Shown in pieces: positions 1 through 48,005 of a stretch of 48,005 nucleotides of DNA (positions are counted from its first letter, which is position 1; each line of letters opens with the position of its first letter). A program made the translations under genes and the position numbers. Source of the DNA: Mycobacterium sp. Marseille-P9652 (lineage in GTDB: Bacteria; Actinomycetota; Actinomycetes; Mycobacteriales; Mycobacteriaceae); contig NZ_CACRUY010000044.1 in NCBI RefSeq assembly GCF_902652685.1, forward strand, positions 1 through 48,005, read 5' to 3'. Below the pieces are notes generated by a model. That model was not told where the DNA came from and did no database searches. It was given only the letters and a program-made list of their open reading frames with translations.

Positions 1-110
1 GCCGCCCCACCGATGCCCCCTGCAGTGGCACGACCGATGGGACCGCCGGCGCCCGCGGCGCCGCGCGGTCCCATCGGTCGTGCCACTGCAGGGGGCATCG
101 GTGGGGCGGC
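1..110. repeat. Near-perfect long inverted repeat (fold-back palindrome)
   Basis: Bases 1-46 are the exact reverse complement of 65-110. The 18-base centre folds again: 47-53 pairs with 57-63 around a 3-base loop, leaving base 64 as a lone bulge. The whole segment is therefore one hairpin of about 53 pairs. The left arm starts exactly at the first base of the window. That fits a contig end or an assembly fold-back as well as a real cruciform. Thirteen bases of the right arm (65-77, GCGGTCCCATCGG) recur at 173-185. Confidence 0.9.
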
Positions 111-239
111 TGCGGGCGGCACCCGACGGATCACCTGCGAGGGCTCCCGGCGCCCGCCGGGCGGTCGCGCGGGCGGTCCCATCGGCTTTCGACGCCCCGG
201 TGAGCGGTCGCCGTCCACCCCGATAACTTATGGCATCGC
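111..239. other. Intergenic segment with small GC hairpin
   Basis: No gene is supported here. A 7-bp hairpin (146-152 with 155-161, CCCGGCG/CGCCGGG) lies downstream of the minus-strand DUF2470 gene and could serve as its terminator, though no T-tract follows. A 13-bp copy of part of the adjacent palindrome arm sits at 173-185. Confidence 0.4.
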
Positions 240-1031
240 TTACCGCCGGGCGTGCAACCCGTTGAGGAAGGGGCAGCCCATCAGGACGCGGACGGCCTGG
301 CGCAGCCCGGCCATGTCGCTCACCGGCCGGTGGAAGGACAGCCGGATGTCGCGGTCGCCGTCGCCGCGCTCGACGCGGAACCGGATGCCGTAGCGGTCGA
401 TCCCCAGCGGGCGGACCCGCCCACCGCGCATCGTCGCCGGCAGCCTCGACACCAGCCGCGCGATCACGTCGGGGTGGGCGGTGTCCAGGTGCCGCAGCAG
501 AGTCGTCTCGACCTCGCAGAAGGGGTCGGGCCGCGCGGCCAGCAGGTCCGCCACGTCGACGGCCTCGGCGCCGCCGGCGTCCGCGGCGACCACAGACACG
601 ACCTCGAGGCGCAGCAGGCGGTAGCGGCGCTCGTCGTCGCGGAAGGCGGACCGCGGGGTCTCCACCTGCAGCAAGACGGGATCGGGACACTCGCCGGCGA
701 TCCGGTCCAGCGTCGGCGAGACGTCGTTCGGCGGCACCTCCCGCAGGCGGCCCCGCGCCCAGACCAGCGAGCGGACCGGTTCGCGCAGCGGCAAGGGTGC
801 GAAGTCGGTCAGCTCGAGCAGCGCCAGCGATTCCTGCGGTCCCGGGGCGCGGTCGGTGGGGACGGCTAGTGCGAAGGATCCGTCGTCGAGCAGGTGGTGC
901 AGGGGTGTCGCCACCGTGTCTCGGCGTACCGCCCCGTTGTCCAGCGCCAGCAACGCGCCGCCGGCGCGGGCGCAGGCGCTGCGGATGCGCTCGGCCGTCG
1001 TGGGCGCCGCGTCTGTCAGTGGAAGCACCAT
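240..1031 (-). CDS. DUF2470 / HugZ-like protein (Rv3839-like)
   Basis: This 263-aa protein has an N-terminal region resembling flavin-reductase-like split-barrel (HugZ-type) proteins and a C-terminal DUF2470 domain (about 180-255, including PLGIDRYGIRFRVERGDGD and the final RQAVRVLMGCPF). Proteins of this type are linked to haem and iron use; the exact reaction is unknown. Size and divergence from pheA match M. tuberculosis Rv3839, which I recall as iron-regulated. An AGGAGGA run (1032-1038) abuts the ATG at 1029-1031, which is too close for normal spacing, so the GTG of codon 2 is an equally good start. An IdeR-like box lies just upstream. The function beyond the iron link is inference. Confidence 0.85.
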   Translation of the reverse strand: MVLPLTDAAPTTAERIRSACARAGGALLALDNGAVRRDTVATPLHHLLDDGSFALAVPTDRAPGPQESLALLELTDFAPLPLREPVRSLVWARGRLREVPPNDVSPTLDRIAGECPDPVLLQVETPRSAFRDDERRYRLLRLEVVSVVAADAGGAEAVDVADLLAARPDPFCEVETTLLRHLDTAHPDVIARLVSRLPATMRGGRVRPLGIDRYGIRFRVERGDGDRDIRLSFHRPVSDMAGLRQAVRVLMGCPFLNGLHARR

Positions 1032-1042
1032 TCCTCCTCTAG

Positions 1043-1061
1043 TTAGGCAAGGCTAAGTTAA
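1043..1061. promoter_or_regulatory. IdeR (iron) box
   Basis: The 19-mer TTAGGCAAGGCTAAGTTAA matches the mycobacterial IdeR consensus TTAGGTTAGSCTAACCTAA at 15 of 19 positions, with both outer half-sites kept. It ends 11 bases before the start of the DUF2470 gene and overlaps any promoter there, so iron-IdeR repression is expected. It also lies 60 bp upstream of divergent pheA. Confidence 0.75.
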
Positions 1062-1108
1062 CTCAGGCCTCGGGAGTGGCGCAAGAGGTGGCGCGCGCGG
1101 CACGCCAT

Positions 1109-1114
1109 TAGGGT
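1109..1114 (+). promoter_or_regulatory. -10 hexamer TAGGGT of pheA (leaderless-type)
   Basis: TAGGGT fits the mycobacterial TANNNT -10 and stands 6 bases before the pheA GTG. Transcription would start at or next to the start codon. The bases between (TGGGGA) could alternatively act as a weak ribosome site. Confidence 0.4.
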
Positions 1115-1120
1115 TGGGGA

Positions 1121-2056
1121 GTGATCCGCATCGCCTTCCTCGGCCCCGAGGGAACCTTCACCGAGGCCGCGCTGCACCAGATCACCGCCGCCGGGTTGGT
1201 TCCCGAGCGCGACCCGGACGCGCACCGCCTCCCGAAGGACAGCACTCCGGCGGCCCTGGATGCCGTGCGCGCCGGAGAGGCCGACTACGCGTGCGTCCCG
1301 ATCGAGAACTCGATCGACGGGTCGGTGACGCCCACCCTGGACAGCCTGGCGATCGGCCCGCCCCTGCAGGTGTTCGCCGAGACGGCGCTGGACGTGGCGT
1401 TCAGCATCGTCGTGCGGCCGGGCCTCGCCGGGGAGGTGCGCACGCTGGCGGCGTTCCCGGTGGCGATGGCCCAGGTGCGGGGGTGGCTGGCGGTCAACCT
1501 GCCGGATGTGGAGCTGCGCCCCGCGTACTCCAACGCCGACGCGGCGCGGCAGGCCGCGGACGGCCTCGCCGACGCCGCGGTGACGTCGCCGCTGGCCGCC
1601 ACCCGGTGGGGGCTGTCGGTCCTGGCCGACGGCGTCGTCGACGAGCCCAACGCGCGCACCCGGTTCGTGCTGATCGGGCCGCCCGGACCGCCACCGCCGC
1701 GCACCGGGACGGACCGCACGTCGGTGGTGCTGCGGATCGACAACACCCCCGGGGCGCTGGTGGCGGCGCTCGCGGAGTTCGGCATCCGCGGCATCGATCT
1801 GACCCGGATCGAGTCCAGGCCGACGCGCACCGGGCTCGGCACCTACCTGTTCTTCGCCGACTGCGTCGGCCACATCGACGACGGCGCCGTCGCCGAGGCA
1901 CTCAAGGCGCTGCACCGACGTTGTGCCGATGTGCGATACCTGGGTTCCTGGCCGACGGGCTCGCCCGTCGGGGTGCCGCCCCCGCCGGCGGACGAGGCGT
2001 CACGCTGGCTGGCGCAGTTGCGCGACGGCAAGCCCGAGCAGGGGCTGCAGCCGTGA
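1121..2056 (+). CDS. pheA: Prephenate dehydratase
   Basis: It converts prephenate to phenylpyruvate in phenylalanine synthesis. The 311-aa protein begins with the family signature FLGPEGTF and has the catalytic TRF triad at residues 180-182 (NARTRFVLIG). A C-terminal ACT domain from about residue 200 carries the GAL and ESRP (231-234) motifs that bind phenylalanine for feedback inhibition. Length and domains match monofunctional mycobacterial PheA. The GTG start is the first in frame with the conserved N-terminus. The stop overlaps the next gene by 4 bases (GTGA), so the two are translationally coupled. Confidence 0.96.
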   Translation: MIRIAFLGPEGTFTEAALHQITAAGLVPERDPDAHRLPKDSTPAALDAVRAGEADYACVPIENSIDGSVTPTLDSLAIGPPLQVFAETALDVAFSIVVRPGLAGEVRTLAAFPVAMAQVRGWLAVNLPDVELRPAYSNADAARQAADGLADAAVTSPLAATRWGLSVLADGVVDEPNARTRFVLIGPPGPPPPRTGTDRTSVVLRIDNTPGALVAALAEFGIRGIDLTRIESRPTRTGLGTYLFFADCVGHIDDGAVAEALKALHRRCADVRYLGSWPTGSPVGVPPPPADEASRWLAQLRDGKPEQGLQP

Positions 2057-2739
2057 GCGGGCACCTGGTGTTGCTGCGGCACGGCCAGTCGTACGGCAAC
2101 GTCGAGCGCAGGCTCGACACCCGGCCGCCCGGCGCGGAGCTGACGCCGCTGGGCCGCGACCAGGCGCGGGCGTTCGCGCGGGCCGCGGGGCCGCCGGCGA
2201 TGCTGGCGCACTCGGTGGCCACCCGCGCATCGCAGACCGCCGCGGTGATCGGTTCGGAACTCGACGTGGCCACGGTCCAGGTCGACGGCATCCACGAAGT
2301 CCAGGTGGGGGCGCTCGAGGACCGCTGCGACGACGAGGCCGTCGCGGAGTTCAACGCCGTCTACGAGCGGTGGCATCGGGGAGAACTGAACCTCTCGCTG
2401 CCCGGGGGCGAGACCGGCAGCGACGTCCTGCACCGCTACGTTCCGGTTCTCACCGAACTGCGCGTGCGCTACCTCGACGACGCCGACTGGACCGGCGACA
2501 TCGTCGTCGTCAGCCACGGCGCGGCGATCCGGCTGGCGGCCGCGATTCTGGCCGGGGTCGACGGCAACTTCGCGCTGGACAACCATCTCGACAACGCGGA
2601 GTCGGTGGTATTGGCGCCGGTCACCGACGGGCGGTGGAGTTGCGTGCGGTGGGGATCGCTGACGCCGCCGTTCTACCCCAAGGCGTCCGCAAGCCCCGTG
2701 GTGGACGCGGTGCGCTCGGGCACCGACCCGATGGGCTGA
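2053..2739 (+). CDS. gpm2: Histidine phosphatase (phosphoglycerate-mutase family; Rv3837c-like)
   Basis: This 228-aa protein of the histidine phosphatase superfamily opens with LLRHGQSYGN, where the RHG histidine (about residue 10) is the phospho-acceptor, and carries the second catalytic histidine in VVVSHGAAIR. The GTG start overlaps the pheA stop. M. tuberculosis names the equivalent gene gpm2, but true phosphoglycerate mutase activity is unproven and the substrate cannot be read from the sequence. The position after pheA suggests co-expression, not a role in phenylalanine synthesis. Confidence 0.9.
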   Translation: MSGHLVLLRHGQSYGNVERRLDTRPPGAELTPLGRDQARAFARAAGPPAMLAHSVATRASQTAAVIGSELDVATVQVDGIHEVQVGALEDRCDDEAVAEFNAVYERWHRGELNLSLPGGETGSDVLHRYVPVLTELRVRYLDDADWTGDIVVVSHGAAIRLAAAILAGVDGNFALDNHLDNAESVVLAPVTDGRWSCVRWGSLTPPFYPKASASPVVDAVRSGTDPMG

Positions 2740-2746
2740 GCGCCGG

Positions 2747-2941
2747 TCAGACGGCCAGAGGCACCGATTCGGCGCAGCAGCCGCAGCCCACGGCGTCGCA
2801 GTCGATGACGAACGTGTGCGCCACCAGCTCGGGACTGGCGCAATCCGGCTCGGTGCATTCCCACCGGAGCAGGGAGTGGCAAATCAGGGTGCCGTGGCAG
2901 TGATCCAGGCCCGCTCGGCACTCACGGCAGTCGGCGCTCAT
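2747..2941 (-). CDS. Cysteine-rich 64-aa protein
   Basis: This small protein has about ten cysteines and two histidines in 64 residues, arranged as CRxC, HCHGTxxC, CxxPDC and a terminal CxxxxCxCC. The pattern suggests structural zinc or another metal. There is no signal peptide or membrane segment. It sits alone between the gpm2 stop (7 bases away, convergent) and the zincin gene. I do not recognise a named family. It is called real because the Cys pattern is regular, the ATG start is clean, and the opposite-strand reading frames here are low-complexity shadows. Confidence 0.7.
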   Translation of the reverse strand: MSADCRECRAGLDHCHGTLICHSLLRWECTEPDCASPELVAHTFVIDCDAVGCGCCAESVPLAV

Positions 2942-3013
2942 ACGCCGTTCATAACACCGGGCGGGGACAAATCCGGGATGCCGCGCCCGCGCCGCATCGA
3001 TTTGTCGGGCCCG

Positions 3014-3364
3014 TCACGACCAGCCGAGTTCCTCCAGGCGGTCGTCGTCGATGCCGAAGTGGTGGGCGATCTCGTGGATCACCGTCACCGCGACCTCCTC
3101 GACGACGTCCGCGTCGGAGTCGCAGATGTCCAGCAGCGCTTCGCGGTAGATCGTGATGGCGTCCGGCAGGTGCCCGGAGTATTCGGAGTCCCGCTCGGTG
3201 AGCGCGACCCCCTCGTAGAGGCCGAGCAGTTCGGCGTCCTGCGGGTGGCGGTCCTCGACGAGGACGACCACGTTGTCCATCGCGGCCGCCAGCTCCGGCG
3301 GGATCAGGTCGAGCGCATCGGAGACCAGCTCGTCGAAGCGCTGCGGGTCCATCCGCACCGGCAT
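3014..3364 (-). CDS. Small zinc metallopeptidase (zincin-like; Rv3836-like)
   Basis: A 116-aa protein with the zinc motif HEIAHHFGIDDDRLEELGW near its C-terminus (HExxHxxG followed by Asp), as in the compact zincin family PF06262. Catalysis is plausible because both His and the Glu are present; the substrate is unknown. No export signal is seen. Its ATG lies 4 bases after the stop of the septum-formation gene, so the two share a transcript. An internal ATG at codon 5 is an alternative start. Confidence 0.9.
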   Translation of the reverse strand: MPVRMDPQRFDELVSDALDLIPPELAAAMDNVVVLVEDRHPQDAELLGLYEGVALTERDSEYSGHLPDAITIYREALLDICDSDADVVEEVAVTVIHEIAHHFGIDDDRLEELGWS

Positions 3365-3368
3365 CCGG

Positions 3369-4703
3369 CTAGGTTCCCGGCGGGGGAGCGGGCTGGTTGG
3401 CGTCCTGGGGCGGCGCGCCGCCGTCCGGCGGGGGGTTCTGCGGCGCGGGGTTCTGCGGCGCGGGCGCCTGCGATTGGGGAGCCGTGCCTATGGACTGCTG
3501 CCCGGGCAGGTGCTGGTTGTTCGGCGGGATGGCGTCGGGTTGTTGGTTGCCGGGCTGCTGGTTGGTCGGCGCCTGGGCCGGGGATTGCGCCGGCACCTGC
3601 ACCGGGATCGGCGGCAGCGTGAGCCGCTCCTCGGGGATGTCGGGCGGCGGCACGGGCGATTGTCCGTTGATCAGCAGTTGCCCCTTGGCGCTGCCCAGCA
3701 GTGTGGCCCACCCGCCGTTGCCCAGCGTGGCGCCGATACTGCAGGCGACCTGACGGCTACCGGCGGTCCAGCTGGCCAGCTGGACGGTCGGGTAGATCAG
3801 CGTCAACGTCGTCGTGCGCAGCTTGACCGGCGCCAGGTAAGCGTCCGTCATCTTGGTGCACGCGTCCTTGATGAAGCCGTCCTGGTCGGGCTCCGACGGC
3901 AGGGCGCCCGGGAACCTCCCGGCCAGGTTCACCGTCCCCGTCACCTCCATCGCGTGCGGCGCCGCGCAGTCGACCGGGACGTCGATCGGCTGGTTGGTGG
4001 TCGGGTCGATGCCCAGGCAGGTGCCGGCCGGCCACACCTTGGACTGGTCGATGTCGGCGACCTTGCCCTTGAAGGCCTCCTGCTGGTTGTTGGTCCCGGG
4101 CAGCTGCAGCCCGCACAGCATGCGGCGGTCCCCCGATTGTCGCCACGCGCGGTCACCCGGCCATAGCAGGCTGACGGTGAACTTGCTGTTGGGGTCGAAC
4201 TTCGGTCCCAGGTAGGTGCGCACGGCGGCCTCGCACTGCTCCTGGGTGATCTGTTGGATCCGGGCCGGCGACGGGGGCGCGGCGTTGGGCCCGTACTCGG
4301 AGCCGGGGAAGGTCCGCATGTCGATGGATTCGGCGACCTCGAACTTGTGACTGTCGGCGCATTTGACGATGCTGGCCGACTCGGGTGTGGTGTCCGGCCA
4401 CATCAGGCAGTCACCGCCGTTGGCACGGTTGAAGGCGGCGTCGCTCTTGGTGCCGGTGGTGGGCACCGGGTTGCTGTCGAGGTAGCCGGCCAACCGGCCG
4501 GGGCCGCTGCCGCCCACCGGGATCGCGGTGACCAGCCCGGCGATCAGCAGCGCGCCCAGAGCGGTGAGAAGCAGGGCCCGCCTCGTGGCCCGGGCCTGGA
4601 AGCCCTGGGGCCAGCGGAAGGCGGCCGACGTCGCGCCCGCGTGCTCGTCGGGCGGGGCGTCGGAAGCTTCCTTCTCGGGCGCTTGGGTCATCGCCTCCAT
4701 CAT
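3369..4703 (-). CDS. Septum-formation family membrane protein (Rv3835-like)
   Basis: This 444-aa single-pass membrane protein has an acidic cytoplasmic N-terminus, one TM helix (about residues 43-65, [20 protein letters not shown]), and an extracellular region with the paired-Cys pattern of the Septum_form domain (residues about 85-330). A disordered tail of about 100 residues rich in Pro, Gln and Asn follows. Length agrees with Rv3835. A role at the septum is inferred from the domain name only. It is divergent from serS, with about 70 bases between the start codons. Confidence 0.88.
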
Positions 4704-4761
4704 GGCAGGGCCAGCAGAGGCCGGTGAAAATTGTTGCCAAAGTGCGTTCTGGGATCGCCGG

Positions 4762-4767
4762 TAGTCT
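4762..4767 (+). promoter_or_regulatory. -10 hexamer TAGTCT of serS (leaderless)
   Basis: TAGTCT (TANNNT) is placed 7 bases before the serS GTG at 4775, the classic geometry of a leaderless mycobacterial transcript. No Shine-Dalgarno sequence is present, which supports this reading. Confidence 0.6.
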
Positions 4768-4774
4768 CAGGGCC

Positions 4775-6031
4775 GTGATCGACCTGAAGCTGCTCCGGGA
4801 AGACCCCGATGCCGTCCGCCGCTCCCAACAAAGCCGCGGCGAGGACCCGGCACTGGTAGACGCCCTGCTGGAGGCCGACGCCGCCCGCCGGGCCGCGATT
4901 TCGTCCGCCGACACGCTGCGCGGCGAGCAGAAGGCGGCCAGCAAGGCCGTCGGGGCGGCGTCGCCCGAGGAGCGCCCGGCCAGGCTGGCCCGCGCGAAGG
5001 AGCTGGCCGAGCAGGTGAAGGCCGCCGAGGGCGCCCAGGCCGACGCCGAGGCCGCGTTCACGGCCGCGCACATGGCCATCTCCAACGTGATCGTCGACGG
5101 GGTGCCCGCCGGCGGCGAGGACGACTTCCGCGTGCTCGACGTGGTCGGCGAACCCCCCCACCTGGACAACCCGAGGGACCACCTCGAGCTGGGCGAGTCG
5201 CTGGGTCTCATCGACATGCAGCGCGGCGCCAAGGTGTCCGGCTCGCGGTTCTACTTCCTGACCGGTCGGGGCGCCCTGCTGCAGCTTGGACTGCTGCAGC
5301 TGGCGCTGGGGCTGGCCGTCGAGAACGGCTTCATCCCGATGATCCCGCCGGTGCTCGTGCGCCCCGAGGTGATGGCCGGCACCGGATTCCTGGGCGCGCA
5401 CGCCGACGAGGTGTACCGGGTGGAGGCCGACGACCTCTACCTGGTCGGCACCTCGGAGGTGCCGCTGGCCGGCTACCACGCCGACGAGATCCTCGACCTG
5501 TCCCGCGGGCCGCTGCGGTACGCCGGCTGGTCCTCGTGCTTCCGCCGGGAGGCCGGCAGCTACGGCAAGGACACCCGCGGCATCATCCGGGTGCACCAGT
5601 TCGACAAGGTCGAGGGGTTCGTCTACTGCATGCCCGACGACGCCGAGGCCGAACACCACCGGCTGCTGGGCTGGCAGCGCGAGATGCTGGCCCGCATCGA
5701 GGTGCCGTACCGCGTGATCGACGTTGCCGCGGGCGATCTCGGCTCGTCGGCCGCCCGCAAGTTCGACTGCGAGGCCTGGGTGCCGACGCAGGGCGCCTAC
5801 CGGGAGCTGACGTCGACGTCGAACTGCACGACGTTCCAGGCGCGGCGGCTCTCGACGCGGTACCGCGACGCGAACGGCAAGCCGCAGACCGCGGCCACCC
5901 TCAACGGGACGCTGGGCACCACGCGGTGGCTGGTCGCGATCCTCGAGAACCACCAGCGGCCCGACGGCAGCGTGCGGGTTCCCGACGCGCTGGTGCCGTT
6001 CGTGGGCACGGAGGTGCTGGAGCCCGCATAG
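4775..6031 (+). CDS. serS: Seryl-tRNA synthetase
   Basis: It charges tRNA-Ser in the cytoplasm. The 418-aa enzyme has the N-terminal coiled-coil tRNA-binding arm (about 25-105, Ala/Glu/Arg/Lys-rich) and the class II core. Motif 2 is [20 protein letters not shown] and motif 3 is [19 protein letters not shown]. The GTG at 4775 is chosen over an upstream in-frame ATG at 4724 because IDLKLLRED is the conserved N-terminus and the -10 box lies between the two. Length matches actinobacterial SerS. Confidence 0.97.
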
Positions 6032-6053
6032 GCGCTCCCTCCGCCGATACGCC

Positions 6054-6632
6054 CTAGGCGACGTCGGCGAAGGTCGGGCTGCCGGCCTCCAGGGGGACGC
6101 GGGCGGCGCGCGCGGTGAAGCTGATCGCGTGATACCAACCGCACAACATCGTGAGGTCGAGGATTTCGCGGTCGTCGAACTCGTCACGCAGCTCCGCCCA
6201 CAGGGCGTCGTCGATGTCGTTGCGGTCGAACAGCGCGTCGACCGCGTTGATGAGCAGGCGGTCGCGTTCGGCCGGCCAGCAGGGGTCGCCGGCGTTGCCG
6301 TGGGTCAGCGAGCGGATCTGCGCGCGATCGAGGTTTGCCTTCTCGGCGAAGAAGGCGATGTGCACGCCCCACTCGTACTCGCAGCCGCAGCGGGCGCAGG
6401 TTCGGTCGATGACGATCTCGCGGTCGCGGAAGGAGAGCGACAGCGCGCGGCTCAGTTCGTAGCTGCCCCAGAGCGTCATGGCCGTGGCCATGGGCATGTT
6501 GCGCGCAAAGGTGCGGAAGAGCGCGATGGGCGGGACACCCGGCGGCATCATCTTCTCCAGCTGCGCCGCCACGGCGGCTTCGTAGGGTGGTTCGAGGGCG
6601 CCGATGCGAGGCGTTACGCTTTCCGTAACCAT
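6054..6632 (-). CDS. Carboxymuconolactone decarboxylase (AhpD-like) family protein
   Basis: A 192-aa protein with the CMD/AhpD helical core. The segment RTCARCGCEYEWGVH carries the cysteines and the Cys-(x)n-YEWxxH pattern common to this family, whose members are decarboxylases or thiol peroxidases. Which one applies here is not visible. It diverges from an HxlR-type regulator, and its ATG complement shares CATG with that gene's ATG. GTTACG half-sites in this region make the regulator its likely controller. No ribosome site precedes the ATG, so it may be leaderless or start further in. Confidence 0.85.
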   Translation of the reverse strand: MVTESVTPRIGALEPPYEAAVAAQLEKMMPPGVPPIALFRTFARNMPMATAMTLWGSYELSRALSLSFRDREIVIDRTCARCGCEYEWGVHIAFFAEKANLDRAQIRSLTHGNAGDPCWPAERDRLLINAVDALFDRNDIDDALWAELRDEFDDREILDLTMLCGWYHAISFTARAARVPLEAGSPTFADVA

Positions 6633-6653
6633 GGACGCTGAACCTACGTTACG
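6613..6653. promoter_or_regulatory. Operator cluster: three GTTACG half-sites
   Basis: GTTACG (6613-6618) and CGTAAC (6624-6629) form an inverted repeat with a 5-base spacer; a third copy, GTTACG, lies at 6648-6653. They straddle the divergent start codons of the CMD gene and the HxlR regulator. This is the expected place for an auto-regulatory operator. Assignment to the HxlR protein is inference from position. Confidence 0.55.
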
Positions 6654-7005
6654 GAATTCGAAACGTCAACCGGCGGCCCGGCCCGGGCGTCCGGTGCGCG
6701 GGTCGACCACCGGGCGACCGATCATGGCCGCGCTCGACCTGCTCGGTCGCCGATGGTCGTTGCGGATCTTGTGGGAGCTTCGCGAGGGGCCGCTCGGCGC
6801 GCGGACCTTGCGGGCGCGGTGCGACGGCATGTCGCCGAGCGTTCTCTACGACCGCCTGGGCGAACTGACCGACGCGGGCCTGATCGTTCAGCGCGACGAC
6901 CAGTGCTACGAACTGAGCGAGCAGGGCCGATCCCTCGGCGAGGCGCTGGATCCCTTGGAGCGGTGGGCGCGTCGCTGGGCGCGGACAACCCGCGCCGAGG
7001 GCTAG
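6631..7005 (+). CDS. HxlR-family winged-helix transcriptional regulator
   Basis: A 124-aa MarR/HxlR-type DNA-binding protein. The family core runs from ALDLLGRRWSLRILWELREG through LRARCDGMSPSVLYDRLGEL (recognition helix) to the wing YELSEQGRSL. The typical N-terminal Cys of redox-sensing HxlR proteins (CP before the first helix) is absent; Gly-Arg-Pro stands there, so a redox trigger is less likely. The start at 6631 overlaps the divergent CMD gene start; GTG codons further in are possible. Its stop shares CTAG (7002-7005) with the stop of the convergent DUF2834 gene. Confidence 0.88.
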   Translation: MDAEPTLRNSKRQPAARPGRPVRGSTTGRPIMAALDLLGRRWSLRILWELREGPLGARTLRARCDGMSPSVLYDRLGELTDAGLIVQRDDQCYELSEQGRSLGEALDPLERWARRWARTTRAEG

Positions 7006-7490
7006 GCGTCGACCGTCTCGCGTGCGGCCAGTTGGTGCCGGCGCTGCCGTTCCATGGTCGCGAAGTAGAAGGCGAACGCGAACGCGAAACTCGTGAACAG
7101 GCTCGACACGAAGTACAGCCACGGGTGCCGCAGCGCTCGGCGGTAGCCGTCGACGATCGTGAACAGCGGCAGCAGAACGACATTCGCGATCGTGTAGTCC
7201 TGGCTGGCCGAGCTGGCCGCCGGGTTGGTGAACATCAGCCGGATGTACTCGGCCCAGCTGCCGTGTTCGCCCCAGAGCGGATTGGTGGACCCGTGCGAGT
7301 ACTCCTTCACGAAGGTGATGTTGAAGTACCAGCCGAGCGCAACCGAGGCGATGCCGACGACGTAGTACACGATTTCGAGGGGGGAGAACAGCGGCCCCTG
7401 GGCCGGGCGGGCGAAGACCTTCTGATTCGAGGCGACGATCCAGCCGATGACGGTGAGCCCGAGAACCGCGTGCACGAGTAGCGAGACCAT
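7002..7490 (-). CDS. DUF2834-type membrane protein (Rv3831-like)
   Basis: A 162-aa protein with about four TM helices: MVSLLVHAVLGLTVIGWIV, the segment around IVYYVVGIASVALGWYFNI, one near ANVVLLPLFTIV, and WLYFVSSLFTSFAFAFAFYF. The aromatic motif GWYFNITFV fits DUF2834. Function unknown. The ATG at 7488-7490 is chosen; the open frame extends to 7535 but that would run through the operator palindrome. It is divergent from the TetR gene and shares its operator. Confidence 0.8.
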   Translation of the reverse strand: MVSLLVHAVLGLTVIGWIVASNQKVFARPAQGPLFSPLEIVYYVVGIASVALGWYFNITFVKEYSHGSTNPLWGEHGSWAEYIRLMFTNPAASSASQDYTIANVVLLPLFTIVDGYRRALRHPWLYFVSSLFTSFAFAFAFYFATMERQRRHQLAARETVDA

Positions 7491-7514
7491 GCGCGCAGTC
7501 TGACCCCCGTCGGA

Positions 7515-7535
7515 AAGTTTTGTCAATATTGACAA
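7515..7535. promoter_or_regulatory. TetR operator 1 (perfect 16-bp palindrome)
   Basis: TTGTCAATATTGACAA (7520-7535) is a perfect palindrome between the divergent DUF2834 and TetR genes. With the preceding bases its left half reads AAGTTTTGTCA, nearly identical to the left half of operator 2 at 8184. It lies 15 bases upstream of the TetR -10 box (TACCTT, 7550-7555), where bound repressor would block polymerase. Confidence 0.75.
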
Positions 7536-7549
7536 TACCGGCGGTGCGG

Positions 7550-7555
7550 TACCTT
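7550..7555 (+). promoter_or_regulatory. -10 hexamer TACCTT of the TetR gene
   Basis: TACCTT fits TANNNT and lies 6 bases before the ATG at 7562, with no Shine-Dalgarno sequence. This suggests a leaderless mRNA. Confidence 0.5.
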
Positions 7556-7561
7556 ATCGCC

Positions 7562-8197
7562 ATGGTCAGGCCCGCGCAGACGGCGCGCAGCGAGCGCACC
7601 CGGGAGGCGTTGATCCAGGCCGCCGCGGTGCGCTTCCTGGGTCAGGGGGTCGAGGAGACGTCGGCCGAACAGATCGCGGCGGACGCCGGAGTGTCGCTGC
7701 GGACGTTCTACCGCCACTTCAGCTCCAAGCACGATCTGTTGTTTGCCGACTACACCGGGTTGCACTGGTTTCGCACGGCGCTGGACGCCCGCCCGGCCGA
7801 CGAACCGATCATCGACTCCGTGCAGTCGGCCATCTTCGCGTTCCCCTATGACGTGGAGGCCGTCACCAAAATCGCCGCACTGCGCGGCGGCGACCTGGAC
7901 CACGGCCGCATCGCCCGCCACATCCAGGAGGTCCAGTCCGATTTCGCCGGCGCCATCGAGGCGCAACTGCACCGGCGTAGCTGCGCGGCGGGGGAGACAC
8001 CCGACGCACGACTGCATGCGGCGGTGACGGCGCGGTGCATCGCGGCCGCGGTGTTCGGCGCGATGGAGTTCTGGATGCTCGGCGAGGACCGGTCGCTCGG
8101 GGAGCTGGCGCGCATGTCTCATGCGGCGCTGGAATCGTTGCGGGCGGGCATCACCGATGCCTGGGTCCCAGGCCCGGACATTCAAGTTTCGTCATAA
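7562..8197 (+). CDS. TetR-family regulator (Rv3830c-like)
   Basis: A 211-aa repressor with a canonical TetR N-terminus: helix 1 RTREALIQAAAVRFLGQG, then the helix-turn-helix SAEQIAADAGVSLRTFYRHF followed by SSKHDLLFADY. The C-terminal ligand domain is not assignable to a known ligand. The ATG at 7562 is preferred over an in-frame ATG at 7520, which lies inside the operator. Similar palindromes stand before the gene and across its stop codon, so it probably controls itself, the divergent DUF2834 gene and the downstream dehydrogenase. Order matches M. tuberculosis Rv3831-Rv3830c-Rv3829c. Confidence 0.93.
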   Translation: MVRPAQTARSERTREALIQAAAVRFLGQGVEETSAEQIAADAGVSLRTFYRHFSSKHDLLFADYTGLHWFRTALDARPADEPIIDSVQSAIFAFPYDVEAVTKIAALRGGDLDHGRIARHIQEVQSDFAGAIEAQLHRRSCAAGETPDARLHAAVTARCIAAAVFGAMEFWMLGEDRSLGELARMSHAALESLRAGITDAWVPGPDIQVSS

Positions 8198-8209
8198 TTG
8201 ACAAAACTT
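8184..8209. promoter_or_regulatory. TetR operator 2
   Basis: AAGTTTCGTCA (8184-8194), a 4-base spacer TAAT, and TGACAAAACTT (8199-8209) form an inverted repeat matching in 10 of 11 positions. The core TCGTCA-N4-TGACAA repeats operator 1 (TTGTCA-N4-TGACAA). It covers the TAA stop of the TetR gene and lies 45 bases upstream of the dehydrogenase start. Confidence 0.75.
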
Positions 8210-8254
8210 GGCGTCCGTGCCAGCCTCCCTTCGGGACTCGTGGAGGGCAGGAAC

Positions 8255-9811
8255 ATGACTGATTTCGACGCGATCGTGGTGGGCGCCGGGCACAACGGGC
8301 TGGCCGCGGCGGTGCTGCTGCAGAAGGCGGGGCTGCGGACCCTGTGCCTGGACACCAAGCTCTACGCGGGTGGCATGGCCTCCACGGTGGAGCTGTTCGA
8401 CGGCTACCGGTTCGAGATCGCCGGCTCGGTGCAGTTCCCGACCGCCGCCGTGGTGGTGAACGAGCTCGGCCTCGACACCCTGCCGACCATCGACCTCGAC
8501 GTGATGTCGGTGGCGCTGCGCGGCGTCGGCGACGACCCGCTGGTCCAGTACAGCGACCCGATCAAGCTCTTCACCCACCTCAACGAGGTGCACGGGTCGG
8601 ACGCCGTCAACGGGATGGCGGGGCTGATGGCCTGGAGCCAGGCGCCCACCCGGGCGCTGGGCCGGTTCGAGGCGGGCACGCCGCCGAAGACTTTCGACGA
8701 GATGTATGCCTGCGCCACAAACGAATTCGAGCGCTCGGCGATCGACGACATGCTGTTCGGCTCGGTCACCGACGTGCTGGACCGCTACCTGCCCGACCGC
8801 GAGAAGCACGCCGCGCTGCGCGGCTCGATGACCGTGCTGGCGGTCAACACGCTGTACCGCGGCCCGTCCACGCCGGGCAGCGCGGCGGCGCTCGCGTTCG
8901 GGCTGGGCGTGCCCGACGGCGACACGATGCAGATGAAGAAGCTGCGCGGCGGCATCGGCGCGCTCACGTCGCACCTCGGCGAACTGCTGGAGCGCCACGG
9001 CGGCGAGATCCGCTTGCGCACCAAGGTGACCGAGATCGTCGTCGCGGACGGGCGGGTGACCGGGGTCCGCACCGAGGGCGGCGACACCATCACCGCGCCG
9101 ATCGTCGTCTCCGGGATCGCGCCGGACGTGACGCTCAACGAACTGGTCGACTCCGCGGCCCTGCCCGCCGACACCCGCCAGCGCTACGCGGGGACCGACC
9201 ACCGCGGCAGCTACCTGCAGATGCACTTCGCGCTGGAGGAGGCGCCGGAATTCGCCGCGCCCTACGAGGCGCTCAACGACCCCGCAATGCAGGCGTCGCT
9301 CGGGTTGTTCTGCACGCCGGAGGAGGTGCAGCAGCAGTGGGAGGATTGCCGGCGCGGGATCGTCCCGGCGGATCCCACGGTGGTGCTTCAGATCCCGTCG
9401 CAGAACGACCCGGACCTGGCGCCGCCGGGCAAGCACGCCGCGTCGGCGTTCGCGCTGTGGTTCCCGATCGAGGGCGGCGCGGACTACGGCCGGTCGAAGG
9501 TCGAGATGGGGCAGCGCGTGATCGACAAGATCACCCGCCTCGCGCCCAACTTCGAGCGCAGCATCATCCGGCACACCACCTTCACGCCCAAGCACATGGG
9601 GGTGATGTTCGGGGCGCCCGGCGGCGACTACTGCCACGGCCTGCTCAACGCCGACCAGATCGGGCCCAACCGGCCCGGGCCGAAAGGTTTTGTCGGCCAG
9701 CCCATTCCGATCAAGGGGCTGTACCTGGGCAGTGCCGGCTGCCACGGAGGCCCGGGGATCACGTTCATTCCGGGTTACAACGCCGCCCGCGCGGCCCTCG
9801 AGGGGCTCTGA
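8255..9811 (+). CDS. FAD-dependent oxidoreductase, phytoene-desaturase-like (Rv3829c-like)
   Basis: A 518-aa flavoprotein of the CrtI/amine-oxidase fold. The dinucleotide-binding site is at the N-terminus (AIVVGAGHNGLAAAVLLQKAG); a second nucleotide segment is around VTEIVVADGRVTGVRT (about 265-285); the C-terminal FAD contact is GLYLGSAGCHGGPGITFIPG. The substrate is unknown; homologues are called phytoene dehydrogenase-like, but no carotenoid genes are nearby. The ATG at 8255 has a good ribosome site (GGAGGG, 8242-8247). TetR operator 2 lies in front of it. Confidence 0.92.
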   Translation: MTDFDAIVVGAGHNGLAAAVLLQKAGLRTLCLDTKLYAGGMASTVELFDGYRFEIAGSVQFPTAAVVVNELGLDTLPTIDLDVMSVALRGVGDDPLVQYSDPIKLFTHLNEVHGSDAVNGMAGLMAWSQAPTRALGRFEAGTPPKTFDEMYACATNEFERSAIDDMLFGSVTDVLDRYLPDREKHAALRGSMTVLAVNTLYRGPSTPGSAAALAFGLGVPDGDTMQMKKLRGGIGALTSHLGELLERHGGEIRLRTKVTEIVVADGRVTGVRTEGGDTITAPIVVSGIAPDVTLNELVDSAALPADTRQRYAGTDHRGSYLQMHFALEEAPEFAAPYEALNDPAMQASLGLFCTPEEVQQQWEDCRRGIVPADPTVVLQIPSQNDPDLAPPGKHAASAFALWFPIEGGADYGRSKVEMGQRVIDKITRLAPNFERSIIRHTTFTPKHMGVMFGAPGGDYCHGLLNADQIGPNRPGPKGFVGQPIPIKGLYLGSAGCHGGPGITFIPGYNAARAALEGL

Positions 9812-9825
9812 CGCTCCCGACCCTT

Positions 9826-9888
9826 CGCCGAACGTGCACTCAGCGCGAGAAATCGCGCGGAGAATGCACATGGAATGCACGTTCGGCG
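9826..9888. terminator. Bidirectional hairpin between convergent genes
   Basis: A perfect 13-bp inverted repeat (9826-9838 CGCCGAACGTGCA with 9876-9888) encloses a second hairpin, GCGCGA-GAAA-TCGCGC (9843-9858). It fills the 96-base gap between two converging stop codons and is a natural terminator for both directions. The nested shape also resembles dispersed mycobacterial intergenic palindromes. Confidence 0.6.
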
Positions 9889-9907
9889 CCGAGAAAGGTG
9901 AGGCGTC

Positions 9908-10243
9908 CTACCCGCGACGGCTGAGCAGCTCGTCGAGCAGCGCGGTGAACTCGTCCGGGCGGGCCGGGGTGAACGCGGGGCTGGGCCAGGTGCCCGGCAC
10001 GTCCAGGGTGATCAGCGTCGACTTCAACGGCCGGCCCACGTCCAGCGGGAGCCAGCGGCGAAAGTCGCTGCTGCCCCAGATGCGCAACCGCTGCATGAAG
10101 AGGCCCAGCGGCTCGGTCTTGTAGCCCTGCACCGCATCCAGCGCGATGACCTTCGACGTGCCCGACGGAAAGTGGTAGCGGCGCAGGGTGATCGCCTCGC
10201 GGTCGAGCTGAACCAGGCCATCGTCGTAAGAAGAGCCGGTCAT
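9908..10243 (-). CDS. Conserved 111-aa protein, possibly PH-like (Rv3819-like)
   Basis: The ATG at 10241-10243 overlaps the upstream MBL-Rieske gene stop (ATGA), giving 111 aa, the length I recall for M. tuberculosis Rv3819. The pattern of short beta strands (LDREAITLRRYHFP, SKVIALDAVQGYK, LRIWGSSDFRRWLPLD) and a C-terminal helix (PDEFTALLDELLSRR) looks like a bacterial PH-type fold; this is inference. No TM segment. It is coupled to the upstream gene and probably works with it. Confidence 0.8.
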   Translation of the reverse strand: MTGSSYDDGLVQLDREAITLRRYHFPSGTSKVIALDAVQGYKTEPLGLFMQRLRIWGSSDFRRWLPLDVGRPLKSTLITLDVPGTWPSPAFTPARPDEFTALLDELLSRRG

Positions 10244-11790
10244 TCCCGCGAGCTCCGCAGCGGGTGGCCCCGCGCGGTGAGGCAGTGGCCGTCGTCGAGC
10301 CGCCACTGCCAGCCGTGCAGGTTGCAGGTGAGCGTATTGCCCTCGATCACACCGAATTTCGAGAGGTCCGCCTTGAGGTGCGGGCAGCGGCGCTGCAGCT
10401 GCCAGCCGTCCATCGTGATCGACGCCGTGTCGTCGTGGGTCTCGGCGAACCAGCCGTCGGCGTAGGCGATGCGCTCGTCGGTGAGGCACTTGAAGAACGT
10501 GTACAGGTACTCGTTGTAGCCGCCGACGCGCCAGGCCCGGAAACGGGTGGACAGGAAAATCGTGTTCACCCAGTCGGGTTCGCGGTCGCGCAGCACGGTT
10601 CGCACCAACTCCGGCGCGATGGCGAAGCCATAGCGGACCTTCTCGTCCGGAACCCGCTCCCGCACGGTCCTTTTCGGGAAGTCGAGGATCACCGACTCCG
10701 GACCGAGCACCAGTTCGACGGGGTAGCCGATGCCGTCGCAGATCTCGTTGCTGGCCAGCATGACCGGCTCGAACAGGGCGCGCAGCGGCTCGAGCAGCGG
10801 TTCACCCTCAGCGGGGGCCCAGCCGGCCCGCTCCGCGGCGATGACGGGCGCCATCCGCTCGGCGTAGTCGGCGATGTAGGCCGTCTTGCCGGTGGTGAAG
10901 ATGGCCTCCACCTCGTCATCGGGGAGCGGGTGGGTGAGCGATTCGAGCGTCGAACCGGTCAACGCCGCGGTGGACCCCGGCATCATCAGCAGGCCGCCGT
11001 CGTGCCCGTTGCGCCGCATCTGATCGAGGAACACCACCTGGTCGGGGAAGATGTTCGCCGGGTCGCCGTGGTCGTCGTTGAGGTCGCGTAACTCGGGATC
11101 CAAAAAGCACGGCGGACCCGCCGACGGGATCACCCACGTCGCCCCGACCTGGGCGATGTACTGGCGGGCGCGGTCCATCTGCCGCTGCCGCTTCTGGATG
11201 CCGAACGACTGCTTGGCGCGGGCCGGCATGTCGTAGACCATCGGATACCAGATGGCCCCGGAGTACTGCAGCATGTGCACGTCGACATGGCCGAACTCCG
11301 TCGCCAGCACGTCCAGGTCCACCGGGCGGGCGTCATTCATGTTGAAAACCGTTGTAACGCCGTCGGACACGGCCAGCGCCGAGTCGCCGATCGGGCCGTC
11401 GGCGGGTGCGCGCAGCGCGATCACCATGACGTCGAGGTCGCCCTTGGGGCCGCTGAGGCGGTGCTTGACGGAGTTGGTCGTCTCGAAGAACCGGTGGAAC
11501 CCGAGCTTCTGCAGCTCGTTGCGCAGGTCCGGGACGGGGAAGTCCGGCAGCAACACCACCGCGTCCTTGTTGACGTGCTCGGCCAGGTTCTTCGGGTCGA
11601 AGTGGTCCTTGTGGAGGTGCGAGACGTACAGGTAGTCGCAGGCGCCCAGGGCGTCCCAGTCCAGGCCGCTGTTGTCCGGGAACGGGAACCAGGACGCGAA
11701 GTAGGCGGGATTGACCCAGGGGTCGCAGAGGATGCTGCCCGCGTGGGTCTCGATGAGAAATCCGGCGTGGCCGACGCTGGTGACCTGCAC
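10240..11790 (-). CDS. Metallo-beta-lactamase-fold protein with C-terminal Rieske domain (Rv3818-like)
   Basis: A 516-aa fusion. The N-terminal MBL fold (about 1-300) shows GHAGFLIET, the metal motif HLHKDH in VSHLHKDHFDPKNL, and a later histidine-poor half, similar to UlaG-type hydrolases. The C-terminus (about 460-510) is a Rieske [2Fe-2S] site, CPHL then CNLHGWQW. The combination recalls CMP-sialic acid hydroxylase-like proteins, in which the Rieske domain comes first; here the order is reversed. The GTG at 11790 gives the exact 516-aa length I recall for Rv3818; an upstream extension of 45 residues is low-complexity. The reaction is unknown; electron transfer to a metal-bound substrate is plausible. 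Confidence 0.9.
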   Translation of the reverse strand: MQVTSVGHAGFLIETHAGSILCDPWVNPAYFASWFPFPDNSGLDWDALGACDYLYVSHLHKDHFDPKNLAEHVNKDAVVLLPDFPVPDLRNELQKLGFHRFFETTNSVKHRLSGPKGDLDVMVIALRAPADGPIGDSALAVSDGVTTVFNMNDARPVDLDVLATEFGHVDVHMLQYSGAIWYPMVYDMPARAKQSFGIQKRQRQMDRARQYIAQVGATWVIPSAGPPCFLDPELRDLNDDHGDPANIFPDQVVFLDQMRRNGHDGGLLMMPGSTAALTGSTLESLTHPLPDDEVEAIFTTGKTAYIADYAERMAPVIAAERAGWAPAEGEPLLEPLRALFEPVMLASNEICDGIGYPVELVLGPESVILDFPKRTVRERVPDEKVRYGFAIAPELVRTVLRDREPDWVNTIFLSTRFRAWRVGGYNEYLYTFFKCLTDERIAYADGWFAETHDDTASITMDGWQLQRRCPHLKADLSKFGVIEGNTLTCNLHGWQWRLDDGHCLTARGHPLRSSRE

Positions 11791-11899
11791 AAATACCTTT
11801 CGGCGCCGTTGCGTGTAAGGGCCTGTAGCCCACGAGCTTAGCGTGCGGCAGGGGTCGCCGGGGGATGGCTCACAGCCGGGAGCACTAGGCTGATCGGTT
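11791..11899. promoter_or_regulatory. Divergent promoter region
   Basis: This 109-base gap lies between the divergent MBL-Rieske and first acyltransferase genes. TAGGCT at 11886-11891, 8 bases before the acyltransferase GTG, is a leaderless-type -10. The phosphotransferase gene that I recall here in M. tuberculosis (Rv3817) is absent. Confidence 0.5.
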
Positions 11900-12667
11900 G
11901 TGGAACCGGTATACGGGACTGTCATTCAGCTCGCCCGCCTGGTCTGGCGCATACAGGGTCTGCGGATCACTGTTGCGGGCGTCGAGAACCTGCCGAAGAG
12001 CGGTGGCGCCGTCATCGCGATCAACCACACCGGCTACCTGGACTTCACCTTCGCGGGCCTGCCCGCCTACGAGCAGGGGCTGGGCCGCAAGGTCCGGTTC
12101 ATGGCCAAGCAGGAGGTGTTCGACAGCAAGCTCACGGGGCCGATCATGCGCAGCCTGCGCCACATCTCCGTGAACCGGCAGGACGGCGCCGCGTCGTACG
12201 AGGAGGCGGTCCGCAACCTCAAGGACGGTGAGCTGGTGGGCGTCTACCCCGAGGCCACGATCAGCCGCAGCTTCGAGATCAAGGAGTTCAAGTCCGGCGC
12301 CGCGCGCATGGCCGTCGAGGCCGGCGTGCCGATCGTTCCGGTGATCGTCTGGGGCGCGCAGCGGATCTGGACCAAGGGCCACCCGAAGAAGCTGTTCCGC
12401 CCCAAGGTGCCGGTCGTGGTGCTCGTCGGCGAACCGATCCCGCCGACGCTCGGCACCGCGGAACTGAACACGCTGCTGCACTCGCGCATGCAGCACCTGC
12501 TGGAAGAGGCGCAGGCAATCTACGGGCCGCACCCCGCCGGCGAGTTCTGGGTGCCGCGCCGGCTGGGCGGCGGCGCCCCGTCGCTGGCCGAGGCGGCCCG
12601 CATGGACGCGGAGGAGGCGGCCGCCCGGGCGGCGCGCCGCGCCCAGTCCGCGGGGCCGCCGGAGTAG
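11900..12667 (+). CDS. 1-acylglycerol-3-phosphate acyltransferase-like protein (first of three; Rv3816c-like)
   Basis: A 255-aa PlsC-type acyltransferase. Motif I is INHTGYLD (NHxxxxD: the His is catalytic, the Asp is the relay), motif III is YPEATIS and motif IV is VPIVPVIVWG. It would transfer acyl groups to lysophosphatidate or a related lysolipid at the membrane face. An N-terminal amphipathic helix (VIQLARLVWRI) may hold it to the membrane. It is followed at 9 bases by a paralogue. Expected start GTG, with the -10 box 8 bases upstream. The exact acceptor is unknown. Confidence 0.92.
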   Translation: MEPVYGTVIQLARLVWRIQGLRITVAGVENLPKSGGAVIAINHTGYLDFTFAGLPAYEQGLGRKVRFMAKQEVFDSKLTGPIMRSLRHISVNRQDGAASYEEAVRNLKDGELVGVYPEATISRSFEIKEFKSGAARMAVEAGVPIVPVIVWGAQRIWTKGHPKKLFRPKVPVVVLVGEPIPPTLGTAELNTLLHSRMQHLLEEAQAIYGPHPAGEFWVPRRLGGGAPSLAEAARMDAEEAAARAARRAQSAGPPE

Positions 12668-12676
12668 GCGGTCCGC

Positions 12677-13429
12677 GTGGAGCCGACTTTCCGCACCCTC
12701 GAGGCCGTGGCCAAGCTGGTCGTCCGGGCCACGGGAAGCCGGATCACGTTCCGCGGCGAAGAGCACATCCCGGGCCGCGGGGGCGCGGTGATCGCGATCA
12801 ACCACACCAGCTACGTCGACTGGCTGCCCGCCGCGCTGGCCGTCCACCGCCGGCGCCGCCGGCTCAGATTCATGATCAAGGCCGAGATGCAGCGGGTACG
12901 CGTGGTCAATTTCCTGATCCGGCACACCAAGACCATTCCGGTGGACCGCCGCGCCGGGGCGCAGGCCTATGCCGTGGCCGTCCAGCGCCTGCGCGAGGGC
13001 GAGCTCGTCGGCGTCTATCCCGAGGCGACCATCAGCCGCAGCTTCGAGCTCAAGGAGTTCAAAACCGGCGCGGCCCGGATGGCGATCGACGCGGACGTGC
13101 CGATCGTTCCGGTGATCGTGTGGGGAGCACATCGGATCTGGACCAAGGACCACCCGCGGAGCTTAGGCCGCACTAAGATACCGATTACTGTGCAGGTGGG
13201 TGCGCCGTTGCATCCGGCGGACGACATCGCGCGGACCGATGCCGCGCTGCGCGAGTCGATGACGACGCTGCTGCACCTCGCGCAAGGGGACTATCCGCAC
13301 GAGCCTGGGGCGTGGTGGGTGCCGCAGCGGCTGGGCGGTGGGGCACCGGCGGTGGCCGAGGCCGCGCGGATCGAGGCCGAAGAGGCCGCGGCGCGCGCGG
13401 CGAGCCGTAGCGCGCGCCCGTCGCGTTAG
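12677..13429 (+). CDS. PlsC-type acyltransferase (second of three; Rv3815c-like)
   Basis: A 250-aa paralogue of the preceding gene, with motif I INHTSYVDW, YPEATISRSFELKEFKTGAARM (EAT motif) and VPIVPVIVWGAHRIW. The C-terminal tail is Ala/Arg/Glu-rich and diverges from its neighbours. GTG start at 12677, 9 bases after the previous stop. About two thirds of the core appears shared with the flanking copies by eye, which points to tandem duplication. Confidence 0.92.
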   Translation: MEPTFRTLEAVAKLVVRATGSRITFRGEEHIPGRGGAVIAINHTSYVDWLPAALAVHRRRRRLRFMIKAEMQRVRVVNFLIRHTKTIPVDRRAGAQAYAVAVQRLREGELVGVYPEATISRSFELKEFKTGAARMAIDADVPIVPVIVWGAHRIWTKDHPRSLGRTKIPITVQVGAPLHPADDIARTDAALRESMTTLLHLAQGDYPHEPGAWWVPQRLGGGAPAVAEAARIEAEEAAARAASRSARPSR

Positions 13430-13442
13430 GCGAGGAGGAGAC

Positions 13443-14228
13443 ATGCCCGAGGGGTTCTACCGGCTGTGCGAGTGGATCGTTCCCCCGATGGTCGCGATGC
13501 AGGGGACCAAGTTCACGTTCGAGGGCCTCGAGAACATCCCGGCGCGCGGGGGCGCGCTGATCGCCCAGAACCACACCAGCTACCTGGACTGGCTGCCCAC
13601 GCTGCTCGCCGTGAAGGAGCGCGGCCGGCGCGCGTACTTCATGATCAAGGCCGAGATGGCCGACGTGAAGGCGGTCAACTACGTCATCAACCACGCCCGG
13701 CTGATCCCGGTGGACCGCAGGGCCGGCCATGACGCGTTCGACGTGGCCGTGCAGCGGCTGCGGCAGGGGGAGCTGATCGGCATGCACCCCGAGGCCACGA
13801 TCAGCCGCAGCTACGAGCTGCGCGAGTTCAAGACCGGCGCCGCCCGGATGGCGCAGGCCGGCGGGGTGCCGATCCTGCCGGTCATCGTGTGGGGTGCGCA
13901 CCGGATCTGGCCCAAGGACCATCCCAAGAAGGTGTTCCGCAACAAGGTTCCGGTCACGGTCTCCGTCGGGCGGCCGCTGCCGCCGCACGGCACCCCTGAG
14001 CAGCTGAACTCGGAGCTGCGGCAGGCGATGAAGTCGATGCTCTACCGCGTCCAGGAGGAGTATCCGCATCCGGCGGGCGAGTACTGGGTGCCGCGGCGGC
14101 TGGGCGGGGCCGCGCCGACACAGGACATCTCCCAGGCGATCCGGCTGGCCGAACTGCAGGAGCGCGCCAAGAGGTACGGGACCGACGGGGTGACGCGGCC
14201 GGGGCAGAATCAGAGCGGATTGCATTGA
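13443..14228 (+). CDS. PlsC-type acyltransferase (third of three; Rv3814c-like)
   Basis: A 261-aa protein, the length I recall for Rv3814c. Motif I is QNHTSYLDW. The EAT motif reads HPEATIS, with His in place of the Tyr of the other two copies. The ATG at 13443 is preceded by a strong GGAGGAG site, the only strong one in the triplet, so this copy may be translated best. Its stop overlaps the following HAD gene. Confidence 0.93.
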   Translation: MPEGFYRLCEWIVPPMVAMQGTKFTFEGLENIPARGGALIAQNHTSYLDWLPTLLAVKERGRRAYFMIKAEMADVKAVNYVINHARLIPVDRRAGHDAFDVAVQRLRQGELIGMHPEATISRSYELREFKTGAARMAQAGGVPILPVIVWGAHRIWPKDHPKKVFRNKVPVTVSVGRPLPPHGTPEQLNSELRQAMKSMLYRVQEEYPHPAGEYWVPRRLGGAAPTQDISQAIRLAELQERAKRYGTDGVTRPGQNQSGLH

Positions 14229-15040
14229 CCCTGCCCGCCCTGATCGCGTGCGACGTCGACGGCACGTTGTTCAACGACGACGAGGCGATCACACCGCGCA
14301 CCCGGGACGCGGTGCTGGCCGCCATCGACGGCGGCGCGCGGTTCATCCTGGCGACGGGCCGCCCGCCCCGGTGGATACGGCCCGTCGTCGACGCGCTCGG
14401 TTTCGCACCGATGGCGGTGTGCGCCAACGGCGCCGTCATCTACGACTCCGCGACCGATCGGGTCGTGTCGGCGCGCACGCTGGAGGTCGACGCGCTGACC
14501 GAGCTCGCCGAGCTCGCCGCGCGGGTCATCCCCGGGGCGGGCCTGGCCGTCGAGCGGATCGGCGAACGCGCCCACGACACCGCGACACCGCAATTCATCA
14601 GCTCGCCGGGATACGAGCACGCGTGGCTGAACCCGGACAACACCGAGGTGTCGATCGAAGACCTGCTCAGCGCGCCGGCCATCAAGCTCTTGATCCGCCA
14701 GGCGGGCGCCCGCAGCGCGGACATGGCGGCGGAGCTGGCGCGGCACGTCGGCATCGAGGGCGACATCACGTACTCCACCGACAACGGGCTCGTCGAGATC
14801 GTGCCGCTGGGAACCAGCAAGGCCACCGGCGTGGAGGAGCTCGCCCGGCCGCTGGGCATCGGTTCCGACGAGATCGTGGCGTTCGGTGACATGCCCAACG
14901 ACATTCCGATGCTCCTGTGGGCGGGGCTCGGCGTCGCGATGGGCAACGCGCACCCCGAGGTGATGGCCGCCGCCGACGAGGTCACCGCGCCGAACAGCGA
15001 CGACGGGGTGGGGCGGGTGCTGGAGCGCTGGTGGCTCTAG
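14225..15040 (+). CDS. HAD-superfamily (Cof-type) phosphatase (Rv3813c-like)
   Basis: A 271-aa Cof-type HAD hydrolase. Motif I is ACDVDGTLFN (Asp nucleophile and acid/base Asp near residues 9-11), motif II is FILATGRPP, a conserved Lys is in the ATSKATGVEELA-like segment, and motif IV is FGDMPNDIPML. These enzymes dephosphorylate sugar phosphates, flavins or similar small metabolites; the substrate here is unknown. The start appears to be TTG at 14225, overlapping the acyltransferase stop (TTGA); no other start precedes the conserved N-terminus. Confidence 0.92.
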   Translation: MTLPALIACDVDGTLFNDDEAITPRTRDAVLAAIDGGARFILATGRPPRWIRPVVDALGFAPMAVCANGAVIYDSATDRVVSARTLEVDALTELAELAARVIPGAGLAVERIGERAHDTATPQFISSPGYEHAWLNPDNTEVSIEDLLSAPAIKLLIRQAGARSADMAAELARHVGIEGDITYSTDNGLVEIVPLGTSKATGVEELARPLGIGSDEIVAFGDMPNDIPMLLWAGLGVAMGNAHPEVMAAADEVTAPNSDDGVGRVLERWWL

Positions 15041-15042
15041 CG

Positions 15043-15062
15043 CCGTGCCGCGCGCGGCACGG
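15043..15062. terminator. Perfect 20-bp palindrome after the HAD gene
   Basis: CCGTGCCGCGCGCGGCACGG is fully self-complementary and begins 3 bases after the HAD stop. It probably ends the acyltransferase-HAD transcript. No T-run follows, as is usual in mycobacteria. It also marks the left border of the polyamine-related insertion. Confidence 0.6.
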
Positions 15063-15160
15063 TACCGCTGACGTCGCTCGCGCGATGTGTCACACTGCCC
15101 GCGTGCCTGCGTTCGGACTCATGACCCGCGTTGACATCCGGGCGCGCCGGGAGACCGCCC

Positions 15161-15862
15161 GTGGCCTCTGACGACGAGTCGCCGCCGGAGGGTGACACAC
15201 CGGCACAAGACAACCCCAGGCACGCGAAAGGCGAGGACGGTCAGCCCGCCGGGGAGGCGACCGACGAGGCCGTTTCGGCGCCGGGCGGCGAATCCGACGA
15301 CGAGGAGACCGGCGGGTCGTCCTCCGGCGGGAGCGTCCGCTTTCAGGACGCGGAGACGTCGCGGCCGCGTCCGCCCAAGCCCGCGGAGCTACGGGCCCGC
15401 AAGAAGTACGAGGACAAGCAGCGCGAGATCGAAGAGGCGCGGCTCGCGGCCGAAGCCAAGCGGCAGAAGCGCAACCGGCGGCTGATCGGCGGCGCGGCCG
15501 CGGTCGGTGTGGTGGGAGTCGTTGCGGGGCTGGGCTATTGGGCGTTGTCGCCGAGCACCGTCACCGCGCAGTGCGTGCAGGACGACCCGAACGGCAACCC
15601 CGTGATCGTCCCGGACAGCTATTGCACCGGCCACACCGCGGGTATGAACGGTTTCTTCTTCTGGGGCGGCCACTCGTACCGCTACTACTACGGCAGCTCG
15701 GGAACCATTGGTTCGCGGCCGATCGGCGGGACCACCGTCGCGCCCAAGGGCGCCACCATCACGACCAAGTCGGGCAGCACGATTCAGCGCGGCGGGTTCG
15801 GGAGCAAGTTCGGGGGCGGTAGCAAGGGCGGCGGCGGTGGGAGCAAGGGCGGCGGCTCGTGA
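15161..15862 (+). CDS. YgiB/DUF1190-like membrane-anchored protein of the ATP-grasp cassette
   Basis: The 233-aa protein has four parts. An acidic disordered N-terminus (1-70) is followed by a charged coiled-coil segment (76-107, ELRARKKYEDKQREIEEARL), one TM helix (108-129), and a periplasm-side part. The last part has two cysteines (138 and 155), an aromatic patch (FFFWGGHSYRYYYGSS) and a Gly/Ser/Lys tail beginning RGGFG (210-214). The RGGFG ending and the partnership with a YgiC-like ligase resemble E. coli YgiB/YjfM (DUF1190), from memory. The GTG at 15161 has GGGAGA upstream. The stop overlaps the ligase start (GTGA). The tail could be an acceptor for the ligase, but this is a guess. Confidence 0.75.
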   Translation: MASDDESPPEGDTPAQDNPRHAKGEDGQPAGEATDEAVSAPGGESDDEETGGSSSGGSVRFQDAETSRPRPPKPAELRARKKYEDKQREIEEARLAAEAKRQKRNRRLIGGAAAVGVVGVVAGLGYWALSPSTVTAQCVQDDPNGNPVIVPDSYCTGHTAGMNGFFFWGGHSYRYYYGSSGTIGSRPIGGTTVAPKGATITTKSGSTIQRGGFGSKFGGGSKGGGGGSKGGGS

Positions 15863-17025
15863 AGCGCGCCCGTTCGCGACCGCGACCGAAGTGGCGGTCG
15901 ATCGTCGAGTCCCAGGGCCTGGTCTACGGCACGCCCGCCCGTGACGCGACCGGCGCCGACCGGCCGTACTGGGACGAGTCGGTGCACTACGAATTCGAGA
16001 TGGACGAAATCCTCGCGCTGGAAGCCGACGTCGAGCTGCTGCACTCGATGTGCATGAACGCCGTCGAGCAGGTCGTGCTGATGGAGCGGTACGCGGATTT
16101 CGGCCTGCCGGAATGGAGTTGGCAGGCGATCGGCGAGTCGTGGCGGCGCTCCGACCCCCATGTGTACGGGCGGTTCGACCTTCGTTACGACGGCCGGCGG
16201 CCTGCGGTGCTGCTCGAGTACAACGCCGACACGCCGACCACCCTGCTGGAGGCGGCGATCCTGCAGTGGTACTGGCTGAAGGACGTGTTCCCCAACGACG
16301 ACCAGTGGAACTCGCTGCACGAGCAGCTGGTCGACCGATGGAAAGTGGTTCGGGACTTGTTGCCCGGCAACGAGATTCACTTCACCTGGTCCGGCGCCGA
16401 GGCCACCGGCGAGGATCAGATCACCACCACCTACATGCAGGAGACCGCCGCCGAGGCGGGCTTCAACACCGTGGGGTTGACCATCGAGGACATCGGCTGG
16501 GACGCCGCCCTGGAGCGGTTCGTCGACCTCGAGGAGTCGGAGATCCACGCGATCTTCAAGCTGCACCCGTGGGAGTGGGTGCTCGACGACGAGTTCGGCA
16601 AGTACGCGGTGTCGAGCCTGCCGCGCACGACGTGGATCGAGCCGCTGTGGAAGACGCTGCTGTCGAACAAGGCGATCCTGGCCGTGCTGTGGGAGATGTA
16701 TCCCGGCCACCCAAACCTCCTGCCCGCCTACCTCGACGACCCGCACGAGCTGGTCGAATACGTCCGCAAGCCGAAGCTCGGTCGCGAGGGGGCGAACATC
16801 ACCGTCGTCGGCGCCGGGATGGAGACCGCCACCGGCGGCGTCTACGGCGAGGAGGGGTACGTCTACCAACTGCTGGACCCGCTGCCCGAATTCGACGACA
16901 TGCGCCCCGCATTGGGGGCGTGGATCGTCGGCGACTCATCGGCCGGGCTGGGCATCCGCGAGACGGCCGGCCTGATCACCGACGACGGCGCGGCCTTCGT
17001 GCCCCATCGGATTCCGCTCAAATGA
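15859..17025 (+). CDS. Glutathionylspermidine-synthase-like ATP-grasp ligase (YgiC/YjfC family)
   Basis: The 388-aa protein has the full synthetase-domain signature set of GspS and YgiC: RFDLRYDG, LLEYNADTPTTLLEA, FKLHPWEW, IEPLWKTLLSNKAILAVLWE, LLPAYL, RKPKLGREGANI and GIRETAGLI. Lys and Glu ATP/Mg ligands appear present. No N-terminal CHAP amidase domain is found, so it resembles YgiC and not bifunctional E. coli GspS. The family joins a carboxylate to an amine using ATP. Mycobacteria lack glutathione, so the acceptor must be something else. The start overlaps the previous stop by 4 bases. A decarboxylase-spermidine synthase fusion 2 kb away suggests that the amine is a polyamine. Confidence 0.93.
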   Translation: MKRARSRPRPKWRSIVESQGLVYGTPARDATGADRPYWDESVHYEFEMDEILALEADVELLHSMCMNAVEQVVLMERYADFGLPEWSWQAIGESWRRSDPHVYGRFDLRYDGRRPAVLLEYNADTPTTLLEAAILQWYWLKDVFPNDDQWNSLHEQLVDRWKVVRDLLPGNEIHFTWSGAEATGEDQITTTYMQETAAEAGFNTVGLTIEDIGWDAALERFVDLEESEIHAIFKLHPWEWVLDDEFGKYAVSSLPRTTWIEPLWKTLLSNKAILAVLWEMYPGHPNLLPAYLDDPHELVEYVRKPKLGREGANITVVGAGMETATGGVYGEEGYVYQLLDPLPEFDDMRPALGAWIVGDSSAGLGIRETAGLITDDGAAFVPHRIPLK

Positions 17026-17058
17026 ACTTCCCGCCAACATGATTGGAGTTGATCGCCG

Positions 17059-17529
17059 ATGACCCAGCGCGACATGGCGTTGAATTCGAGCTACTGGGAC
17101 CAGGGCTACATGGCCGTGCTCGGCCGCGGCGCCGGCGCGATCGTGCTGTACGCCATCGTCGGCCTGGTCCTGATGCTGATCGGTTTCTACGCGATCGACC
17201 TCACCACTCCCGGGCCGCTGCGCAAGATGGTCGACGCAGGGAAACCGAACGCGATCATCGTGTCGGCCGCCGGCATGGTCAGCATGGCGCTCATCGTGGT
17301 GCTCGCGATCTACGCCTCGTCGGGCAAGCTGCTCGAAGGGCTGGTGGGTGCGGCGGTCTTCGGCCTGGTGGGCATCGCGGCCCAGGTGGTGATGATGCGC
17401 ATCGCCACGTTCGCGATCGGCATCGACATGCACGCGCTGTTCGAGGCCGACGAGTTCTGCCACGAGGCCATGCTGGTGGCCTCGGCGCAATTCGCCCTCG
17501 GGATCGTCGTGGCGGTGGCGATCCTCTAG
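17059..17529 (+). CDS. DUF350 membrane protein (YjfL-like)
   Basis: A 156-aa protein with four TM helices (around 24-46, 73-93, 103-125 and 137-155), a duplicated two-helix unit typical of DUF350/YjfL. It follows the ATP-grasp gene by 33 bases with a GGAG site at 17045-17048. In enterobacteria yjfL lies beside yjfM and yjfC, so all three components of that cassette occur here in one operon. The function is unknown; an envelope-stress role is inferred for the family. Its TAG shares CTAG (17526-17529) with the stop of the convergent PE gene. Confidence 0.88.
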   Translation: MTQRDMALNSSYWDQGYMAVLGRGAGAIVLYAIVGLVLMLIGFYAIDLTTPGPLRKMVDAGKPNAIIVSAAGMVSMALIVVLAIYASSGKLLEGLVGAAVFGLVGIAAQVVMMRIATFAIGIDMHALFEADEFCHEAMLVASAQFALGIVVAVAIL

Positions 17530-19064
17530 CCCGTCGGTGTGATCGCGGCGGCGAGCTGCTGGGGCACGTAGTTGATCAGCAGCGGCGCGAGGCCCATGAA
17601 CGGCGTGCCGAAGATGGTGACCGGAATCGTTGTGTTCGGGATGACGGCGCTCAAGTCGATGGTGGCCGTAAGGGGGTGCGGCGGAACGAGAATGCCGTCG
17701 AACGGCAGGTGCAGAATGATCGGCACGGTGAAGCTGGAAATGAACGGGTTCGGGGGCACGGTGACCGGAACCGGGATCGTGATGTTCATGATGGCTTCGC
17801 CGTTGAGGAAGCCGTCCACTACGAAGGCCGGAGTGTCGATCAGCGCGCCGAAGGCTCCGACGGGATTTCCCGCCAAGAGCGCCTGTTGCACCGCGGTCGC
17901 CCCCGTGGCCAGTCCGTTGAGGGCTGAAAGCGGCGCACCCGCGACCGCGTAGCTGAACACCAGCGGCAGCCCGAAGTAGGTCGCGAGGTAGCCGTTCGCC
18001 GTGGGGGGAAGCCCCAATTGCACGTCAAGCTGGGCCACCGCCGAAATGCTCGGGATCGTCAGCTTGTTGAGCACGTTGGTGAAGTTCTGCGACATCTGTC
18101 GCGGGATCGACGGCGGAATGAGGTCCGTCAGATACTGCGCCTCCTGGCCGGGGATGTTCAGGATGTTGAAGAAGTCGCCGAGCGGGCCGAGCAGTGTGGG
18201 ACTCACCCCCGCAGTGACGGTGACATCGGGGAAGTTGATAGCCAGATCAAGCGCGACCGGGCCGGGATTGGCTCCGGTGACGAAGAGGTTTCCGAAGGCC
18301 TGCGCCACGTCGTTCACCGCACCGAAGTAGTCGCCGGCAAGCCACGCCTGCAACGCCACTCCAAGCCCCGCCCGGAAGGCGGGAAACCCGTTCACGAGGT
18401 CGGTTGCCATGTTGCCCAGCGACGTCACCAACTCCTGGCCGAAACCGATCTGGGTGGCGATGAACTGCTCGGCGAAAGTCAACGGGTTGGCGGCGAGCAG
18501 TTGCTGAATGCCGGCCTGGGTGGTTGCCGGCAGGTTGGCCACGATCGCGGGGAAGTTCTGGATCGTGTAGTTGAGTGTCGCCGCGATCTGCTGCAAGTAG
18601 CCGATCTGGTTGGCGATCACCTGGCGCAGGAACGGGAACGGGTTGGCCCCCCAGGCGCCGAAGAGGGACTGCAGGTTGGCTTCGGTGTGGGCGAAAAGCT
18701 GCACGTAGGCGTCACCGGGCGCGGCGGCCGCGGCCGCGCCGGTGAGGGGCACCGTCGCGGCGCCGAGCAGGTTCTGTTCGGCGTTGGCGAGGTCGGTGCT
18801 CAGGTAGGCCGCCGCGCTGCCGATCAGCACGCGCACGAACTCGTCGTGTAACGCCGCCGCTTGGGTGGTGATGGCCTGGAACTCCTGGCCGAAGGTGCCG
18901 AACAGGCGCGACACGGCGACCGAGACCTCGTCCTGGGCCGCGGCGACCACCCCGGTGGTGGGCCCGGCCGCCGCCGCGGTCGCCTCCTGCAGTCCGGAGC
19001 CGATGTTCGCCAGGTCTCCCGCCGCCGATGTCAACAGGTCCGGTGCTGTGAGCACGAACGACAT
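17526..19064 (-). CDS. PE-family protein (Rv3812 / PE_PGRS62-like)
   Basis: A 512-aa protein beginning MSFVLTAPDLLTSAAGDLANI, a standard PE domain (about 1-95, ending near NAEQNLL). A long region without PGRS repeats follows, then a C-terminal beta-rich domain rich in Pro and Ile (IPVPVTVPPNPF, HLPFDGILVPPHPLTATIDL) that ends NYVPQQLAAAITPTG. The absence of GGX repeats and this C-terminus fit Rv3812, known as PE_PGRS62 despite little PGRS. The ATG at 19062-19064 is preceded by GGAGGGGAG; a longer in-frame start at 19091 is not needed. Secretion by a type VII system is expected. It lies 39 bases downstream of the decarboxylase fusion in the same direction. Confidence 0.9.
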   Translation of the reverse strand: MSFVLTAPDLLTSAAGDLANIGSGLQEATAAAAGPTTGVVAAAQDEVSVAVSRLFGTFGQEFQAITTQAAALHDEFVRVLIGSAAAYLSTDLANAEQNLLGAATVPLTGAAAAAAPGDAYVQLFAHTEANLQSLFGAWGANPFPFLRQVIANQIGYLQQIAATLNYTIQNFPAIVANLPATTQAGIQQLLAANPLTFAEQFIATQIGFGQELVTSLGNMATDLVNGFPAFRAGLGVALQAWLAGDYFGAVNDVAQAFGNLFVTGANPGPVALDLAINFPDVTVTAGVSPTLLGPLGDFFNILNIPGQEAQYLTDLIPPSIPRQMSQNFTNVLNKLTIPSISAVAQLDVQLGLPPTANGYLATYFGLPLVFSYAVAGAPLSALNGLATGATAVQQALLAGNPVGAFGALIDTPAFVVDGFLNGEAIMNITIPVPVTVPPNPFISSFTVPIILHLPFDGILVPPHPLTATIDLSAVIPNTTIPVTIFGTPFMGLAPLLINYVPQQLAAAITPTG

Positions 19065-19103
19065 GGCCGTCTCCCCTCCACGAACCAGCAAGTGAGTCCA
19101 AGC

Positions 19104-21053
19104 CTACTGTGACGGGCCCCACACATCTGGCAAACCCCGAAGGGTCTTCGGCGGAATCGTGGCCGCCCCGAGCGACACGGCGTCCACGGTGTGCGGCCGG
19201 TAGGGCAACGACGGCAACCGCGCGCGCATCGTCGCGACCGGGTCCCCGGTATGCCCGGGCATGCCCGACAGGAACGCCCACTCGTGCTCGTCGCTGCCGA
19301 AGTAGACGACGGTCCCGAAGGTCTCGCCGAAGCGCCGCCACGACCGGCGCAGCGATTCGCTGCGCCAGAGCGTCGGGCACCCGGCCTGGGCGGTCACGAC
19401 GCCGCCGATGTCGCGGCAGCGCTCGAGGAAGTCGGCGTCGTAGAGCCGGTTGTGCTGAGCGGGGCCGGTGCGCTCGTCGGGCAGGTCGACCACCACGATG
19501 TCGTAGCGCGTCCTGGATTGCTCGACGAAGCTCCAGCCGTCGCGGTAGTGCACGGTGACCGGCCCCAAACCCTGCTCGGCGCGGCGCAATTCGTCCACCG
19601 AGTAGCCGTACGGCAGGTGCTCGGCGCACAGCCGGACCGCCTCTGCGTCGATGTCGACGTGGTCGACGCGCGTGGCGCCGGCGGCCACCGCCAGCTGGCT
19701 CACCACGCCCTCGCCGGACCCGATGACGAGGACGCGCTCGATCCGATCCGCCAACAGCAGCGCGGGGACGAGCAACGCCTCGTGATAGACGAGCTGGCTC
19801 AGCTCGGTGCTCTGGCGCTCCCCGTCGCTGAACAGGCCGACGCCCTGGGCCGTGCGGCCGATCACCAGGTGCTGGAAGTCGGTGCGCACGTCGCAGAGGA
19901 CCTCGTCAAGGCGCCAGTGCCGGGTAAGCCCGGGGGCCAGCGGTTCGACGATGTCGCGGGGGGCCGCCCAAGGTGCCCCCTCGGCGACGAAATAGGTTGG
20001 CAGCGGAGCAATTCCGTTGAAGGCCGCCGACGCGTAGCTGGCGGTGTACGCGCCGGCGCCCTCGATGCGGACGTGGTCGCCGGGTCGCAGCGTCACCGGC
20101 AGTGGGTAGCTCCGGTAGAGCACGTCGTCCCCGTCGCACGTCGGACCCGCGACCACCGCGTCGTCAGTCGGATCGCCGTCACGGTCGCTGCGCAACCGGT
20201 AGCGGATGTACTCGTTCTCCGTCTCGGCCAGGCCCCCGTAGCGGCCGACGTCCAGGTACACCCAGCGCCTGCCGTCGGTGCCGGTCCGCGTGGACGCCAC
20301 CTCGCAGTCGATCGTGCCGGCCGACGCGACGAGGGCCCGCCCGGGTTCCACCACGAGCGTCGGCTGCCGGCCCCCGAAGCAGAGCTCCAGCGCCGATCGG
20401 ATGGAGTCGGCGAACGCTTCGAGTGGCGGCGCGCCGGTGGCATACGCGACGGGAAACCCGCCCCCCACGTTGAGTGTCGCCAGCCCCTCGACCGCGTCGA
20501 ATATGTCTGCGGCGCTGCGTATTCCGAGCCCCCAGGCCGCCGGGTCCAGCTGCTGCGAGCCGACATGGAAGCAGACGCCGTCCGGGCGGAGGCCGAGCCG
20601 ACGGGCGTGATCGAGCAGCCCCGCGGCGGCCGCCGGGTCACAACCGAATTTGTGCCCGAACGGGGTGACCGACGCCGGGAATGCCGGAGCGATGCGGCAT
20701 TCCACCCGCGCCCCGGGGGCGTGTCGGGCGAGCGCCGTCGCGCCGTCCTCGGTGTCGAACGCGAACCGCCGCACGCCGGCCGACCACGCCGCGGCCACCG
20801 TCGACGGTTTACGGATCGTGTTGCCGAACGCCAGCAGACGTCCCTCGATGCCTGCCGAGGCGCACGCGGCGATCTCACCGGATGACGCCACGTCGAATTC
20901 GGCACCCTCGGCGGCCAGCAGTCGCAATACCGGATCGGCGGGATTGGCCTTGACCGCGTACCGGATCCGGGCCTCGGGGAGCAGGGCCCGCAATGCACGG
21001 AAGTTACCGCGCACCCGATCGAGATCGATCGTCAGGTAAGGCGTCTCGGGCAC
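19104..21053 (-). CDS. Ornithine-decarboxylase-like / spermidine-synthase-like fusion protein
   Basis: A 649-aa chain with two enzymes. Residues 1-375 are a fold-III PLP decarboxylase: YAVKANP (PLP Lys35), HVGSQ (163-167), GGGFP (197-201), EPGRAL (236-241), and the active-site GPTCDGDD (Cys306, Asp307, Asp310). Residues 380-649 are spermidine-synthase-like: FSDGERQ, LVYHEALLVP, the nucleotide loop VIGSGEGVVSQLA (443-455), HVDIDAEAV, and DIVVVDLPDERTGPAQHNRL with acidic residues replacing the usual DSTDPVGP. Together they could make a diamine and then alkylate it. The substrate may be ornithine or lysine. GTG start; TACTGT (21062-21067) 8 bases upstream is a leaderless-type -10. I recall no such gene here in M. 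tuberculosis. Confidence 0.9.
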   Translation of the reverse strand: MPETPYLTIDLDRVRGNFRALRALLPEARIRYAVKANPADPVLRLLAAEGAEFDVASSGEIAACASAGIEGRLLAFGNTIRKPSTVAAAWSAGVRRFAFDTEDGATALARHAPGARVECRIAPAFPASVTPFGHKFGCDPAAAAGLLDHARRLGLRPDGVCFHVGSQQLDPAAWGLGIRSAADIFDAVEGLATLNVGGGFPVAYATGAPPLEAFADSIRSALELCFGGRQPTLVVEPGRALVASAGTIDCEVASTRTGTDGRRWVYLDVGRYGGLAETENEYIRYRLRSDRDGDPTDDAVVAGPTCDGDDVLYRSYPLPVTLRPGDHVRIEGAGAYTASYASAAFNGIAPLPTYFVAEGAPWAAPRDIVEPLAPGLTRHWRLDEVLCDVRTDFQHLVIGRTAQGVGLFSDGERQSTELSQLVYHEALLVPALLLADRIERVLVIGSGEGVVSQLAVAAGATRVDHVDIDAEAVRLCAEHLPYGYSVDELRRAEQGLGPVTVHYRDGWSFVEQSRTRYDIVVVDLPDERTGPAQHNRLYDADFLERCRDIGGVVTAQAGCPTLWRSESLRRSWRRFGETFGTVVYFGSDEHEWAFLSGMPGHTGDPVATMRARLPSLPYRPHTVDAVSLGAATIPPKTLRGLPDVWGPSQ

Positions 21054-21061
21054 AGGAGGCT

Positions 21062-21067
21062 ACAGTA
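21062..21067 (-). promoter_or_regulatory. Possible -10 (TACTGT) for the decarboxylase-synthase fusion
   Basis: Read on the minus strand, TACTGT fits TANNNT and lies 8 bases before the GTG start. The gap to the upstream amidase gene is only 22 bases, so the fusion could be both read through and independently started. Confidence 0.35.
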
Positions 21068-21075
21068 GTGTCCGT

Positions 21076-22716
21076 TCAGGCGCCGGGGTGCGCGGGCAGC
21101 GAGAAGTGTTCGGGCGGCACGGTCGGACCGCTCGGGGATTGCGTCGAGAGCGGTGTGGTGATGCCGTCTACGACCTCGGTGACGTTCCCCGTGAGCCGTT
21201 CGAAGTTCAGGGTGCCGTGCTGGAAATTCTGCGTGATCTGCAGCGGCTCTTGGATTTCCGCGCTGGTCGGCAGCCCGAGCGGACCGCGCTCGTAGCTCAG
21301 TGACGCCCAGGCGTCATAGATGGCGCCGGTGACGGGCTGCGCGCCGGTCACCGGCGACCAGTACATCGCGCCCCTGGCGAACGTGACGTAGCGGGAGTCG
21401 CCCTCCCCGCTGTCCTCGGGGGAGGTCGGCGCGCCCAGCACGCTGTTCATGCCGCCGAGTTCTTGCCAGCGCTCGTAGATCGCGCCGCCCTGCAGGGCCT
21501 TGATCAGCTCTTCGGGCGGGTCGTTGAAATGCGATGCGACGTCGCGGATCTCGTCCATCAGCGCGTAGGCGGCGTTGCCCGGGCAGTCGGTGTTCCCGAC
21601 GTCGCGGTGGGTGAAGATCGTCGGCAGCGTCGCCGTGGCGCCCGCGGGGAAGGTGGTGTAGTGGCTGCCGGCCGACTCGAGGGCGACGGTGCCCTTGGGG
21701 TCGACGCCGTCGAGGCCCAGACGCCAGCCGAGCAGCCGGCCCACGGTGCGCAGCTGGATCGGTGTCGGCGGCACGTCGTCGAAGTTGCCGATCATCGCCA
21801 CGCCCCAGGTGTTGCGGTTGAAACCGCCGGTGTGGAAGCCCTCGACGGCCTTGGTGAGACCGCCCGCGCTGCCCTCGAACACCTGGCCGTACTTGTCGAC
21901 CAGCGCGTTGTAGGCGATGTCGCACCACCCCAGCGTCTTGCTGTGATAGGTGTAGATCGCCTTGACGATGCCGGCGGATTCCAGCGGGGAATAGTCGTTA
22001 CTGCCGGCGGTGTGGTGGATGACGGCGGCGCGAACCCCGTTGTCGTACTGGGGCGTTCCGCATCGCAGCGATTCGTCGGCGCCCCATTCCGCCCGGCTGA
22101 TGATCGGCGGCGCCTGCCCCGGCATCAGGACCCCCGCCGGTGGCGTCCAGTGCGTTTCGACAGGGGCCTGCGGCGGGGAGATGAGGATCGCCGAGATGTT
22201 CTGCCCGAAGGGCTGCTCCCGGGACGCCGGCCGGTAGCCCAGGCCGTCCGGGGGCGGCGCGGCGGGCGCGGTCACCGCGGCGTCCAGCGGGCGCGTGACG
22301 GCGACCTGCACCGTGGTGGTGGTGCCGACGAACACCGGGTCGGTGCTCCGCGGCCCCTCCTGGGGGTCTCCCGCCGGCGCGTCGGCGCCGGCCGGGGAAT
22401 CCGGGGCCGCCGTCTCGTACTCGGTCTGGTACCAGGGCCCCCACGAGCCGTCGGGGCGCTTCGCGCGGACCCGCGTGGAGGTGCCGGCGAGGTCGCCGGT
22501 GAGGGCGACGAGCGAGAAGGGGGTCGGCTGGCTGAGCTCGCGCACCGTCACGCCGGCGCCGAGCCCGGTCAGCGGCTGCTCGGCGAGTTGGGTGTCGCGG
22601 GCGCGGGTCGGCTCGGGGGCGCGGTGACCGCGGGTTGCTCCGGCCGCCCAGGAGACGATGACGACGGTCGCCGCGACTGCGGTGAGCAACATCGTCGGCG
22701 CGCGACTGCGGGACAC
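21076..22716 (-). CDS. Peptidoglycan-recognition (N-acetylmuramoyl-L-alanine amidase) protein with LGFP repeats (Rv3811-like)
   Basis: A 546-aa exported protein. An N-terminal hydrophobic segment (RAPTMLLTAVAATVVIVSWAAG) is a signal peptide or anchor. The PGRP/amidase-2 domain (about 205-365) shows RAEWGADESLRC, VIHHTAGSNDYS (zinc His) and FTHRDVGNTDCPG (His and Cys zinc ligands), so it should be active on the lactyl-Ala bond. The C-terminus has LGFP cell-wall repeats (SVLGAPTSPE, GPLGLPTSAE). GTG start; TAACAT (22722-22727 on the minus strand) is a possible -10. Length agrees with Rv3811 (539 aa by memory). Confidence 0.92.
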   Translation of the reverse strand: MSRSRAPTMLLTAVAATVVIVSWAAGATRGHRAPEPTRARDTQLAEQPLTGLGAGVTVRELSQPTPFSLVALTGDLAGTSTRVRAKRPDGSWGPWYQTEYETAAPDSPAGADAPAGDPQEGPRSTDPVFVGTTTTVQVAVTRPLDAAVTAPAAPPPDGLGYRPASREQPFGQNISAILISPPQAPVETHWTPPAGVLMPGQAPPIISRAEWGADESLRCGTPQYDNGVRAAVIHHTAGSNDYSPLESAGIVKAIYTYHSKTLGWCDIAYNALVDKYGQVFEGSAGGLTKAVEGFHTGGFNRNTWGVAMIGNFDDVPPTPIQLRTVGRLLGWRLGLDGVDPKGTVALESAGSHYTTFPAGATATLPTIFTHRDVGNTDCPGNAAYALMDEIRDVASHFNDPPEELIKALQGGAIYERWQELGGMNSVLGAPTSPEDSGEGDSRYVTFARGAMYWSPVTGAQPVTGAIYDAWASLSYERGPLGLPTSAEIQEPLQITQNFQHGTLNFERLTGNVTEVVDGITTPLSTQSPSGPTVPPEHFSLPAHPGA

Positions 22717-22795
22717 CAGCTGATGTTACTCATGTGTCTAGTGTTATTTCTGTGACGACACGGTCTTGGGCGTGAAAAGAGCCCGAACGTGCGTC

Positions 22796-22854
22796 GACGG
22801 CACCGCAGAGGGGGTTTGCTGGGTTCCGAAGTCCATGCGCTCTGCGGTGCCGTC
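22796..22854. terminator. 15-bp stem hairpin downstream of erp
   Basis: GACGGCACCGCAGAG (22796-22810) pairs perfectly with 22840-22854 across a 29-base loop. It begins 20 bases after the erp stop on the minus strand, so it is probably the erp terminator. The surrounding 22717-22874 gap also holds the promoter of the Rv3811-like gene. Confidence 0.6.
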
Positions 22855-22874
22855 TGGTGACGGGTCCGGTGGAG

Positions 22875-24008
22875 TTAGACGGGCGGAAGGGTCGGTGCCG
22901 GGAGGGCACCGGCGGCCGCCGGCAGGGCGCCGGCGGCACCCGCTGCGGCAGGGAGGGCGCCGGCGGCCGCCCCCGGGAGAGCCCCGGCGGCACCCGCCGC
23001 ACCCGGCAGGGCGGCGGCGGCACCGGGAAGGGCACCGGCGGCCGCACCCGGGAGGGCGCCCGCGGCGTGCGGCAGCGCACCGGCGGCGCCGGCCGCGGCC
23101 GGCAGGGCACCGGCGGCGGCACCCGGGAGGGCACCGGCCGCGCCGGGCAGGGCACCGGCGGCACCCGGCAGGGCACCGGCGGCTGCCGGGGCTCCGGCGG
23201 CGCCGTGCTGGACGCCCTGCATGATCGCCGGCATCACCAGGCCCTTGAGCAGGTCGATCGCCTGGCTGGCACCCAGCTGGTTGGCGGCCTGCATGACGTC
23301 GTTGATCAGGCCACCGCCGCCACCGCCGCCGTTGCCGCCGCCGCCACCGAGGCCGGTGCCGCTGCCGATCGGCGAAGCGCCGCCCAGCGTCGACGGGTCG
23401 CCGATGATCGGGTAGGTGCCGCCCGCGCCCGGGTCCAGGCCGGTCTGGGAGTCGATCGGCACCTCACTGGGGGCGAGGGTGGCGGCTCCCGCGCCGGGGG
23501 CGACGCCCGCCGGGCTGGTCAGACCGGGGTTGGACAGCGCCGGGTTGAGCCCGGCGGCCGGGGTGGTGACGCCCGGCGCCGTCGCGGCCCCACCCGGGGT
23601 TGTCGGCGGCAGGGCGGACGGCGAGGTCAGGCCCGGGGTCGTCGGGGCCAGGCCGGGGCTGGTCAGCGCGGGGCTGGTCAAACCGGGGCTGGTCAGGCCG
23701 GGGGTGCCCAGGCCGGGAGTCCCCAGGCCCGGACTGGTCAGGCCCGGCGTGGTGGCACCGGTCCCGCCGCTCAGCGCGGGCACCGGCGGCAGGTTGATCC
23801 CGAACTGCGACAGACCCTGCGACAGAGCGCCCATCAGCTCGCCCGGCAGGTCGGACATGACCGCCGCCTGCTTGAACTCGTGGTGCTCGGCCGGCTTGGT
23901 CGCGCCGGTCGACTCGTAGACAAGGAAGTATGCGCACGGACTCGCGACTGCCACGGCGGCGACCGCGCTCATGGCTGTCGAAAGCTTGCGTCGGCGTCGG
24001 TTCGGCAC
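22875..24008 (-). CDS. erp: Exported repetitive protein Erp
   Basis: This 377-aa cell-surface virulence-type protein has a signal sequence (RRRRKLSTAMSAVAAVAVASPCAYF). A central stretch of PGLTS/PGLGT repeats (about 88-130) is the hallmark of Erp (PirG, Rv3810). A Gly run and a helical segment (LINDVMQAANQLGASQAIDLL) follow. The C-terminal 100 residues are Ala-Gly-Ala-Leu-Pro repeats. M. tuberculosis Erp is 284 aa by memory, so this copy is about 90 residues longer, mostly in that tail. GTG start with GAGGAG upstream. Divergent from glf. Confidence 0.93.
   Translation of the reverse strand: MPNRRRRKLSTAMSAVAAVAVASPCAYFLVYESTGATKPAEHHEFKQAAVMSDLPGELMGALSQGLSQFGINLPPVPALSGGTGATTPGLTSPGLGTPGLGTPGLTSPGLTSPALTSPGLAPTTPGLTSPSALPPTTPGGAATAPGVTTPAAGLNPALSNPGLTSPAGVAPGAGAATLAPSEVPIDSQTGLDPGAGGTYPIIGDPSTLGGASPIGSGTGLGGGGGNGGGGGGGLINDVMQAANQLGASQAIDLLKGLVMPAIMQGVQHGAAGAPAAAGALPGAAGALPGAAGALPGAAAGALPAAAGAAGALPHAAGALPGAAAGALPGAAAALPGAAGAAGALPGAAAGALPAAAGAAGALPAAAGALPAPTLPPV
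22899..23201 (-). repeat. Ala-Gly-Ala-Leu-Pro repeat tail in erp
   Basis: Residues 270-370 of Erp consist of about thirteen copies of a GALP/AALP-centred unit (AAGALPG, AAAGALP) encoded by degenerate GC-rich repeats. Such tracts are prone to slippage and length change. Confidence 0.8.
23619..23747 (-). repeat. PGLTS repeats of erp
   Basis: Seven PGLxx units and one PALTS (PGLTS, PGLGT, PGLGT, PGLTS, PGLTS, PALTS, PGLAP, then PGLTS) occur in residues 88-130. Number and sequence of these repeats differ between mycobacterial species. Confidence 0.85.
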
Positions 24009-25459
<1,451 letters not shown>

Positions 25460-25460
<1 letters not shown>

Positions 25461-27382
25461 TGCCCGCGGTGAGTCTGTTGTCCCGAATCATCCTGCCGCG
25501 TCCGGGTGAGCCCCTGGACGTGCGCAAGCTCTACCTCGAGGAGTCGACCACCAACGCGCGGCGCGCGCACGCGACCAGCCGCACGTCCCTGCAGATCGGT
25601 GCCGAGTCCGAGGTGTCGTTCGCCACCTACTTCAACGCGTTCCCCGCCAGCTACTGGCGCCGCTGGTCGATCTGCCAGTCCGTGGTGCTGCGCGTCGAGG
25701 TGACGGGCGCCGGCCGCGTCGACGTCTACCGCACCAAGGCCACGGGCGCCCGCATCTTCGTCGAGGGCCGCCAGTTCGGCGGCGGCGGGGACCAGCCCTC
25801 GGACGAGGCCCAAGTCGTCGAGATCGAGGTCGCGCTCAAGCCGTTCGAGGACGGCGGCTGGATCTGGTTCGACATCACCACCGACACCAAGGTCACGCTG
25901 GTCAGCGGCGGGTGGTACGCCACCGAGGCCCCGCCGGTCAAGGCCAACATCGCGGTCGGCATCCCGACCTTCAACCGCCCTGCGGACTGCGCCAACGCGC
26001 TGGCCGAGCTCACCGCCGACCCGCTGGTCGACGAGGTCATCGGCGCGGTGATCGTGCCCGACCAGGGCGTCCGGAAGGTGCGCGACCATCCCGACTTCCC
26101 CGCCGCGGCGGCCCGCCTGGGCAATCGCCTGACCATCCACGACCAGCCCAACCTCGGCGGCTCGGGCGGTTACAGCCGGGTGATGTACGAGGCGCTGAAA
26201 AACACCGACTGCCAACAGATCCTGTTCATGGACGACGACATCCGCATCGAGCCGGACTCGATCCTGCGGGTGCTCGCGATGCACCGCTTCGCCAAGACGC
26301 CCATGCTCGTCGGCGGCCAGATGCTCAACCTGCAGGAGCCCTCGCACCTGCACATCATGGGCGAGGTCGTCAACCGGTCGAACTTCATGTGGACCGCCGC
26401 GCCGCACGCCGAATACGACCACGACTTCGCCGAATACCCGTTGAACGACAACAACTCTCGCAGCAAGCTGCTGCACCGGCGGATCGACGTCGACTACAAC
26501 GGCTGGTGGACGTGCATGATCCCCCGCCAGGTCGCCGAGGAGCTGGGACAGCCGCTGCCGCTGTTCATCAAGTGGGACGACGCCGACTACGGGCTGCGGG
26601 CGGCCGAGCACGGCTACCCGACCGTCACGCTGCCCGGCGCCGCGATCTGGCACATGGCATGGAGCGACAAGGACGACGCCATCGACTGGCAGGCCTACTT
26701 CCACCTGCGCAACCGGCTGGTGGTCGCGGCGATGCACTGGGACGGCGACGTCACCGGCCTGGTGCGCAGCCACCTCAAGGCGACGCTGAAACACCTTGCC
26801 TGCCTTGAGTATTCGACGGTGGCGATCCAGAACAAGGCGATCGACGACTTCCTGGCCGGCCCCGAGCACATCTTCTCGATCCTGGAATCCGCGCTGCCGG
26901 AGGTGCACCGGCTGCGCAAGGAATACCCGGACGCGGTCGTGCTGCCGGCGGCCAGCGAGCTGCCGCCGCCGCTGCAGCGGACCAAGGCGATGAAGCCGCC
27001 CGTGAATCCGATGTCCATCGGCTACCGGTTGGCCCGCGGCATCCTGCACAACATGACCAAGGCCGACCCCGAGGCGCACCGGCGGCCGGAGTACAACGTG
27101 GCGACTCAGGACGCGCGCTGGTTCCGGCTGTGCACGGTCGACGGCGTGACCGTGACGACCGCCGACGGGTGCGGGGTGGTGTACCGCCAGCGCGACCGGC
27201 GCAAGATGATGGCGCTGCTGCTCTCCTCGCTGCGCCGGCAGCGGCTGCTGGCCGCCCGGTTCGACGAGATGCGCAGGGTGTACCGCGAGGCGCTGCCCGT
27301 GCTGTCCAGCAAGCAGAAGTGGGAGGCGGTGCTCTTCTCCGCAGCCGACCCGCCCGCCGCCAAAGAGCCGAAACATGCCTGA
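25460..27382 (+). CDS. glfT2: Galactofuranosyltransferase GlfT2
   Basis: The polymerising galactofuranosyltransferase adds alternating beta-1,5 and beta-1,6 Galf to the arabinogalactan lipid intermediate. This 640-aa protein has an N-terminal beta-sandwich (1-160), a GT-A domain starting NIAVGIPTFNRPADC, the metal motif MDDDIR (Asp258-260), WWTCMIPR, and the catalytic-base region KWDDADYGLRAAEHG and IWHMAWSDKDD. A C-terminal helical domain follows. The ATG at 25460 overlaps the glf stop by one base. Confidence 0.97.
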
Positions 27383-27908
27383 CCCGGCGCCCCCGAGCGG
27401 CGAAGTGGCCGCGCTGGTCGCCGTTCAGGCCGCGGTGGCCGACCGTCCGGGCGTGCTGACCGTCGCGCGGGGGCTGTCGCACTTCGGCGAACACAGTGTG
27501 GGCTGGGTCGCCGTGGCGCTGCTCGGCGCGTTGCTGGTGCCTGCCCGGCGCCGGGAGTGGCTGGTCGCCGGGGCGGGGCCGCCCGCGGCGCACGCGGCCG
27601 CCGTGCTGGTCAAGCGGGTGGTGCGACGCGAGCGTCCGCATCATCCGGCCGTCGCGGTGAACGTCGGCACCCCGAGCCGGCTGAGCTTCCCGTCGGCGCA
27701 CGCCACGTCGACCACCGCCGCGGCGATCCTGTTCGGTCGGGCCGCCGGGCTGCCGCCGGGAATGTGCGCCGCGGTCCTCGTCCCGCCCATGGCGGTGTCG
27801 CGGATGGTGCTGGGCGTGCACTATCCCAGCGACGTGGCCGTCGGCGTCGCCCTCGGCGCCGCCGTAGCCGGGGTCGCGGGTCGCTTCGAAAGGGGTTGCG
27901 CCGGATGA
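27375..27908 (+). CDS. PAP2-family phosphatase, probable decaprenylphosphoryl-5-phosphoribose phosphatase (Rv3807c-like)
   Basis: A 177-aa membrane phosphatase with the three PAP2 motifs KRVVRRERP, PSAHA and SRMVLGVHYPSD. Overlapping glfT2 by 8 bases and ubiA by 4, it is placed to remove the 5-phosphate from decaprenylphosphoryl-5-phosphoribose, the UbiA product, on the way to the arabinose donor DPA. That assignment follows the M. tuberculosis pathway and gene order. Several hydrophobic segments are present. Confidence 0.9.
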   Translation: MPDPAPPSGEVAALVAVQAAVADRPGVLTVARGLSHFGEHSVGWVAVALLGALLVPARRREWLVAGAGPPAAHAAAVLVKRVVRRERPHHPAVAVNVGTPSRLSFPSAHATSTTAAAILFGRAAGLPPGMCAAVLVPPMAVSRMVLGVHYPSDVAVGVALGAAVAGVAGRFERGCAG

Positions 27909-28813
27909 GTGAGGACGTCGTCGTCGGGCCGCCGTCCAACCTGATCGTCGGGGTGGTCAAGGCGATCCGCCCACGGCAATGGGTGAAGAACGTGCTCGTG
28001 CTGGCCGCGCCGCTCAGCGCCGCCGGCCGCGGATACCACTACGACTTCGGCCCCCTGGCGATGCAGGTGTCGTTGGCCTTCGTGGTGTTCAGCCTGGCGG
28101 CCTCCGCGGTGTACCTGGTCAACGACGTCCGCGACGTCGAGGCGGACCGCGAGCACCCCACTAAGCGGTTCCGCCCGATCGCCGCCGGCGTGGTCCCCGA
28201 ATGGCTGGCCTACACCCTCGCCGTCGTCCTGGGGGTGGCGTCCCTGGCGGTCTCGTGGTGGTTGACGCCGGACCTCGCGGTGGTGATGGCCGTCTACATC
28301 GCCATGCAGCTGGGCTACTGCTTCGGGCTCAAGCATCAGGCGGTGATGGACATCTGCATCGTGTCCTCGGCGTATCTTCTGCGGGCCATCGCCGGTGGCG
28401 CGGCGACCGCCACCCATCTGTCGCAGTGGTTCCTGCTGATGGCGGCGTTCGCGTCGCTGTTCATGGTGGCGGGCAAGCGGTACGCCGAGCTGCAATTGGC
28501 CGAGCGCACCGGCGCGGCGATCCGCAAGTCGCTGGAGAGCTACACCAGCACCTATCTGCGATTCGTCTGGACGATGTCGGCCACCGCGGTGGTGCTGTGC
28601 TACGGACTGTGGGCGTTCGAGCGCGAACACGGCGAGGCGGGCTGGTTCGTGGTGTCCATGGTGCCGTTCACCATCGCGATCCTGCGCTACGCGGTCGACG
28701 TCGACGGCGGGCTGGCCGGGGAGCCCGAGGACATCGCACTGCGCGACCGGGTCCTGCAGCTGCTGGCGCTGGCCTGGATCGCGACCGTGGGAGCCGCCGT
28801 TGCCTTCGGCTAG
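27905..28813 (+). CDS. ubiA: Decaprenyl-phosphate phosphoribosyltransferase (DPPR synthase)
   Basis: It couples phosphoribosyl pyrophosphate to decaprenyl phosphate, the first step toward the arabinose donor DPA; changes in this enzyme are known in ethambutol resistance. The 302-aa polytopic UbiA-fold protein has the first Asp motif NDVRDVEAD and the second in the YAVDVDGGLAGEPED segment, plus PRQWVKNVLV near the N-terminus. Length equals M. tuberculosis Rv3806c. ATGA overlap with the phosphatase gene. Confidence 0.96.
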   Translation: MSEDVVVGPPSNLIVGVVKAIRPRQWVKNVLVLAAPLSAAGRGYHYDFGPLAMQVSLAFVVFSLAASAVYLVNDVRDVEADREHPTKRFRPIAAGVVPEWLAYTLAVVLGVASLAVSWWLTPDLAVVMAVYIAMQLGYCFGLKHQAVMDICIVSSAYLLRAIAGGAATATHLSQWFLLMAAFASLFMVAGKRYAELQLAERTGAAIRKSLESYTSTYLRFVWTMSATAVVLCYGLWAFEREHGEAGWFVVSMVPFTIAILRYAVDVDGGLAGEPEDIALRDRVLQLLALAWIATVGAAVAFG

Positions 28814-28901
28814 CGCCGACCTGAAGGCCCCGTGGGTCGGGGGGCCGCGGCGTCGGCCGGTGGTCAGGCGAGTGGTACGGCCCCTGTTCCCGTACGCCAC
28901 C

Positions 28902-30770
28902 ATGGTGCGCATCAGCCTGTGGATCAGCGTGGCGGTGGTCTGCGCGCTGTTCGCGTGGGGCGCCTGGCAGCGGCGGTGGATCGCCGACGACGGGCTGATC
29001 GTGCTGCGCACCGTGCGCAACCTGCTGGCCGGCAACGGCCCGGTGTTCAACCAGGGCGAACGGGTGGAGGCCAACACCTCCACCGCGTGGACGTACCTGA
29101 TGTACGCCGGGAGCTGGGTGGGCGGGTCCATGCGCATGGAGTACGTGGCGCTGACGCTGGCCCTCACCCTTTCGGTGGTCGGCGTCGCGCTGCTCATGCT
29201 GGGCACCGGCCGGCTGTTCGCGCCCAGCCTGCGGGGCCGCCGGGCGGTCATGCTGCCCGCCGGCGCGCTCGTCTACATCGCGCTGCCGCCGGCTCGGGAT
29301 TTCGCCACCTCGGGGCTGGAGAGCGGGCTGACGCTGGCGTATCTGGGGCTGCTCTGGTGGATGATGGTGTGCTGGTCGCAGCCGCTGCGGGGCCGCGCCG
29401 ACAGCCGCGTGTTCGTCGGGGCGCTGGCGTTCGTCGCCGGTTTCAGCGTCCTCGTCCGACCCGAACTGGCCCTGATGGGCGGCCTCGCGCTGATCATGAT
29501 GTTGGTCGCGGCGCGCACCTGGCGGCGGCGCCTGCTCGTCGTGGTGGCCGGGGGGCTGCTGCCGGTCTCCTACCAGATCTTCCGTATGGGCTACTACGGC
29601 CTGCTGGTGCCCGGCACGGCGCTGGCCAAGGACGCCGCGGGCGACAAGTGGTCGCAGGGCATGACCTATCTCGCCAACTTCGACGCGCCGTATGCGGTGT
29701 GGGTGCCGCTCGTGCTGCTCGTGCCGCTGGGGGTGCTCGTGACCGCCGCGCGGCGCCGGCCGTCGTTCCTGCGGCCCCTCGCGGCGCCGGACTACGGGCG
29801 GGCGGCCCGGGCCGTGCAGAGCCCGCCGGCCGTGGTGGCGTTCGTCCTCGTCAGCGGGCTGTTGCAGGGGCTGTACTGGATCCGCCAGGGCGGCGACTTC
29901 ATGCACGGTCGGGTGTTGCTGGCGCCGCTGTTCTGTCTGCTGGCCCCCGTGGCCGTCATCCCGGTGCTGATCCCCGACGGCAAGGACTACTCCCGCGAGA
30001 CGGGGTACTGGGTGGCCGGGGCAGCGGGGGTGCTGTGGCTGGCGGTCGCCGGCTGGTCGCTGTGGGCGGCCAACTCCCCCGGGATGGGTGACGACGCCAC
30101 CCACGTCAGCTACTCCGGCATCGTCGACGAGCGCCGCTTCTACGCGCAGGCAACCGGCCACGCGCACCCCCTGACGGCCACCGACTACCTCGACTACCCG
30201 CGGATGGCGGCGATCATCACCGCGATCGACAACACCCCGGACGGGGCGTTGCTGCTGCCGTCGGGCAACTACACGCAGTGGGACCTGGTGCCGATGTTGC
30301 CGCCGGCCCCGGGTAGCCCGCCCCAAAAGCCGCAACACACAGTGTTTTTCACCAATCTCGGCATGGTCGGCATGAACGTTGGGCTCGACGTCCGCGTGAT
30401 CGACCAGATCGGTCTGGCCAATCCGCTGGCCCAGCACACGGAGAGGCTGAAGCACGGCCGCATCGGCCACGACAAGAACCTCTTCCCGGACTGGGTGATC
30501 GCGGACGGCCCATGGGTGAAGCTGCCGCCGGGCATTCCGGGCTACCTGGACGCGAACTGGGTGGCGCAGGCGGTCGTGGCGCTGCAATGCCCCGAGACCA
30601 AGGCGGTGCTGAGTTCGGTGCGGGCCCCGATGACCCCGCACCGATTCCTGTCCAACCTGGTGAACGCCTATTCGTTCACCAAGTACCGAATCGACCGCGT
30701 GCCGCTCTACGAGCTCGCCAGGTGCGGGCTCCCGGTGCCCGAGACGATCCCGCCGCCGCCCCGCGAATGA
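28902..30770 (+). CDS. aftB: Arabinofuranosyltransferase AftB
   Basis: A GT-C glycosyltransferase that adds terminal beta-1,2 arabinofuranose to arabinan. It has 622 aa with about ten TM helices and the N-terminal acidic motif WIADDGLIVLRTVRNLLAG, FNQGERVEANTSTAWTYL, then a C-terminal soluble domain (about 400-620). The ATG at 28902 is chosen because MVRISLWIS begins the first TM helix; an in-frame TTG at 28800 would add 34 Arg/Pro-rich residues and overlap ubiA. Follows ubiA by 88 bases. Confidence 0.94.
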   Translation: MVRISLWISVAVVCALFAWGAWQRRWIADDGLIVLRTVRNLLAGNGPVFNQGERVEANTSTAWTYLMYAGSWVGGSMRMEYVALTLALTLSVVGVALLMLGTGRLFAPSLRGRRAVMLPAGALVYIALPPARDFATSGLESGLTLAYLGLLWWMMVCWSQPLRGRADSRVFVGALAFVAGFSVLVRPELALMGGLALIMMLVAARTWRRRLLVVVAGGLLPVSYQIFRMGYYGLLVPGTALAKDAAGDKWSQGMTYLANFDAPYAVWVPLVLLVPLGVLVTAARRRPSFLRPLAAPDYGRAARAVQSPPAVVAFVLVSGLLQGLYWIRQGGDFMHGRVLLAPLFCLLAPVAVIPVLIPDGKDYSRETGYWVAGAAGVLWLAVAGWSLWAANSPGMGDDATHVSYSGIVDERRFYAQATGHAHPLTATDYLDYPRMAAIITAIDNTPDGALLLPSGNYTQWDLVPMLPPAPGSPPQKPQHTVFFTNLGMVGMNVGLDVRVIDQIGLANPLAQHTERLKHGRIGHDKNLFPDWVIADGPWVKLPPGIPGYLDANWVAQAVVALQCPETKAVLSSVRAPMTPHRFLSNLVNAYSFTKYRIDRVPLYELARCGLPVPETIPPPPRE

Positions 30771-32164
<1,394 letters not shown>

Positions 32165-32176
32165 CTCGTATCAAAC

Positions 32177-32216
32177 GACTGACGGCGGCGATCCACCCGG
32201 ATCGCCGCCGTCAGTC
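32177..32216 (+). terminator. Strong hairpin terminator of fbpA
   Basis: A perfect 18-bp stem, GACTGACGGCGGCGATCC (32177-32194) with 32199-32216, closes a 4-base ACCC loop and is followed by TGTTTGG. This is one of the clearest intrinsic-terminator shapes in the window. It separates fbpA from fbpD. Confidence 0.85.
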
Positions 32217-32319
32217 TGTTTGGCCATGTGGCGGTGTGGTCTATTTCACTACCCTGCGAACCGGGTTCGATCCGGGCCTGGCTAGTGTGCTCACAGCGAC
32301 TAGACGATGGAGGGTGGAC

Positions 32320-33228
32320 ATGAGGGTCGTGCGGGGTGTGTCGGCGCTGGTGCGGATATTCGGCGTGGCCGCGTTGTCGGTCGCGCTGGCGGCACTGACC
32401 GTGACGGTGGGGGCCGTCGGCAAGGCCAGAGCGGCGGGCTACGAGACCCTGATGGTCCCGTCGGGCGCCATGGGCCGCGACATCCCGGTCGCCTTCATGG
32501 CCGGTGGCCCGCACGCGGTGTACCTGCTCGACCCCTTCGACGCCGCTCCCGACGTCAGCAACTGGGTGACCGCCGGCAACGCGATGAACACCCTGGCCGG
32601 TAAGGGCATCTCGGTGGTGGCGCCCGCCGGCGGCGCGTACAGCATGTACACCAACTGGGAGCAGGACGGCTCCAAGCAGTGGGACACTTTCCTGTCCAAC
32701 GAGCTGCCCAGCTGGCTGGCCGCCAACAAGGGCCTGGCCCCCGGCGGGCACGCCGCCGTGGGCGCCGGGCAGGGCGGCTACGGCGCGATGGCGCTCGCGG
32801 CCTTCCACCCCGACCGGTTCGGCTACGCCGGCTCGCTGTCCGGCTTCCTGTACCCGTCGGAGACGACGGTCAACGGCGCGATCCTGGCCGGTCTGCAGCA
32901 GTTCGGCGGCGTCGACGGCAACGGCATGTGGGGAGCCCCGCAGCTGGGCCGGTGGAAGTGGCACGACCCGTGGGTGCACGCGTCGCTGCTGGCGCAGAAC
33001 AACACGCGCGTGTGGGTGTGGTCGGCCAAGGGCGGGGCCAGTGACCCCGCGGCTGTGCTGGGCGTGCCGGACCAGGTGACGGGGACGGGCATGTCCTTCT
33101 ATCAGCAGTACCGCAGCGTCGGCGGGCACAACGGCCACTTCGACTTCCCGGGCGGCGACAACGGGTGGGGCCCGTGGTCGGGTCAGCTGGGTGCCATGTC
33201 GGGTGACATCGTCGGCGCGATCCGCTAG
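32320..33228 (+). CDS. fbpD: MPT51 / FbpD, non-catalytic antigen 85 paralogue
   Basis: A 302-aa secreted protein of the Ag85 fold, with signal peptide SALVRIFGVAALSVALAALT cleaved near ARA/AGYE. The active-site elbow reads GAGQGGYGA where Ag85A has GLSMAGSSA, so the nucleophile Ser is replaced and mycolyl transfer is not expected; a carbohydrate or matrix-binding role is reported for MPT51. The GGHNGHFDF His is kept. ATG at 32320 with GGAGGGTGG upstream; the open frame extends further but the signal peptide fixes the start. Confidence 0.95.
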   Translation: MRVVRGVSALVRIFGVAALSVALAALTVTVGAVGKARAAGYETLMVPSGAMGRDIPVAFMAGGPHAVYLLDPFDAAPDVSNWVTAGNAMNTLAGKGISVVAPAGGAYSMYTNWEQDGSKQWDTFLSNELPSWLAANKGLAPGGHAAVGAGQGGYGAMALAAFHPDRFGYAGSLSGFLYPSETTVNGAILAGLQQFGGVDGNGMWGAPQLGRWKWHDPWVHASLLAQNNTRVWVWSAKGGASDPAAVLGVPDQVTGTGMSFYQQYRSVGGHNGHFDFPGGDNGWGPWSGQLGAMSGDIVGAIR

Positions 33229-33251
33229 CCGGGCGCGCGTCGGACGGTTGC

Positions 33252-33274
33252 CGCCGCGGTCGTGATCCGCGGCG
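33252..33274. terminator. GC hairpin after fbpD
   Basis: CGCCGCGG (33252-33259) pairs with CCGCGGCG (33267-33274), loop 7, 24 bases after the fbpD stop. No T-run. The rest of the 33229-33412 gap should carry the promoter of the Rv3802c-like gene. Confidence 0.45.
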
Positions 33275-33412
33275 CTCGGCGATTGCCGCCTGGCCGCTGT
33301 GCGCCCGCGCGCGCGGACGGCACCCTCCGGCAAGCCGGTACCGTGTAGAGCGTGCAGCAGAGCGCGCAACGGCCGCCTCGCTGCGACCCACCGACGCTGC
33401 CAGCAGGAGAAC

Positions 33413-34423
33413 ATGGCCACCAACGCACGGCGTAAGCGCCACCGAACTCTCGCGTGGGTGGCCGCCCTGACCGTGGCCGCCGTGGTGATGCTGGTCATCT
33501 GGGCCGCGGTCGTCCTGCTGCGCAGCAAGGAGACACCGCCGAGCGCGGTGCCGCCGGGCGTGCTGCCGCCGTCGTCGACGACGACCCATCCGCACAAGCC
33601 GCGCCCGGCGTCGCAGGACGCCTCCTGCCCGGACGTCTACCTGGTCAACGTCCCAGGGACGTGGGAGTCGTCGCCGCAGGACGATCCCGTCAACCCCGGG
33701 CAGTTCCCGAACGCGCTGCTGCACAAGGTGACCGCGCAGCTGGCAGGCGAGTTCCCGTCGTCGCGCCTGCAGACGTACACCACCCCCTACACGGCGCAGT
33801 TCCACAACCCGCTCAGCGGCGACCCGCAGATGTCGTACAACGAGAGCCGGACCGAGGGCACCCGTGCGACCACCCAGGCGATCACCGACATGAACGCCAA
33901 GTGCCCGCTGACCAGCTACGTGCTGATGGGGTTCTCGCAGGGCGCGGTGATCATGGGCGACATCGCCAGCGACATCGGCAACGGGCGCGGACCCGTCGAC
34001 GACGACCTGGTGCTCGGTGTGACATTGATCGCCGACGGCCGCCGGCAGGAGGGTGTGGGCGACGACGTCGGACCCAACCCGCCGGGGCAGGGCGCCGAGG
34101 TCACGTTGCACGAGGTGCCCGTGCTGTCCGGGCTCGGCCTGACGATGACGGGCGCGCGGCCGGGCGGCTTCGGCGCCCTCAACGGCAAGACCAACGAGAT
34201 CTGCGCGCCGGGTGACCTGATCTGCGCCGCACCGCAGGAGGCGTTCAGCATCGCCAACCTGCCCGCCACCCTGAACACGCTGGCCGGCGGGGCGGGGCAG
34301 CCGGTCCACGCGCTCTACGGCACCACCCAGTGCTGGAGCCTGGACGGTGCTCCGGCGACCGACTGGACGCTCAACTGGGCGCACGGACTCATCGCGAACG
34401 CGCCTCACCCCAAACACGGATGA
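33413..34423 (+). CDS. Cutinase-like phospholipase/thioesterase (Rv3802c-like)
   Basis: An essential-type envelope lipase with phospholipase A and thioesterase activity in M. tuberculosis. The 336-aa protein has one N-terminal TM/signal segment ([20 protein letters not shown]) followed by a Pro-rich linker and the alpha/beta hydrolase. The nucleophile is Ser175 in [12 protein letters not shown]. Disulfide cysteines are in [10 protein letters not shown] and [11 protein letters not shown]. Length equals Rv3802c. ATG at 33413 with AGGAGA upstream. Gene order with fadD32-pks13 links it to mycolate metabolism. Confidence 0.95.
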
Positions 34424-34442
34424 CATACCAATAGCTATCGGC

Positions 34443-34472
34443 TCACAAGGCGGTATCGGCGGTACCTTGTGA
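34443..34472 (+). terminator. Hairpin terminator after the lipase gene
   Basis: TCACAAGG (34443-34450) pairs with CCTTGTGA (34465-34472), loop of 14 bases, followed by TTTGG. It lies 19 bases past the stop and should end transcription before fadD32. Confidence 0.55.
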
Positions 34473-34496
34473 TTTGGTGTGCCGCGGGCGGCCCCG

Positions 34497-34525
34497 TAAC
34501 ATTAAGAAGAATTTAAGAAAGACGC
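34497..34525 (+). promoter_or_regulatory. AT-rich promoter-like patch before fadD32
   Basis: About 30 bases unusually rich in A and T (around TAACATTAAGAAG and TTTAAGAAAG), with TTAAGAA twice 11 bases apart. In this GC background it is a likely promoter or protein-binding site for the fadD32-pks13-accD4 operon. Confidence 0.4.
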
Positions 34526-34611
34526 GACGTTTGTTGCGGCCCACACCGGGTAACGACCGGCGCCTCGCAGACCGGCGACGTGCGTAGGCTGGCCCGGGCG
34601 CGGGGAGAACG

Positions 34612-34682
34612 GTCGGCGCGGCCGACACGGAGAGGTAGACGGTCGGCGCAGCCGACGCAGATGTGAAGTCGGCATGGCCGAC
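34612..34682 (+). repeat. Three GTCGGC-N3-GCCGAC hairpins in the fadD32 leader
   Basis: Copies lie at 34612-34626 (loop GCG), 34642-34656 (loop GCA) and 34668-34682 (loop ATG). Spacing is 30 and 26 bases, and the first two copies sit in an imperfect 30-base tandem repeat. The arms are identical while the loops vary. They lie just before the fadD32 ribosome site (AGGAGA, 34698-34703). Confidence 0.85.
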
Positions 34683-34709
34683 CTGGCACCGTTGCGACAG
34701 GAGATCGGT

Positions 34710-36605
34710 ATGGCGTACCACAACCCATTCATCACGAATGGGAAGATCCGGTTCCCGGACAACCTCAACCTGGCCCGCCACGTCGAGCGGTGGGCGTCGG
34801 TGCGCGGGGACAGGCTGGTCTACCGATTCCTCGACTTCTCCACCGAGCGCGACGGCGTCGCGCGCGACCAGACCTGGCGGGAGTTCAGCCAGCGCAACCG
34901 CGCCGTGGCCGCCCGGCTCCAGCAGGTGACCCAGGAGGGCGACCGCGTCGCCCTCCTGTGCCCGCAGAACCTGGAATACCTCAACGCCTTCTTCGGCACC
35001 CTCTACGCCGGCCGGATCGCGGTGCCCCTGTTCGACCCGGCCGAGCCGGGCCACGTCGGGCGGCTGCACGCGGTGCTCGACGACTGCACGCCGTCGACGA
35101 TCCTGACCACCAGCGACTCCGCCGAGGGCGTCCGCAAGTTCTTCCGCAGCCGCCCCGCCAAGGACCGGCCGCGCGTCATCGCGGTCGACGCGGTGCCCGA
35201 CGAGGTCGCCACCACGTGGCAGCAACCGACGTCCAACCCGGAGACCATCGCCTACCTGCAGTACACGTCGGGCTCCACGCGGACGCCGACCGGGGTCAAG
35301 ATCACCCACCGGAACCTCCCCACCAACGTGGTGCAGGTGCTCGACTCCCTGTCCGTGAATGCGGGTGAGAACTCCCGCGGCGTGTCCTGGCTGCCGTTCT
35401 TCCACGACATGGGCCTGATCACGGTCCTGCTGTCGCCGGTGTTCGGCCATCACATGACGTTCATGACGCCGGCCGCATTCGTCCGCCGGCCCAGCCGCTG
35501 GATCCGCGCGATGGCGCGCACCTCCGACGACGACGGCGAGGTCTACTCGGCCGCACCGAACTTCGCGTTCGAGCACGCCGCCAACCGCGGCACGCCCAGG
35601 GACGGCGAGCCCCCGCTGGACCTGAGCAACGTCAAGGCGGTCCTCAACGGCAGCGAGCCGGTGTCCCCGGCGTCGATGCGCAAGTTCTACGAGGCGTTCG
35701 CGCCGTACGGGCTGCGGGAGTCGGCGATCAAGCCGTCCTACGGCCTCGCCGAGGCGACGCTGTTCGTCTCCACCACCCCGATGGACGAGGCCCCGCTCGT
35801 CATCCACGTAGACCGGGATGCGCTGAACGAGCAGCGGTTCGTCGAGGTCGGCAAGGACGACCCGAAGGCCGTCGCCCAGGTCTCGGCCGGGGTGGTCGGG
35901 GTCGACGAGTGGGCGGTGATCGTCGACGCCGACACGGCCACCGAGCTGCCCGACGGCCAGATCGGCGAGATCTGGCTGCACGGCAACAACATGGGCATCG
36001 GCTACTGGGACAAGGAACAGGAAACCCAGGAAACCTTCAAGAACATCCTCAAGTCGCGCACCAACCCGTCCCACGCCGAGGGCGCGGCCGACGACGCGAC
36101 ATGGGTCCGCACCGGCGACTACGGCACCTTCCACAAGGGCAACCTCTATATCACCGGCCGCATCAAGGACCTCGTCATCATCGACGGCCGCAACCACTAC
36201 CCGCAGGACCTCGAGTACTCGGCGCAGGAGGCCAACAAGGCCCTGCGCACCGGGTACGTCGCAGCATTCTCGGTGCCGGCCAACCAGCTGCCGCGGGAGG
36301 TGTTCGACAACCCGCACGCCGGGCTGAAGCACGACCCTGAGGACACCTCCGAGCAGCTGGTCATCGTCGCCGAGCGCGCCGCCGGCGCGCACAAGCTCGA
36401 CTACCAGCCGATCGCCGACGACATCCGGGCCGCCATCGCCGTGCGGCACGGCGTGACCGTCCGCGACCTGCTGCTGGTCCAGGCCGGGCTGATTCCGCGC
36501 ACGTCCAGCGGCAAGATCGGCCGCCGCGCCTGCCGCGCCGCCTACCTGGACGGCAGCCTGCGCAGCGGCATCGGCTCCCCGACCGTATTCGCCTCCGGCA
36601 ACTGA
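34710..36605 (+). CDS. fadD32: Long-chain fatty-acyl-AMP ligase FadD32
   Basis: It activates the meromycolic acid as an acyl-adenylate and loads it onto Pks13. The 631-aa protein has the ANL motifs [13 protein letters not shown] (P-loop), [22 protein letters not shown] and the hinge region [20 protein letters not shown], and ends with the catalytic Lys segment [11 protein letters not shown]. The ATG at 34710 (MAYHNPFI) is chosen because AGGAGA lies 6 bases upstream. An in-frame ATG at 34674 sits in the loop of the third leader hairpin and has no ribosome site. Confidence 0.96.
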
Positions 36606-36620
36606 CCCTTTTCGAGAACC

Positions 36621-39600
36621 ATGGCTGACACAGAATTCGACGTGAACTCGCTACCCGACAACCTTCCCGAGGCGACGCGCGCGCCCGCCCAGACGGACAT
36701 GACGATCCCCGAGATGCGGCAGTGGCTGCGCAACTACGTGGCCAGGTGCACCGGGCAGTCCCCGGATGCCATCGACGAATCGGTGCCCATGGTGGAGCTC
36801 GGCCTGTCGTCCCGGGACGCGGTGGCGATGGCCGCCGACATCGAGGACATGACCGGTGTCACCCTCTCGGTGGCGGTGGCCTTCCAGCACCCGACCATCG
36901 AGTCGCTCGCGACCCGCATCATCGAGGGCGAGCCCGAGAGGGAAGACGACGGCATCGACGTCGTCGACTGGTCGCGCAAGGGTCCGGCCGAGCGGGTCGA
37001 CATCGCGATCGTGGGCCTGTCCACCCGCCTGCCGGGCGACATGAACAGCCCCGACGAGACGTGGCAGGCGCTGATCGAAGGGCGCGACGCGATCACCGAC
37101 CTGCCCGAGGGCCGCTGGTCGGAGTTCCTCGACGAGCCGCGCCTGGCCGAGCGCATGGCGAAGGCCCGCACCCGCGGCGGCTACCTCAAGGACATCAAGG
37201 GCTTCGACTCCGAGTTCTTCGCGGTGGCCAAGACCGAGGCCGACAACATCGACCCGCAGCAGCGGATGGCGCTGGAGCTCACCTGGGAGGCGCTCGAGCA
37301 GGCCCGCATCCCCGCATCGAGCCTGCGTGGCAAGCCCGTCGGCGTCTACGTCGGCGTCTCCAACAACGACTACGCCATGATGGCGGTCGCCGACCCGACC
37401 ACGGCGCACCCGTACGCCATCACGGGCACCGCGACGTCGATCATCGCCAACCGGGTCTCCTACTTCTACGACTTCCGCGGGCCCTCGGTCGCGGTGGACA
37501 CCGCGTGCTCGAGCTCGCTGGTGGCGATCCACCAGGCGGTGCAGGCGCTGCGTAACGGCGAGTGCGACGCGGCCGTCGCCGGCGGCGTCAACGCGATCGT
37601 CACGCCGGCGGTGACGCTCGGCTTCGATGAGATCGGCCAGGTGCTGTCTCCTGACGGCCGGATCAAGTCCTTCTCCTCGGACGCCGACGGCTACATCCGC
37701 TCCGAGGGCGCCGGCATGCTCGTGCTCAAGCGGGTCGACGACGCCCGCCGCGATGGCGACCAGATCCTCGCGGTGATCGCGGGCAGCGCGGTCAACCACG
37801 ACGGCCGGTCCAACGGGCTGATCGCGCCCAACCAGGACGCGCAGGCCGACGTGCTGCGCCGGGCCTACAAGGACGCCGGCATCGACCCGCGCAACGTGGA
37901 CTACATCGAGGCGCACGGCACCGGGACGATCCTCGGCGACCCGATCGAGGCCGAGGCGCTGGGCCGCGTCGTCGGCCGGGGCCGCCCCGCCGACCGCCCG
38001 GCGCTGCTGGCCGCGATCAAGACCAACATCGGCCACACCGAGTCCGCGGCCGGCGCCGCCAGCATGGCCAAGGTGGTGCTGGCGCTGCAGCACGACAAGC
38101 TGCCGCCGTCGATCAACTTCGCCGGGCCCAGCCCGTACATCGACTGGGACAACGTGCATTTGAAGGTCGTCGACCAGCCGACCGACTGGCCGCGCTACGG
38201 CGGTTACGCGCTGGCCGGGGTGTCGAGCTTCGGTTTCGGCGGGGCCAACGCGCACGTGGTGGTGCGCGAGGTCCTGCCCCGCGACGTCATCGAGCGCGAG
38301 CCGGAACCGGAAGCCGTCACCAAGCCGGCCGCCGAGGCGGCCGAAACCCCGGCCCTCGAGGGGCACTCGCTGCGCTTCGACGAGTTCGGCAACATCCTCT
38401 CCGACGAGCCCGGAGCCGACGAGGAGGAGTACGAACTTCCCGGCGTCACCGAGGAGGCGCTGCGGCTCAAGGAGGCCGCGCTGGAAGAGCTTGCCGGACA
38501 AGAGCTTCCACCGCCCGTTGTTCCCCTGGTGGTGTCGGCGTTCCTGACCTCCCGCAAGAAGGCGGCCGCCGCGGAGCTCGCGGACTGGATGGAGAGCCCC
38601 GAGGGGCAGGCGTCGTCGCTGGAGTCCATCGGCCGGTCGCTGTCGCGGCGCAACCACGGCCGCTCCCGGGCGGTGGTGCTGGCGCACGACCACGAGGAGG
38701 CCATCAAGGGCCTGCGCGCGATCGCCGAGGGCAAGCAGCGGCCGGGCGTGTTCAGCACCGACGGGCCGGTGACCAGCGGCCCGGTGTGGGTGCTGGCCGG
38801 GTTCGGCGCGCAGCACCGCAAGATGGGCAAGAGCCTTTACCTGCGCAACCCGGTCTTCGCCGAGTGGATCGAGAAGGTCGACGCGCTGGTCCAGGACGAG
38901 CTCGGTTACTCGGTGCTCGAGCTGATCCTCGACGACTCGCAGGACTACGGCATCGAGACCACCCAGGTCACCATCTTCGCCATCCAGATCGCGCTGGGCG
39001 AGCTGCTCAAGCACCACGGCGCCAAGCCCGGCGCGGTCATCGGGCAGTCGCTGGGCGAGGCGGCGTGCGCCTACTTCTCCGGCGGCCTGTCGCTGCGCGA
39101 CGCCACCCGGGCCATCTGCTCGCGCTCCCACCTGATGGGCGAGGGCGAGGCGATGCTCTTCGGCGAGTACATCCGGCTGATGGCGCTGGTGGAGTATTCC
39201 GCCGACGAGATCAAGACGGTGTTCTCCGACTTCCCGGACCTGGAGGTGTGCGTCTACGCAGCCCCCACCCAGACGGTCATCGGCGGTCCGCCGGAGCAGG
39301 TGGACGCGATCATCGCCCGCGCGGAATCGGAGGGCAAGTTCGCCCGCAAGTTCCAGACCAAGGGCGCCAGCCACACCACGCAGATGGACCCGCTGCTGGG
39401 CGAGCTCGCCGCGGAGCTGCAGGGCATCAAGCCGATGAGCCCGACCGTCGGCATCTACTCGACCGTGCACGAGGGCAGCTACATCAAGCCCGGCGGCGAG
39501 CCGATCCACGACGTCGACTACTGGAAGAAGGGGCTGCGCCACAGCGTCTACTTCACCCACGGCATCCGCAACGCCGTCGACAGCGGGCACACCACGTTCC

Positions 39601-41978
39601 TGGAGCTGGCGCCCAACCCGGTGGCGTTGATGCAGGTAGGGCTGACGACGGCGGCGGCCGGGCTGCACGACGCGCAGCTGATCCCGACACTGGCCCGCAA
39701 GCAGGACGAGGTCGAGTCGATGGTCTCGACCATGGCGCAGCTCTACGTCTACGGCCACGACCTGGACATCTGGACGCTGTTCCCGCGTCCCGCCACCGGG
39801 CCGCTGGGTCCCGAGCACTACGCGAACATCCCGCCGACCCGGTTCAAGCGCAAAGAGCACTGGCTGGACGTCAACTTCTCGCACGGCACCAGCTCGGTCG
39901 TCATGCCGGGGGCCCACGTCGCGCTGCCCGACGGCCGCCACGTCTGGGAGTACAACCCGCGCGGCCTGACGGACCTGCCCGGGCTGGTGAAAGCCGCCGC
40001 GGCAGAGGTGATTCCGGACGCGCAGCTCACCGCGTCCGAGCAGCGGGCGGTTCCCGGCGAGGGCTCGTGTCTGGTGACGACGCTGACCCGGCATCCGGGT
40101 GGCGCGTCGGTGCAGGTGCACGCGCGCATCGGCGAGTCGTTCACGCTCGTGTACGACGCCCTGGTCAGCCGCGCCGGGTCGCAGGCCGTGCTGCCGGCGG
40201 CGGTCGGCGCGGGCACGGCGATCGCCGAGACCTCCGAGGCGTCGGTCGCGGACGGGGCCCCCGCCGACGAGGCCGAGGCGGAAACGCTGTCCGACAGCCT
40301 CACCAACCGGTACTTCCCGGCCAGCATGGGCAAGTGGTCGCCGGAGTCGGGCGAGACCGTGGCCGAGCGCCTGGGCCTGATCGTCGGGTCGGCGATGGGC
40401 TACGAGCCCGAGGACCTGCCGTGGGAGGTCCCGCTGATCGAGCTCGGCCTGGACTCGCTGATGGCGGTGCGGATCAAGAACCGCGTCGAGTACGACTTCG
40501 ACCTGCCGCCGATCCAGTTGACGGCCGTGCGCGACGCGAACCTCTACAACATCGAGGAGTTGATCAAGTACGCGGTCGAGCACCGCGACGAGGTTCAGCA
40601 GCTGCACGAGCACCAGAAGACGCAGACGGCCGAGGAGATCGCCCGGGCGCAGGCGCAGCTGGTCAGCGGCGCGACGTTCGCCAACGTCACCGCGCCGGCC
40701 CCGGACCCGCAGGCGGAGCCGGACACCCAGTCCGATCCCCCGCCGGCCCCGGCCGCCGAGGCACCGCTCCCGCCGCCGCCGACGGACCCGTCGGGCCCGA
40801 ATGGCGGGCAGAACAACGGCGGTCAGCCCAACGGCGCGCAGCCGAACCTCAAGGGCGCGGCCGACGCGCTGAACTCCGAGGCGGTCGCCAAGGCGCTGAA
40901 CTCCGACGTGCCGCCGCGCGACGAGGCCGAGCGGGTCACGTTCGCGACATGGGCCATCGTCACGGGCAAGTCCCCGGGAGGCATCTTCAACCCGCTGCCC
41001 AAGCTGGACGACGACACCGCCGCCAAGATGGCGCAGCGGCTCGCGGAGCGGGCGGAAGGCCCGATCACCGCCGAGGACGTGCTGACGTCGGAGAACATCG
41101 AGGCGCTCGCCGACAAGGTGCGCGGGTACCTCGAGGCGGGCGTGGTCGACGGCTTCGTGCGCACCCTGCGCGCGCGCCCCGAGGGCGGCACGAAGCCGCC
41201 GGTGTTCGTCTTCCACCCCGCCGGTGGTTCGACGGTGGTGTACGAGCCGCTGCTCAACCGGCTGCCCGCCGACACCCCGATGTACGGCTTCGAGCGCGTC
41301 GAGGGGTCGATCGAGGAGCGTGCGGCGCAGTACGTGCCGAAGCTGATCGAGATGCAGGGCGACGGGCCCTACATCCTGGCCGGCTGGTCGCTGGGCGGGG
41401 TGCTGGCGTACGCCTGCGCGATCGGGCTCAAGCGGCTCGGCAAGGACGTGCGCTGGGTCGGGCTGATCGACGCGGTGCGCGCGGGCGAGGAGGTCCCGCA
41501 GACCAAGGAGGAGATCCGCGAGCGCTGGGACCGCTACGCCCGCTTCGCCGAGCGGACGTTCAACGTCACCATCCCGGAGATCCCCTACGAGCATCTGGAG
41601 CAGCTCGACGACGAGGGCCAGATCCGGTTCGTGCTGGACGCCGTCAGGGAGAGCGGCGTGGAGATCCCGGCCGGGATCATCGAGCACCAGCGCACGTCGT
41701 ACCTGGACAACCGGGCGATCGACACCGCGCAGATCCAGCCGTACGACGGGCATGTGACCCTCTACATGGCCGATCGCTACCATGACGACGCGATCATGTT
41801 CGAGCCGCGGTATGCCGTCCGGCAGCCGGACGGCGGCTGGGGGGAGTACGTGTCCGACCTCGAGGTGGTGCCGATCGGTGGCGAGCACATCCAGGCCATC
41901 GACGAGCCCTACATCGCCAAGGTGGGCGCGCACATGACGCAGGCACTCAACGCGATCGAGGCGAAGGTAGGCAAGTAG
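36621..41978 (+). CDS. pks13: Polyketide synthase Pks13 (mycolate condensase)
   Basis: It performs the final Claisen condensation of mycolic acid synthesis. The 1785-aa protein has the order ACP-KS-AT-ACP-TE. The sites I can place are ACP1 Ser64 (ELGLSSRDA), KS Cys296 (DTACSSS) with EAHGTGT and KTNIGHTES His residues, AT Ser810 (GQSLGEAA), ACP2 Ser1279 (ELGLDSLMA) and TE Ser1590 (GWSLGG). It is longer than the 1733 aa I recall for M. tuberculosis; nearly all the excess is in the Pro/Asn/Gly-rich linker between ACP2 and TE (about 1350-1425). Follows fadD32 by 15 bases. Confidence 0.97.
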
Positions 41979-43552
41979 TGACGGAAATGCTGCCCGCTCC
42001 CGTTCAGCATTCGACGGCCGAGAAGCTGGCCGAGCTGCACGCCCGCCTGGAGCTGGCGAAGGAGCCGGGCGGCGAGAAGGCCGCCGCCAAGCGCGACAAG
42101 AAGGGCATCCCGAGCGCACGGGCGCGGGTGCACGCGCTGGTCGACCCGGGCACCTTCCTGGAGATCGGCGCGCTGGCCAAGACGCCCAACGACCCGAACG
42201 CGCTCTACGGCGACGGGTGCGTCACCGGTCACGCCATGATCGACGGTCGGCCGGTCGGGGTGTTCTCCCACGACCAGACGGTGTTTCAGGGCACGGTCGG
42301 GGAGATGTTCGGCCGCAAGGTGGCCCGGCTGATGGAGTGGTGCGCGATGGTCGGCTGCCCGATCATCGGCATCCAGGACTCGGGCGGCGCCCGGATCCAG
42401 GACGCGGTCACCTCGCTGGCGTGGTACGCCGAGCTGGGCCGCCGCCACGAGGCGCTGTCGGGGATCGTCCCGCAGATCTCGCTGATCTTCGGCAAGTGCG
42501 CCGGGGGAGCGGTCTATTCGCCCATCCAGGACGACCTGCTGGTCTCGGTGCGCGACCAGGGGTACTTCTTCGTCACGGGCCCGGACGTGATCCGCGAGGT
42601 CACCGGCGAGGAGGTCACCCTCGACGAGCTCGGTGGCTCGGACGCCCAGGCCCGCAACGGCAACATCCACCAGGTGGTGAACTCCGAGGCCGAAGCATTC
42701 CAGTACGTGCGCGACTTCCTGTCGTTCCTGCCGTCGAGCGCGTTCGGCGAGCCGCCGATCATCAACCCCGGGCTGGAGCCGGAGATCACCCCCACCGACC
42801 TCGAACTCGACGCGATCGTGCCGGACTCAGACAACGCGGCCTACGACATGCACGAGATCCTGCTGCGGATCTTCGACGACGGCGACTTCCTCGACGTCGC
42901 CGCGCAGCACGGGCCGGCCATCATCACCGGGTACGCGCGCGTCGACGGCCGCCCTGTGGGCGTGATAGCCAACCAGCCCATGCACCTGTCGGGGGCGATC
43001 GACAACGAGGCGTCCGATAAGGCCGCGCGGTTCATCCGATTCTGCGACGCGTTCAACATCCCGCTCGTCTTCGTGGTGGACACGCCCGGGTTCCTGCCGG
43101 GCGCCGAGGAGGAGAAACGCGGCATCATCAAGCGCGGCGGCCGGTTCCTCTACTCCGTCGTGGAGGCCGACGTGCCGAAGGTGACGATCACCGTGCGCAA
43201 GTCCTACGGCGGCGCGTACGCGGTGATGGGTTCCCGGCAGCTGACCGCCGACTTCAACTTCGCGTGGCCCACCGCGCGCATTGCGGTGATCGGCGCCGAG
43301 GGGGCCGCGCAGCTGCTGATGAAGCGGTTCCCCGACCCGACGACACCCGAGGCGCAGCAGATCAAGAAGGACTTCATCGAGGGCTACAACCTCAACATGG
43401 CGATCCCGTGGACCGCCGCCGAGCGGGGATTCATAGACGCCGTCATCGACCCGCACGAGACGCGGCTGCTGATCCGCAAATCGATGCGCCTGCTGCGTGA
43501 CAAGCAGATGTGGTTCCGCACGGCCCGCAAGCACGGGCTGATCCCGGTCTAG
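41978..43552 (+). CDS. accD4: Acyl-CoA carboxylase carboxyltransferase beta subunit AccD4
   Basis: It supplies the carboxylated long-chain (C24-C26) extender unit used by Pks13, together with AccA3 and AccE. The 524-aa carboxyltransferase has the crotonase fold twice, with [16 protein letters not shown] and [11 protein letters not shown] in the N-terminal half and [15 protein letters not shown] and [12 protein letters not shown] in the C-terminal half. The GTG start shares one base with the pks13 stop. It ends the mycolate operon and converges on the PGRS gene 28 bases away. Confidence 0.96.
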
Positions 43553-43580
43553 TTCTTTCCGCGACCAGCGCGCGGGTCAT

Positions 43581-46500
43581 TTAGATGATCGTGCCGTCGG
43601 CGCCGGGGGTGCCGTCAGTTCCGGGCCCGCCCGACACGCCACCGGGTGTGCCCCCGGTGCCGCCAGTACCGTGAATATTGCCGGCGCCGCCGGCGCCGCC
43701 GGAGATGTGGCCGTCGCCGCCATCGCCGCCGTCCCCGCCGTCGCCGCCCGCGCCGCCGTTGCCGCCAGTCCCGTCATTGCTGCCGTTGCCGCCGCCGCCG
43801 CCGTTGCTGCCCAGGCCGCCGATGCCGCCGTTGCCGCCGATGCCAAGGTCTGCGTTGCCGCCGCCACCGCCAGTGCCGCCGGTCCCGGCGTTGCCGCCGG
43901 TGCCCCCGTTGCCGTGGTAGGTGTTCAAGGGGCCGTTGCCGTCTCCGCCGACCCCGCTGTTGCCGCCGTTGCCGCCGTTGCCGCCCCTGCCGCCGCCGGT
44001 TGCGGTGCCGCCGACACCCCCGATCCCGCCGTTGCCGCCAGTACCGCCGTTGCCGCCGTTCTGGTAACCGGTGCCGCCCTGACCGCCGGCCGATCCGGTG
44101 CCGCCGGTGCCGCCGGTGCCGCCGTCGCCGCCACCGATTGCCGCGCCGCCGGCGCCGCCGGCGCCGCCGGTGCCGGCAGTACCACCAGTACCGGCGGTCC
44201 CGCCTATTGCGAACCCGCCTACCCCTCCCGCGCCGCTGCTGCCGCCGTTGCCGCCGTTGCCGCCGTCACCGCCGCCGGTAGCGGCACCACCGACACCACC
44301 GACACCTCCACCGCCACCGTTACCCCCAGTGCCGATGATGCTGCGGCCCTTGCCGCCGGCACCGCCAACGCCGCCGGTGCCGCCGTTGCCCCCGGTGCCG
44401 CCGGCACCATGGTCGTTCGCTGTGCCGCCGGCACCGCCGTTGCCGCCGGTGCCGCCGCCACCGCCATTGCCGGCGTCGCCATAGCTGCCGTCGCCAGGTT
44501 CGCCGCCGGCACCACCGTTGCCGCCGCCACCGGCACTGCCGCCGCCACCACCGTTGCCGGCGTTCCCGCCGCCGGTTGCGGCACCGCCGCCGCCGCCTGC
44601 GCCGCCGTCGCCGCCCATGCCTCCGCCGCCGGCGGTGGCGGGAGCGGAATCCTCATGGGTGGACCCGCCGAAACCACCGTTTCCTGCGTTACCGCCGGAC
44701 CCGCCGGTGCCGGCGTTACCGCCGTTGGCTGCGGTGCCCCCGGTGCCCCCGGTGCCGCCTTTGCCGCCGGCGCCGCCCATGCCGCTGGTCGGACCAATAC
44801 CGCTTCCGCCGCTGGTGTAGCCGCCGCCGCCGCCGTTGCCGGCGTTACCGCCGGCACCGCCGTTGCCGGCGCTGCCGCCGTTGGTTGCGGTGCCCCCGGT
44901 GCCGCCGTTGCCGCCTGCGCCGCCGCCGCCGCCGGCGCCGCCAATGCCGCCGTCGCCGCTTAAGACTGTGACACCGCCGCCGGTGCCGCCATTGTTACCG
45001 GTGCCCCCGTTGCCGCCGTTACCGGCAACGCCGACGTCCGTGTTTCCGCCCCCGCCGCCCGCGCCGCCGTTGCCTCCGTTGCCGCCGACGCCACCGCGGG
45101 GGGTGGGGACGACGATGTGCTGGTTGCCGCTACCTCCAGCCCCCGCACTTCCGGCGATACCGGCGTTGCCGCCGTCGCCGCCGTCGCCCCCGTTGCCGCC
45201 GCCGGTGGCTGCGCCGCCGGTCCCGCCGGCCCCGCCGTCGCCGCCGTTGCCGCCGTTGCCGCCGACGCCAGTTGGAAAGCTGGCGCTGGCGCCGGAGCCG
45301 GCGATGCCGCCGCCGCCGCCGTTTCCGCCGTTTCCGCCGTTTCCGCCGCCGGTGGCTGCGCCGCCGCTGCCGCCGCCACCGCCTGTGCCGCCGTTGCCGC
45401 CGTTGCCGCCCTGGTCGCCCGCGGGACCGGTGCCGCCGGTGCCGCCACCGCCGGCTTGGCCGCCGTTGCCGCCTTTGCCGCCATTGCCGCCGTTGGTCGC
45501 GTTGCCGCCGGCGCCGCCGTTCCCGGCCGTCCCACCGCTGCCGCCATTACCGCCGAATCCGCCGATGTTGAGGGCGCCGCCGTTGCCGCCGGTCCCGCTG
45601 CTGCCACCGTCACCGCCCGCGCCGCCGTCTCCACCGCCGGTCGCCGTACCGCCGCTACCGCCGGTGCCGCCGTTGCCGCCGATACCGCCGTTGCCGGCGC
45701 GGTGGGCCCCCCCGCTCGCGCCGAGCCCTCCGGTGCCGCCGTTGCCGCCGCTGCCGCCGGCACCACCGCCGCCGGCGTTGCCGCCGTTGGTTGCGGCGCT
45801 GCCGGTGCCGCCGGCACCGCCGTTGCCGCCGGCACCGCCGGCGCCGCCGGGTCCGGTGTTGAATGGGCCGTTGCCGCCATTGCCGCCGTTGCCGCCGGTG
45901 CCGCCGCCGCCGCCGGTGCCGCCGGCGCCTCCGTGACCGATGGCGCTGCTGGTACCGGGGGCGCCTCCCGCGCCGCCGTTTCCGCCTGCGAGGCCCGCAC
46001 CGCCGGCGTCGGTCCCACTGCCGTTTCCGCCGTTGTCGCCGGTCCCGCCTGTGCCGCCGGTGCCGCCACGGCCGCCGAACCCATCGGTGCCGGTGACGCC
46101 GCCGCTGCCGCCGCTGCCGGCCTGACCGCCGGCGCCGGCGTTGCCGCCGCTGCCGCCGCTGCCGCCGTCGCCGCCAACCTGGTTCAGGCCGACGCCTGAT
46201 CCGCCGTTGCCGCCGTTGCCCCCGGTACCGCCGCTGCCGCCGTCGCCGCCGCTGCCGTTGGTGCCGCCGGAAGTGCTATTGCCACCGATGCCGCCAGCGC
46301 CGCCGGCGCCGCCTGCAAATCCGGTTCCACCGACACCACCGGCGCCCCCGCCCGTGCCGGCAGTGCCGTTGTCACCGGCGCCTCCCGTGCCGCCGGTGCC
46401 TCCCTTGCCCCCGAGGCCAGAGAGTCCTTGAGCGCCGCCCGTTCCTCCCGTGCCGGCCGAACCGCCGGCTCCCGCGGCACCGCCGGTCCCGCCCGTCCCG

Positions 46501-48005
46501 CCGATACCGCCTGCTTGGTGTAAGCCGACGCTGGATCCGCCGGCGCCGCCGGCGCCGCCGCTGCCGCCGGTGCCGCCGACGCCGCCATTCCCGTTGGTGC
46601 CGCCCGCGCCGCTGTTGCCGCCGGTGCCGCCTTTGCCGCCATTGCCGCCGGCATACCCGGAACCGCCGGTGCCGCCGCCACTTGCGGGGTCACCGTTGTC
46701 CCCCACGCCGCCGGTGCCGCCGATGCCGCCGGTGCCGCCACTGCCTGCGTTTCCGATGGTGCCGCCGGCACCGGCCAGGCCACCGGCTCCCGCGTCGCCG
46801 CCGTCGCCGCCGTTCCCTCCGTTACCGCCGGTCATGTGTGCGCCAACACCCGAAGTTCCGGTGCCCCCGGCGCCCCCGGTGCCGCCGTTGCCGCCTATAC
46901 CGCCGCTGCCGTTGGTGCCGCCGGTGCCGCTGCTACCGCCGGTGCCGCCATCTCCGCCTTTGCCGCCCGCGTAGCCGTCGCTGCCCGGGGCGCCCCCGGA
47001 GCCGGGGACGCCGCTGTCGCCGGCGCCGCCGTGGCCGCCGCTGCCACCTTGACCGCCGGTACCCGCGTTGCCGTTGTGGCCGCCGGTGCCGCCGGTGCCG
47101 ACGAGACCTCCTGCGCCGGCGTTGCCACCGTTGCCGCCGTCACCGCCGGCGCCACCGGCCAGGTGTAGGCCGACGCCGGCCCCACCGTCTCCGCCGGCGC
47201 CACCGGCGCCGCCGTTGCCGCCGAGACCGCCGTTGCCGTTGGTGCCGCCGGCGCCGCTGCTGCCGCCGTCACCGCCGTCGCCGCCCCTGCCGCCGGCAAA
47301 TCCCGCGCCACCGGGGCCGCCGCCGGAGCCGGCAGTGCCGCTGTCGCCGATGCCGCCGTGGCCGCCGCTGCCGCCTTGACCGCCGGTGCCGGCGATACCG
47401 TCCTGGCCGCCGCTGCCGCCGATGCCGACGAGGCCGCCGCCGCCTGCGTTGCCGCCATCGCCGCCGTCGCCACCGTTGCCGCCGCCCATGGATATGCCGA
47501 CGCCGGAACCACCGTCACCGCCGGCGCCGCCCGCGCCGCCGCTGCCGCCGACGCCACCGCTGCCATTGATACCGCCGACGCCGCTGCCGCCGCCGTGGCC
47601 GCCGTCGCCGCCTTTTCCGCCTGCCAACCCGGCGTTGCCGGCCCCGCCACCGGGGCCGACGGACCCGCTGTCACCGGCGCCGCCGCGGCCGCCGTTACCG
47701 CCGAGGCCGCCGTTGCCCGCGCTCCCGTCGTGACCGCCGGTACCCCCGGTACCCGCAACTCCACCGATCCCGGCGTTGCCACCCCCACCGCCGGCGCCGC
47801 CATCGCCGCCGGCCAGGCTCAAGCCGACCCCGGAACCACCATCTCCGCCGGCGCCGCCCGCGCCGCCGTTGCCCCCGACACCGCCGCTGCCATTGGTGCC
47901 GCCGGCGCCACTGGCGCCTCCATAACCACCGCCGCCGCCATTGCCGCCAGCCAAGCCACTGCCGCCAGCACCGGCGGGCCCGCCGCCGGTGCCGTTGAGT
48001 CCCTG
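43581..48005 (-). CDS. Very large PGRS repeat protein, 5' end outside window
   Basis: The minus strand is open from the right edge to the TAA at 43581-43583, at least 1474 codons of GGX repeats (GGNGG, GGTGG, GGAGG) with no stop. The composition is that of PE_PGRS C-terminal domains. The PE domain should lie beyond the edge; I cannot see it, so a bare PGRS protein is possible. It ends [10 protein letters not shown]. Residues toward the N-terminus form a 109-aa higher-order repeat, while the C-terminal two thirds is less regular, with inserts such as [21 protein letters not shown] and THEDSAPA. M. tuberculosis has no such gene beside accD4, as I recall. Confidence 0.85.
46180..47830 (-). repeat. 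Higher-order tandem repeat, 327-bp unit, in the PGRS gene
   Basis: A marker at the end of each unit ([54 protein letters not shown]) occurs six times. On the plus strand its CCGAC-like core falls at 47821, 47494, 47167, 46840, 46522 and 46186. The spacings are 327, 327, 327, 318 and 336 bases, or 109, 109, 109, 106 and 112 residues. Each unit also repeats NG(S/N)GG(V/L/I)GG and a GDSG or GDNG block. The array probably continues past the right edge. Confidence 0.85.

What the first reader, a model, noticed from the sequence alone, without database searches (positions are those of the whole stretch)
15161..21053. Candidate polyamine synthesis and conjugation system wrapped around a PE gene
A YgiB-like protein, a YgiC-like ATP-grasp ligase and a DUF350 protein (+ strand operon) face a decarboxylase-spermidine synthase fusion (- strand), with only a PE gene between them. 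In M. tuberculosis the Rv3813c-Rv3812-Rv3811 neighbours carry none of these four genes, as I recall. One side would make a polyamine and the other would join an amine to a carboxylate at the membrane. With no glutathione in mycobacteria, the product should be novel, for instance a polyamine-modified envelope protein, peptide or lipid. The two added parts sit on either side of the PE gene, so either two insertions were selected together or one larger island was ancestral.
Basis: partly seen in the sequence, partly recalled or inferred. Interest (0 to 1): 0.88.

Follow-up and report, generated by a model that had tools for sequence, protein, structure and literature searches.

The report
Polyamine-ligase island missing its middle enzyme
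Some mycobacteria carry, side by side, a two-in-one polyamine-making enzyme that has lost the usual middle enzyme of the pathway and a ligase that probably attaches polyamines to a membrane protein, which gives a concrete handle on the old puzzle of how mycobacteria make the missing intermediate.

Summary
The genes are real. A YgiB-like membrane protein, a YgiC-type peptide-polyamine ligase and a DUF350 protein face a convergent decarboxylase-aminopropyltransferase (ODC-SpeE) fusion; the PE gene between them is optional. The ligase cassette is a known kind (E. coli ygiBC, yjfLMC). (1) All 27 full-length fusions in a 198-genome genus sample lie in ligase-bearing genomes (55 of 198). Relatives carry ODC plus an unfused SpeD-SpeE protein, and two such loci already face the cassette. 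(2) The fusion is apparently what remains after AdoMetDC (SpeD) was lost: ODC is joined to the old SpeD-SpeE linker, the fused SpeE domains form one group beside SpeD-SpeE forms, and no canonical AdoMetDC was found in the 27 genomes. Yet the checked active-site residues persist and SpeE stays under purifying selection, so a source of decarboxylated SAM is missing, a gap already noted in print for M. tuberculosis. (3) In every readable locus the YgiB-like partner ends in RGG-x-G plus a Gly/Ser-rich tail, as in E. coli; it is my candidate ligase substrate. Against strict coupling: 25 of 55 ligase genomes have no ODC-SpeE. Most function is inferred.

The parts
15161..15862 (+). YgiB-like single-span membrane protein, partner of the ligase (233 aa): charged N-terminal half, hydrophobic stretch at about 107-130, Cys-containing and Tyr-rich domain, Gly/Ser-rich tail
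   Evidence: position directly upstream of the ligase as in E. coli ygiBC and yjfMC
15788..15862 (+). RGGFG motif (residues 210-214) plus a 19-residue Gly/Ser/Lys tail ending GGGS-stop; proposed acyl substrate (C-terminal carboxylate) of the ligase
   Evidence: RGG[FLI]G in 54 of 54 readable mycobacterial loci, last two residues GS in 49, GG in 3, SS in 2; E. coli YgiB and YjfM have RGGFG and RGGYG and end GG; 8 of 8 further actinobacterial loci alike
15859..17025 (+). YgiC-type ATP-grasp acid-amine (peptide-polyamine) ligase, overlapping the stop of the gene before
   Evidence: PF03738 E 8e-147; PDB 7uk8 YgiC E 3e-86; 41% and 39% identical to E. coli YgiC and YjfC; omega 0.074-0.078 among fusion-bearing loci
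17059..17529 (+). DUF350 integral membrane protein (YjfL-like)
   Evidence: PF03994 E 5e-16; several hydrophobic spans
17526..19064 (-). PE-domain protein between the two halves; optional
   Evidence: PF00934 E 6e-30; a match to it lies between the halves in 12 of 25 loci, none with a gap under 500 bases in 12 of 25, one other with a 1.4-kb gap
19104..21053 (-). ODC-SpeE fusion (649 aa), convergent to the ligase cassette
19989..21053 (-). PLP-dependent ornithine/lysine decarboxylase-like domain (residues 1-355)
   Evidence: PF02784/PF00278, PDB 5gjm E 8e-56; nine checked residues conserved in 33 of 33 fusions
19965..19988 (-). junction where the SpeD (AdoMetDC) domain stands in the unfused relatives
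19107..19964 (-). aminopropyltransferase (SpeE-like) domain (residues 364-649)
   Evidence: PF01564 E 1e-13; GEG acid and catalytic Asp present in 33 of 33 fusions

Best explanation
It is a polyamine-supply and peptide-polyamine-ligation module. Shown: the genes, their linkage, their co-occurrence (uncorrected for kinship), and a fused supply enzyme that retains the decarboxylase and aminopropyltransferase domains but lacks the AdoMetDC domain present in its unfused relatives. Inferred from families: the N-terminal domain makes putrescine (or cadaverine) and the C-terminal domain adds an aminopropyl group from decarboxylated SAM. Inferred: AdoMetDC was lost in this lineage, so decarboxylated SAM must come from an unidentified enzyme elsewhere. 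Inferred: the YgiC-type ligase, using ATP, joins the polyamine to a peptide carboxylate, most likely the Gly/Ser C-terminus of the YgiB-like membrane protein encoded directly before it, before that tail leaves the cytoplasm. DUF350 is the membrane partner. The result would be a membrane protein with a cationic tail that tunes the envelope. The PE gene is a passenger.
For: Co-occurrence in the genus: 30 of 30 ODC-SpeE genomes have the ligase against 25 of 168 others, Fisher p 1e-20. Class samples of 394: 9 of 9 ODC-SpeE genomes have it against 81 of 385, p 1e-6 (taken to be the same 394, since the handles shown recur). Nocardia (genus of G300, named from its place in the tree): 112 of 114 with SpeD-SpeE have it against 2 of 14 without, p 3e-13; about 7 kb around 39 Nocardia ODC-SpeD-SpeE loci show no cassette, so this is not close linkage. 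None of these p values corrects for kinship. Unfused ODC + SpeD-SpeE faces the cassette in L155 and L159. Loss of SpeD: the IVEPxAPG stretch at the SpeD/SpeE boundary is kept in the fusions, where ODC joins it directly; all 27 fusions run through both domains in one frame; 25 fused SpeE domains form one group (93/88) beside mycobacterial SpeD-SpeE forms, with Nocardia and other actinobacterial forms further out; PF02675 has no match in 26 of the 27 fusion genomes, and the one hit (G110) is a short ORF without the ESHxSIH motif. Function kept: ten SpeE and nine ODC positions read in 33 fusions are conserved, apart from one Ser-to-Ala and one locus not covered at one position; SpeE omega is 0.20-0.22 in fusions, 0.24 in SpeD-bearing Nocardia, 0.16 in 12 unfused mycobacterial pairs. 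Ligase identity: 41% and 39% to E. coli YgiC and YjfC, which RefSeq names peptide--spermidine ligases. Partner tail.
Against: 25 of 55 ligase genomes have no ODC-SpeE pair; 4 of 5 of those searched have no Spermine_synth protein. In Nocardia the joint absence is essentially one event: 12 genomes plus G596 form one clade, and at most 1 of 4 independent pairs is informative, so the association there is not significant once kinship counts. Two Nocardia genomes have SpeD-SpeE without ligase (G596, G630) and two the reverse (G598, 85% complete, and G626). G066 has a cassette of the linked clade without ODC-SpeE. The fusions' SpeE omega (0.20-0.22) is above that of the 12 unfused mycobacterial pairs (0.16), so slight relaxation is possible. 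Nine ODC positions and two SpeE positions share no residue between fused and the few unfused rows, none of them among the active-site positions checked. The partner's tail should lie outside the membrane (positive-inside rule, my inference) while an ATP-grasp enzyme is cytosolic. Its last residue is mostly Ser in mycobacteria, not Gly. M. smegmatis is reported to hold no detectable polyamines (passage in PMC8503589), although PMC11841054 says that spermine synthesis has been reported in Mycobacterium (passage).
Confidence: 0.5

Rival explanations
1. The ligase uses the diamine itself. After AdoMetDC was lost the module runs on putrescine or cadaverine from the decarboxylase domain, and the SpeE domain remains as a scaffold or regulatory part.
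For: No canonical AdoMetDC found in the fusion genomes, no PF01536 match in 27 of 27 (where no control rang either). The ligase also occurs without any SpeE protein (4 of 5 genomes searched). The decarboxylase domain keeps all checked residues. SpeE omega in fusions is a little above that of unfused mycobacterial pairs.
Against: The SpeE domain keeps its checked binding and catalytic residues in 33 of 33 fusions (one Ser-to-Ala; one locus not covered at one position) and its omega is no higher than in SpeD-bearing Nocardia, which a scaffold would not need.
Confidence: 0.2
2. No shared pathway. The three-gene ligase cassette and the polyamine fusion are separate systems that ended up side by side in one clade and are inherited together.
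For: The cassette stands alone at several other sites in the genus (27 loci). The adjacent arrangement is one clade of the ligase tree. The Nocardia association is one event.
Against: G149 and G157 (Mycolicibacterium-type by their place in the SpeE tree) carry unlinked ODC + SpeD-SpeE and a ligase of the other clade. In the class sample 5 of 5 genomes outside the genus with ODC, SpeD and SpeE have the ligase. The E. coli relatives are reported to use spermidine (title seen in reference lists).
Confidence: 0.17
3. The fusion has become an AdoMetDC-free route: either the decarboxylase domain also decarboxylates SAM, or the SpeE domain moves the aminocarboxypropyl group of SAM to putrescine and the decarboxylase domain then decarboxylates the carboxyspermidine.
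For: AdoMetDC was not found while both partners stay under selection and are now one chain.
Against: None of the active-site positions checked differs between fused and unfused forms in either domain; the nine ODC and two SpeE positions without a shared residue are not among them. The acidic residue of IGSGEG, which in known aminopropyltransferases lies by the donor's amine (recalled), is unchanged in 33 of 33.
Confidence: 0.1

Closest known systems
E. coli ygiB-ygiC and yjfL-yjfM-yjfC (peptide-spermidine ligase cassettes)
   Same: Same kinds of protein: an ATP-grasp ligase (41% and 39% identical), a membrane-anchored or lipoprotein partner ending RGG-x-G ... GG, and, in the yjf operon, DUF350.
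   Different: The gene order differs, the mycobacterial partner is not scored as DUF1190, and the E. coli stretches shown hold no decarboxylase or aminopropyltransferase.
Operons of ATP-grasp ligase, DUF350, DUF1190, AdoMetDC and polyamine genes described by Ravi et al. 2024 (PMC11237479, passages read)
   Same: The same families clustered with polyamine genes, including variants with AdoMetDC.
   Different: The passages read there describe no ODC-SpeE fusion and no loss of AdoMetDC.
SpeD-SpeE fusions (functional in Pelagibacter, PMC11107197 passages; Nocardia farcinica and others from Green et al. 2011, recalled, not held)
   Same: The SpeE half has the same make-up as in the unfused relatives here, which are SpeD-SpeE proteins with ODC upstream.
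   Different: Here SpeD is gone and ODC has taken its place at the N-terminus.
DUF350 + longer SpeE pair elsewhere in the same genome (Rv2600-Rv2601-like; naming recalled)
   Same: DUF350 (PF03994, 73 bits) next to an aminopropyltransferase (PF01564, 119 bits), again without AdoMetDC in the genome.
   Different: The SpeE there is a 513-aa protein with a hydrophobic N-terminal half (by eye) and GGGDG; the genome's single ligase match lies in the window.

Membership tests
YgiC/YjfC-type acid-amine ligase | GSP_synth domain over the curated cut-off along the whole protein | tested here: met
   489.7 bits against 29.3, residues 12-385
YgiC/YjfC-type acid-amine ligase | full-length similarity to E. 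coli YgiC/YjfC with conserved motifs | tested here: met
   41% and 39% identity; LLExNADTPT, REG and GIRE shared by 5 of 5 aligned proteins
YgiC/YjfC-type acid-amine ligase | joins spermidine to a peptide carboxylate | not testable with these tools
   needs an enzyme assay
Bifunctional glutathionylspermidine synthetase/amidase (Gsp) | equivalog model over cut-off, amidase domain present | tested here: not met
   121.6 bits against 882; 388 aa, no second domain
DUF1190 (YgiB) | PF06693 over its cut-off | tested here: not met
   no match for the window protein; two relatives 9.1 and 10.3 bits against 22, aligned at the C-terminal end
DUF350 | PF03994 over its cut-off | tested here: met
   59.5 bits against 26
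Ornithine/lysine decarboxylase, alanine-racemase fold | both Pfam domains over cut-off and PLP/active-site residues kept | tested here: met
   Lys of VKAN, HVGS, EPGR, PTCD, GAYT in 33 of 33 fusions
Ornithine/lysine decarboxylase, alanine-racemase fold | decarboxylates ornithine or lysine | not testable with these tools
   closest solved relatives are lysine/ornithine decarboxylases
Spermidine synthase (SpeE) equivalog | equivalog models over cut-off | tested here: not met
   TIGR00417 73.9 against 249.55, NF002010 98 against 260
Aminopropyltransferase superfamily domain | PF01564 over cut-off and catalytic Asp/Tyr/Gln kept | tested here: met
   51.7 against 22.9; residues
Complete AdoMetDC-dependent spermidine pathway | an AdoMetDC in the genome | tested here: not met
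   PF02675 without a match in the own genome and 26 of 27 fusion genomes, the 27th non-canonical; PF01536 0 of 27 with no control ringing

The most novel reading that the evidence does not exclude
The fusion is a working AdoMetDC-free spermidine synthase (SAM decarboxylated, or its aminocarboxypropyl group moved and then decarboxylated, within one chain), feeding a ligase that caps the C-terminus of an envelope protein with a polyamine: a new route to spermidine and a new kind of bacterial protein modification in one locus.
Probability: 0.08. Interest if true: 0.92.

Novelty: new variant of a known kind. Interest (0 to 1): 0.6.

Why it matters
Venos et al. 2004 (PMC524486, passages read) write that M. 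tuberculosis has an easily identifiable spermidine synthase homologue but no SAM decarboxylase homologue, call this the most glaring omission, and cite SAM decarboxylase activity in M. bovis homogenates with no known enzyme. Here a lineage apparently lost AdoMetDC from the middle of its own operon and kept both flanking enzymes under selection as one protein. That makes the question testable with one purified protein. The conserved tail of the YgiB-like partner also offers a direct candidate for the natural substrate of the YgiC ligases. In the titles and abstract starts that my paper searches listed I saw nothing on the fusion or on this tail, but the lists were capped and the library lacks most subscription journals.

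Tried and rejected
Considered and rejected: (a) the PE gene as part of the system: no PE match between the halves, and a gap under 500 bases, in 12 of 25 loci. (b) Two separate insertions around a PE gene: L155 and L159 show the two halves already facing each other without PE. (c) Fusion as an independent merger of ODC with a SpeD-free SpeE: the kept SpeD-SpeE linker and the tree speak against it. (d) A switch of the SpeE domain to another donor on loss of SpeD: the two SpeE positions that share no residue between 25 fused and 4 unfused rows are poorly conserved ones near the C-terminus, and the checked active-site positions are the same. (e) Decay of the SpeE domain: residues and omega speak against it, though slight relaxation is possible. 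(f) A hidden AdoMetDC in fusion genomes: only G110 rings, in an ORF without the ESHxSIH motif. (g) Stop codons in the fusions: one search counted one or two stops inside the match in 7 of 27; in all 7 both domains lie in one stop-free frame, so the stops are at the end of the match.

Led nowhere or limited: the Nocardia co-occurrence is strong by count but one event by tree (one search was the same tree with some rows on the wrong strand and is superseded). PF01536 rang in no control. The AlphaFold model of the fusion (21 sequences) is middling: mean pLDDT 72.7, pTM 0.50, residues about 251-363 poor, residues 381-640 at 80 or more in 17 of 26 ten-residue blocks. The fold search could not be run. 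Not held in the library: Li 2019, Green 2011, Iyer 2009, Pederick 2023, Sui 2012; what is said of them is recalled or from titles in reference lists.

Rows dropped: 3 of 57 YgiB-like loci where the hit fell in a wrong-frame short ORF (L065, L074, L078), and among the 54 left L047 and L155 appear to be the same contig; L094 (a second, divergent ligase of G014) left out of the ligase tree and L098 (broken copy in G089) out of the SpeE sets; L149 left out of alignment A1 because its stretch held a stop codon, and A1 used 20 of the 33 fusion loci; Nocardia rows thinned to about one in four in the SpeE tree (52 of 81 rows used); 40 of 128 Nocardia genomes used in the marker tree; only pairs with dS under 0.9 count.

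Full report
What is there. The window (5.7-Mb genome in 128 contigs) holds at 15161-17529 (+) a three-gene cassette: a YgiB-like membrane protein, a YgiC-type ATP-grasp ligase and a DUF350 protein. The ligase start overlaps the stop of the YgiB-like gene. At 19104-21053 (-) lies one frame of 649 aa with an alanine-racemase-fold decarboxylase (residues 1-355) and a spermidine-synthase-like domain (364-649). A PE gene lies between them (17526-19064, -).

The cassette is a known kind. E. coli K-12 has ygiB-ygiC and yjfL(DUF350)-yjfM(DUF1190)-yjfC; RefSeq names YgiC and YjfC peptide--spermidine ligases. The window ligase is 41% and 39% identical to them. A paper on that activity (Pederick et al. 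2023) was seen only as a title in reference lists. Ravi et al. 2024 (passages read) describe operons joining this ligase, DUF350 and DUF1190 with polyamine genes, AdoMetDC among them.

Distribution in the genus. Of 198 genomes, 55 have PF03738. Twenty-seven carry the full-length fusion, each in one frame, and all 27 are among the 55 (checked). Three more (G005, G149, G157) have the unfused decarboxylase and SpeE pair and also the ligase. That makes 30 of 30, against 25 of 168 genomes without the pair (Fisher p 1e-20, no correction for kinship). G117 has SpeD-SpeE with no decarboxylase in the fetched 20 kb, and no ligase; G089 has a broken copy and no ligase. In 24 of the 27 the cassette and fusion lie in one fetched stretch; in G007, G010 and G015 they lie on different contigs.

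Wider distribution. In a class-wide sample of 394 genomes, 9 carry a decarboxylase-SpeE pair (4 of the window's genus with the fusion, 5 others with decarboxylase, SpeD and SpeE together) and all 9 have the ligase, against 81 of 385 (I take the two samples of 394 to be the same, since the handles shown recur). Four further genomes with only a SpeD match or weak SpeD/SpeE matches and no decarboxylase (G227, G349, G526, G566) are not among the ligase genomes listed. In 128 Nocardia genomes, 114 have a SpeD-SpeE match and 112 of these have the ligase; of the 14 without, 2 have the ligase. On a marker tree of 40 of these genomes, 12 double absences plus G596 form one clade (100/100), so this is one joint absence and not independent proof. 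In 39 Nocardia loci the decarboxylase and SpeD-SpeE sit together with no cassette within about 7 kb, less at some contig ends.

How the fusion arose. In Nocardia, several Mycolicibacterium-type genomes, M. talmoniae and a MAG, the order is decarboxylase, then SpeD (AdoMetDC) and SpeE in one ORF where read. The six SpeD domains printed keep ESHASIH. In the fusions the decarboxylase end (mostly ..LPTYF) is followed by 6-12 varied residues and then IVEPLAPGLT or a near variant, the stretch which in the unfused forms stands between SpeD and SpeE (my pattern found it in 18 of 34 fused loci, the window included, and failed on 16). The 25 fused SpeE domains form one group (93/88; 90% of 200 bootstrap trees) beside mycobacterial SpeD-SpeE forms, with Nocardia and other actinobacterial SpeD-SpeE forms further out. 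The simplest reading is a single loss of the SpeD stretch that joined its neighbours. Branch support is good but not maximal.

AdoMetDC is missing. PF02675 has no match in the window's genome (the control rang in 8 of 14 known genomes). In the 198 genomes it matches 6, of which one, G110, is a fusion genome; that hit is a short ORF without ESHxSIH. PF01536 gave 0 of 27, but no control rang. A second DUF350-SpeE pair lies elsewhere in the same genome. Venos et al. 2004 state that M. tuberculosis lacks a recognisable SAM decarboxylase and cite the activity in M. bovis homogenates (passages read).

Both domains look active. Ten SpeE and nine decarboxylase positions (chosen from recalled knowledge of these families) were read in 33 fusion, 7 unfused mycobacterial and 39 Nocardia loci. 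They are conserved, apart from one Ser-to-Ala in a fusion, one Asp-to-Glu in an unfused form and a few loci not covered at single positions. Elsewhere two SpeE and nine decarboxylase positions share no residue between 25 fused and 4 or 3 unfused rows. Median pairwise omega in fusions is 0.22 for the decarboxylase, 0.20-0.22 for SpeE and 0.075 for the ligase; for SpeE it is 0.24 in Nocardia and 0.16 in 12 unfused mycobacterial pairs (pairs are not independent). So SpeE is still under purifying selection after the loss of SpeD; a slight relaxation against the unfused mycobacterial forms cannot be ruled out.

The likely ligase substrate. The YgiB-like partner has RGG[FLI]G near the end in 54 of 54 readable loci, followed by a Gly/Ser-rich tail of 9-18 residues (19 in the window) whose last two residues are GS in 49, GG in 3 and SS in 2. 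E. coli YgiB and YjfM have RGGFG and RGGYG and end GG. In eight further actinobacterial loci the ORF before the ligase ends QRGGFGFHSGGGG, SRGGAGGRGGSGGG, LRGGFGGSGSSGS, QRGGLGSKSGGGS or alike. The tail varies in length but its end hardly does, as expected if the C-terminus itself is recognised. Glutathionylspermidine synthetase joins spermidine to a C-terminal Gly (recalled), which fits. The difficulty is topology: by the positive-inside rule the tail lies outside the membrane.

What does not fit. 25 of 55 ligase genomes lack the decarboxylase-SpeE pair, and 4 of 5 such genomes searched (G050, G196, G162, G128, not G049) have no Spermine_synth protein. So the ligase does not need this supply; the supply rarely occurs without the ligase. 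The asymmetry suggests that the ligase is the effector and the polyamine enzymes an accessory. The envelope role is inference only.

Verdict. New variant of a known kind, interest 0.6.

Noticed in passing
L256:1309-2850 (-) and 2847-3452 (-), own genome G000:C39: A second DUF350 gene overlapping a 513-aa spermidine-synthase gene next to a YebC gene (Pfam), with no AdoMetDC in the genome.
   Followed up: partly
L265:4470-5765 (-), genome G106: A different SpeD-SpeE protein (41% and 31% to the ones studied, GGGEG motif) with no decarboxylase or ligase of the kind studied within the fetched 11 kb.
   Followed up: partly
L264:2961-3473 (+), genome G110: A SpeD-like ORF of 170 aa without the ESHxSIH motif of AdoMetDC, in a genome with the ODC-SpeE fusion.
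   Followed up: partly
L098 (genome G089, 3.2 Mb): A genome with a broken decarboxylase-SpeE copy at the same site and no ligase; several neighbouring genes match only in pieces too.
   Followed up: no
L084 (genome G066): A ligase cassette of the linked clade standing without the decarboxylase-SpeE fusion.
   Followed up: no
window 12677-14228 (+): Two acyltransferase genes in tandem (PF01553) before the HAD hydrolase; in related loci two tracts match the first of these, so a third copy may lie upstream at 11900-12667.
   Followed up: no
Nocardia G227, G571, G581, G582, G597, G617, G654, G655, G662, G663, G669, G674: A Nocardia clade (with G596) that keeps a SpeD-only match but lacks both SpeD-SpeE and the ligase; G596 has SpeD-SpeE.
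   Followed up: partly
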